Virus record (IMG/VR): IMGVR_UViG_3300009412_000010
Location: 1-39,390 of that record
DNA from: a virus
Length of the DNA stretch: 39,390 nt
Direction: 5' to 3' (one strand)
Shown: piece by piece, positions 1 to 39,390 of the stretch
Numbering within the stretch: position 1 is the first letter of the stretch
Layout of the letters: every line of letters begins with the position of its first letter
Notes under the pieces: generated by a model
Seen by the model: the letters and a program-made list of their open reading frames with translations, nothing else
The model's database searches: none
Told to the model about the DNA's origin: nothing
Translations under genes and position numbers: made by a program

Positions 1-20
1 ACTGACCACACCCCCCAAAA

Positions 21-356
21 TTATGACGTTAAAGTCATAAAGCCCTTCGCGAGATCGTAGCGAATATCGCGAGCATCCACCCTACGGGAAGCCAGCGCAT
101 CTCTCACGGTTAGCCCATCCATGTCTTCATGCCGCTCTTGGTTATGGGTTGCTCGAGCTATTTTATCTGCATTATTCTTTAAAATAGCGTCAAGATCCAA
201 ACCCCGAGCACTTACGACTTTCTCGGCTGCTTCTTTAGCAATTTTTGCCAAAGGGCGTTTAGCCGAAGGAGCCTGTTTTGCGGATTCCTTTTTGCTAACA
301 GTGCTCTTAGCCTTTTTAGAGGAGCCTATACTCCTCACTTTATTTGCTTTTGCCAT
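21..356 (-). CDS. Lys/Ala-rich small protein of unknown function
   Basis: A 111-residue protein that I do not recognise. The first 50 residues are rich in Lys, Ala and Ser, like a disordered nucleic-acid-binding tail. The C-terminal half is better ordered and ends in DIRYDLAKGF, which resembles the end of the protein at 3224-3772 (DIKYDIRQGY), so the two may share a small C-terminal module. The ATG has a good Shine-Dalgarno (AAGGAGAAAAGGT) upstream. It is the last gene of the early block inside the window; the 20 bases beyond it hold nothing I can name. DNA or RNA binding is a guess from charge only. Confidence 0.7.
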   Translation of the reverse strand: MAKANKVRSIGSSKKAKSTVSKKESAKQAPSAKRPLAKIAKEAAEKVVSARGLDLDAILKNNADKIARATHNQERHEDMDGLTVRDALASRRVDARDIRYDLAKGFMTLTS

Positions 357-431
357 ACCTTTTCTCCTTTCTTATCTTCGATAATTACTTAACCGTACCA
401 GTTAATAATAACGTGCGGGTAAAGTAAAGTA

Positions 432-464
432 AATAATTGATCCAATTATTCTAGGTAATCCTAG
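432..464 (-). terminator. Paired small hairpins after the DUF1281-like gene (weak terminator candidate)
   Basis: Two adjacent inverted repeats follow the stop codon of the upstream gene. CTAGG-TAAT-CCTAG (451-464) overlaps the stop, then AATAATTG-ATC-CAATTATT (432-450) has an 8-bp stem and a 3-base loop. On the transcribed strand the second hairpin runs into a T-rich stretch (TTATTTACTTTACTTTA), so factor-independent termination or RNA 3'-end protection is plausible. The stems are A+T-rich and therefore weak. Confidence 0.35.
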
Positions 465-1084
465 TGAATTATAGGGGGATCCTCGGTCTCCTCATAGTTG
501 TCTAAACTTAGCTCACCACTAAAGTTATCTGCTTCTTCGTGAAAGCGCCACCGCATTTCTAACTCACGATGAAACCCAGGACCAGATAAATGACCCATCA
601 ACGCACGAATGATAGGTCTAGGCTCTGACCAAGCGGTCTTGAGGTTATAGGTAAGTTGCTTACCGTTTTTTATAGTAGTGGGGCCGGGGAGAGGTCCAAT
701 TTTATACTCTACATCATAAGCATTCCATTTAGTCCCCCAATGAGCACAACACCACTCATACCAGCTGGCCGTACCGTGTTCTCTTTCTAAACGTAGGATA
801 GTGAAAGAGTCAGTCTTATTCTTCATCAGCCACTCCCGACCAGGGAATGAAAGAATATGGTTCTCGGCTCCGTTTAATTCTTTACCCCACTTTTCAAGAG
901 AGTAGTAGCAACGCTCTCCTTCTATTTCCACGTACTGTAAATCCTCTAATGGTTGGGGCATGGGTACTAACTTATTGAAATCAAACATAGTATTTGTATT
1001 TTCGTTACGAAGAAAATCTAGAATATTTTCCACATCGTCTAACGAAGATTCAATAATTATTTGATTAAAACAGTGATTTGGCAT
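461..1084 (-). CDS. DUF1281 (YubB/Api92-like) family protein
   Basis: A 207-residue protein opening with MPNHCFNQIIIES, the start typical of DUF1281/YubB proteins, which have a ferredoxin-like fold and are common on plasmids and phages. Other family-like features are the Trp-rich middle (WYEWCCAHWGTKWNAYD) and the YNLKTAWSEPRPIIRAL segment. The molecular function of the family is unknown to me. The start is supported by AGGAG a few bases upstream (TTTAGGAGAAAACT-ATG). It is separated from neighbours by short gaps, so it may be its own transcription unit among small early accessory genes. Confidence 0.75.
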   Translation of the reverse strand: MPNHCFNQIIIESSLDDVENILDFLRNENTNTMFDFNKLVPMPQPLEDLQYVEIEGERCYYSLEKWGKELNGAENHILSFPGREWLMKNKTDSFTILRLEREHGTASWYEWCCAHWGTKWNAYDVEYKIGPLPGPTTIKNGKQLTYNLKTAWSEPRPIIRALMGHLSGPGFHRELEMRWRFHEEADNFSGELSLDNYEETEDPPIIH

Positions 1085-1166
1085 AGTTTTCTCCTAAACC
1101 TTATTTACTAGGGGCTTAACTTTACCTTTGATGGTTTTCAATCGCTAGGACTCTTGCGGTTCTTCT

Positions 1167-1388
1167 TTACTCCTCAATCAAAACATCCTCTAATATTCCT
1201 TGTTTATTCAGCCTGATTGTATGAGCCAACTTAGGTTCGTATATATCGTCAAATACTTTTCTGGCTTCTTCTTTGGAGTAGGGTTCTTCTCCGAATGCTT
1301 GTTTTTCTTTGGAATTTAACTCATACCATACAAGAAAATTTATTTTGTAGGTGTGGTTATTATTGTATTTGAATTCAATGTTCTTCAT
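1167..1388 (-). CDS. Small hypothetical protein
   Basis: A 73-residue charged protein (MKNIEFKYNNNHTYKINFLVWYELN...) that I do not recognise. It has no signal peptide, membrane segment or cysteine. Its ATG lies inside the end of the upstream terminase-like gene (14-base overlap), which implies translational coupling. The mixed charge and conserved-looking FLVWYELNSKEKQAFGEEP segment suggest a small folded cytoplasmic protein. Confidence 0.6.
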   Translation of the reverse strand: MKNIEFKYNNNHTYKINFLVWYELNSKEKQAFGEEPYSKEEARKVFDDIYEPKLAHTIRLNKQGILEDVLIEE

Positions 1389-1842
1389 ATTCTCCCTCTA
1401 TAATTTTTCCTGCAGGTAGGATACCTCCTGTTTCGTAGTAAAGTTCCTTCATCCTTGTGAGAACTTCATCCTTGGACATAGTGTCAACACGGTTCACGGT
1501 CAATTCACTACGATTCACATAGAGTCCTGCAGCTTTTCCACGTGCAACTTCTGCACTTACCGCCGCCGACCAAGCCCCATTACGCACAGCCCCATCTCGT
1601 ATGTCTTTTAGGTCTACTAGATGAGTGCCTAGAGTGAGGTTTACTTTATCGGCGGCACGAGTTTGTAATTCTTGAATACGATTCTGTACGTTTGGGTTAG
1701 TTTTGCCAGTGAGAACGGTTCCAGCACGCGCAGCATTTTTCTTACTGTACCCGGCAGCTTTTGCTGCATCTACTTTTCTCATACCTTTGGCTACATTCTG
1801 AGCAAACTTTTCTTGCTTGGGGGTGAGTTTTTTCTTACTCAC
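1375..1842 (-). CDS. Terminase small subunit-like protein
   Basis: A 155-residue protein whose N-terminus (KKKLTPKQEKFAQNVAKG, then DAAKAAGYSKKNAA) matches the HTH opening of the Terminase_2 small-subunit family, which recognises phage DNA and hands it to the large terminase. I start it at a GTG preceded by GGAGGAAGGC; a longer reading from TTG at 1854 adds four residues without its own ribosome site. The GTG overlaps the upstream stop by 4 bases (GTGA). The middle (LKDIRDGAVRNGAWSAAVSAE) is typical of the helical region of these proteins. No large terminase lies beside it, which is unusual; a DNA-binding regulator of similar fold is the alternative. Confidence 0.65.
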   Translation of the reverse strand: MSKKKLTPKQEKFAQNVAKGMRKVDAAKAAGYSKKNAARAGTVLTGKTNPNVQNRIQELQTRAADKVNLTLGTHLVDLKDIRDGAVRNGAWSAAVSAEVARGKAAGLYVNRSELTVNRVDTMSKDEVLTRMKELYYETGGILPAGKIIEGEYEEH

Positions 1843-2084
1843 GCCTTCCTCCAAACTCGAAGTTTCCAGTCTCCGTTTTCTTCTATTATCTTACGAGTGA
1901 CAAATTTCTTGTTATTCCTTTTAGCGTAGTTACTAACCGCAACTCTTATACGCTGTATACCTGTAGAGTCCCATTCTTCTACAGTAAAACACTGACCAAC
2001 TTCCATTAAATGTAAGTTGTATTTATTATTGCGAGGAACAGAAGGGGGAATAGGATACCCTTCTTCAATTGAAGATACTTTCAT
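1839..2084 (-). CDS. Small phage protein, DUF7303-like (paralogue of 2102-2350)
   Basis: An 81-residue protein with the pattern GYPIPPSVPR....LMEVGQCFTVEEWD......VAVSNYAKRNNKKFVTRKI.....LRVWRKA. The pattern (IPIP motif, then MEVGDS/MEVGQC, then an Arg/Lys helix, then RVW at the end) recurs in many phage genomes and in the neighbouring gene 2102-2350, so the two look like diverged duplicates. The compact alpha/beta design with a basic helix suggests nucleic acid binding, but the function is unknown. AGGAG lies upstream of the ATG. Confidence 0.65.
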   Translation of the reverse strand: MKVSSIEEGYPIPPSVPRNNKYNLHLMEVGQCFTVEEWDSTGIQRIRVAVSNYAKRNNKKFVTRKIIEENGDWKLRVWRKA

Positions 2085-2101
2085 TACTTTAACTCCTGGA
2101 T

Positions 2102-2350
2102 TTAAACATTCTCATCAGAAACCCACACTCTAATACCCCCTTCTCCTTGGCGACCTTCTTGTCTTTGAAGGGACTTTTTCCCGAGGTGACGCGTAATACA
2201 ATTACGCAAAGCTGCGGCGTCATGTTTATTAGCCGTCAAAACAGAATCCCCCACCTCCATAGAGAGGACCACCTCTGCAAACTTTGACCAAAACGCTCTT
2301 TTTCCTTTCTTGGGTATGGGGATATGTTTGTCCACTTTTAATTGAGCCAT
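2102..2350 (-). CDS. Small phage protein, DUF7303-like (paralogue of 1839-2084)
   Basis: An 82-residue protein with the same plan as its downstream neighbour: HIPIPKKGKR, then LSMEVGDSVLT, then a basic helix (ALRNCITRHLGKKSLQRQ), then GIRVWVSDENV. Function unknown. The ATG has TGGAG upstream. The gene follows an 82-base gap containing a hairpin and a TATAAT sequence, so it may open a short transcription unit that continues through the paralogue and the terminase-like gene. Confidence 0.65.
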   Translation of the reverse strand: MAQLKVDKHIPIPKKGKRAFWSKFAEVVLSMEVGDSVLTANKHDAAALRNCITRHLGKKSLQRQEGRQGEGGIRVWVSDENV

Positions 2351-2391
2351 TTTTTTCTCCAGCTATTACTTTATTTAGGTATAGCTAGGGT

Positions 2392-2417
2392 ATTATACCT
2401 TTACCTTAGAGTAAAGG
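2392..2417 (-). promoter_or_regulatory. Hairpin and TATAAT box ahead of the 2102-2350 gene
   Basis: CCTTTAC-CTTAGA-GTAAAGG (2398-2417) is a 7-bp inverted repeat with a 6-base loop. On the transcribed strand it is followed directly by TATAAT (2392-2397). This could be the 3' hairpin of the oxygenase transcript, a promoter -10 box with an overlapping operator, or both. No consensus -35 is visible at the normal spacing. Confidence 0.3.
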
Positions 2418-2432
2418 AAGATGGTTATTTTG

Positions 2433-3146
2433 TTAATTTTCAGCTGATCCTCCATACAACCAAAATACTAACAAGTATCGGTCTTTATTTCCCTTCACCG
2501 GTAGGCCACGGTGCATGTGCGTAAAGCTCGGGAAAAATAAAGCATGACCATTCGGTAGCGGTTCCACAATCGTACGACCATGAAACTCAGTTCCTCCACC
2601 TTCGTAACTACCTGTATTTAAAGGAACAACCATACTTATATCTGCGGTTTGGTCGTGGTGCCAGGCACCTTGTTTCTTATCCCTTATGTTATAGTTCGCA
2701 ATTTGTATAGTGCTAGCAGCATGAGAATATCTTTGCCACACGGACATAAAGATAGGGTTCATGACATTAAGAACTACCCCAAGCATTGAGTTGAATAGTT
2801 CGGGGCATTTTTCGTGCAATATTATTTCAGGTATCTGTCTTAACTGATCTTCGTTTTCGTTGGGATTGAAACCAAAGTGAGCCTTCATGTTTTCTATTTC
2901 ATCTAACATAGTAGTGCAAAACTCATCAGTAAATAAAGGGACAGAATATATATCATGACCGTGGTTAGTGACATAGTCCTGAAGGTGATTCTTTATGTCT
3001 GCTTGACCCATACTTACCTGAAATTCTTGTAGACTCTCCATAGCATCTTTCGTAAATTCTAGAGTCATTTTATTTAGCATCCACTCCGCTTTTATAGTTA
3101 ATAGAAAGTTTTTAACTAGATAGGGTGGCGTTGGAGGAGTTTCCAT
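2433..3146 (-). CDS. 2OG-Fe(II) oxygenase (prolyl/lysyl hydroxylase-like)
   Basis: A 237-residue protein whose C-terminal 80 residues form a 2-oxoglutarate/Fe(II) dioxygenase core. The metal ligands are H163-H164-D165 (AWHHDQTAD) and H212 (THMHRGLPV), and the 2OG-binding basic residue is near R223 (DRYLLVFWL). GGTEFHG and LPNGHALFFPS are the usual strands between them. The domain class hydroxylates proteins, and some relatives act on nucleic acid bases; the substrate here is unknown. The start is uncertain: ATG codons at 3080 or 3068 are also possible, and a GGAG lies just before 3080. It is one of three 2OG oxygenases in the window. Confidence 0.8.
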   Translation of the reverse strand: METPPTPPYLVKNFLLTIKAEWMLNKMTLEFTKDAMESLQEFQVSMGQADIKNHLQDYVTNHGHDIYSVPLFTDEFCTTMLDEIENMKAHFGFNPNENEDQLRQIPEIILHEKCPELFNSMLGVVLNVMNPIFMSVWQRYSHAASTIQIANYNIRDKKQGAWHHDQTADISMVVPLNTGSYEGGGTEFHGRTIVEPLPNGHALFFPSFTHMHRGLPVKGNKDRYLLVFWLYGGSAEN

Positions 3147-3214
3147 TTAAGGTCCACTAATTTTTCTTAGTAACTTGATACTAGGCTACCGGGTTATAAG
3201 AAGTATGCTAAGAA

Positions 3215-3230
3215 GGGCTGTAATTAGCCC
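3215..3230 (-). terminator. Short hairpin at the end of the 3224-3772 gene
   Basis: GGGCT-GTAATT-AGCCC is a 5-bp G+C stem that overlaps the stop codon of the 3224-3772 gene. On the transcribed strand it is followed by TTCTT. This is a weak intrinsic terminator candidate; the stem is short. Confidence 0.3.
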
Positions 3231-3772
3231 ACAATTTTAGCATACCCTTGACGTATATCGTATTTAATATCTGCCATTGAAATCTGGGGGTCTTGGCAGA
3301 TTGTAGAGACTGATAGATTTCCAGTGTAGAATTTTCGCAATCTATTAAGATTCTTTTTCGATCTAGGTTGCTTTCCTGTGTAGCCTATCTTTTCAGTTCC
3401 ATTGAGATGCATTTTATTTCGTGGCTTGGATACTTTTTGTGGCTTGGATACTTTTACAGAAGGTTCACCAAGGCTATATGAAGAATAATCCTTACGAGTA
3501 GGTTTTACTGCCTTTTTTCTAAAGTACTCCCAAAAAATCGATCTAGCTTCTTCTTTGGTTTTAAATTCTTTTGTTTTACCTGTATGTAACTTCCAAATTT
3601 CCGTAGCCTTTTTAAGAGAAAGCCAATGAGGACAGGCATACTCTTTTGGATTTCCCATGTGGGCAGACCCGCCCTTTAGATCCTTAATTTCAAATTCTGA
3701 AGTAATTACTATTCTTCTCCAGTCTATGCCGTCAGGAGTATTGTTCACAAAAGTAATAAACTCGTAACTCAT
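3224..3772 (-). CDS. Basic hypothetical protein with HTH-like C terminus
   Basis: A 182-residue protein that I do not recognise. Residues 1-90 look folded (DWRRIVITSEFEIKDLKGG; later FKTKEEARSIFWEYFRKK). Residues 90-145 are a Lys/Pro-rich linker. The end (NLSVSTICQDPQISMADIKYDIRQGYAK) looks like a small helical module resembling the end of the 21-356 protein. AAGGAG upstream supports the ATG. The arrangement suggests a nucleic-acid-binding protein, but this is inference from composition. Confidence 0.65.
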   Translation of the reverse strand: MSYEFITFVNNTPDGIDWRRIVITSEFEIKDLKGGSAHMGNPKEYACPHWLSLKKATEIWKLHTGKTKEFKTKEEARSIFWEYFRKKAVKPTRKDYSSYSLGEPSVKVSKPQKVSKPRNKMHLNGTEKIGYTGKQPRSKKNLNRLRKFYTGNLSVSTICQDPQISMADIKYDIRQGYAKIVG

Positions 3773-3797
3773 TCTTTTTTCTCCTTTATTTAGGTTC

Positions 3798-3834
3798 GGT
3801 CAGTTAGAGCGGTGGTTGCGCACTCTAACTGACC
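3798..3834 (-). other. 12-bp perfect inverted repeat between DUF932 and the next gene
   Basis: GGTCAGTTAGAG (3798-3809) and CTCTAACTGACC (3823-3834) are perfect inverted repeats around a 13-base G+C-rich loop. It is the longest perfect stem in the early block and sits in the 77-base gap after the DUF932 stop. No T-run follows on either strand, so it is not a classic terminator; RNA processing, 3'-end protection or a dyad operator are possible. Confidence 0.5.
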
Positions 3835-3849
3835 TACTACTAATCTATT

Positions 3850-4878
3850 TTATGCTGCTTTTGCGTATTCAATAGCTTGAGTCATTGCCTTTTTCTTAAG
3901 TGAAGCACGACCCCCGAACCACGCATTGTGTAACGATGCGTCCCGGTCATGACCCCACTTATGATCAACCACAAAGGTAACAGCATTCATAGCTCCCCAC
4001 CACGTACCTTTAGACGATTTAAGGTTCGCTCCGGGTTGCTCTTCTACCGCTTGATGGACCATACTAGGTATACGCTTAAACTCATCTACCATTGACTGAC
4101 GAGTGGCTATCATTCGCGTATCGCTCATCTTTTCTATTTCTTCCTGCGCTACTAATAGTTCAGGTTGAAATAGGTCAGCTATATAAGTGACGACAGAAGT
4201 TTTGTCAAACTTCTTCGAGCTCAAAAACTCAGCGGCTTCTTTAAACTCGCTCATTCTATCACTAGCCAACCCGAGAGCTTCTTCAGCAGCCATATATACC
4301 TCAGTATCTAGCGCCCGTACATGCGGCATTCTAAATCCACCAGATGACTTATTAGACAGAGCCATAGTCAAGGTATTGTTACAAACCACACGAATAGGCG
4401 TAAACCTAATCTCGTTGGACTTACCCCACATATGCGATATACTCACTAATAAATAACCGAGGACTCGGTCATCTCCAGGGAGTGTAAAATCCTCACTGAT
4501 GTTGGCTAGTCCCCAGACCTGTTCTCCACCTTTTAAGGATCCCGCAGTCTCCATTTTCATGTGTCCTGCTTCGGTAAACTTCTTAAAGAATCCAAAGGCG
4601 TCGGCGTTTTGGCTAGGTATAAACCTTGGGCCACATGGACCAAAGGTTTTGTTATCGCTGTCGCGGACTAATACAGAATACCCTTCTACACCTATGAGGT
4701 CATCAGAGTCATCTATGTCCGGTTCGGCGTGTGTAAATAAATGCCTTTTACTCACTGTCCAATCAAGTTCAGCAGCAACCAGCATTTCTTGTGGTGTAAG
4801 GTTATCTTTAACCTGTACACCCAACCCATGCCAAGGAACTTCCCCAGCATAAGCCATTGTTTCTACAGCATGTGCCAT
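3850..4878 (-). CDS. DUF932 family protein
   Basis: A 342-residue protein of the DUF932 (phage/plasmid-like TIGR03299) family. Recognisable features are the N-terminal PWHGLGVQV, the SVLVRDSDNKTFGPCGPRFIPSQN segment, and the central NEIRFTPIRVVCNNTLTMAL block with the conserved RVVC-N-T core. The biochemical role is not established. The family is common on plasmids and phages and is usually expressed early. The gene has a strong AAGGAG ribosome site and sits just downstream of the 15-base TATAATAAATAGGTA element (4903-4917), so it probably leads its own transcript. Confidence 0.85.
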   Translation of the reverse strand: MAHAVETMAYAGEVPWHGLGVQVKDNLTPQEMLVAAELDWTVSKRHLFTHAEPDIDDSDDLIGVEGYSVLVRDSDNKTFGPCGPRFIPSQNADAFGFFKKFTEAGHMKMETAGSLKGGEQVWGLANISEDFTLPGDDRVLGYLLVSISHMWGKSNEIRFTPIRVVCNNTLTMALSNKSSGGFRMPHVRALDTEVYMAAEEALGLASDRMSEFKEAAEFLSSKKFDKTSVVTYIADLFQPELLVAQEEIEKMSDTRMIATRQSMVDEFKRIPSMVHQAVEEQPGANLKSSKGTWWGAMNAVTFVVDHKWGHDRDASLHNAWFGGRASLKKKAMTQAIEYAKAA

Positions 4879-4902
4879 AGTTTTTCTCCTTTCTTTTATA
4901 AG

Positions 4903-4917
4903 TACCTATTTATTATA
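4903..4917 (-). promoter_or_regulatory. TATAATAAATAGGTA element ahead of DUF932
   Basis: This 15-base sequence on the minus strand is identical to one at 16835-16849. Both lie just upstream of a gene that starts a run. It begins with a perfect TATAAT -10 hexamer, but no sigma70 -35 hexamer is visible 16-18 bases upstream, so it may be an extended or phage-specific early promoter. Confidence 0.4.
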
Positions 4918-4949
4918 AGTAACTAACTATAACAACGTATAGGATAATC

Positions 4950-5375
4950 TTAAAGATTATAGGCAAGCACATGATGTAACCAATTATCTAGAGTCATAAC
5001 CATGGTTATAGTGTTATCTCCCTTACAATAACTCAAGTCTGTTCGGGTGTCGTTATAGTCTATAGCCCACAAAGGCATACAAACCCTGATTGGTTGGCGA
5101 TTATACTTCCATATTAAGACAGGAATCTTATTTGGGCCAGAAGATTCACACACTTGTTGCCACCAATCTTCCTTATACCAATTTCCTTTAGCATAGCGTT
5201 TACATTCTATGCTGTGATGGGGTATTTCTAAATCACCTAGATCTTTTTCTTGGTATTGCTCTAGGTTTCTTTTGACCTTGTAGTCAAAGTCAATTTCTTC
5301 AAAAAAATCATTGATGTGTTTTGCTACTTCTCTTTCAAACGCAGCCCCTTTACTTCTTGAATTAATTTTTCCCAT
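4950..5375 (-). CDS. PD-(D/E)XK endonuclease, Holliday-junction-resolvase-like
   Basis: A 141-residue protein with an Hjc/RusA-like nuclease layout: an N-terminal helix with SRSKGAAFEREVAKHI (catalytic Glu), a strand with DLGDLEIP, and HHSIECKRY giving the E-x-K triad member, followed by WWQQVCESSGPNKIPVLIWKYNR. This pattern fits small phage PD-(D/E)XK nucleases that cut branched or recombining DNA, and it lies next to DNA polymerase. It overlaps the upstream HTH gene by one base. Resolvase activity is inferred; a general structure-specific or DNA-end nuclease is the alternative. Confidence 0.7.
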   Translation of the reverse strand: MGKINSRSKGAAFEREVAKHINDFFEEIDFDYKVKRNLEQYQEKDLGDLEIPHHSIECKRYAKGNWYKEDWWQQVCESSGPNKIPVLIWKYNRQPIRVCMPLWAIDYNDTRTDLSYCKGDNTITMVMTLDNWLHHVLAYNL

Positions 5376-5668
5376 TATTTTGTTTTTATCAACCTTATGT
5401 TTTTAAGTTTTAGCCAATCCCTCATGAGGGCGTTTATCGTTTTAATGTCAGCCTCCCTATATTCTTTTTCATAGCTTTTACGTGTTTCATTGTAGGATTT
5501 TAGTCCTTTGTAATAGTCACCGTTTCCTAACTTACTGTATCTCACAATCTGCCAAACCCGCTGCTTAGAGATATTGTACTTTCTACCTACTTCTTCAAGT
5601 GTGGCATAGCTATTGGTGTATGTCATGTATATTTTAAAGTACACCTTTTTGAGCTCAGTGATTCTCAT
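5375..5668 (-). CDS. Helix-turn-helix protein, sigma region 4-like
   Basis: A 97-residue protein with a clear HTH at residues 22-44 (YATLEEVGRKYNISKQRVWQ, then IVR), of the type seen in sigma-70 region 4 and small phage regulators. The remainder is charged and helical. It overlaps the end of DNA polymerase by 14 bases, so it is coupled to replication genes. It could act as a transcription regulator that redirects host RNA polymerase, since no phage RNA polymerase is seen in the window; this is inference. Confidence 0.65.
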   Translation of the reverse strand: MRITELKKVYFKIYMTYTNSYATLEEVGRKYNISKQRVWQIVRYSKLGNGDYYKGLKSYNETRKSYEKEYREADIKTINALMRDWLKLKNIRLIKTK

Positions 5669-7547
5669 TAAAATACTCCATGTGCGATATAACTTTCCCC
5701 CAATTTGGACCTATTTCGGCGTCTACTTTATTGGGAACTTTTAGCTTTACGCAATCTCTCATTATTTCAATCACTTTTTCGCATTCTTTCTTGTCTTTAA
5801 TAGAGATATTCAATTCATCATGAACTTGTGTATGGGCATTCATGCCTTCACTATGTAGTTCTAGCATAGCTTTCTTAGTCATGTCTGCCGCTGAGCCTTG
5901 TATTAATCTATTCATTGCTTTATAGGTATAAGCTCGTTTTAGCCGACCGCCATATTCTTCCATGGCTCTTTCAAGAGGGTAGGGTATTTCTCTACGGTCG
6001 AACGGTTCGTATAAATTAAACCTACACTTACGACCTAAAATTGTTTTAACAAAACCTCTATTAGCCCCCAGACGAGAGGCAGAATCTCTTAGACCACGGA
6101 TAAAGGGAACTCTTTTATGATATTGTTCAAAAAGCAGTTCAGCCTCTTCTGTACTAATCCCTAGCTGCTGGGTAAGTTTTTCTTTACCCATACCGTAGCT
6201 AAGTCCTAGATTAATTGTCTTAGCTTCCTTACGACTGATATTGGCCATATCAGCTACGATTTGGTGGAAATCTGCGTCGTCATCTCTATACTCTATCGCG
6301 GCTTCTTCTGCGCCTTCTTGTTGTGTGAGTACGGCGTAGTGCACAGTTAGACGAGGCTCTTGCTGGGAATAATCAAAACAGCCCCAATGATGACCTTCTT
6401 CTGGTATAAAGAGACTTCTAATTAACCCACCAATTACCGGGTCTCGCGCTGGTACTTGTTGTAAGTTTGGGTTACTGCAACTAAATCTTCCAGTTACTGT
6501 GCCTCCGTTATCTGATCTTAAAGGATGCAATTCTCCATGTATTCTGCCGTCTACTAAATGTTCTAGTATCATTTTATCGACAAAGGTAGTACGAGCCTTG
6601 TTGAATTTTCTGGCTTTTGCTATAGCTAGAGGCAGTTTATGGTCATGGCTTTCTAACCAGTCTGCCACAAAACTAGGAGCCTTAGTCTTAGGGGTTCTTG
6701 GATAATCTAAACCGGCTCTATCAAAAACTTGTGACAAAGACTGTGCCGCCCAAAGATCTGGCTCAATGCCGTACCATCTTTTCACTTCTTTTAAGATTTT
6801 TCTTTCTTCTGCATGAAGTTTTTTCTTGACTTGTTGCGCCCTGTCCACGTCTATTAAAACTCCCTTGCTCCGCATTTTTATGAGTACAGGAATAAGAGAA
6901 TTTTCTAGATTATAAATGTCGGTTATATCTTCTTTTGAAATACCTTCCTTTAGAATTTGCCAAAGTCTATAAGTCAAATCAGCATCTTGTTCTGCATATG
7001 GTCCTACATACTCAGGAGATAATCTCCACATGTCGGCCTTGGGGTCTAGACCGTATAGGGTGGCTACTTCTTTGAGAAGAGTTTCATCTTTTTCTTCATT
7101 TAAATACTGTTTACCTAGACTATTGAGCGAGTAGCTGTATTCATTTTCATTGAGTAGTGGCGCGGCAATCATGGTGTCATGTATGTTACCGTTAATTTTA
7201 CACCCTTCATTTAATAGCCATCCGACATCGTACTGAGCGTTATGGAAAATTTTATCGTTAGGTGCGTCTAATTGTTTTTGGAGCCATCTAAAAACTACGC
7301 CCTTATCTAAATTAGCGCCATTATGGTGAGCGATAGGGTAATAGCCTTTCCAATCTTCGGTTGCTATAGCGACACCTATAATTTCCCCTCTGTCTTTAAA
7401 TGCCCAGCCTGGACCATGAGTCTTGAGCCAAGGATCCTTAGTCTCAAGGTCGATAGCGATTTCTTTTTGACCCGTCAGATCGGGGAAAGTGAAGGGGGCT
7501 TCCCAATTTTTTTCGGGGAGCATAAATTCAAAAACATCTTGAGACAT
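5655..7547 (-). CDS. polA: Family A DNA polymerase with 3'-5' exonuclease domain
   Basis: The phage replicative polymerase. The N-terminal half has the proofreading exonuclease motifs AIDLET (Exo I), HNAQYDVGWL (Exo II) and YAEQDADLTYRL (Exo III). The C-terminal half has polymerase motif A (CFDYSQQEPRL), motif B (RKEAKTINLGLSYGMG) and motif C (THTQVHDELN-like, read as AHTQVHDELN). There is no 5'-3' nuclease domain. In motif B the residue matching E. coli Pol I Phe762 is Leu. I start at an ATG after the upstream stop, giving 630 residues; a TTG at 7589 would add 14 residues and overlap the nuclease gene by 38 bases. It sits between a Cas4-like nuclease and an HTH gene in the replication operon. 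Confidence 0.95.
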   Translation of the reverse strand: MSQDVFEFMLPEKNWEAPFTFPDLTGQKEIAIDLETKDPWLKTHGPGWAFKDRGEIIGVAIATEDWKGYYPIAHHNGANLDKGVVFRWLQKQLDAPNDKIFHNAQYDVGWLLNEGCKINGNIHDTMIAAPLLNENEYSYSLNSLGKQYLNEEKDETLLKEVATLYGLDPKADMWRLSPEYVGPYAEQDADLTYRLWQILKEGISKEDITDIYNLENSLIPVLIKMRSKGVLIDVDRAQQVKKKLHAEERKILKEVKRWYGIEPDLWAAQSLSQVFDRAGLDYPRTPKTKAPSFVADWLESHDHKLPLAIAKARKFNKARTTFVDKMILEHLVDGRIHGELHPLRSDNGGTVTGRFSCSNPNLQQVPARDPVIGGLIRSLFIPEEGHHWGCFDYSQQEPRLTVHYAVLTQQEGAEEAAIEYRDDDADFHQIVADMANISRKEAKTINLGLSYGMGKEKLTQQLGISTEEAELLFEQYHKRVPFIRGLRDSASRLGANRGFVKTILGRKCRFNLYEPFDRREIPYPLERAMEEYGGRLKRAYTYKAMNRLIQGSAADMTKKAMLELHSEGMNAHTQVHDELNISIKDKKECEKVIEIMRDCVKLKVPNKVDAEIGPNWGKVISHMEYFNENH

Positions 7548-7551
7548 TTCT

Positions 7552-8232
7552 TTAAATTTCTGCTTCTCGGCACATATTTTGTTTGCCAAAATAACACCAT
7601 TTACATTTAAACTTAGACGGGTTAGCCGGAAATTCTTCTGCAGTAGTCATCGCTATTGCTCTAAGATTAATTCTTTCTTGTCTAGCTTTAATACTTTCCG
7701 GGGTGTAGATATAACGGTCTATCTTACCGTGGTCTAAGTACCACATCTCTGTAGTAATCTGTTCTAATTCTGGGTAGCGTTTAAGAGCAATAGCTCCATA
7801 AAGCTCGCATTGTTCTCTATGTACTTCTTGATTACCGTCGTACCTACCTGTCTTAAAATCTATGACGCGGGCTTCCTTACTTACGCCTTCTTCATATACA
7901 AAGGCATCTACTTTAGCTCTCCCCCATGTATCATCTTCAAACCAACCTGTTTTCTCCCAATCTTTAGTGATAGCCCAATCACTTTCGCATATTACATGAC
8001 CGTGTAGATACATTTCTTTTAATAGGATAAAAGCGTCTTCAAAATCCTGTAATTGTGCAGGGATTTCTTCTATTTGACCCCGTATAAATTCTTCGCAAAG
8101 TTTGTGGATATTTTTGCCTCTGTCCATTGCTGGGCTAGGAGGCTCTTTTATTTTCTTAATAAATTTAAATTCAGCCTGTTTAGGACATTTTTCAAAACAA
8201 CTTAATCTACTGTACGACCATTGTTTAATCAT
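7552..8232 (-). CDS. Cas4/RecB-like PD-(D/E)XK nuclease with probable Fe-S cysteines
   Basis: A 226-residue nuclease. It has SYSRLSCFEKCP at the start, RGKNIHKLCEEF (catalytic His region), KVDAF and VIDFKTG (the D...D-x-K core), and REQCELYGAI (the QxxLY motif of RecB-like nucleases). A C-terminal cluster (FKCKWCYFGKQNMC) plus Cys12 matches the four-cysteine Fe-S pattern of Cas4/AddB-type enzymes. The ATG at 8232 has AAGGAAA upstream and follows the previous stop by 10 bases; a longer reading would overlap that gene. Probable role: 5'-end processing of phage or host DNA during replication, recombination or nucleotide scavenging. Confidence 0.85.
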   Translation of the reverse strand: MIKQWSYSRLSCFEKCPKQAEFKFIKKIKEPPSPAMDRGKNIHKLCEEFIRGQIEEIPAQLQDFEDAFILLKEMYLHGHVICESDWAITKDWEKTGWFEDDTWGRAKVDAFVYEEGVSKEARVIDFKTGRYDGNQEVHREQCELYGAIALKRYPELEQITTEMWYLDHGKIDRYIYTPESIKARQERINLRAIAMTTAEEFPANPSKFKCKWCYFGKQNMCREAEI

Positions 8233-8242
8233 AAATATTTCC

Positions 8243-9253
8243 TTAGTTAGATTTTCTACCCAACCATTCCCAACAAGCCTTACGCCAATCATCTGCTTTA
8301 CATTCTTGTATTTCAATCATTGCTTCTTCAATCTGCCCTGATTTATATAACCACCAAGAATTTTGTATCGGTGCGGCAACGTGTGTAAAGAAAGGGTCTT
8401 CATATATAGTATGGTCAAATGGTTTTCTATCGAAGAATCCCAATAGATCCAAGTCCCATATTTGTATATCTGTATTGACTATAGGGTACGGTTTTACCAT
8501 TTCTGCTGTATAGGGGTTTAAAGCAAGAAATCTTTTTTGTGTAAAAAAGTCCATTGCGTCTTGTTCTATAAATTTATTAAGCAATGGTTCAAACACCACA
8601 TTATAAGCATGATAGTTATCGCTGATTTGATAATACTTACCCACAGATACACCAATAGCCGTAGCCATATATTCCTGTAGCATAGACATATGCACTACGT
8701 TTGCTCCGTAAGCCCCCCAAATTATGTCATTGGATCTATTACAAACAGTCATTTGTAATTTTCCCTCTAGGTCTATCTTGAAATAGACACAAGTATTACA
8801 AGGGACATCAGCACCGTCTCTATCTAAATCTTCAACAGGATCCCACATTTGTAATACAGATCTTCTATCTTCTGGATTCTCTTTTAGTCTTTTAATTATG
8901 ATTGGTATTTGATCACGAAAAAACCAAGACCGCCATCTCCAACCATAAGCACCGTGCAAGGTTTGGCCGTCATCGCTGAATTCTTTCATTCTTTTGTTAT
9001 ATTGATAAACAAATTCGAGGTCATACCCTCCCTTTATCATCCACAAGGCTTCCATAAAATGAAAGAACGGGTTTGCGTTACGCTCTTTCCAAAATAAAAC
9101 CCTCTCTTTCGGCTTACTGTAGACGGTAGTTACCGGCGTAGGAGCCTGAAAAACTACTCCATTTCGGCTCTCTGCTTTTACTCCATTTGTATATAAAAAA
9201 TCAAGACCCCGTAAAAGAGCATCATGTGCGTTCCTTACATTAAGAACTTTCAT
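8243..9253 (-). CDS. Thymidylate synthase-fold protein, candidate dUMP hydroxymethylase
   Basis: A 336-residue protein of the thymidylate synthase/nucleotide hydroxymethylase superfamily. The catalytic cysteine is C152 in DVPCNTCVYFKI, where the usual His after Cys is replaced by Asn. The pyrimidine-binding segment is RSNDIIWGAYGANVV, with N185 likely matching the Asn that selects dUMP. YHAYN (H215, Y217) matches the deoxyribose-binding His/Tyr pair. Such enzymes methylate dUMP or hydroxymethylate it. The neighbouring glycosyltransferase and hypermodification genes favour 5-hydroxymethyl-dUMP synthesis, but plain dTMP synthesis is possible. It overlaps the glycosyltransferase gene by 14 bases. 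Confidence 0.8.
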   Translation of the reverse strand: MKVLNVRNAHDALLRGLDFLYTNGVKAESRNGVVFQAPTPVTTVYSKPKERVLFWKERNANPFFHFMEALWMIKGGYDLEFVYQYNKRMKEFSDDGQTLHGAYGWRWRSWFFRDQIPIIIKRLKENPEDRRSVLQMWDPVEDLDRDGADVPCNTCVYFKIDLEGKLQMTVCNRSNDIIWGAYGANVVHMSMLQEYMATAIGVSVGKYYQISDNYHAYNVVFEPLLNKFIEQDAMDFFTQKRFLALNPYTAEMVKPYPIVNTDIQIWDLDLLGFFDRKPFDHTIYEDPFFTHVAAPIQNSWWLYKSGQIEEAMIEIQECKADDWRKACWEWLGRKSN

Positions 9254-10022
9254 TTATTCCGTCCTTATATGCTTTTTTCCAACTAATTCTCACATCTTTA
9301 CGGGGTAAACCGCCCCAAGCAGTTTTAGTTTGTTTTTCCACAAGTTTAACATGATCAGGGTGAAGGTCGTGTAGTCTTTGCGCCCCTTCATTGTGGACGT
9401 CAATTGTGCGCCACTCACTACAGCCTCCTTCTGCGTTTGATGATTTTTGCCCTTGAGCGTAGTAATAGCTTACCTTATTTGCTTTACCTTCTCTTAATAG
9501 TTGTAGGGCAATGTCAAAGTCTTCCATTACTCTAGTTCTTCCCCACTCCACACTATCAGGGAATACTTCTAGGTTATATCCCAACACACGCATATACCGA
9601 GTATTTTCTACCGATAAGTTTTTTACATGGTTGTTACCTTCTCTTGCGCTTATACCAACATGAGCATAACCCTGATCCATCCACTCATCTAGCAAGCCGA
9701 ATAGAGCAGGATATTCGCTCGATTGAAGATATCGAAGGTGCCAATCAATAGGACTTTTACGAATATAGAACCGTAAGTCATCATCCAACATAACTATACG
9801 AGGGTCTTCTACATTTTCTACTATATATTTACGTTTTGGACCAATACCTATGCAATCACTAGGTACAACCATTCTAGGTGTGTCTGGGTAGTTGTGGTAT
9901 TTATCTTTTTCATCTTCATCTATTACTAATACAACTGATCCGTCTCTCTGCATTTCTTTAGGAAACCACCTTAAAGTTTCCTGATTATAGGGTCTTCCCC
10001 TTGTGGGAATATATATTTTCAT
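9240..10022 (-). CDS. GT-A glycosyltransferase, TAGT-like (DNA base modification candidate)
   Basis: A 260-residue protein with a GT-A fold pattern: IYIPTRGRP at the N-terminus (nucleotide-sugar strand), VVLVIDEDE, GPKRKYIVEN, and IVMLDDDLRF with D80-D81-D82 as the metal-binding DxD. It closely fits my knowledge of TET-associated glycosyltransferases (TAGT), which are predicted to glycosylate hydroxymethylated bases in phage DNA. ARE and SSNAEGGCSEWR are later conserved-looking spots. No TET/JBP oxygenase is seen next to it, so the acceptor would be made at the nucleotide level by the adjacent TS-fold enzyme. Glycosylation of another acceptor cannot be excluded. Confidence 0.7.
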   Translation of the reverse strand: MKIYIPTRGRPYNQETLRWFPKEMQRDGSVVLVIDEDEKDKYHNYPDTPRMVVPSDCIGIGPKRKYIVENVEDPRIVMLDDDLRFYIRKSPIDWHLRYLQSSEYPALFGLLDEWMDQGYAHVGISAREGNNHVKNLSVENTRYMRVLGYNLEVFPDSVEWGRTRVMEDFDIALQLLREGKANKVSYYYAQGQKSSNAEGGCSEWRTIDVHNEGAQRLHDLHPDHVKLVEKQTKTAWGGLPRKDVRISWKKAYKDGINESS

Positions 10023-10034
10023 ACTTTCTCCAGT

Positions 10035-10211
10035 CTAATCATATGTGGCGGTCCAATTCTTAAAGATTTGTCTAGCTTCAACACGCGATAAACCGTACTC
10101 TTCCTCAAGCCATCGTGGGGCACCAAACATATTCATTGCACCGCTTTCCCTTATGGCTTCGAGAACTATATTGTATTTATCCTGATCTTCTTTTGTTATT
10201 TCTACTGACAT
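10035..10211 (-). CDS. 58-residue conserved phage protein (small gene)
   Basis: A short gene that begins MSVEITKEDQDKYNIVLEAI and ends WTATYD. It has the pattern SGAMNMFGAPRWLEEEYGLS then RVEARQIFKNW, which I associate with a small helical protein widespread in marine phages. The ATG is preceded by GAGGAAAAG. It fills the gap between the Nmad1-like gene and the glycosyltransferase with only 2 and 12 bases on either side, so it is part of the same operon. The helix-turn-helix-like shape suggests a DNA or protein adaptor role; unproven. Confidence 0.75.
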   Translation of the reverse strand: MSVEITKEDQDKYNIVLEAIRESGAMNMFGAPRWLEEEYGLSRVEARQIFKNWTATYD

Positions 10212-10213
10212 TT

Positions 10214-10522
10214 TTACTTTTCCTCTCTAGTATTACTCCAACGTGTACCGGTGTAAGATTCTACAAGCAATAAATATCTTCTTAAGTCTCTGATATCATC
10301 TAAAATTCCAGAATCAGATTGATCTATGTCTATAGCCTGAAAAATATCATAGCCGGTATCCTTGACTTGCTTTTCTATTCTGTCCCACTTACGTGCTAGC
10401 ATCATCATAGCCCCTACCCCGCCTCGCATTCGCCAACTGTCCCCGTAACTTTTTTCTGCCTCTCTTAGTTTAGTTACGTCTCCGTCTGCCAATTCCTGAA
10501 TATGGGTAAAGTCTGCCGGCAT
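10214..10522 (-). CDS. Nmad1/DUF1599-like small protein
   Basis: A 102-residue helical protein with KLREAEKSYGDSWRMRGGVG, then LARKWDRIEKQVKD, then DDIRDLRRYLLLVE. The order YG-S-W-R, K-x-R-I, then D-x-x-D-L-x-x-Y matches the DUF1599/Nmad1 plan (nucleotide modification associated domain 1), all-alpha and related in style to MazG-like NTP pyrophosphohydrolases. The location inside a base-modification cluster supports a nucleotide-handling role. Confidence in the family is moderate; the function is inference. Its ATG immediately follows, with no gap, in the order HMUDK-like gene, then this gene. Confidence 0.6.
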   Translation of the reverse strand: MPADFTHIQELADGDVTKLREAEKSYGDSWRMRGGVGAMMMLARKWDRIEKQVKDTGYDIFQAIDIDQSDSGILDDIRDLRRYLLLVESYTGTRWSNTREEK

Positions 10523-11371
10523 TTATTTTTCCCCTGCATATTTATATTTTGATCTAGGTCTGCCTTCCCCTAAACGAACTCTTTCGTACTTATCAAATTC
10601 ACAAAGACAATGCTCTATTTCTCTCATCTCCAGTTCTTTATCGAGAAGGAATAGAATATTCTGGTTAAAGTTAGTGAGTAAACTTTTCATTTCTTGGGTA
10701 AGTTGATCTTCTTTAATAGCTTGCTTAAGAGATCTACCGTGTATTCTATTTAACCCTCGTTTTGCTCCTGGACCAGCGTTAGCCCAAGTCATAATGTCTT
10801 CAGCATTTTCTAGGTGTCGGGTGTGACGTAAATCGGTAACGACTTCATAGGACATAAACCCGCTGAAACCAGCATAGGGGAGATAATTTTTCCAAGTTTC
10901 TTTAAGGGAGTGCGGTATTATTTCAGGAGGGTTATGATACACAGGGGTGAGAATTTTATCTACAGTTTGTTGTACTTTAGTCCCTCCTAAAGTACCGGTT
11001 AACATATACGCTCCTGTGTAAACTTTTTCTCCTCTGTCCATTCTAGCTTGCATAATTTCTTTAGTTCTTTCAGGGTTCCAGTAATAAGGGAAGCCTATTT
11101 CTTCTAGGGTATCTGGCCAATTTATTTGGCGAGCCATGGACATGGCAAAAGGCAAATTTGGATGATCGGCGTAGGGTTCCCTCCAATTTTTTCGTATCCA
11201 AATAGTGACCTTGTCTAACTCCCTGAATACATTACAGAAACTGTAGGTTTGAAGTATCTTATCCTCAGTCCATGGAAAAGGTTCTCCCTCCTGACGTTTT
11301 AGATAAATCCTATGTCTTTCGTTTATATAGCGAAAGAAACGATGCTCCGCTGCTTCTATGTCTGAAGTCAT
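10523..11371 (-). CDS. DNA base hypermodification protein (5-hmdU DNA kinase helical-domain family)
   Basis: A 282-residue protein matching the helical domain of the 5-hmdU DNA kinase / alpha-glutamyl-putrescinyl-thymine family. Visible blocks are FFRYINERHRIYLKRQEGE, PWTEDKILQTYSFCNVFREL followed by DKVTIWIRKNWREP, GEKVYTGAYMLTG, and GFSGFMSYEVVTDL then WANAGPGAKRGLNRIHGR. These helical proteins resemble HhH DNA glycosylases and act on DNA-borne 5-hydroxymethyluracil derivatives. No Walker A motif is present, so unlike two-domain 5-hmdU kinases it seems to be the helical part alone and may catalyse transfer rather than phosphorylation. It is the first gene of the modification cluster. Confidence 0.8.
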   Translation of the reverse strand: MTSDIEAAEHRFFRYINERHRIYLKRQEGEPFPWTEDKILQTYSFCNVFRELDKVTIWIRKNWREPYADHPNLPFAMSMARQINWPDTLEEIGFPYYWNPERTKEIMQARMDRGEKVYTGAYMLTGTLGGTKVQQTVDKILTPVYHNPPEIIPHSLKETWKNYLPYAGFSGFMSYEVVTDLRHTRHLENAEDIMTWANAGPGAKRGLNRIHGRSLKQAIKEDQLTQEMKSLLTNFNQNILFLLDKELEMREIEHCLCEFDKYERVRLGEGRPRSKYKYAGEK

Positions 11372-11462
11372 TGTTGTTGTACACCTTTACTTTTTATTAA
11401 ATAGAGGACAAAGCTAATAGCAAGCGTATATTTGAATCTAATTTGAATGGAGTTACCTTTCT

Positions 11463-11483
11463 ATTTTACTTTACAAGTAAAAT
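11463..11483 (-). other. 9-bp hairpin in the AlkB/hypermodification gap
   Basis: ATTTTACTT-TAC-AAGTAAAAT forms a 9-bp stem with a 3-base loop inside the 142-base gap between the AlkB-like gene and the hypermodification gene. No T-run follows on the transcribed strand. The rest of the gap has no recognisable gene; CTCTATTTAATAAAAAG lies near the downstream start and could hold a promoter for the modification cluster. Confidence 0.35.
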
Positions 11484-11513
11484 GGAAGTATAGGAATCTT
11501 GCTAAAAATTTTC

Positions 11514-12098
11514 TCACAATCCTGTTCTGAATGTGAGACTAATTCTCTCCCCCACATCTTCCATAATCGGTATTGCATGAGTACTGGTCATTTGAGAATT
11601 TCCATCAAAGATGTATACATCTCCATCTTCTAATAGATATTGTTGTGTTCCTAGATAGTTATCTTCATGGAGGATATTGATTTTGCTGGTATTACTTTCC
11701 CTTTTTATTTGATAATAGTATTGATTCCATTCCAATATTCTCGAAGCACCAAAAGATACTCCCACTACTAAATCTTCTAATGTGGGTACTGTGTCTGAAT
11801 GATGAGGGATACTTATTTGCCCCGTTTTATAAAGCCCACACAAACAAAAATTAAACCTGACAATCCTATCTAATTCTTTAGAGACTAGCGATTCAGTGGC
11901 CATTTTTACCTGTAAAATAGAAGGGGTCCATTTTGTAGGTTTGTAGGTTTTTCCTGCGTAAACAAAGGTTTTTGTTCCGTACCCTTTTGTTGGTCGCCCT
12001 TCAACCTTTTCACCGTTAAACTCACGTGTGGTTGGTTCGTCCCAATTCTTTATGGCCGGGTCGTACCCTTTTAATTTTCCCTTTAAAAAGTTGATCAT
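11514..12098 (-). CDS. AlkB-like 2OG-Fe(II) oxygenase
   Basis: A 194-residue dioxygenase with the AlkB-type layout: FNFCLCGLYKTGQISIPHHSD gives the iron ligands H100 and D102, GASRILEW is the conserved strand, LEDGDVYIFDG precedes H174 (STHAIP), and ERISLTFRTG supplies the 2OG-binding R185 and final Arg. AlkB enzymes oxidatively remove alkyl lesions from DNA or RNA, and phage members are frequent. The gene overlaps the UvrD-like helicase by 4 bases, placing it in the replication operon. DNA repair is most likely; a role in base modification next door is possible but unsupported. Confidence 0.85.
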   Translation of the reverse strand: MINFLKGKLKGYDPAIKNWDEPTTREFNGEKVEGRPTKGYGTKTFVYAGKTYKPTKWTPSILQVKMATESLVSKELDRIVRFNFCLCGLYKTGQISIPHHSDTVPTLEDLVVGVSFGASRILEWNQYYYQIKRESNTSKINILHEDNYLGTQQYLLEDGDVYIFDGNSQMTSTHAIPIMEDVGERISLTFRTGL

Positions 12099-13588
12099 AT
12101 AAATAAAAACTCTTTACGAGTTTTGCCCCGTATTATGTGTAGATTATCTATAGTTCGAGTAATACCAACATAAAACGCTCGACATTCATTATTTGGATTA
12201 TAGTAGAGTTCTTCCCATGTTTTATTTGCTAGGTCAGTTAATAAAACCACGTTCTCACACTCTCCTCCTTTTGAGGCGTGTATAGTATTCAACCGTATTT
12301 TAGAAGAGAGTAATTTTTCTCCATGTCTTAGGCAAGATATAACATATTCCCTTTGAGTATTACCAATTAAATCAAAACATTCATGCCAGATACAATCAAC
12401 TAATAGCCCATGGTCCGCTTTTAACTCGGTAAGGGATAAATTAAGGTCGTCTCTGACCGTTTTAAGCGTCTTATAGCCCCTTTTAACCCCTTTCCCGGCC
12501 TTCATGTACCTATATATTTTTCGTACCTTTGCAGCCTCGATGGACGCCCCTTTGCGTAAGTTTTCCCAGTCTTTAATGGAGGCAATTAAATTTTCAGAAA
12601 CAGAAGATTTATTACTCCTCTGATACACCCGACCATTAATCTTTAAGTATTCTTCTACTGCGTTTAATAGATAATTGTTCCTTGCTAAAAATAACCACTC
12701 TCCTTTTGTGATATCCACATGCTCAAAATTAGTGTGGTAATTAACCGAACCTTCTTCTGTTTTAGGTTCCCAAACTTTTTCCTTTCTATTACTTATACGC
12801 TTGACTACCCCTAGTGCTACATCGTGTACTTTCCTAGGTACGCGATAAGATTGCTTCAGGTAGGTGGTTTTACCCTTTAGGTCTATAAAATGCTCTACAT
12901 CTGCACCAGCCCAACGGTAAATTGCTTGATCGTCATCTCCTGCGATATAAATTTCCTTTACATTTTCAGCTAGTTTTTCTACACAACGCCACTGTAGAGT
13001 AGAAAGATCTTGGGCCTCGTCCACTATTAATATATCTAAGTGGGGGGAACCTTTTGACTCAAGAAACATTTCTAACATGTCCGTATAGTCTACTAAAAAG
13101 TTATTCTGTTTAAACTTTGAATAGTTATTGATAAACCAGTCAAAATGTAACCACGATATATTTGAATCTGCATTATTCCAATGTTCTCTAAAACCTACGC
13201 ACCGATTACGTGCCATATTTTCTAAGAATAACATAGTGTCTCCTTTAGTATTAAGAGACATTAGATTCTCACCATCCCAGGCACTACCAATTCTTTCCCC
13301 AATCGTTTTACTGAAGTCTCTCAAATTACCTCTAGTTAAGACGTCACTTCTTTTAAGCCCTAGCCAATAATAGCATAAGGAATGAAGCGTCCTGAAATAA
13401 ATAAGTTTTTCAGGGTCGTGACCAAACTTTGCTATTGCTCTTGTTAGTGCTTCGTTTGCTGCTTTCTTAGTAAAAGCAACATAACCTAGTTTTTCTGGCC
13501 TTATACCTGATTCTAGAAACTGTTCTACTTTGTTTAATAAATAAGTAGTTTTACCAGTCCCAGGTGGACCAAGCACAATGTTCCACAT
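12095..13588 (-). CDS. UvrD/Rep-like superfamily 1 DNA helicase
   Basis: A 497-residue helicase with all main SF1A motifs: Walker A GPPGTGKTT at residues 7-15, VAFTKKAANEAL (Ia), Walker B LIVDEAQDLS, motif III IAGDDDQAIYRWAGA, motif IV LKQSYRVPRKV, motif V NTIHASKGGECENVVL and motif VI CRAFYVGITRTIDNL. It unwinds DNA 3'-5' using ATP, most likely at the phage replication fork or in recombination. It is shorter than UvrD (about 720 residues), having reduced 1B/2B subdomains. Its start touches the primase stop, so the two are translationally coupled. Confidence 0.92.
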   Translation of the reverse strand: MWNIVLGPPGTGKTTYLLNKVEQFLESGIRPEKLGYVAFTKKAANEALTRAIAKFGHDPEKLIYFRTLHSLCYYWLGLKRSDVLTRGNLRDFSKTIGERIGSAWDGENLMSLNTKGDTMLFLENMARNRCVGFREHWNNADSNISWLHFDWFINNYSKFKQNNFLVDYTDMLEMFLESKGSPHLDILIVDEAQDLSTLQWRCVEKLAENVKEIYIAGDDDQAIYRWAGADVEHFIDLKGKTTYLKQSYRVPRKVHDVALGVVKRISNRKEKVWEPKTEEGSVNYHTNFEHVDITKGEWLFLARNNYLLNAVEEYLKINGRVYQRSNKSSVSENLIASIKDWENLRKGASIEAAKVRKIYRYMKAGKGVKRGYKTLKTVRDDLNLSLTELKADHGLLVDCIWHECFDLIGNTQREYVISCLRHGEKLLSSKIRLNTIHASKGGECENVVLLTDLANKTWEELYYNPNNECRAFYVGITRTIDNLHIIRGKTRKEFLFI

Positions 13589-15129
13589 TAAATATTGCTT
13601 CCTTCAAAATCAAGGGTGTCAAGTTTTTCTTCATCAGAGTAATTAAACTCATCAATATACCAGACATTAGTTCCCCTGCCCTTTATGTTGAAAAACTTGT
13701 GCCCAGCTTTTAAGTCTCTTAATTTAGAAGCTATCTGATTAACCTGCATGTCGGTAAATCTATGTTTAGCTAGATAATCTTTTAAGTCTTTGATTCTAAA
13801 GTAAGTTTTACCGTCTTCTGTGTAGGGTTTGCCCAATAATATCTCATCTCTTGTATTTGCTTGAGCCATGTCTGTGCAAAATGACTCAAGTAATTCCATA
13901 AACTGGCCTTCTATAGTTACGTCTTCACTTACCTCAATAATCTCCATCCCACTGTCCATCAGGCTTTGTATTAAAGATTGCCAAGCCCTCTCTTGTATTT
14001 TTGGGGGCATCATATTAAGTAATTCCATACAAGCCCGTTGGAACTTTAGTTGGTTTTGTAATTGCTCGGTGGTTAACTCCAATCGTTTATCGTTAATAGA
14101 TAAAAACCAGAGAGGGGGTTTAGTGTCTAGCTTAGATAAACTAGAAAAGGTGGGGGTTGCATTCCCCCCACCAATACCAAACTTACACCCCCGACACCTA
14201 GAGATATTACAGTAGGATTTGATTGGTTCATCACTACACTTATAGTTGTATTCTTTTTTCTTGAGTGTACCGATTAAGGTTAAAACTTCTTGAGCGGGTA
14301 AGGGAGGGTAAACATACTTACGATTGTATTCTTCTATTTCGGTTTGCCAATTTTCTGGGTCAGATTTCTTAAGGAATACCCCTACATTAAAAAGACCGTT
14401 GTTTCTTGTACCTTTAGGAAACCCTTGCTTGAGTAAAACCTGTAAGCAAGGCGGTCCATCCTTCATGTCTTCGAGCGTTGGGATTTCTAATTCTATTAAC
14501 TCTTTATGAGTTATACAGCGTTCTTCAACAAAAGCTATAAAGTTTGTTAAAGAGAGCGCCTTACCTTTTGGATTAAAACCGTAGCGTAATGACTCATCTC
14601 CCTCGAAATAGGGCATGTTTAACCAACTACCGATGTCGCCACGCTCTACTAAAATTTCTCTTTGTTTAGGAAATATCTCCACCCCACCGTAGCCTAACCC
14701 CGCAGAAATTTCTCTTAGTTTATCTTGCATGTCTGCTGCAGGTACTTTTTCTTTTAGAAAACAAAAGACATGGGCACCGCCGCTTTTACTACGACAAACA
14801 ACTAAAGGTAATTTAAATTCTTCTATCTTTAAAACTAGTTTCTCTAAGTTAAGGGAATAGACATCAATATCAATGGCTCCCCACTTAACCGCATTTTCTT
14901 CGTCTATCGGAATGACCCCTAGACCTTCTTTACCGTCTATGTGGTCTCGCCAGTGTTTGATACTAGCACCAATGGTTTTGATTGTTTTTGCTTTCCCTTG
15001 TGCTTTCTGACCTAGTGAAGTATTCTCCACTATAAAACTACCGTGCGCTCTACCTGAGCCATGAAAAATGCTGTGTAATTTTTGCGCTATTTCCAACAAC
15101 CGCAGTCCTACAGGGGTGGGATCACCCAC
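13588..15129 (-). CDS. AEP-type (TOTE-like) primase with cysteine cluster
   Basis: A 513-residue archaeo-eukaryotic primase-like protein. Residues 1-190 hold the catalytic core: WGAIDIDVY (metal-binding D-x-D), CRSKSGGAHVFCFL (the SGGxH motif) and FPKQREILVERGDIGSWLNM. A cysteine cluster (CSDEPIKSYCNISRCRGC) near residue 300 should bind zinc or iron-sulfur. The C-terminal part is helical and may contact helicase or ssDNA-binding partners. It makes primers for DNA polymerase. The GTG start lies in a very stable hairpin (15111-15134), so the true start may be a TTG slightly downstream or may be regulated. Confidence 0.85.
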   Translation of the reverse strand: MGDPTPVGLRLLEIAQKLHSIFHGSGRAHGSFIVENTSLGQKAQGKAKTIKTIGASIKHWRDHIDGKEGLGVIPIDEENAVKWGAIDIDVYSLNLEKLVLKIEEFKLPLVVCRSKSGGAHVFCFLKEKVPAADMQDKLREISAGLGYGGVEIFPKQREILVERGDIGSWLNMPYFEGDESLRYGFNPKGKALSLTNFIAFVEERCITHKELIELEIPTLEDMKDGPPCLQVLLKQGFPKGTRNNGLFNVGVFLKKSDPENWQTEIEEYNRKYVYPPLPAQEVLTLIGTLKKKEYNYKCSDEPIKSYCNISRCRGCKFGIGGGNATPTFSSLSKLDTKPPLWFLSINDKRLELTTEQLQNQLKFQRACMELLNMMPPKIQERAWQSLIQSLMDSGMEIIEVSEDVTIEGQFMELLESFCTDMAQANTRDEILLGKPYTEDGKTYFRIKDLKDYLAKHRFTDMQVNQIASKLRDLKAGHKFFNIKGRGTNVWYIDEFNYSDEEKLDTLDFEGSNI

Positions 15130-15134
15130 CCCTG
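15111..15134 (-). promoter_or_regulatory. 10-bp G+C hairpin covering the primase start
   Basis: CAGGGGTGGG-ATCA-CCCACCCCTG is a perfect 10-bp stem with 8 G:C pairs and a 4-base loop. The apparent GTG start of primase (15127-15129) lies in the stem. On the minus-strand mRNA there is no T-run after it, so it would block ribosome access more than end transcription. Read on the plus strand it is followed by TTTT and looks like an intrinsic terminator for antisense transcripts. Confidence 0.6.
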
Positions 15135-15148
15135 TTTTAAAACTTCAA

Positions 15149-15934
15149 CTAAAATGCAGCTTCGGAGGTCGTAGAGCTGGCTAAAGAACCTCCTTCATTA
15201 CTTATATTATTTGCAAAATATTTTGCCGCATCATATAGAAACATTTCTCCCTCTTCAAGCGTCCCTGCTATCTCAATACTCCAACCGAACCATGTACCAA
15301 GATCGTTAGACTCTGCTACAGTTGAGAGAGCATATTTATGACTGTACGATGGGGGAGTAAAAACATTTCCGTTACTCGATTTAACTTTAAGCCCCATCAT
15401 TACCGAATTCCAAGTACGAGATTTCTTTAATTGCGTACCGGCCATCGGTATCATCACCTGCTGAAAAGAATCCCCCTCCACCACCAGACAATAATGGGTA
15501 GCAGAAGTTTGGATATAGTTACCGTTTGCTAAAATATCTGCACCCTTCTCGTTCTTTGAAGTTTGAGACAGAATAGCAGCATCTGTATGTTGGTTAACTA
15601 AGCCACCACCACTTTCACGGGGTTGCCATTCTAAAAACATACGCTTATAAGCTACCGGTATAACTATACATTGATCACTTTCTGAGTAAAAATGGCTAGT
15701 TACTGTGTTGAATATATCCCCAGCTGCCGCTCCCTGGACATACTTACCGTCTATCTTATTTACTTCTGGGCTCAACGCCTGAAGTATCTTAAGACGGGGA
15801 ATGGTGAGGTCCTCGGGGGTGATATTTTCTAGTCCACCGGACGCATCCTCTTCAAATATAGAGATAGGTGCGGGGAGTGAGTCCTGCTTACTTGTTACTT
15901 TTTTCTGAGTTACTTTTTCATTTGCTTCTGTCAT
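15149..15934 (-). CDS. Putative ssDNA-binding protein
   Basis: A 261-residue protein with an acidic, Ser/Thr-rich N-terminus, a central beta-rich region (ITPEDLTIPRLKILQALSPE, then GAAAGDIFNTVT, CIVIPVAYKRMFLEW, MIPMAGTQLKKSRTWN) and a Ser/Ala tail ending TSEAAF. This pattern is familiar from marine phages, where it is usually placed with replication genes as a T7 gp2.5-like or other ssDNA-binding protein. No known OB-fold signature can be proved by eye. It overlaps the coiled-coil gene by 4 bases and precedes primase, which fits a single-strand-coating role. Confidence 0.6.
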   Translation of the reverse strand: MTEANEKVTQKKVTSKQDSLPAPISIFEEDASGGLENITPEDLTIPRLKILQALSPEVNKIDGKYVQGAAAGDIFNTVTSHFYSESDQCIVIPVAYKRMFLEWQPRESGGGLVNQHTDAAILSQTSKNEKGADILANGNYIQTSATHYCLVVEGDSFQQVMIPMAGTQLKKSRTWNSVMMGLKVKSSNGNVFTPPSYSHKYALSTVAESNDLGTWFGWSIEIAGTLEEGEMFLYDAAKYFANNISNEGGSLASSTTSEAAF

Positions 15935-16479
15935 TTTTTCACCTTTATCTTTTGACCTATATATACATTAAAGGTTTCGAGGGGTAGGTCGCTCCCCTTT
16001 TCAACCTGCTCTCTGACCACAGCTTTAAGAGTCATAGGTTCCACCCACTTTTTTTGGACCAGTGAGTGGCCTTCACTTTCTAGCTGTGTCATGAGTTTGG
16101 ATGCTGATTCATCTTCACCTCTGCCGAAGTTAGCTGATACAGTATTCTTTATAATGTCCCCCAGACCATTATTCTCTAACCAATGGAAACAGACATCACG
16201 GTTATCGGGGGTAATCCTTGCAGAATAATACTGCTGTATTGACATACTTGAACCGTCTGTCAATTCGAATGAGGACACACCAAGTTCTCGTAGCTTATTT
16301 GGAAGTAAATCTTCACTAATCTTTCGATAGTCACTTTTCAATGACTTTAAATGTTCTTCTTCAAGCTGAATTTTTTCTTCTAATTCTGTTAACTGATGAC
16401 CCAGTTCACTTATATTTTTTAAATCATCAGCTGTGATGTCTTGTGTAACATCACTCTCCATTTTATCCACTATTCCCAT
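15931..16479 (-). CDS. Coiled-coil protein of the replication operon
   Basis: A 182-residue protein with a coiled coil at roughly residues 20-60 (LGHQLTELEEKIQLEEEHLK, then SLKSDYRKISEDLLP) followed by an alpha/beta region (GVSSFELTDGSSMSIQQYYS; later DVCFHWLENNGLGDIIKNTV). I do not recognise a named family, though this plan is common in marine phages beside the ssDNA-binding gene. It overlaps that gene by 4 bases (ATGA) and the upstream gene by 10, so the three are co-translated. A partner of the ssDNA-binding protein or a recombination accessory is plausible. Confidence 0.65.
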   Translation of the reverse strand: MGIVDKMESDVTQDITADDLKNISELGHQLTELEEKIQLEEEHLKSLKSDYRKISEDLLPNKLRELGVSSFELTDGSSMSIQQYYSARITPDNRDVCFHWLENNGLGDIIKNTVSANFGRGEDESASKLMTQLESEGHSLVQKKWVEPMTLKAVVREQVEKGSDLPLETFNVYIGQKIKVKK

Positions 16480-16796
16480 AACTGCACCTCAATTGAATGA
16501 TACTTATACTCCCGGTTGTCCCATTTAAGAAACCTAACTCGGCCATCGTTATAGTCTGCTGCAATAGCAGTACTCATTCCAATAACCACAGGATCACCTA
16601 TTGGTAATAGGTAATCGTTGTCGTTAAAATTTCTTAATTTTGTTTGAAGCGTAGAGACTACTTCTTGTGGAGTCCACAACAGTGTGTTGTTAGTTGATTC
16701 ACTCAGGAGAAACTGGAATTCTCCATAATCAAGTGCAGAAGTGATGTTTTTCTTTTCGTCGGGTTTTTGTACAATATAAACTGTCGATTTTGACAC
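16470..16796 (-). CDS. Operon-leading small hypothetical protein
   Basis: A 108-residue protein starting at GTG (SKSTVYIVQKPDEKKNITSA). It is beta-rich with LLPIGDPVVIGMSTAIAADY, then GRVRFLKWDNREYKYHSIEV. I do not recognise it. It heads the leftward early operon, 38 bases after the TATAATAAATAGGTA element, and overlaps the coiled-coil gene. It has no cysteine, signal peptide or membrane span. First-gene position suggests early high expression, as for host-takeover proteins, but nothing in the sequence shows such a role. Confidence 0.65.
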   Translation of the reverse strand: MSKSTVYIVQKPDEKKNITSALDYGEFQFLLSESTNNTLLWTPQEVVSTLQTKLRNFNDNDYLLPIGDPVVIGMSTAIAADYNDGRVRFLKWDNREYKYHSIEVQLWE

Positions 16797-17087
16797 AATT
16801 CTTGTCTCTTACTTATTGGGGTAAACGAAACTTATACCTATTTATTATAGGGTAATTTTATTTGGATAAAAGCATCCGTGGTAAAAAAATGATAATAGTC
16901 AATAAGCTAATAGGGTGCTAGCTAAAATTCTTTATAAATTAAGTACCTATGGAATTATTGACAAAAGTATTATCGGGGTATTAGCGGTTTAGTGGTAATT
17001 ATGCTAAAACATGTATATATTCTTAACCTTTTCTATACGATACTACGGTAAAGCCTATTTAGAAAGGACTTATAAAAAAGAAACCTG
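16797..17087. promoter_or_regulatory. Divergent control region between the early operon and the SNF2 gene
   Basis: This 291-base A+T-rich gap separates the leftward early operon from the rightward helicase gene and contains no gene. Leftward, TATAATAAATAGGTA (16835-16849) is identical to the element ahead of DUF932. Rightward, TTGACA occurs at 16958-16963, but the sequence 17 bases on is TTAGCG, a poor -10; TATGCT (17000-17005) and TATATT (17014-17019) are other weak candidates. Runs of A/T and the head-to-head gene order also make it a candidate replication origin, without direct evidence. Confidence 0.5.
16835..16849 (-). promoter_or_regulatory. TATAATAAATAGGTA element ahead of the early operon
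   Basis: Same 15-base sequence as at 4903-4917, reading on the minus strand, 38 bases before the GTG of the first early gene. It contains a perfect -10 hexamer (TATAAT). No consensus -35 is at normal spacing. Confidence 0.4.
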
Positions 17088-18527
17088 ATGAACTTTTTAT
17101 TCAAAACAAAACCTTACCAGCACCAACTAGACGCCTTGAACACTTCTTGTGAAAGAAAAGAGTTTGCTCTCTTTATGGAAATGGGGTGCGGTAAGTCTAA
17201 GGTTGTAATTGATAATTTTATTTATCTGTATAGACAAGAAAAACTAAACGGGGTTGTCATACTTGCCCCTAAGGGAGTCTATGACACATGGTACAGTAAA
17301 GAGATACCAAGGCACACCCCAGAAGAAACCAATTACCATGTTGTAAAGTGGTCTAATTCTAGTACAAAGAAAAACAAGAAACTGTTATCCAGTTTGTCAG
17401 AAGAACCCGAAAGGCTCAATATTCTTATAATGAACATAGAAGCACTGAGTACAAAAAAGGGTACTCAGTTTGTGACTGATTTTTTATTCAAAAGAAAATC
17501 TATGTTCATAATAGATGAAAGTACAACCATAAAGAATCATAAAGCAAAAAGAACAATTAACGCTGTTCGTTTAGGGAAATACGCCTACTACAAAAGAATA
17601 CTGACCGGTAGTCCGGTAACTAAGAGTCCTCTTGACTTATATAGTCAGGCATATTTCTTAGATCCTAGTTTATTGGGCTTTAGTAGTTACTACTCGTTTA
17701 GAGCGAGATATGCTAATCTAGCCGCCCGTTCTGCTAACGGTAGGACGTATAAGCAGGTACTAGGGTACAAAAACCTGACAGAATTAAACGAGAGTCTCCT
17801 TGAATTTAGTAGTAGAGTACTGAAAAAGGACTGTTTAGATCTTCCTGATAAAATCTACCTGAAAAGAAGTATTCAAACAACAGATGAACAAAGACGTATC
17901 TATAAAGAACTACAAAAACAAGCGAAGGCTTCTCTTAGTCAGGGGACAGTGACTATAACACATCTAATTACTCAGATAATTAGATTACATCAAGTTTCTT
18001 GTGGTTTTGTAAAACTTGACAACGGTAACATTACTGAAATACCTAATCAAAGATTACCGGAGCTCCTGGAAATACTGGAAGAAACTGATGGTAAGGTAAT
18101 TATCTGGGCCAACTATAGGCACGATATTCAAAAAATAGAAAAGGAACTAGCTAAACTTTACGGAGAAGAGTCAATAGGTACTTACTATGGAGATGTGCCA
18201 CAAGACCGTAGAGAAGAAGTGATTAATAAATTTCAAGACCCGGACAGCCCGCTACGATTTTTTGTTGGTAATACACAGACCGGCGGGTATGGTATCACTC
18301 TAACTGCTGCTAATACTGTTATCTATTATTCTAATAACTATGATCTAGAAAAGCGGCTTCAGTCTGAGGATCGGGCGCACCGTATTGGTCAAACCAATAA
18401 AGTCACCTATATTGATATTGTTTGTGAACGCACAGTAGACGAAAAAATAGTTAAGGCACTAAGAATGAAACAAAATATTGCTCAAACAGTGCTTGGTGAA
18501 GAAAAATGGAAAAATTGGTTGGTTTAA
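17088..18527 (+). CDS. SNF2-family DEAD-like helicase/ATPase
   Basis: A 479-residue superfamily 2 ATPase and the only plus-strand gene in the window. It has a Q-like KPYQHQLDAL, Walker A EMGCGKSK, motif Ia VVILAPKGV, Walker B FIIDEST (DEST replacing DEAH), motif III LTGSPVTKSPLDLYSQ, motif IV KVIIWANYRHDI, motif V TQTGGYGITLTAAN and motif VI QSEDRAHRIGQ, the SNF2 hallmark. Phage SNF2 proteins are thought to remodel protein-DNA complexes or aid replication and recombination. The ATG lies after a weak ribosome site (AAAGAAACCTG). Its stop overlaps the stop of the opposing gene within TTAA. Confidence 0.92.
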   Translation: MNFLFKTKPYQHQLDALNTSCERKEFALFMEMGCGKSKVVIDNFIYLYRQEKLNGVVILAPKGVYDTWYSKEIPRHTPEETNYHVVKWSNSSTKKNKKLLSSLSEEPERLNILIMNIEALSTKKGTQFVTDFLFKRKSMFIIDESTTIKNHKAKRTINAVRLGKYAYYKRILTGSPVTKSPLDLYSQAYFLDPSLLGFSSYYSFRARYANLAARSANGRTYKQVLGYKNLTELNESLLEFSSRVLKKDCLDLPDKIYLKRSIQTTDEQRRIYKELQKQAKASLSQGTVTITHLITQIIRLHQVSCGFVKLDNGNITEIPNQRLPELLEILEETDGKVIIWANYRHDIQKIEKELAKLYGEESIGTYYGDVPQDRREEVINKFQDPDSPLRFFVGNTQTGGYGITLTAANTVIYYSNNYDLEKRLQSEDRAHRIGQTNKVTYIDIVCERTVDEKIVKALRMKQNIAQTVLGEEKWKNWLV

Positions 18528-19681
18528 GTTGGTAGGATGCCGACAAGACCACCTAGATTTCTTCTTGTTCTTGCAGCACTCGCTGCAGGCATTGATTGTC
18601 TACCTAATGCCCCTCGAAGTTCTTCAATTTGTTGTTGTAAATTAGTTGGGTCAAATCCTGGAATTTTTCTATTCTCTAGAGCACCCAACCTCGCTTGAAG
18701 ATCACTCGGATCAAACCCTGGAATTTTTCTATTCTCTAGAGCACCTAGCCGCCTTTGAAGACCACTCGGATCAAACGTAGGAATTTCTCTATTCTCTAGA
18801 GCACCTAGCCGCCCTTGAAGATCACTCGGATCAAACCCTGGAATTTTTCTATTCTCTAGAGCACCTAGCCGCCTTTGAAGAGCACTCGGGTCAAATCCAC
18901 CTCTATTCTCTAGAGCACCTAGCCGCCCTTGAAGACCACTCGGATCAAATCCACCTCTATTCTCTAGAGCACCTAACCGCCTTTGAAGACCACTCGGATC
19001 AAATCCTGGAATTTCTCTATTCTCTAGAGCATCTAACCTCGCTTGAAGACCACTCGGATCAAATGCAGGAGGAGCTACTGTCTCCTCTCCGGCTTCTAAT
19101 AAAGAAGGAGGAGCCCATCTAAGGGGAATTCCCTCTATCCCAAAACCGCCGGCAGCCGGTGGTCCGGGTCCAAGATCATCCTTAAAAATGAAGTGTTTCT
19201 CCTGATCTAAAAGCGAGTCAATATAATCCCTATCTCCAGAGATTGAGTCAATAAAGTCTCTATCAGAGAAATCATTATGTTCTGATATATAAGCAGATTC
19301 AGGTAGACCATGTGCCTGGGCTACTACCGTATAATCATTTAGCGTTTCTTGACGTGGAGTCGTCGATGCTGGATATACTGGATATGAAGGTGGACGTGGG
19401 TTAGCCCCGACGCCACCGCCACCACCGTCGTCTGAAGGTGGAGATAAGAACCTTCGGTAAGTCTCCCTTTGCATCTCCATTAATTTTTCTCTATCGGCTT
19501 GCCCACCGGGGTCTGTTCTTGGGGGATTAACTAAAGAAGCTATCCCCGGAGCACGGTCATACATCCTTGCTAAATGATCTCCCAGAGGACTAGGGCTAGG
19601 TCTAGGGGGTCTTTTATTTGGGGGGACTTGAATTGGTCGCGGTGGCGGCAGCGAAGGATTTCTTCCAGTATATAAAGCCAT
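18524..19681 (-). CDS. Proline-rich virion-associated protein with FDPS-LQ-RLGALENR repeats
   Basis: A 385-residue protein that I cannot assign to a family. Residues 1-110 are Pro-rich and probably disordered. Residues 207-361 hold eight tandem units of 18 or 20 residues, FDPSxLQxRLGALENR plus a GG or xIPG linker. LQxRLxALE has heptad-like spacing, so each unit is probably a short coiled-coil or helical segment broken by Pro/Gly, as in trimeric fibre stalks. It is the last gene of the late block and starts at an ATG just after the ejection-like protein. Tail or internal scaffold is my guess. Confidence 0.7.
   Translation of the reverse strand: MALYTGRNPSLPPPRPIQVPPNKRPPRPSPSPLGDHLARMYDRAPGIASLVNPPRTDPGGQADREKLMEMQRETYRRFLSPPSDDGGGGGVGANPRPPSYPVYPASTTPRQETLNDYTVVAQAHGLPESAYISEHNDFSDRDFIDSISGDRDYIDSLLDQEKHFIFKDDLGPGPPAAGGFGIEGIPLRWAPPSLLEAGEETVAPPAFDPSGLQARLDALENREIPGFDPSGLQRRLGALENRGGFDPSGLQGRLGALENRGGFDPSALQRRLGALENRKIPGFDPSDLQGRLGALENREIPTFDPSGLQRRLGALENRKIPGFDPSDLQARLGALENRKIPGFDPTNLQQQIEELRGALGRQSMPAASAARTRRNLGGLVGILPT
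18599..19063. repeat. Tandem 54/60-bp coding repeats
   Basis: Eight in-frame units encode FDPS-LQ-RLGALENR. Spacings between successive Phe codons are 60, 54, 54, 60, 60, 60 and 60 bases. Inner units are nearly identical at base level (the stretch TTCTCTAGAGCACCTAGCCG recurs on the plus strand), while the last is degenerate. This indicates recent expansion by slippage or recombination. Confidence 0.9.
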
Positions 19682-22600
19682 TTATCCATCCATCCTATAT
19701 TTTAGCGGCATACCTAGATTCTTAACCACATGACCACCATATCTAAAAGTTCTATTGAGACCACCTAAGTCTTCATCAAACTGACGTTCTTGCCATCCCG
19801 GAATACCCATGTGGAGAGTTTGTTCTGGTTCAGTACCTGTGTACTCTCGTCCCGCTTCTTTTTCTCGGGGGGTATCAACCTCTTCTCTATAAAATATCCT
19901 TCCTATTTCTCTTACTACTGCTCTTGTAACTGGATTTTTTTGCCACTTATCTTGCATAATAACATTGTATAATTTATCTGGATCTGATAAAAGTTCTAAT
20001 TGTCTTCTTGATGCGTTACCACCATAAATAGTTTTAACAGCAGTCATTACACGACCGGGAGTTGTAAATATACCAACGTAAGCTCTTGCCAAAGAGGTTA
20101 AACTTCTTAGTATAAACTGATCTTCTTTAGAAAGTTGAGCTGGGCCTAGATCATCATAGGGTTTTATCTTTGCAGCTATATTAGATAATTGGCTTCTAAA
20201 TTTTGTACCGAACCAAATTTCCATGGCATCGCCATGATCATCTAAATATTGTTCTATCTTCCCTCCATTAAATGTAGCTTCATTTAATGCGCCCTTTGAT
20301 TGTGTTTTCTCCATCATATCTCGAAAGATATAGGCTTTATAAGAGTCTATGAGTTCTTGATTATTAGAATCAGAGACTGCTTCAAATAATTCTCTGGTGG
20401 AGGTTATTTTTCCTGGTCCCCAAGTTAGGTTGAAAACTTTTTCTTTTTCTTTTAGATCTACGATATTTGTTAAGGTAGTAGATCTAGCTAGTGCATCTCT
20501 AGTTTTTGTTAAAGCTATTTCATTTTGCTTATAGGATTTAATGAAGGCTTCGGCACTATCAAACTGGGCTATTTCATCTTCTGTAAAGAATTTTCGAATA
20601 ACATCGCCGTTTTTATCCATAAAGTTTTTGTAAGCCTGCACTGATCTAGGCTTTAATACTCCACCTTGTTCAGTAACAACTTTATTCATAAATTCATTGC
20701 GTAGACCTGCCCTCAGACCTAGTAGCCCAGTTGTATTTTCTGGATCTAATAGAACACTATCAATAAACTCAGGTGAGTTTAACGTACCGTCGGAATTTCT
20801 AGTTATGTTGGATCGTAAGAAATCAACAAATCCTTCATACGCTTGTCTATCTCCCTGAACATACTTGTCCGCACTGACGCTTTGAAGAGCCAGCATATTT
20901 TTCACTAAGCGATTCTTATAGTTTTCTTGGAATTCTCTATATAAGGTTTCAGCCGCTTCAAATTCAGCCGCTGCTCCTGGGTGACCTCTTTGTTCTAGTG
21001 CGTTTCTGCGGATAGTTAGCATGCTATCTCGTATTTTTACCAAGTCGTCTGTGTTTCTACCTCGAGCCCGTTGTTCGTTTATGATTGATCTTAATCTACT
21101 TAAATCTCTTGTAAAAACTTCGTGAGATTTCATGTTACCTTGAGAAATAGACTCTAAAATTCCCTGAAGTCTATTGGCTTCTGTTGAATCAGGGAGGCCT
21201 TGCTCCCTGATAATTTTAGCTATGCTTTTTACAGGGTTTTCTAAGGTGCTGTAATTATAGGGCTTGAGTCTTCTATCGCCAAAACCTGATTTTTTTGCGA
21301 TGTCATCGTAGGCAGTATCTACGGCTTGAGATGCCCTATTACTTGCGAGTTTCCATGTCGTCCTTATACTTTGGCCTGCGGTTGCAGCAGAAACACCTCC
21401 TTCTCCAAGTTCTCTAAAAATAGCGTCTGACGAATTTGCTAAATCTGTAAGTGCTTTTTCAGCCTGTTGCATTCTAGGATTAGTTTCTAAGGCTTGTCTT
21501 GCAGCTTCACTAAAGTCCATTCCTCTGGCTGCTCTAGCACCGGGACCGGCTTCTGCCGCTGCTAAACTTGGTGGTATACCTTCTCTTTCATATATAGATC
21601 TTACGGCTGCTGTTTTTCCTTTTTCTTGTCTAGCAAATAATTGTCTAAGATACTCCCCAGCTGGTGAGTCTGTGCCAGCTTCTGAACGTAAGTATTGCTC
21701 AAGTCCTACTGCATCAGTTTTTTTAATCGGTACACCCGAGTCCGCGGCCCCCAGCATAACTTGAGGGACAGTTTGATCTAATAACTGTCCTCCCTGCACG
21801 GCAGCAACATCTTCAGCTACTTCCTGCTGGGCATTAAAATCTGATGCTCCTCTTGGCGGTTGTACTGTCTGTATTTCACTAGGATCTGTTGATCCTAATG
21901 GTCTCACGGTGGTAGCTTGTGGGTTGTTGACTCGTGCCTTTTCATATGCTGCTACAAATTCATCTTCATCTACTGGAAATGCTTTTCCTGGGCTGCTAAT
22001 TCTAAATGCCCATTTTGCTACTTTAAATAGGGGGATGGCCCCTAAACCCCACGCTGCGGTATTAACTGCTTCATCCACGGCTTCATCCACTATATTATAT
22101 CCCGGTGGGAGGAAACCTCGATCTTTTAGCCCTTGTAAATTCATTAGTCTCCAGACTAAAGTTCCTACAGTTTCTCCCACTAAAACACCACCCCCAGTTC
22201 CTATTACAGTACCTGTTAAACTGCCTAGAGCACCCCCAGCTACAGCACCTGCTACTTCAGCAGAGATAGGCTCAGCAAGAGCTGCAAAATCAGCCCATTG
22301 CATTCCCGGAGGATTTATAATAGTGGGTTTATTATTGTTTAATGGATCGTTAAAGATTAACTTGTCAACATGTGGATCGTATCTGACCCTATAATCATAA
22401 GTACGCGGTATATCATACTCTTCGGCATAAAGTGTTTGTATAACCCTTTGTGCCCAGTATGGATCCTCTGCAACCTCTGTAGGTAACTGAGAAATTATTT
22501 TATTGGCATCATTACCTGCGCCACCTGTAAAATCCACCCCTGTGTATTTAGATTTAACTTCGGGGCGAGCTGTTGGTAAATAATTTTCTACAAAAAATGG

Positions 22601-22867
22601 ATCGTTCGCTAATATTCCTTTTTCAATTGCAGCTTCTTCTGCAGCCCTATTCGACATATAGTCTGCAAGAGGGGCAACCCAGTGTTGACCAGGAGTAGGA
22701 GGACGTTCAGTATAGCCAAATTCCCCAAGTTTGGAGAGTCTTTCTTGTTCTGCTGTTTGTTGTTGCGTTTGTTGCGCTTGATCTCTACCAGCTTGTCTTA
22801 GCCTTTCAGCTGCTATCTCATCAAGTATTGATGTAAGATCTACTATATCTTCATTGCCATTTGACAT
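19682..22867 (-). CDS. Large internal virion (DNA ejection-like) protein
   Basis: A 1061-residue protein. The N-terminus is acidic and helical. Residues near 195-235 form a Gly/Ala-rich hydrophobic stretch (EVAGAVAGGALGSLTGTVIG) like a membrane-inserting glycine zipper. Residues 420-880 are long charged helices. This composition, size and position (late block, after the tail genes, with other giant helical proteins) fits an internal core protein that is ejected into the host with the DNA. I find no lytic transglycosylase motif. The start is ATG; the previous gene ends 2 bases upstream. Confidence 0.65.
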   Translation of the reverse strand: MSNGNEDIVDLTSILDEIAAERLRQAGRDQAQQTQQQTAEQERLSKLGEFGYTERPPTPGQHWVAPLADYMSNRAAEEAAIEKGILANDPFFVENYLPTARPEVKSKYTGVDFTGGAGNDANKIISQLPTEVAEDPYWAQRVIQTLYAEEYDIPRTYDYRVRYDPHVDKLIFNDPLNNNKPTIINPPGMQWADFAALAEPISAEVAGAVAGGALGSLTGTVIGTGGGVLVGETVGTLVWRLMNLQGLKDRGFLPPGYNIVDEAVDEAVNTAAWGLGAIPLFKVAKWAFRISSPGKAFPVDEDEFVAAYEKARVNNPQATTVRPLGSTDPSEIQTVQPPRGASDFNAQQEVAEDVAAVQGGQLLDQTVPQVMLGAADSGVPIKKTDAVGLEQYLRSEAGTDSPAGEYLRQLFARQEKGKTAAVRSIYEREGIPPSLAAAEAGPGARAARGMDFSEAARQALETNPRMQQAEKALTDLANSSDAIFRELGEGGVSAATAGQSIRTTWKLASNRASQAVDTAYDDIAKKSGFGDRRLKPYNYSTLENPVKSIAKIIREQGLPDSTEANRLQGILESISQGNMKSHEVFTRDLSRLRSIINEQRARGRNTDDLVKIRDSMLTIRRNALEQRGHPGAAAEFEAAETLYREFQENYKNRLVKNMLALQSVSADKYVQGDRQAYEGFVDFLRSNITRNSDGTLNSPEFIDSVLLDPENTTGLLGLRAGLRNEFMNKVVTEQGGVLKPRSVQAYKNFMDKNGDVIRKFFTEDEIAQFDSAEAFIKSYKQNEIALTKTRDALARSTTLTNIVDLKEKEKVFNLTWGPGKITSTRELFEAVSDSNNQELIDSYKAYIFRDMMEKTQSKGALNEATFNGGKIEQYLDDHGDAMEIWFGTKFRSQLSNIAAKIKPYDDLGPAQLSKEDQFILRSLTSLARAYVGIFTTPGRVMTAVKTIYGGNASRRQLELLSDPDKLYNVIMQDKWQKNPVTRAVVREIGRIFYREEVDTPREKEAGREYTGTEPEQTLHMGIPGWQERQFDEDLGGLNRTFRYGGHVVKNLGMPLKYRMDG

Positions 22868-22869
22868 TA

Positions 22870-25416
22870 TTATAAACCGCCGCGGTCATAAATGTACTTG
22901 TCTAAAGCGTTAAACTGCTCATTTGTCAAGTCCTCCAAAAGCCGTTGTGTGTGTTCATCTCGGGCGCGTCTGTCGAGACTCTTTAAATACTGATAGGTTT
23001 GAAGAAAAGTTCTATTCCCATCTCCTGATAACTTGTCATCGAGAGGACGCGGTTCAAGTGTAGGTCCATCTACCGCAACACTTGGAGATACACCCCCCAC
23101 TGTGCCTGGCAGTTGTCTTCTAGTTTCTAATCTTCGCCTTCTTTCACCTATGGTTTCTTTACCTTGTGTGGGGACATAGTCGTTATCCGCATCTATTATG
23201 CCTCGAAACCGATATTCTAAAGCACGGACGCTACCGTCGCCGTCTGGATTTGGCATCATTGTTGGACTAAGCCTGACTTGATTATCCGCTAGTTTATCAA
23301 CATAGTCTATGGCGTTAAATTCAAGATTATCGAGTAAAACCAGTAGTTCGTCTTCTGAAGTAGCGTTGGCACCTGCCCTAGTTAAGAATCGTTCAATATC
23401 CTTGTCGGAAATATCCCGTCCCTTTTGCCCTTCTAGCATGGCGCTAGTTAAAGCAAGTTGAAAAATTAAGTTATTAACCTCTACTCTTCTTAATCCTGTA
23501 TCAAGTAAAAATTTACCAAGATTCGACTCAGAAAAACGGTCCCCATATTTCTTTTGAAAGGAGTCATAGGAAAGAGTCCTATCTGTTTGGGGATCATATA
23601 GTCCATCTTCTTTGTTACTTATATAAAAATTCCATTGTTTTGTTGGGTCAGAAAAAACTTTGCTAAGCTGGTTAACTTCATTAATAATTCTTCTACCAAC
23701 TAAGCCAGCTTGCCCACCAGTACCCCACAATAATGTACCACTCTCACTTCTGGCCGCTCCCACAGCAGATCGTATCTCATCTATTGTGGTAAGAACTCTA
23801 TTTCTATTAAAATTAGCGTTTGTGTATAATTCTTGGAATCTTCCTATTTCTCTTTGGGCTCCTCTTACACCCACAGCACCAAATACCTGACTAGCGGGAC
23901 CAATCATTGGATTACCGTTAATATCCGTAGCATAGCCTATCATTTCTTCCACAGGCACATACCTACCAGTTCCTGCAGCCCTATCTGCATCAACGGCTGA
24001 GCGAGATACAAATACATTTCTGTTGGTCGTCGTATCGAGGGCTTTCATTGTATTGTTTGGAGTTGCGGCGAATACTTCTTTACCGTCCCTTTGAAGTCTT
24101 TGAGCGTCTTCTGGCAAAATCATTTTATTAACGCCGTTTATGTTATAGAGCTTCAAATCGCCGGTTCTGTCTCCTACTGTTACATTTTCCCACAGCCCTG
24201 AATCTCTTTGCTTTAGAGCTTCGGTGTCGGTGAGTCCTTGAACCATCATGTTACCAGCGGCATCAGTTACTGTGAAATTCTTTAGGACTCCGTGCCTCTC
24301 CGCGTTCCACTCGTCAAGTATGACAGGTACACCCGGCCCCGGGCCCATGTTCCTAATTGCAAGTAGTTCTGCATCGGTAAAGGGTACTGGAAGATTTTGT
24401 CCTTTTACTTTATAAAATTTGGCATTTGCTTTTAACATCGAGTTAGCGAACGCTTGTTGTTGTTCACGGTCTCCTAGAAACATTTGAGTTGCCAACTCTT
24501 GAGCTGCTTTTTTCTTTCCTATTTCAAGACCGAGTATTTGTTTTTCATAGTCTTGTTCTTCTTTTTTAGAAGACATGGTATATTGTAAAAATGCATTAGA
24601 CAAGGCTTCTCCCCATGTATCTCCTTCGTTACCCGCTTGAATCAAGGCAGCGCCAGCAATCATAAATGGAAGTGATTTATCGGGCTGGGGAATTAATTCT
24701 TTTAAATCATCTGTGTCATAGAATATTTCTGCTGCTCTTTTATATACTTCTAATCGACTCTTTACATCATCTGTATTATCTAGGTCAAATTCTTGATCTA
24801 TTTCGCCTGCTGTTCTTAGAGTGTCTATTGCATCTTTATCCCCTGCTCCTCGTGCAATAGCGCCAGCAAGATTAGCGGCCGAAACTTTTAGACCGAGGTT
24901 ATTAGGGTCGTTATCTAATACCTGGTTTTCGGCTTCAGTTCTATCAGCGCCGAGGTTTGTTATAGCTTCGTGGAGTTGCAATTCAGTTAAATATTCTTTG
25001 GGTTCTGCAAGACCGCCTCTTACATTTGCAGCTATATCAGCCGCGGTAGTACCTAGATCTACAAAATCAGGAGCGGCAGCGTCAGTAGGAGCAGGAAGAA
25101 GAGACTCTATACCGCCATCAATAGATGGCACATCAGTAGGTGGCGGTTCTTGACCAAATTGTCCTCCCGGCAAAAAAGAACCACGGTCCCCGGTCCCAAG
25201 AGCAACTTGCATCGCCACCTGATCTTGAGGAAAACCTGTGAGTTCAGCTATTTCATGTACCGCTAATCCCCCCTGATGAAGCCTCATAATTGCCTGTTCT
25301 GGTGTTTCATTAGGGTGAGCCGTATTCATATTTTGACTGGTAATTTGTCCACCAAACGGATTATTAGGGTCACCAGTAATAGTCACCATTCCGGGGTCAG
25401 GGTAGGGAAGTGCCAT
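22870..25416 (-). CDS. Large virion protein of unknown function
   Basis: An 848-residue protein, mostly charged helices. Near the N-terminus GLAVHEIAELTGFPQDQVAM looks like a small HTH-like fold, and residues 85-125 are Pro/Asp-rich. A middle segment (LPFMIAGAALIQAGNEGDTW) is a short hydrophobic, possibly membrane-contacting, patch. No enzyme motif is recognised. Its place between two other large Gly/Ala- or helix-rich proteins suggests one of a set of ejected core proteins. Gaps to neighbours are 0-2 bases. Confidence 0.65.
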   Translation of the reverse strand: MALPYPDPGMVTITGDPNNPFGGQITSQNMNTAHPNETPEQAIMRLHQGGLAVHEIAELTGFPQDQVAMQVALGTGDRGSFLPGGQFGQEPPPTDVPSIDGGIESLLPAPTDAAAPDFVDLGTTAADIAANVRGGLAEPKEYLTELQLHEAITNLGADRTEAENQVLDNDPNNLGLKVSAANLAGAIARGAGDKDAIDTLRTAGEIDQEFDLDNTDDVKSRLEVYKRAAEIFYDTDDLKELIPQPDKSLPFMIAGAALIQAGNEGDTWGEALSNAFLQYTMSSKKEEQDYEKQILGLEIGKKKAAQELATQMFLGDREQQQAFANSMLKANAKFYKVKGQNLPVPFTDAELLAIRNMGPGPGVPVILDEWNAERHGVLKNFTVTDAAGNMMVQGLTDTEALKQRDSGLWENVTVGDRTGDLKLYNINGVNKMILPEDAQRLQRDGKEVFAATPNNTMKALDTTTNRNVFVSRSAVDADRAAGTGRYVPVEEMIGYATDINGNPMIGPASQVFGAVGVRGAQREIGRFQELYTNANFNRNRVLTTIDEIRSAVGAARSESGTLLWGTGGQAGLVGRRIINEVNQLSKVFSDPTKQWNFYISNKEDGLYDPQTDRTLSYDSFQKKYGDRFSESNLGKFLLDTGLRRVEVNNLIFQLALTSAMLEGQKGRDISDKDIERFLTRAGANATSEDELLVLLDNLEFNAIDYVDKLADNQVRLSPTMMPNPDGDGSVRALEYRFRGIIDADNDYVPTQGKETIGERRRRLETRRQLPGTVGGVSPSVAVDGPTLEPRPLDDKLSGDGNRTFLQTYQYLKSLDRRARDEHTQRLLEDLTNEQFNALDKYIYDRGGL

Positions 25417-27027
25417 TTATCTTACTCCCATGCCCATACCGCGCCCGCGCTGTTGACTTGTTAAATACGGATTCGGCGGGGATAAGCCTGCAGTGCCTCC
25501 CGCCTGTGGGTTAAGCTGCAAATTTGTCGGCGGTCCCTGGTGTACCCCGCCCGTGGCTGTGCTGCCACTTGGATTATTAAATGCTCCGTATGCTGTGAGT
25601 GCTGTTCCTGCCGCTTGCATAAGTGGATTAGTTTGCTGTCCTGTGGTCTTCTGCTGTAAAGTTGTACCACCCATCGCCGGAGACCAACCCGTAGCCATAT
25701 CGCCTACCTGCCCGAGCGTTTGCATCGGTAGATTATACTGACCTACGAAATTACCGTAACCTAAGTCTAATCCACGTTGGTCCATTCCACGTTGCATACC
25801 GCCTATACCCATCATTCTATTAATATCCGTTCCCAATAGCTGACTAGCGCCATAACCAAGCCCGGACATCTGTTGTCCTGCCCCCATGCCAAGTTGTCCT
25901 AACTGAGCCCCAGCTCCAAAGACATCTCCTGCCGCCCCGCCATAAATATTGGCTAAATTACCGCCAAGACTACCTATTCCTCCAGCAGTAGTGCCGTACA
26001 TCCCGGCTAAATTACTACCGAGACCAGCAATTTGAGTTCCCATACCCGCTCTTTGACCAGCTATTGTACCTAGCCTAGCACCGATATCAGATTGTTGAGC
26101 ACCAAGCCCCGCCAGTAGGTTTGCTTGATTTGCTTGACGTGCTTGTTGTGATTCAAATGCTGCTTGTGCTCTGCGTGCTGCGTCTTGATAACCCCCCGCC
26201 CGTATAGCGCCAACTTGTTGGGTGGCACCTCTAGCTGCGGCTTCTGCGAGTTCCTGTCCGGCTAACCGGCTCCTAGAACCGCCAAACGCCCCTGCGCCAA
26301 TTTCTCCAGCTCTGCGCGCAATATCGCCCTGAGCTAAACCTTTACGCACGTCCTCCATAGTTTGTTGAACGACTTGTTCTTCATAAGGATTATAAAAATC
26401 AGACACCCCCCCATAACCCCCAGTAGGAGGAGTACCACCAGGCCCACCAAGTATCCCCGCAGAACCGCCGGGAGAAAACATACCAGTTGCCCCATAACCG
26501 GTTCCGGCAGCTTGACTGAGCCTACCGAGTCCTCCACCCGTTACATCTCTGGCTCCTCTAAGTTCTCTGCCGGATGCGTCTATTTGTCCCATTCCTGCTT
26601 GAGTAGCCTGTCCAGCTATTCCCGGGGCTTGTCTAAGCAACCCCATTGCTTCTTCGGTACTCATTTCGCCAGCTTGAACTGCTTGATCTATTAAATTACG
26701 AGTATCTCCATAAGCATCAGTCACTGCTCCTAGGCCACTTTCCGTCAATTGTTCTCCTCTTTGAAAGTACGGTAAATAGGAACCCATGCCTTCCGCAGTC
26801 ATTCTCATTGCTTCTCTTTCTGCGGGAGCAAAATCTGCTATACGTTCACCAGAGTAAGTGTATGGATTTGCTCCCTCTACACCGAACCCCATCATTCGGT
26901 TAACAAGCTCTTGATTCAATAGAGGCATGATTCCTGGAACATTTGTTCCGGGAGCGCCACTATAAAATTGTGCTAGATAATTTGGTGGGAATTGTTCTTC
27001 CCGTAGATATTCACGTTCAGTTGCCAT
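25417..27027 (-). CDS. Gly/Ala/Gln-rich virion protein
   Basis: A 536-residue protein. The N-terminus (PPNYLAQFYSGAPGTNVPGI, then YSGERIADFAPAEREAMRM) is a pattern I have seen in marine podophage structural proteins. Residues 120-440 are strongly Gly/Ala/Gln-rich with helical stretches (FESQQARQANQANLLAGLGA) and low complexity, ending in a flexible tail. It probably belongs to the tail/ejection assembly. The exact role is unknown. Its ATG overlaps the stop of the upstream gene by one base. Confidence 0.7.
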   Translation of the reverse strand: MATEREYLREEQFPPNYLAQFYSGAPGTNVPGIMPLLNQELVNRMMGFGVEGANPYTYSGERIADFAPAEREAMRMTAEGMGSYLPYFQRGEQLTESGLGAVTDAYGDTRNLIDQAVQAGEMSTEEAMGLLRQAPGIAGQATQAGMGQIDASGRELRGARDVTGGGLGRLSQAAGTGYGATGMFSPGGSAGILGGPGGTPPTGGYGGVSDFYNPYEEQVVQQTMEDVRKGLAQGDIARRAGEIGAGAFGGSRSRLAGQELAEAAARGATQQVGAIRAGGYQDAARRAQAAFESQQARQANQANLLAGLGAQQSDIGARLGTIAGQRAGMGTQIAGLGSNLAGMYGTTAGGIGSLGGNLANIYGGAAGDVFGAGAQLGQLGMGAGQQMSGLGYGASQLLGTDINRMMGIGGMQRGMDQRGLDLGYGNFVGQYNLPMQTLGQVGDMATGWSPAMGGTTLQQKTTGQQTNPLMQAAGTALTAYGAFNNPSGSTATGGVHQGPPTNLQLNPQAGGTAGLSPPNPYLTSQQRGRGMGMGVR

Positions 27028-28460
27028 TATGCTCTCCCTATCCCCAGTCCTTTAGCTTTATTTTCATTGGTTTGCATCATGGTATATAAATGTTCTATTC
27101 CTTGTTTATGATCACCATCCCCCATCCCCATTACGCTCTGTTTAGTCATCACAAATTCTCCATCGCTTAACATGGCCGGTACATCGTCTGATGTTCCTGT
27201 ACCGGGACCATACGACGCACCACCGCCTCGTAGATCTAATTCGTAGATGGGTCCTCCGTGCTTAGCACGAGTTCTTTTAAACTCAGGGAACATCAAATCG
27301 CTGTATTCTTCATCATCTAAGGTTTCTCTTAAAAAGGCAGCTGTAGCTGGGTCTAATGTTTCACCATCGCTTAAGATGGGTCCTCCGTTCTTAGCATAAG
27401 TTCTTTTAAATTCAGGGAACATCAAATCGCTGTATTCTTCATCATCTAAGGTTTCTCTTAAAAAGGCAGCTGTAGCTGGGTCTAATATCTCACCACCAAC
27501 TATCCCTGCTCCTGTGGGCAACATTGACCCCGGACCACCGGCCCCTACACCTTCTATGCCGTATTGGGTGGGTAAAGAGGCGGCGGTGAGTGGTCTTTGT
27601 AGATAATTGTCGAGTTCTCCGCTGGGGGGAGGCATTTCAGAAGTATCTTCCCCACCTTCAAAACCGCCAAGAGCTCCTAAACCCATCATTGATGCGGCCA
27701 TTTTTTGAGGTCCAGACAAATTAGACCATGCATCTCCTATTGATGGAATCTCTTGAGCAACGCTAATAGGTGGTCCACCGTAAAGCCCCCCAAGAGTTCC
27801 AGGGGCAGGCGTAGTTGCCACAGGAGCTCCGAGGGCCTGGGCACCTTTTGCCCCTACATTTTGGAAAAATGCTCCAACCCCCTCTCCTGCTGCCGGGGTT
27901 GCTTCCCATCCCCACATTCCACCTTCACCGGCTGATTTAAATAAAGAACCGATTCCTTGACCAGATTGACCGCCCTTAAGACCAGCCCCCTGACCCATAC
28001 TCCCGAGCATATAACCAGTTGCTGCGTGTTTCGCGGCTTGTTTTATATCTCCTCCATATTTTACCGTTGACCCAAGAGCACCACCGATTGCTGCTCCTAA
28101 AGCTGCAGACCCTCCTGGTCCACCGTATATAAAGCCCACAATCTTACCGATTTCAGGAGCTACTTTTTTGAGGAATTTACCAATCTTTTTGAAAAAACCA
28201 AACTCCGGCACACCTGTGAGCGGATTAATTGAATTTTCAAAATGGCCTACTTGATATTGATTAGGGTTGAGCTCGTGTCTCTCAAAGGCGTCAAACAACT
28301 GTCTTTTTAAGACAGGATCATCCGCTATAGGTCGAGGAAGAACCATCTCTCCCGGAGTGAGATGTCCTATTGTTGTGTCCCCATAACGACCATGCATAGC
28401 TAATGCATAGCGAGCATCAGCTAATTCTTCTAGACTTTGTAATCCTTGGGTATTTTGCAT
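27027..28460 (-). CDS. Virion protein with glycine zipper and internal duplication
   Basis: A 477-residue protein. Near the N-terminus HLTPGEMVLPRPI is a short motif common in phage tail/ejection proteins, and DDVPAMLSDGEFVMTKQSV near the C-terminus is a second copy of the same kind of motif. Residues 85-165 are amphipathic and Gly/Ala-rich (GPGGSAALGAAIGGALGS), suited to membrane contact. A 43-residue segment, DPATAAFLRETLDDEEYSDL through AK-GGPI, is present twice in tandem. These features fit a particle protein that helps carry DNA across the envelope. Enzyme motifs are absent. Confidence 0.7.
   Translation of the reverse strand: MQNTQGLQSLEELADARYALAMHGRYGDTTIGHLTPGEMVLPRPIADDPVLKRQLFDAFERHELNPNQYQVGHFENSINPLTGVPEFGFFKKIGKFLKKVAPEIGKIVGFIYGGPGGSAALGAAIGGALGSTVKYGGDIKQAAKHAATGYMLGSMGQGAGLKGGQSGQGIGSLFKSAGEGGMWGWEATPAAGEGVGAFFQNVGAKGAQALGAPVATTPAPGTLGGLYGGPPISVAQEIPSIGDAWSNLSGPQKMAASMMGLGALGGFEGGEDTSEMPPPSGELDNYLQRPLTAASLPTQYGIEGVGAGGPGSMLPTGAGIVGGEILDPATAAFLRETLDDEEYSDLMFPEFKRTYAKNGGPILSDGETLDPATAAFLRETLDDEEYSDLMFPEFKRTRAKHGGPIYELDLRGGGASYGPGTGTSDDVPAMLSDGEFVMTKQSVMGMGDGDHKQGIEHLYTMMQTNENKAKGLGIGRA
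27246..27503. repeat. 129-bp tandem duplication inside a virion gene
   Basis: Two in-frame copies of 129 bases (27246-27374 and 27375-27503) differ at only a few positions over most of their length and encode 43 residues each. The near identity at base level indicates a recent duplication. The boundaries of the second copy are approximate because similarity fades at its right end. Confidence 0.85.
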
Positions 28461-28516
28461 GAATTTATCTAAGTCCCTTGATTAAATAATAGTTTATTTG
28501 AACAATGATGTATATT

Positions 28517-28532
28517 CTTTATGATCATAAAG
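28517..28532. other. 16-bp perfect palindrome at the end of the 28525-28854 gene
   Basis: CTTTATGATCATAAAG is a perfect dyad that includes the stop codon of the upstream gene and opens the 64-base gap before the 27027-28460 gene. It is one of the few gaps in the late block, so an operator, promoter-associated dyad or RNA hairpin is possible. No T-run follows. Confidence 0.4.
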
Positions 28533-28854
28533 TTATGGTTGTTGCACCGGCTAACTTAACGGAGACCTCTCCTACAGAACCCGTTGCAGAAAGCCCATGA
28601 TCACTTTGAGGAGTAGAAAGTGTTAACCAATAACTCCCACTCCATACTTCTAGCGACTCATTATTTGTATTCCAAACTAAACTCCCCGGATTAAACTGTA
28701 GTTTTGCTTTTTCAGTGTCTTCTATTTGACGTATATTGTCTGGGTCGAATTCACCTAAGTTTATTTCTAATATTCTTACTAGACGATTATACGTGTCTGA
28801 ACTAACTACCCCGTCTATCTCTTGGGGTAGTTGTGTAACTAATAGCCTACTCAT
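28525..28854 (-). CDS. Small structural-module protein
   Basis: A 109-residue protein (LLVTQLPQEIDGVVSSDTYN, then RLVRILEINLGEFDPDNI; later GSLVWNTNNESLEVWSGSYW). The second half reads like a beta-rich strand-turn repeat seen in phage tail fibre or baseplate connectors. I do not know a named family. It overlaps the tail/DNA-stabilisation gene by 4 bases (ATGA), so its product is probably made in a fixed ratio with that protein and acts in the same tail assembly. Confidence 0.65.
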   Translation of the reverse strand: MSRLLVTQLPQEIDGVVSSDTYNRLVRILEINLGEFDPDNIRQIEDTEKAKLQFNPGSLVWNTNNESLEVWSGSYWLTLSTPQSDHGLSATGSVGEVSVKLAGATTITL

Positions 28855-30716
28855 CGTCTGCCATCAGGTTTTATATCTAAACGAGTGGCTCCTAGCCGCC
28901 AGCCTGTGGATGTATTCGCATTTACATCATCATCGTCAGATTCTAACCGAACCGCCGCTTGGCGTGCTCTTGCCCTTACATAAGCCTGTTGTGTTGTACT
29001 TGTTATAACGGATGTGCTGTTTGTTGCTAAACTATCTCCCGGGAAATTACGTGTCTTCAATACAAAATTAACCTGTCCTCCGCTACTGTTATCTAAAAAC
29101 CTGATATCGGGGATGATTCTACTAATAAAGGAAAATTGCTCCCCTTCCCCTATATCAAAGTCACTAGACTCTATATAAACATTAGTCATAGGACTCCCAT
29201 CGGCGTCGTACCCTGTTTCTTGTTCATATAGGTAGGAATCTGTTGTTGCTCTTGGGTAGGGTTCTACTCCCGCATCCAACCAAGCATGTCTTGTTAGTTC
29301 TCCATAGGACCAAACATTTTCTGCATAATTATAGACAATATATCTGTCTATTTCGATAGCACTACTGGAAGGATAGAACCACCCGACTTCATCAAACTGA
29401 GAGTTGGTAAAAGCATGAACTTTATAGGCTTGAGAAACATTAAAATTATCAAATACATAGCTCAAAATTGTACATGGAACTTTTTTAATGGCTCCTGTAT
29501 AAGAATAGAAATTATTATACCCCATCCAATAAACACCATTTGGAGCAGTTACCGCTGCTTTAGGAGCCATCAGCCCTGTATTTTCATTAATCAAATTTAT
29601 ACCAAAGGTATAAGGAGGACCAATAAATTGCATACTGTAGAGGGCCGTGTCTGTCCAAATTAAAATTTCCTGTCTTGCTTTCACCGCACCTATAATTTCA
29701 CTACCGGAAGATAAACGTAATGACCCAGCTGTATTAGTGCTTTTTGGTTCAAATTCAAGTTCATTTTCCTGATCACTAAACGCTATAAGCATAGGGTCAG
29801 CTGAACCGGTGCGCGAAGAATCTTCTATAGGATCTGCTCCTAAAACAATTAGATGTCTATCTTTTTCTGAAGTAATTACCTGTAGACCAATTGTGGGTAC
29901 TAGATTTGCACCACTTACCCCAGATAATTCGGCGGCTCTTACTGAGGTACCACTATTTTCTACCCATCTATAAACCCCTCCACCACGAGGATTGATGATC
30001 AAATTTTCTCCAAAATGATCATGTGTCCAAAGTCTTAACTGATTACTAGCAGAAAGAGTTTTAGTACTTCCCCATGTACCCGCGCCCCAAGTTCCTGATC
30101 CCCAACCGGTAGACGCAATAAATACATCCAAACCAACATTAATTTGATAAGCCCCCACAACAGAACCGCCACCGTTACCGCTGTCACTGCTATTAGCGGT
30201 AACTGTATTTCCAGATGTATCTTTTGCCTCTACGGTATAACTATTTGTATTGACTATGGTTGCTATTTGATATTCTTGATTCAACACGGCAGCTGTAATT
30301 AAGCCGCCTAAAGTAGCCGCACCGCTAAAAGTCACAAAATCATTTGCCACAGCTCCGTGACTTGAATCTGTAACAGTAATTGTTGCATCACCATTACTAG
30401 CTGAGAAAGTTACATCCCCCGCAGAGGTAGTGCTGCGTAAAGGTGTAACATCATCAAAATTTGATCCTAATTTTACATAATACTTCCAAGTTGTACCCAT
30501 ACCTAAATACTTGGTCCCTCCAAGGGAAACCCAAGCATGAAGAGCTCTCGCTTTTCCTAAAAAGGTGTCGAGTGTGTCTTTGGCCCAGCCTCCTATTTTT
30601 TGAGGTCTACCATTTTTAAAGCGGATAAGATTACCGTCAAACCAGCCTCCTTCATTATCATAGTCTGTCCCTTCTCTATTAATTCCGGGGCGAAATATAA
30701 ATTTATTTAAAGGCAT
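28851..30716 (-). CDS. Tail hub / packaged-DNA stabilisation-like protein
   Basis: A 621-residue, beta-rich protein starting MPLNKFIFRPGINREGTDYD. The opening, then EGGWFDGNLIRFKNGRPQKI (residues 23-42), is characteristic of a large podovirus head-tail protein group similar to the P22 gp10-type DNA-stabilisation/tail accessory factor. The middle has Ser/Thr/Gly-rich Ig-like or beta-propeller strands, and the end is charged. I chose the ATG at 30716, which follows AAGGTG and the lysozyme stop by 4 bases; a reading from 30749 would overlap lysozyme. It plugs or extends the tail after DNA packaging, by family analogy. Confidence 0.75.
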   Translation of the reverse strand: MPLNKFIFRPGINREGTDYDNEGGWFDGNLIRFKNGRPQKIGGWAKDTLDTFLGKARALHAWVSLGGTKYLGMGTTWKYYVKLGSNFDDVTPLRSTTSAGDVTFSASNGDATITVTDSSHGAVANDFVTFSGAATLGGLITAAVLNQEYQIATIVNTNSYTVEAKDTSGNTVTANSSDSGNGGGSVVGAYQINVGLDVFIASTGWGSGTWGAGTWGSTKTLSASNQLRLWTHDHFGENLIINPRGGGVYRWVENSGTSVRAAELSGVSGANLVPTIGLQVITSEKDRHLIVLGADPIEDSSRTGSADPMLIAFSDQENELEFEPKSTNTAGSLRLSSGSEIIGAVKARQEILIWTDTALYSMQFIGPPYTFGINLINENTGLMAPKAAVTAPNGVYWMGYNNFYSYTGAIKKVPCTILSYVFDNFNVSQAYKVHAFTNSQFDEVGWFYPSSSAIEIDRYIVYNYAENVWSYGELTRHAWLDAGVEPYPRATTDSYLYEQETGYDADGSPMTNVYIESSDFDIGEGEQFSFISRIIPDIRFLDNSSGGQVNFVLKTRNFPGDSLATNSTSVITSTTQQAYVRARARQAAVRLESDDDDVNANTSTGWRLGATRLDIKPDGRR

Positions 30717-30720
30717 TGAA

Positions 30721-31164
30721 TTACACCTTATACCAATCTTTACCTTCAAAAAGAAGAGATTCGGCCTCCCTTCTTCTCACTAAACCACCTAATACTTTAC
30801 CGGCTGCTTTGTTCCAACGCTTCATTTCACTAGGAACTTTATTATATTCCCCTTGATTCAAGACTTTTAACATAGTAGAATTCTTTAAATTTGAAGGACC
30901 AAGGTTAAATGTCCAAGCTACTAACGCATCAAACTGATTTTGCTCTAAATCTACAGTAACTAACTTATCCACAAAGCCTTCGAACTCTTCTAGATCTTCA
31001 GTTAACATCTGATCAGCTTCTTCTTGCGTGCAAACATCCCCATCTGACACGTCTTTAGTATGCCCGTACCCGATAGTTGACACATCAGCACTACAACGAT
31101 AGCTTTCTAACTCACAGCCTTCAAATTTTTTTATCAGAGCCTTACCTTCTTCGGAAGTTTCCAT
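30721..31164 (-). CDS. GH24 (T4-type) endolysin
   Basis: A 147-residue lysozyme that cleaves the glycan of host peptidoglycan. The catalytic pattern E15-(8 residues)-C24-(5 residues)-T30 (KKFEG...YRC...STIGYGHT) is the E-8-D/C-5-T triad of phage GH24 enzymes with Cys in the Asp position. NQFDALVAWTFNLG and GLVRRREAESLLF are the conserved C-terminal lobe. There is no signal peptide or SAR segment, so it needs a holin, supplied by the upstream gene whose stop overlaps its ATG (TAATG). Confidence 0.95.
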   Translation of the reverse strand: METSEEGKALIKKFEGCELESYRCSADVSTIGYGHTKDVSDGDVCTQEEADQMLTEDLEEFEGFVDKLVTVDLEQNQFDALVAWTFNLGPSNLKNSTMLKVLNQGEYNKVPSEMKRWNKAAGKVLGGLVRRREAESLLFEGKDWYKV

Positions 31165-31643
31165 TATTCTTCCTTATTATCAGAATGTGAGGCACCAAAG
31201 TAAAAAGAAATGATTGCACTCGCCAACCCTCCGAGATACCCTAAAACTAGATTTATTAGAGCCTCTGAGTTTTGTTCAGGCGGCTGTAGAGTCACCAAAA
31301 AGATATACCCCATAAAACCGCCAACCGTAAACAAACCGATAAGTCTGGCGGTCCAATCTTTACTAAACTTGCTTCTAGCATCCTGAATATCCAGTGTTTC
31401 AAGCTTGAAAATATCAACGTCTAGTTCCTTCATCTGGAGTTCAAAAGTTTTCTCGGCCTTCTTTAATTCTAACAACTGCTCCGGGGTTGCCTGCTGTACT
31501 GCATTATCAATAGCCTTTGGATTATCTTCACATCCCAAAACATCGCATATAACCTTACTGGCCATACCGCCTAATGGGCCACCTAGAGCAGTTCCTAAAC
31601 TCGGAGCTACTGCCCCAACTATACTTTTTAATAGATTTTTCAT
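31164..31643 (-). CDS. Holin (3TM GTA-type)
   Basis: A 159-residue membrane protein. Two strong membrane segments lie at residues 101-119 (LIGLFTVGGFMGYIFLVTL) and 128-150, and an amphipathic Gly/Ala-rich N-terminus (residues 5-30) may be a third. A charged helix (residues 55-95) lies between. This is the layout of the GTA-type 3TM holin family. It should form inner-membrane lesions that let the endolysin reach the cell wall. Its ATG overlaps the cyclase stop by 4 bases with GGAGG just before it, so lysis timing is tied to translation of the cyclase. Confidence 0.8.
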   Translation of the reverse strand: MKNLLKSIVGAVAPSLGTALGGPLGGMASKVICDVLGCEDNPKAIDNAVQQATPEQLLELKKAEKTFELQMKELDVDIFKLETLDIQDARSKFSKDWTARLIGLFTVGGFMGYIFLVTLQPPEQNSEALINLVLGYLGGLASAIISFYFGASHSDNKEE

Positions 31644-33418
31644 CGTTCCTCCACTGTATAGATTTCCAGAGACTTTTCTTTACCTTTTACTTTTATAGGC
31701 TCTAACAATTTTAGCTTAAAACTACAATAGTTTTTAGTATCTTTTCCTATAAGTATATCTTCTCCAACTTCTTTTGTTGCAGATTCTAGCCTTGCAGCTA
31801 TGTTTACTGCATCTCCAATGGCGGTATAGTCAAATCTCATTTCACTTCCCATATTCCCGATAACCGCTTCTCCAGTATTGATTCCGATACCAATAGCCAC
31901 TGGCGGTAATTTTCTTTGGGCGAGTTCTATATTTAGCTCCGACATATTTTTTAGAATATCTAGTGAACACTCAATAGCGACATGTGCGTGCTTATCTAAG
32001 TCTAATGGTGCATTAAAAATTGCCATCATTGCATCACCGATATACTTATCGACCATGCCGCCGTGTTTTTGCACAGCCTTTTGCTGCGCAGTCAAGGCTC
32101 TATTCATTATATATGTAACTTGCGCCGGGTCTAAAGACTCGGACATAGAGGTAAACCCTCTTACATCAGTGAATAGGTAAGTAGCAAGTCGCTTTTCGCC
32201 TCCGAGCTTTAGTAGCTCTGGGTTCTTCTGTAACTTTTTAACCTGCCTTGGATCAAGGTAGTGTTCAAATTGCTTTTTGATTTCCTGTCGTAGCTTATAC
32301 TGTTCACGAAATCTCAGGTAGAAGGCGGCAGATGCAATAATGAATTCAGATATCAGAGCCCATGTTACATCTACCAGTAAACCCCTCTGAATTAAGGCAA
32401 GTCCTAAATATCCTACCCCTGTAAACAATAGACCGGTTAATGTTATTCCTAGCGTTATCCCTAAAGAATTGATCAAAACAACTGTCAAGATTGTGCCGGC
32501 AAAAAATATCAATACTTCTGCCGCCAACGCCCAATTCGGTATATAGGGGCTATTTTCTATCAAAATGCTTTCTGCTAAAGCCGCCTGTATTTTGTGCGGT
32601 TCAAGCAGCTTGTTGTTTGGTACTGCAATTTGAGGCATTATGCCCCTTGCCGTAAACCCTACAAAAACAAACTTATCTGCAACATCCATTTCGTATAAGT
32701 TTGTTTCTGGAGTATCTACATAACTAATCCATCTTCTACCCAATGAGTCTACAGATACCGGAGGAAGCCCCCGGACCCTGACTTCTTCTATTCCATTTTC
32801 ACTTGTCCTTATAACGTAAGTATCTGCACCTGCTAGTATTTTTAGAACCTCAGTTCCATAAGCAGGAACCCATCCATCTGGAGTTCTCATCAATAGAGGA
32901 AGTCTTCTGACTAAATTATCTATATCAGTTCTAGCAACCGCTATCCCCTGACTGGAGCTTTCTTTCAGCGGGTCTATATTCTGTATGACGCCACTTGCCA
33001 GAATACCGCCAATATCTTCCCCTAAAATAACGGTGCCTGTTGTTTCGGGGTAGCTTCCGTTATCGTTCTCAAACATTGCGAGAACACTTGGCGACCCAGA
33101 TAAAGCACTAGCAAATTCTGTATCTCCTCCAAACCTATCAGGTTGTGGAAAAGCTAGAACCCACCCTACGCCTATAGCTCCCTTCTCTAATAGCTCATTA
33201 TGTATCTCTGCGAGTCTTTGCCGGCCAAAAGGATACCCCCCCTCTCTTTCTATATCTTCCTCATTAATAGAAAGTATTGAGAAATATCCAGAAGCTTGTT
33301 TTTCAGAAACTAGGGAATCAAAAGTCTTTAGTTTCAGTGTCTCTATAAAACTCAGGTTCCATACAAATGGAATACTTAATAATATAAGCAACCCACCAAG
33401 CTGAATATATCTAGTCAC
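31640..33418 (-). CDS. CHASE2-domain class III adenylyl (or guanylyl) cyclase
   Basis: A 592-residue membrane enzyme. One N-terminal membrane anchor (about 5-22) is followed by a periplasmic CHASE2 sensor (about 30-285, with SILSINEEDIEREGGYPFGR and GILASGVIQNIDPL). Three membrane segments (about 298-366) and a cytosolic cyclase domain (405-560) follow. Catalytic residues are visible: metal ligands D418 and D462, base-selecting K458 with T532, and N539/R543. All needed residues are present, so it should be active; K/T favours ATP. It starts at a GTG overlapping the end of curlin 2 by 8 bases. cAMP production in response to a periplasmic or surface signal is inferred. Confidence 0.92.
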   Translation of the reverse strand: MTRYIQLGGLLILLSIPFVWNLSFIETLKLKTFDSLVSEKQASGYFSILSINEEDIEREGGYPFGRQRLAEIHNELLEKGAIGVGWVLAFPQPDRFGGDTEFASALSGSPSVLAMFENDNGSYPETTGTVILGEDIGGILASGVIQNIDPLKESSSQGIAVARTDIDNLVRRLPLLMRTPDGWVPAYGTEVLKILAGADTYVIRTSENGIEEVRVRGLPPVSVDSLGRRWISYVDTPETNLYEMDVADKFVFVGFTARGIMPQIAVPNNKLLEPHKIQAALAESILIENSPYIPNWALAAEVLIFFAGTILTVVLINSLGITLGITLTGLLFTGVGYLGLALIQRGLLVDVTWALISEFIIASAAFYLRFREQYKLRQEIKKQFEHYLDPRQVKKLQKNPELLKLGGEKRLATYLFTDVRGFTSMSESLDPAQVTYIMNRALTAQQKAVQKHGGMVDKYIGDAMMAIFNAPLDLDKHAHVAIECSLDILKNMSELNIELAQRKLPPVAIGIGINTGEAVIGNMGSEMRFDYTAIGDAVNIAARLESATKEVGEDILIGKDTKNYCSFKLKLLEPIKVKGKEKSLEIYTVEER

Positions 33419-34130
33419 TCTGAGATATTGTGACTGTTTTATTACAATTAGTGACGCAGTTGTAACTTACTGTAATACTTTTATTGGTAATTCCGGATTG
33501 ACTAGCAGTCACATCGTAGTCATCCGTATAGAAATTCAGCCTCATATAATGGTCGCCACTCCCAGTTTGCGTTATAGAAGCATCATTGTTATCCGCATAG
33601 CCGCTTGCATAGATTTTGGCGTAATGCTCCCCGCTACCTGACTGATCTATACTAAAATCAGAATAATTGCCAAAAGCCCTTATCTCGGCTTCCTTGTCAT
33701 CACCATCTTGAGAAATACTATAAACATTCCCATCTCCCTGCATATAGATTTCTCCGTCATTATTGTCACCGTTTTGCACAACATCCATATCATTTAAATC
33801 ATCATCGGCATCAATGTATCCAAAATTATCATTGCCTGTTTGTTCTATTTTGTATTCGTTTCCTGTATGTAAAGTTACTTGACTATACGCTCTTGCAATA
33901 TTACTTGTACCATTTTGATCTATATCAATTTCTGCATTATTACAATTATGCGTTGTATAGTTTCCTTCAGACAATCCGCACCAAACTCTTGCCGTATTAG
34001 ACGTCCCTATCTGGTCTATATGTATTAATGACGAACTACCCTTGGTCCGCACTTCTACGGAATTGTCTGATGCATATATCAACTGAGAAATCAGTAAAAA
34101 ACTAATCAGACTGATTGATGATGATCTCAC
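33411..34130 (-). CDS. Curlin-like amyloid subunit 2 (secreted)
   Basis: A 239-residue secreted protein with signal peptide (SLISFLLISQLIYA, cleaved before SDNS) followed by repeats of the curlin type, for example LIHIDQIGTSNTA, AEIDIDQNGTSNIA, YKIEQTGNDNFG, MDVVQNGDNNDG, FSIDQSGSGEHY and ASITQTGSGDHY. Each has the I-x-I-x-Q-x-G-x-x-N core that forms one beta-helix rung in CsgA/CsgB. It ends with a C225-x3-C229 pair and TVTISQSD. I start at the GTG after GGAGGAGACA; a GTG four codons earlier lacks a ribosome site. It would leave the cell through the CsgG pore encoded upstream. Confidence 0.85.
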   Translation of the reverse strand: MRSSSISLISFLLISQLIYASDNSVEVRTKGSSSLIHIDQIGTSNTARVWCGLSEGNYTTHNCNNAEIDIDQNGTSNIARAYSQVTLHTGNEYKIEQTGNDNFGYIDADDDLNDMDVVQNGDNNDGEIYMQGDGNVYSISQDGDDKEAEIRAFGNYSDFSIDQSGSGEHYAKIYASGYADNNDASITQTGSGDHYMRLNFYTDDYDVTASQSGITNKSITVSYNCVTNCNKTVTISQSD

Positions 34131-35205
34131 TGTCTCCTCCACCGTTAATCACAATATTTAACTGCTTTCCTGCAGAAAGTATTTGCAGGTTATAGGCATT
34201 ATTCTTGTCTAACTCCAGATCAATAGTGTTTTCAACCTGCCGGAAAAACGCAAGGATCTCTCCTTCTACAAAGCTGTACATCTGTGCATCTTGGTCGAAT
34301 CCCGGAATAATTCCCTCTATCTGAACTCCATCCAGTTCGCCTTCTTCAGCTTGATCTTTTTTCCCTGCGGAAATTTCCTCCATCATTTCAAGCAAGTCTT
34401 GTAAAAAATCTACAGATAAAAAGTCGACATCTAACCGCGTTATTTCATCTTGTAGCTCGTCTTCCGAAAGTCCGTCATCGTCGTCGAGGTCGTTTTCCTC
34501 AAGAAAGTCTACATCTAGCACGTTACTTGCACTTTGGCCTTGCTCATCAATAGCTTGTTGAACTTCTTCTGGAGGACTTACGATAAGAAGATTATCTATA
34601 AAGGCTAATGACATGTTAGTTAATTGCACGGCTTGTGTTGGTGGGCTTTCGGCAACGCTTACCATTGTTGCCTGATATGGCTGGTTTAGTACCTCGACGC
34701 CTGCCATAGTTTCAACTGTAATTTCTCCAGATGAATTTCCAGCAGCGTCTGGCAGAAGGATTACCAAGGAGCGTCCTAGCTCATCAACTGTGGTCGTAAA
34801 ATCAGTGCCTCTAATAAATATTGAGGCACTTGGGGTAGAGATAGAGACACGGGATTTATTGATCTTGCCCAAAGCCCCGGTAATAAATCTCGCTGTCCCT
34901 GAAGCCATGTTAAGAGCGAGCTTGCCTTTATCGGGGTCAGGGTCATAGATATATTCATCAATAACAATTTTAGAATGCTCAGTAAGCCGAATAATGCTAG
35001 AGTCTAGGAACTCTATGCCGATTCGCCCGTTCCCTGTGCGCACATCGTCATAGCTCAAGATACCGAGCTCAGCTTCTGCCGGCAAACTAGCCTGCTGATT
35101 CTCCCGTAAAACCTCTCCATTGCCCCTTAATTCAGAGATTCTGCCTATCTGCGAATACGCAGAATTACAAAAAAATACCAAACAAATCAACAGCCAGAGG
35201 TGCAT
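34102..35205 (-). CDS. FecR-domain secreted protein with curlin-like C-terminal tail
   Basis: A 367-residue protein with a signal peptide (LLICLVFFCNSAYS, then QIGRIS). Residues about 45-150 form a FecR domain (VRTGNGRIGIEFLDSSIIRL, then SRVSISTPSASIFIRGTDFT). Residues 225-300 are very acidic and Leu-rich. The last 25 residues, LNIVINGGGDSEIIINQSD, resemble a curlin rung and end almost as curlin 2 does. FecR-domain proteins sense or bind ligands in the periplasm, and bacterial genomes often place them beside CHASE2 cyclases, as here. It overlaps both curlin genes, so it belongs to the same assembly. A sensor or anchor for the fibre is likely. Confidence 0.85.
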   Translation of the reverse strand: MHLWLLICLVFFCNSAYSQIGRISELRGNGEVLRENQQASLPAEAELGILSYDDVRTGNGRIGIEFLDSSIIRLTEHSKIVIDEYIYDPDPDKGKLALNMASGTARFITGALGKINKSRVSISTPSASIFIRGTDFTTTVDELGRSLVILLPDAAGNSSGEITVETMAGVEVLNQPYQATMVSVAESPPTQAVQLTNMSLAFIDNLLIVSPPEEVQQAIDEQGQSASNVLDVDFLEENDLDDDDGLSEDELQDEITRLDVDFLSVDFLQDLLEMMEEISAGKKDQAEEGELDGVQIEGIIPGFDQDAQMYSFVEGEILAFFRQVENTIDLELDKNNAYNLQILSAGKQLNIVINGGGDSEIIINQSD

Positions 35206-35870
35206 TGGTCTATATCAATAGTGGCGTTACTCGTAGTCGATGTTATGACCACTACTCCAGAAACGCTACCTGTACTATTCGTTTGATCTATATCGATATT
35301 GTTCGTATTTCCAGTTATTGAGGCTGTAATTTCGTGATCGGCATTTCCGGTCTGGGTTGTATCGATATCATTTGAATCGCCATCAACCGTCCAATTATTA
35401 ATACATCCAACCACTTCACAAGTAGCATTAATATTATTTGATGTTCCGGTAATGGTTATATCCTGATTTCCCGCAGTCGCCGTTGCTGCTGCCCCCTGAG
35501 TAAAAACAACTACGTTGGAGTCTCCAGTTTCGGTCAAGTCGAAATCTGTATTAGCAACATCGCCTGTCGCCCCAAGCGCAAGAGTAGTAGCATTGCTATC
35601 GCCAGTGCTTGTTACAGTAAACGAGGTGCTATTTCCCTGAGCTATCGATGCTGCCAGCGTATTTGAGTCGCCCACTTGATCTACATCTACAGTCATGCTT
35701 GTGCCAGTAAACGTCGCTCTCGTTTGAGATGTACCTACAACATTGCTATCGCCTATCTGGTCGATTGTTAGCGTTAGCCCGGTCCCTGACTGAGTTATGT
35801 ATATGTCGTTGTTTGCTCCAAACACTATCGGAGAAACGAAAATCAATAAGATCTTTAGAAGATTTTTCAT
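35187..35870 (-). CDS. Curlin-like amyloid subunit 1 (secreted)
   Basis: A 227-residue secreted protein with signal peptide MKNLLKILLIFVSPIVFG and repeats such as IYITQSGTGL, LTIDQIGDSNVV, VDVDQVGDSNTL, FDLTETGDSNVV and IDTTQTGNADHE, all of the I-x-I-x-Q-x-G-x-x-N curlin type. It ends DQCTSGC (C223-x3-C227) and has another Cys pair (ATCEVVGC). It has the strongest ribosome site of the module, AGGAGG, embedded in the last codons of csgG, and an ATGA overlap. High expression as the main fibre subunit is therefore likely. It is distinct in sequence from curlin 2. Confidence 0.87.
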   Translation of the reverse strand: MKNLLKILLIFVSPIVFGANNDIYITQSGTGLTLTIDQIGDSNVVGTSQTRATFTGTSMTVDVDQVGDSNTLAASIAQGNSTSFTVTSTGDSNATTLALGATGDVANTDFDLTETGDSNVVVFTQGAAATATAGNQDITITGTSNNINATCEVVGCINNWTVDGDSNDIDTTQTGNADHEITASITGNTNNIDIDQTNSTGSVSGVVVITSTTSNATIDIDQCTSGC

Positions 35871-36709
35871 CTTTCCTCCTCTTTCAATTCTGAGTAATTA
35901 AAATCCCATATTTCTTGATCTAGTCCCTTTTTTATTATTTGGTAAACAGATTCCTCTATAGCTGCTCTTGTTGCGTACCCAACTGCTTCATTTTGAGAAA
36001 GCCCTGTCTCAAGTTCTACAAGTTCGGTGCCCATCTCCACAAACCGAAACAAATCCCTGCTAGTACCAGCACTTAAAATAGTTTTGCTCACCATTGTATT
36101 TAATAATACTTCGCCAGTCTGTACAAGAACAACCCTCAAAGATACGGTTATCTCATCCTTACGCCACTGATTACTAGAGCCTATTCCTAAATACCTTGCT
36201 CCGTTTCCACCTGTCTCTATATTGGTATCATACTGAATAATTCCACCTTCAAATAAAAGACCGGCAAAAAGCAAGGGTTTCAGCGTGTTCCCTACCTCTC
36301 CATCATAAGTTTGTCTGGTTTGCCTGATTAATTGCCTTTCTCTTGTCAGGGCGTCAAGACCAGCCCTTTCAACTACAACAAACCAATTTCCACTACCAGC
36401 AGACCTCAAGGCATCGATTAAGTACTGATCTGCCCCTTGAGTAACGGCTGTGCTGAACAAAGCCATTTGTTGTGAGCTTTTTCTCTGACCAGTTAAATCA
36501 TCAAAATTATAAACAGCCACTACTGCTTTTTGTTTTGGGATAGGAAGATTAAGAAGATTTTCCTGAGTGGGTCTTAATGGTTTTGGCTCTTCGGTGCACT
36601 CTAATAAAGAGCTACAACCTGTCGCGCCTAGAGGGGCATACGAAGCACATCCTTCTAGAACTATAAAAATAAAAACAACAAATGTTAAATTCCACAGTCT
36701 TCCGTGCAT
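35867..36709 (-). CDS. csgG: CsgG-family outer-membrane curli secretion pore
   Basis: A 280-residue lipoprotein. The signal peptide ends LEGC with C21 as the lipidated cysteine (Glu at -2 is unusual). CsgG landmarks follow: VVAVYNFDDLTGQRK, FSTAVTQGADQYLIDAL, WFVVVERAGLDALTRERQLI, ETGGNGARYLGIG, EITVSLRVVLVQTGEVLLNT, SKTILSAG and FRFVEMG. These align in order with E. coli CsgG, an outer-membrane nonameric channel that exports curlins. Length agrees with the family (about 277). It overlaps csgF by 25 bases and curlin 1 by 4. All canonical parts seem intact. Confidence 0.95.
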   Translation of the reverse strand: MHGRLWNLTFVVFIFIVLEGCASYAPLGATGCSSLLECTEEPKPLRPTQENLLNLPIPKQKAVVAVYNFDDLTGQRKSSQQMALFSTAVTQGADQYLIDALRSAGSGNWFVVVERAGLDALTRERQLIRQTRQTYDGEVGNTLKPLLFAGLLFEGGIIQYDTNIETGGNGARYLGIGSSNQWRKDEITVSLRVVLVQTGEVLLNTMVSKTILSAGTSRDLFRFVEMGTELVELETGLSQNEAVGYATRAAIEESVYQIIKKGLDQEIWDFNYSELKEEER

Positions 36710-37158
36710 ATCCCGAATATACCTACAGGAATAACTATCTCTGTCACATTTCCATCTGAATCAATGACAGTAAGGGTGATATTTACTCCATCATTTACAA
36801 ACGTAATGGTGTTTCCTTCTAATACTATACTGCCTCCGGTTCCACCAGACTCTGAATTAAACAAGGATTCAGCTATATCTCTAGAAAGCTGAGAATATAT
36901 TCTAGACTCTAAATTCCTTAAAAACTTAGCGAGAGTTGTGTTATCAGCCTCTCTTTCGGCTTCCTTTAGTGCGCTCTCTACGTCTTCAACTATCTCATCC
37001 CGTCTGGTTTTTTCTTGTTCATCAATAGTTAAGTAATGAGATGATGTTCCTATGCCACTAAAACTTGGATTTTTAAACTGATGTATTATTTGATCAGCGA
37101 AGACGTTTTGGGAGATTAGCACAAACGTCACTAAAATTATCTTATCTCTTTTTTTCAT
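36685..37158 (-). CDS. csgF: CsgF-family curli assembly factor
   Basis: A 157-residue secreted protein with a signal peptide (ILVTFVLISQNVFA, then DQI). The mature start IHQFKNPSFSGIGTSSHYL matches the CsgF motif F-x-N-P-x-F that binds inside the CsgG pore. A charged coiled coil follows (residues 50-100), then a beta-rich end (IVLEGNTITFVNDGVNITLT, then VIDSDG) that would reach the cell surface. It ends with FGICTEDCGI, a C151-x3-C155 pair not found in E. coli CsgF. No CsgE or CsgC gene is beside it. It starts within the end of the small membrane protein gene. Confidence 0.9.
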   Translation of the reverse strand: MKKRDKIILVTFVLISQNVFADQIIHQFKNPSFSGIGTSSHYLTIDEQEKTRRDEIVEDVESALKEAEREADNTTLAKFLRNLESRIYSQLSRDIAESLFNSESGGTGGSIVLEGNTITFVNDGVNITLTVIDSDGNVTEIVIPVGIFGICTEDCGI

Positions 37159-37387
37159 GATCTTGTTTTATCTCTAAAGCAGTATTTACTTTTTCCTTCA
37201 GCCTAATCATATCTTGATCTAATAGCCTTAATTGATCTGTAAGACGAATAATCGTTGTTTTCATATCATCTACAGCAGGGTCTATCTTGTTTGTTATCGT
37301 CTGCCACACAAAATAAACAAAATAGCCAAGACCTACTACCATCACTACCGGAAAACCAAAATCAGAAACTAACTGTACAATATCCAC
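37142..37387 (-). CDS. Small membrane/coiled-coil protein (paralogue of 37387-37680)
   Basis: An 81-residue protein. The N-terminal membrane segment is about residues 8-31 (FGFPVVMVVGLGYFVYFVWQ), and the rest is a charged helix with coiled-coil periodicity (IIRLTDQLRLLDQDMIRLKE). It looks like the upstream protein at 37387-37680. The layout resembles UviB/BhlA-type small holins but also simple membrane scaffold proteins. GTG start, overlapping the upstream stop by one base and csgF by 17. Either a second holin or a membrane partner of the curli module is possible. Confidence 0.6.
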   Translation of the reverse strand: MDIVQLVSDFGFPVVMVVGLGYFVYFVWQTITNKIDPAVDDMKTTIIRLTDQLRLLDQDMIRLKEKVNTALEIKQDHEKKR

Positions 37388-37680
37388 TAGTCTCTACGAG
37401 CGTCTATTTTTCCGTCCTCTACAAAATTTTCTGCTCTTGCTATACGGTCTAAATCTGGCGGTAAATTGAGCGCACTTGATACGCTAGTATCAATACGAAT
37501 AATATCATTATTCATAATAGATGCTCTTGTGATAAGCATTTTTGATATCCCTTGTATTGTCTTTATCTCACCAACAAGATTATCCATCAACTGCTTCATC
37601 ACTAAAAATATAAAGAACCCCATAATTAGACCAGAAGCAATAGGTAGACCTAATTCAGTAATTAGGCTGAATACTTCCAT
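37387..37680 (-). CDS. Small membrane/coiled-coil protein
   Basis: A 97-residue protein: membrane segment at about residues 10-30 (GLPIASGLIMGFFIFLVMKQ) followed by a helical tail (LMDNLVGEIKTIQGISKMLI). It shares the start pattern of the next gene (ELGLP / DFGFP), so the pair probably arose by duplication. It begins the overlapping chain that leads into the curli module. Function unknown; holin-like or scaffold. Confidence 0.6.
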   Translation of the reverse strand: MEVFSLITELGLPIASGLIMGFFIFLVMKQLMDNLVGEIKTIQGISKMLITRASIMNNDIIRIDTSVSSALNLPPDLDRIARAENFVEDGKIDARRD

Positions 37681-37687
37681 CTAATAT

Positions 37688-38113
37688 TTAGCCATTTGGA
37701 ACAAAGACTCCCAACTCTATTAATTTAGCCCTGTTAACCTCATGCTCATCTTCGATTTCCTGCTTACTTTGACCAAAGTAAGCCACAGCATGATGATTTC
37801 TAATCATAGAAGTGTTTATGTTTACCCCATCGACAACAACATCTCCCAATACTCTGCCAAACTTTCCTTTGGAGTCCTTTAACTTTGTTTGTATTACAAC
37901 ATGATGCTTAGAAGACTCAATGGCATCTACAAGATAGGCTTTTGCTAACAATCCCCTTGCCTTTTCATCTTTGTTTCTGGTTCTTGACTCGGGAGTATCT
38001 ATTCCATATAAACGAACTCTGCATTTATGCAGAATTTTAAACCCAAGATCAAGCGTTACATCACAAGTATCACCGTCTATAACCCTGTCAACTTTACAAG
38101 CATACTCATACAT
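37688..38113 (-). CDS. Staphylococcal-nuclease-like (thermonuclease) protein
   Basis: A 141-residue SNc-domain nuclease that cuts DNA and RNA with calcium in the family. It has VIDGDTCDVTLDLG, then CRVRLYGIDTPESRTR, then LKDSKGKFGRVLGDVVVDG. The catalytic R34, E42 and R87 match staphylococcal nuclease R35, E43 and R87. There is no signal peptide, so it should stay in the cytoplasm, perhaps degrading host DNA. The ATG at 38113 follows the previous stop directly; a longer reading to 38182 would overlap that gene. Confidence 0.9.
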   Translation of the reverse strand: MYEYACKVDRVIDGDTCDVTLDLGFKILHKCRVRLYGIDTPESRTRNKDEKARGLLAKAYLVDAIESSKHHVVIQTKLKDSKGKFGRVLGDVVVDGVNINTSMIRNHHAVAYFGQSKQEIEDEHEVNRAKLIELGVFVPNG

Positions 38114-38114
38114 G

Positions 38115-38303
38115 TTACTTTCTTTTTTTACGTTTAGATTTTTTTGACTTTCTTTTAACTTGGACTGTTTTATAGGCTTCATTTATATTTGGTGTTGATT
38201 TATCGTCTGCCCTATATTGACCTTTGTCGTTTCTAGAACGAACTGTTTTTTCTTCAAAACCAAGGAAGGTCGATTTAAACCATTTTCTTAGACCATATAA
38301 CAT
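38115..38303 (-). CDS. Small basic protein, NEAY motif
   Basis: A 62-residue protein with KWFKSTFLGFEEKTVRSRND, then GQYRADDKSTPNINEAYKTV, and a Lys/Arg-rich tail. The central ADDxSTPxxNEAY pattern is one I associate with a small conserved protein in marine phages. The function is unknown. The basic tail suggests DNA or RNA binding or packaging. It starts ATG after the oxygenase gene and ends one base before the nuclease start. Confidence 0.7.
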   Translation of the reverse strand: MLYGLRKWFKSTFLGFEEKTVRSRNDKGQYRADDKSTPNINEAYKTVQVKRKSKKSKRKKRK

Positions 38304-38313
38304 ACTATTCTCC

Positions 38314-39003
38314 CTACGCCGCTAGGTCGGTATCCCAACAATTTAAATTAGAGGCAATAGTTCTTCTTTCTCCATCGCCCTTGAAAGGATAAACCATGTG
38401 CTGAAGCCAGCTTGGAAAGACCAAAAGTTTTCCTACCTCTGGTTTCATAACAAAAGACTGAGGAGGTCTGAGCCTATCTGTATTCATTAGCTCGTTTCTC
38501 CCATACTGAAATGCTATATAGCCGTCGCAATCACCAGAAGTGTTATACAGAGAATAATTGGGCGACCCCGCAGTCGGCTGATCTAATATTTGCTGGGGAA
38601 CTTTTGTCCAGCCCGTAGTAGATATCCCCATAATTGTTTTAGTGCCGTGGTCGTGTATCGGGTTGTAGTCGCCTTCGTAACTATGAACTGACCATGTTTC
38701 ATCAATCGACACGGCTTTTGGTGATTTAAGCTGTGTTCCGGTATTTTCACAAAAAAAGTTTACATAATCAGCCCCAAGGCTAGTTATAAACTCTGTGTAT
38801 TCTTTAACTCTGGAATCATCATTGTCGATAAGAAGTTGCTCACCCTGAGCTATTTGCCCCACCAAAGTATCGGCCAATGACTTTTTATTTATGTCTTCCC
38901 TGTACTCGTCAAGGTAGTCATTTAGGTCATTAACCATGCTTTCAGGCATTTCTGTCTCCATGACAAAAACACTAGGCATGTTATGTACCGTTACTTCAGC
39001 CAT
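38314..39003 (-). CDS. 2OG-Fe(II) oxygenase, marine-phage type
   Basis: A 229-residue dioxygenase. Metal-binding residues lie at H117-D118-H119 (YNPIHDHGT) and H202 (WLQHMVYPF), and the 2OG contact is GERRTIASN around R213. WSVHSYEGD and GKLLVFPSWLQH are typical of the hypothetical 2OG oxygenase group common in cyanophages and other marine phages. Substrate unknown; virion protein hydroxylation is one possibility because it lies among late genes. Its ATG overlaps the upstream stop by one base (TAATG). Confidence 0.85.
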   Translation of the reverse strand: MAEVTVHNMPSVFVMETEMPESMVNDLNDYLDEYREDINKKSLADTLVGQIAQGEQLLIDNDDSRVKEYTEFITSLGADYVNFFCENTGTQLKSPKAVSIDETWSVHSYEGDYNPIHDHGTKTIMGISTTGWTKVPQQILDQPTAGSPNYSLYNTSGDCDGYIAFQYGRNELMNTDRLRPPQSFVMKPEVGKLLVFPSWLQHMVYPFKGDGERRTIASNLNCWDTDLAA

Positions 39004-39332
39004 TAGCTAGGAATCGTGTAGCTTGTATCTGGCACAGGATTCGACGGTGGGCTGGTAATCACGCTGTCCACTTGACTGGCAAACACCGCGTCCCAATGGC
39101 TCGTCGGACAAAGCGCCTCTAGCTCGGATTTAGTCCAGCTACCTTTAGCCTTCTTAGCAAAGACCGTAGCGCCGTCATCATCTACATTATTAACATTTGT
39201 AGAAAACGTGCCGGTGTAGTACGTCGAATCGCCTTCACTGTCGTTCTCGTAAGTCATTTCCAAGTCCCACCTTTCCACCTTGCTCGACTTAACGTGAGGT
39301 ACAGCGGAAGTAAGTGTTTTCGTTACTGCCAT
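39003..39332 (-). CDS. Small virion-like hypothetical protein
   Basis: A 109-residue, beta-rich protein (KVERWDLEMTYENDSEGDST, then YYTGTFST; later ELEALCPTSHWDAVFASQVD). It has no signal or membrane segment. I recognise a similar kind of small protein beside structural genes in marine phages but no defined family. The ATG has AAGGAGATTAAG upstream. It is co-transcribed with the 2OG oxygenase through a one-base overlap. Confidence 0.6.
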   Translation of the reverse strand: MAVTKTLTSAVPHVKSSKVERWDLEMTYENDSEGDSTYYTGTFSTNVNNVDDDGATVFAKKAKGSWTKSELEALCPTSHWDAVFASQVDSVITSPPSNPVPDTSYTIPS

Positions 39333-39333
39333 C

Positions 39334-39390
39334 TTAATCTCCTTGACATTTACATTTGGGCTGCGCTTTCAAATCCTCTACTTCAGCCGA
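39334..39390 (-). CDS. 3' end of a gene cut by the window edge
   Basis: On the minus strand one frame is open from the window edge to TAA at 39334-39336, encoding SAEVEDLKAQPKCKCQGD. The other two frames hit stops within four codons. The Lys/Cys-rich end and the one-base gap to the next gene fit an upstream late gene whose body is outside the window. The protein cannot be identified from 18 residues. Confidence 0.5.
   Translation of the reverse strand, partial: SAEVEDLKAQPKCKCQGD

Follow-up and report, generated by a model that had tools for sequence, protein, structure and literature searches.

A predicted phage-encoded curli-type (type VIII) secretion operon with a FecR-domain protein that ends in a curlin-like strand

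The window analyzed in the present study comprises 39,390 bases of an IMG/VR virus record and encodes a curli-type secretion module. All module genes are on the minus strand in an unbroken run from 37680 to 31640, in the order two small genes, csgF, csgG, curlin 1, fecR, curlin 2, and a CHASE2 adenylate cyclase gene, and adjacent genes overlap by a few to approximately 40 bases. The Pfam matches of the module proteins exceeded the curated cut-offs. A sequence-only reading of this DNA had described CsgF, CsgG, and two curlins encoded in order and overlapping, and the Pfam profiles of all four matched: PF10614 for CsgF (36685–37158, 4.5e-13), PF03783 for CsgG (35867–36709, 1.1e-52), and Curlin_rpt for curlin 1 (35187–35870, 2.8e-6) and curlin 2 (33411–34142, 1.7e-15). 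However, the four genes do not form a run by themselves because fecR (34102–35205) intervenes, and the unit reaches 37680 upstream and 31640 downstream. The content as previously described was incomplete; FecR, the cyclase, and two small membrane proteins had been overlooked.

Downstream of the module, and outside it, are a gene for a possible holin with two TM-like stretches in a TM scan (31164–31643, minus strand), a phage lysozyme (endolysin) gene (30721–31164, minus strand; PF00959, 1.4e-48), and a virion protein gene. The possible holin matched phrog_1544 (7.9e-23), a family without an assigned function. Since the unit continues into these genes, late expression of the module is likely. 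A promoter and terminator scan of the region revealed sites no more frequent than in shuffled sequence, and no transcription factor or sigma factor was found within the module. Profile matches, synteny, and purifying selection all speak for the earlier proposal that the phage encodes an export pore and a fibre close to its genes for lysis and virion structure, with the pore and fibre functions being predicted from sequence.

The same CsgG, at 100% identity and with the same flanks and gene order, is present on contigs from two other samples, and the core order of the window recurs in approximately 80 further loci. A chimeric assembly with host DNA, a concern raised by the sequence-only reading, was ruled out because these independent contigs have identical junctions.

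SAR11 is one of the most abundant bacterial groups in the ocean. The best matches of the DNA polymerase in the window were 023Pt_psg01, HTVC027P, and HTVC023P (49–52%), and the phage is, thus, related to HTVC023P-type pelagiphages. From this kinship only, we infer that SAR11 is its probable host. A thymidylate synthase, a glucosyltransferase, and a hydroxymethyl-dU kinase-like protein are encoded elsewhere in the window, and thymidylate synthase and DNA-hypermodification genes were reported in clades V, VIII, and IX of HTVC023P-type pelagiphages (PMC9599517).

The module as first noted is already known and not new because a 2022 study of HTVC023P-type podophages and of myophages described its order, FecR and adenylate cyclase included (PMC9599517). 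The same study detected its expression in metatranscriptomes and reported a full system for amyloid export in SAR11 phages, one that is missing from their host. As the sequence-only reading had indicated, csgG and csgF had been noted in marine phages before: both were reported in pelagimyophages, for which sibling capture was proposed (PMC7029224). The complete set with two curlins had been regarded as the unusual point; however, this order is present in HTVC023P-type pelagiphages (PMC9599517). Our search of viral contigs also found the same core order. The gene order of the published podophage and pelagimyophage modules, including that of HTVC008M, is identical to that of the window, whereas the window contig is a genome fragment separate from the published HTVC023P-type phages. 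New here, among other points, are the tail strand of FecR and the predicted sugar-binding (PA14) domains on the curlins of relatives. A text search of PMC9599517 revealed no mention of the FecR tail strand, PA14-curlin fusions, or the non-kinase nature of the upstream genes.

The hallmarks of type VIII secretion in the window are CsgG, CsgF, and curlin subunits. CsgG has the lipobox LEGC of an outer-membrane lipoprotein. Both CsgG and CsgF could be aligned with solved chains of Escherichia coli (5e-45 and 9.5e-12, respectively; CsgF by profile). In the alignment, CsgF shows an N-terminal FxNPxFxG motif and a C-terminal CxxxC tail. CsgE is a periplasmic gate found in E. coli, but not in all curli systems. 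The sequence-only reading had not seen CsgE, and we obtained no match even at E = 10 in the window, although the genome it represents may be incomplete. The window shares CsgG, CsgF, and curlin repeats with the curli system of E. coli (csgBAC, csgDEFG). In contrast to that system, it lacks CsgE, has FecR and a CHASE2 cyclase built in, and encodes curlins that differ in repeat number and are placed downstream of csgG.

Both curlins have N-terminal signal-like regions, and their repeats, which the sequence-only reading had pointed out, were above the counts in shuffled sequences. Curlin 2 (243 aa), the candidate major fibre subunit, contains 8 copies of hxhxQxG (mean of 0.11 and maximum of 2 in 2000 shuffles), and curlin 1 (227 aa) contains 3 (mean of 0.16 and maximum of 2 in shuffles). 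The AlphaFold model of curlin 2 (mean pLDDT 82.9, pTM 0.81) has regularly repeated short strands and predicts a beta-solenoid; a fold search of this model against PDB gave no significant match. Curlin 1 has a signal peptide and the C-terminal sequence QCTSGC. The CxxxC tail was present on both CsgF and curlin 1 in 70 out of 71 window-like loci and on neither in the other 198. This covariation, which corresponds to a single clade-level event on the tree, suggests that a disulfide between the two tails may anchor curlin 1, a candidate nucleator, to CsgF. Both sides of the internal CEVVGC pair of curlin 1 were lost together in loci L026 and L029.

In relatives, the second curlin carries additional domains. 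A PA14 domain was found in the second curlin of both HTVC008M and L254, and a protein with an F5/F8-type domain occupies the place of the second curlin in L338. Adhesion, superinfection exclusion, virion capture, and lysis are the candidate purposes of the module; since the curlins of relatives carry predicted sugar-binding domains (PA14), we favour a putative role in adhesion.

Four viral scans yielded 320 loci, some of which are near-identical and, thus, not fully independent; a misbinned contig brought the total to 321. Presence was counted only in loci whose contig extends far enough. CsgG was always accompanied by CsgF (293/293 testable loci), a curlin (259/259), and FecR (207/207). The cyclase was found in 126 of the 138 testable loci, and 251 of the 283 testable viral loci had one small TM gene or more. 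One 337 kb contig holds the complete core. All eight genes are under purifying selection (median dN/dS 0.05–0.12).

The FecR-domain protein (367 aa; PF04773, 1.7e-10; phrog_37870, 2e-74) is modelled as a signal peptide, a FecR beta domain, a disordered acidic linker, and a C-terminal beta domain, which in the window ends in the curlin-like strand EIIINQSD. Confidence in this model is moderate (pLDDT 68, pTM 0.50). Its N-terminal region resembles the cell-surface signalling domain of PupR (Foldseek probability 1.00, E 1.7e-3). The motif hxhxQ lies within the final six residues of 248 out of 249 viral FecR proteins (106 distinct 13-residue tails), against 47 out of 2660 (1.8%) other viral ORFs with a length of 100 aa or more. 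The same ending was found in curlin 1 (191/274) and curlin 2 (151/177), and almost never in CsgG, CsgF, the cyclase, or the small proteins. The motif is not a by-product of gene overlap because 76 of the 77 FecR proteins that do not overlap with the next module gene retain it. A profile comparison did not support a complete curlin repeat domain at the C terminus of FecR, and revealed no significant homology between FecR and either curlin beyond the short tail. The bacterial FecR proteins used for comparison had no C-terminal hxhxQ strand. Among the matches listed from 398 Pseudomonadota genomes, the phage FecR profile was covered over its N-terminal part only. Since the strand is conserved in viral FecR proteins and missing from the bacterial proteins compared, it points to a possible contact between FecR and curlin rather than to transcriptional control.

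The adenylate/guanylate cyclase (31640–33418; CHASE2, 2.3e-23; cyclase, 2.5e-22) has the features of a CHASE2 class III adenylate cyclase, namely, a CHASE2 domain, membrane segments, and catalytic Asp/Lys/Asn/Arg motifs, which are intact (FTDVRGFT/DKYIGD/YTAIGDAVNIAARL). CHASE2 is a periplasmic sensor domain. At the other end of the module are two paralogous small proteins with one TM-like stretch each: one of 97 aa with a coiled coil (37387–37680; phrog_18771, 2e-23) and one of 81 aa (37142–37387; phrog_18771, 7.5e-26), which also weakly matched the holin family phrog_4898 (8e-4). In a tblastn search of the phage collection, the 81-aa protein matched the HTVC008M and Melnitz records only, i.e., genomes with the curli module. 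Upstream small genes were annotated as histidine kinases (PMC9599517); however, Pfam revealed no HisKA or HATPase domain in either protein. We read this label as a doubtful published annotation and not as a real difference from the published module.

Collectively, the observed homology, gene order, co-conservation, purifying selection, and FecR tail motif are consistent with a phage type VIII (curli) secretion operon that produces a surface amyloid for adhesion or aggregation, with FecR joined to the fibre and signalling to the cyclase. We assign this reading a probability of approximately 0.55. Points against it are that CsgE was not found in the window, that the study of the Methylophilales phage Melnitz observed no clumping (PMC9004378), that the homology of FecR to the curlins is limited to the short tail, that confidence in the FecR model is moderate, that the curlin 2 model had no significant PDB match, that the cysteine tails reflect a single clade-level event, and that no receptor or target of cAMP was found. 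In the proposed scheme, the subunits would reach the periplasm through the host SecYEG and cross the outer membrane through a CsgG pore, with CsgF as the cap and anchor on the cell surface. Curlin 1 may serve as the anchored nucleator and curlin 2 as the main fibre subunit, and the infected cell would acquire surface amyloid fibres late in infection, most likely for adhesion or aggregation. After export, the phage FecR would act as a sensor, with its FecR-type domain attached to a flexible acidic linker, and not as a transcription regulator. Its terminal curlin-type strand most likely binds curlin, as a nucleator, cap, or sensor, and FecR may pass the status of the fibre to the periplasmic CHASE2 domain of the cyclase. 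A more far-reaching version, to which we give somewhat less than even odds, is that FecR is integral to the amyloid machine across a large viral lineage, its C-terminal strand joining the fibre or capturing unexported curlin and its FecR domain acting on the CHASE2 cyclase. If so, the infected cell would gain an amyloid-linked cAMP signal, which has not been described in the bacterial curli systems examined.

The name FecR, the intact motifs of the cyclase, and a proposal in PMC9599517 suggest another role, a regulatory one, in which curli gene expression is switched by FecR, the cyclase, and the small upstream proteins upon an iron or cAMP signal. However, the phage FecR has a signal peptide and matched only the FecR domain in Pfam, with no anti-sigma or DNA-binding domain; a FecR anti-sigma regulator would have a cytoplasmic anti-sigma domain, a TM helix, and a partner sigma factor, none of which were found. 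Moreover, the putative histidine kinases, at 81–97 aa, have no kinase domains, and the module contains no transcription or sigma factor. We consider this role unlikely. Slightly less probable still is that the CsgG–CsgF pore times or completes lysis, in a pinholin- or secretin-like manner, and that the fibre genes are secondary. In the window, the genes for the possible holin and the lysozyme follow directly downstream of the module, and the two small TM proteins linked to it show weak holin similarity. A lysis role was also proposed for csgGF of the Methylophilales phage Melnitz because csgA and csgB were stated to be lacking (PMC9004378). However, the Melnitz record encodes two curlin-repeat proteins that match Pfam, as well as FecR and the cyclase, and has the same operon as the window. 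The ubiquity of curlins in the testable loci, their strong purifying selection, and the absence, in many other loci, of a lysozyme relative next to the module also argue against a primary function in lysis.

Another suggestion (PMC9599517; PMC7029224) is that the pore serves mainly to take up nutrients or cofactors in infected cells, the fibre being a by-product. Since CsgE is absent from the window, the pore may have no gate, which fits this suggestion; however, import leaves the universal presence of curlins and CsgF and the PA14-curlin fusions unexplained, and we regard it as improbable. The module is real and appears functional from its sequence, and the FecR tail and the lectin-like fusions merit follow-up. 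The features identified herein turn the purpose of amyloid export by SAR11 phages into specific questions on the FecR strand, the cyclase, and the PA14-curlins. Two published statements are also called into question: the supposed histidine kinases appear to be small membrane proteins that have no kinase domain, and Melnitz has curlin-repeat genes.

Regarding the origin of the module, the sampled viral CsgG proteins formed one clade separate from the sampled bacteria (support 100/97) in a tree with a sparse bacterial side (20 rows, mainly Bacteroidota, Pseudomonadota, and plasmids). Locus L084, which is titled as a Sphingobacteriales MAG, was left out of the bacterial set because it is most likely a misbinned T4-like phage contig. 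Alphaproteobacteria were argued to be the donor (PMC9599517). Inheritance of FecR and the cyclase within bacterial curli operons was not supported: the pair was not found within approximately 9 kb in the bacterial csgG loci fetched or within curli operons in the alphaproteobacterial plasmid loci read. FecR and cyclase neighbours were present without curli genes in two alphaproteobacterial plasmids, and since they exist there as a stand-alone pair, the phage module appears to have arisen when a signalling pair joined a curli operon. In these plasmids, of Methylocystis and Ruegeria, the FecR protein lacks the C-terminal curlin-like strand and no curli genes are nearby; the FecR-domain gene is followed by an adenylate/guanylate cyclase gene that matches the phage cyclase profile.

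Large secreted proteins of 682-1445 aa are encoded downstream of FecR, the exported FecR-domain protein of the curli module, in the deep-branching csgG-bearing loci L338, L339, L342, L347, and L349. One of these proteins carries an F5/F8 type C domain, and within the scanned set one member has an autotransporter beta-domain. A PA14 (GLEYA-like) domain is predicted in curlin-repeat proteins encoded by two compared loci, at 9619-10950 of L254 and at 8570-9895 of L082, the cultured pelagimyophage HTVC008M, in which the protein (gp018) is annotated as hypothetical.

The module also occurs on a 337-kb viral contig (L353), which encodes both small TM proteins together with CsgF, CsgG, a curlin, FecR, and the cyclase; its CsgG has an SH3 domain at the C-terminal end. 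Phage-type module genes were present in L084 (JAAXIF010000105.1, 121 kb) and L166, both under the genome title Sphingobacteriales bacterium. T4-like genes adjoin the module in L084, and this contig is most likely a misbinned phage. A 41% CsgG match was obtained in OR851715.1 (1499 bases), which is probably host DNA despite its label, Salmonella phage S.Kent 1-2-1.

Genes for thymidylate synthase, an alpha-glucosyltransferase, and a 5-hmdU kinase-like protein are located at 8243-11371 of the window and suggest that the DNA of this phage contains hypermodified thymine.
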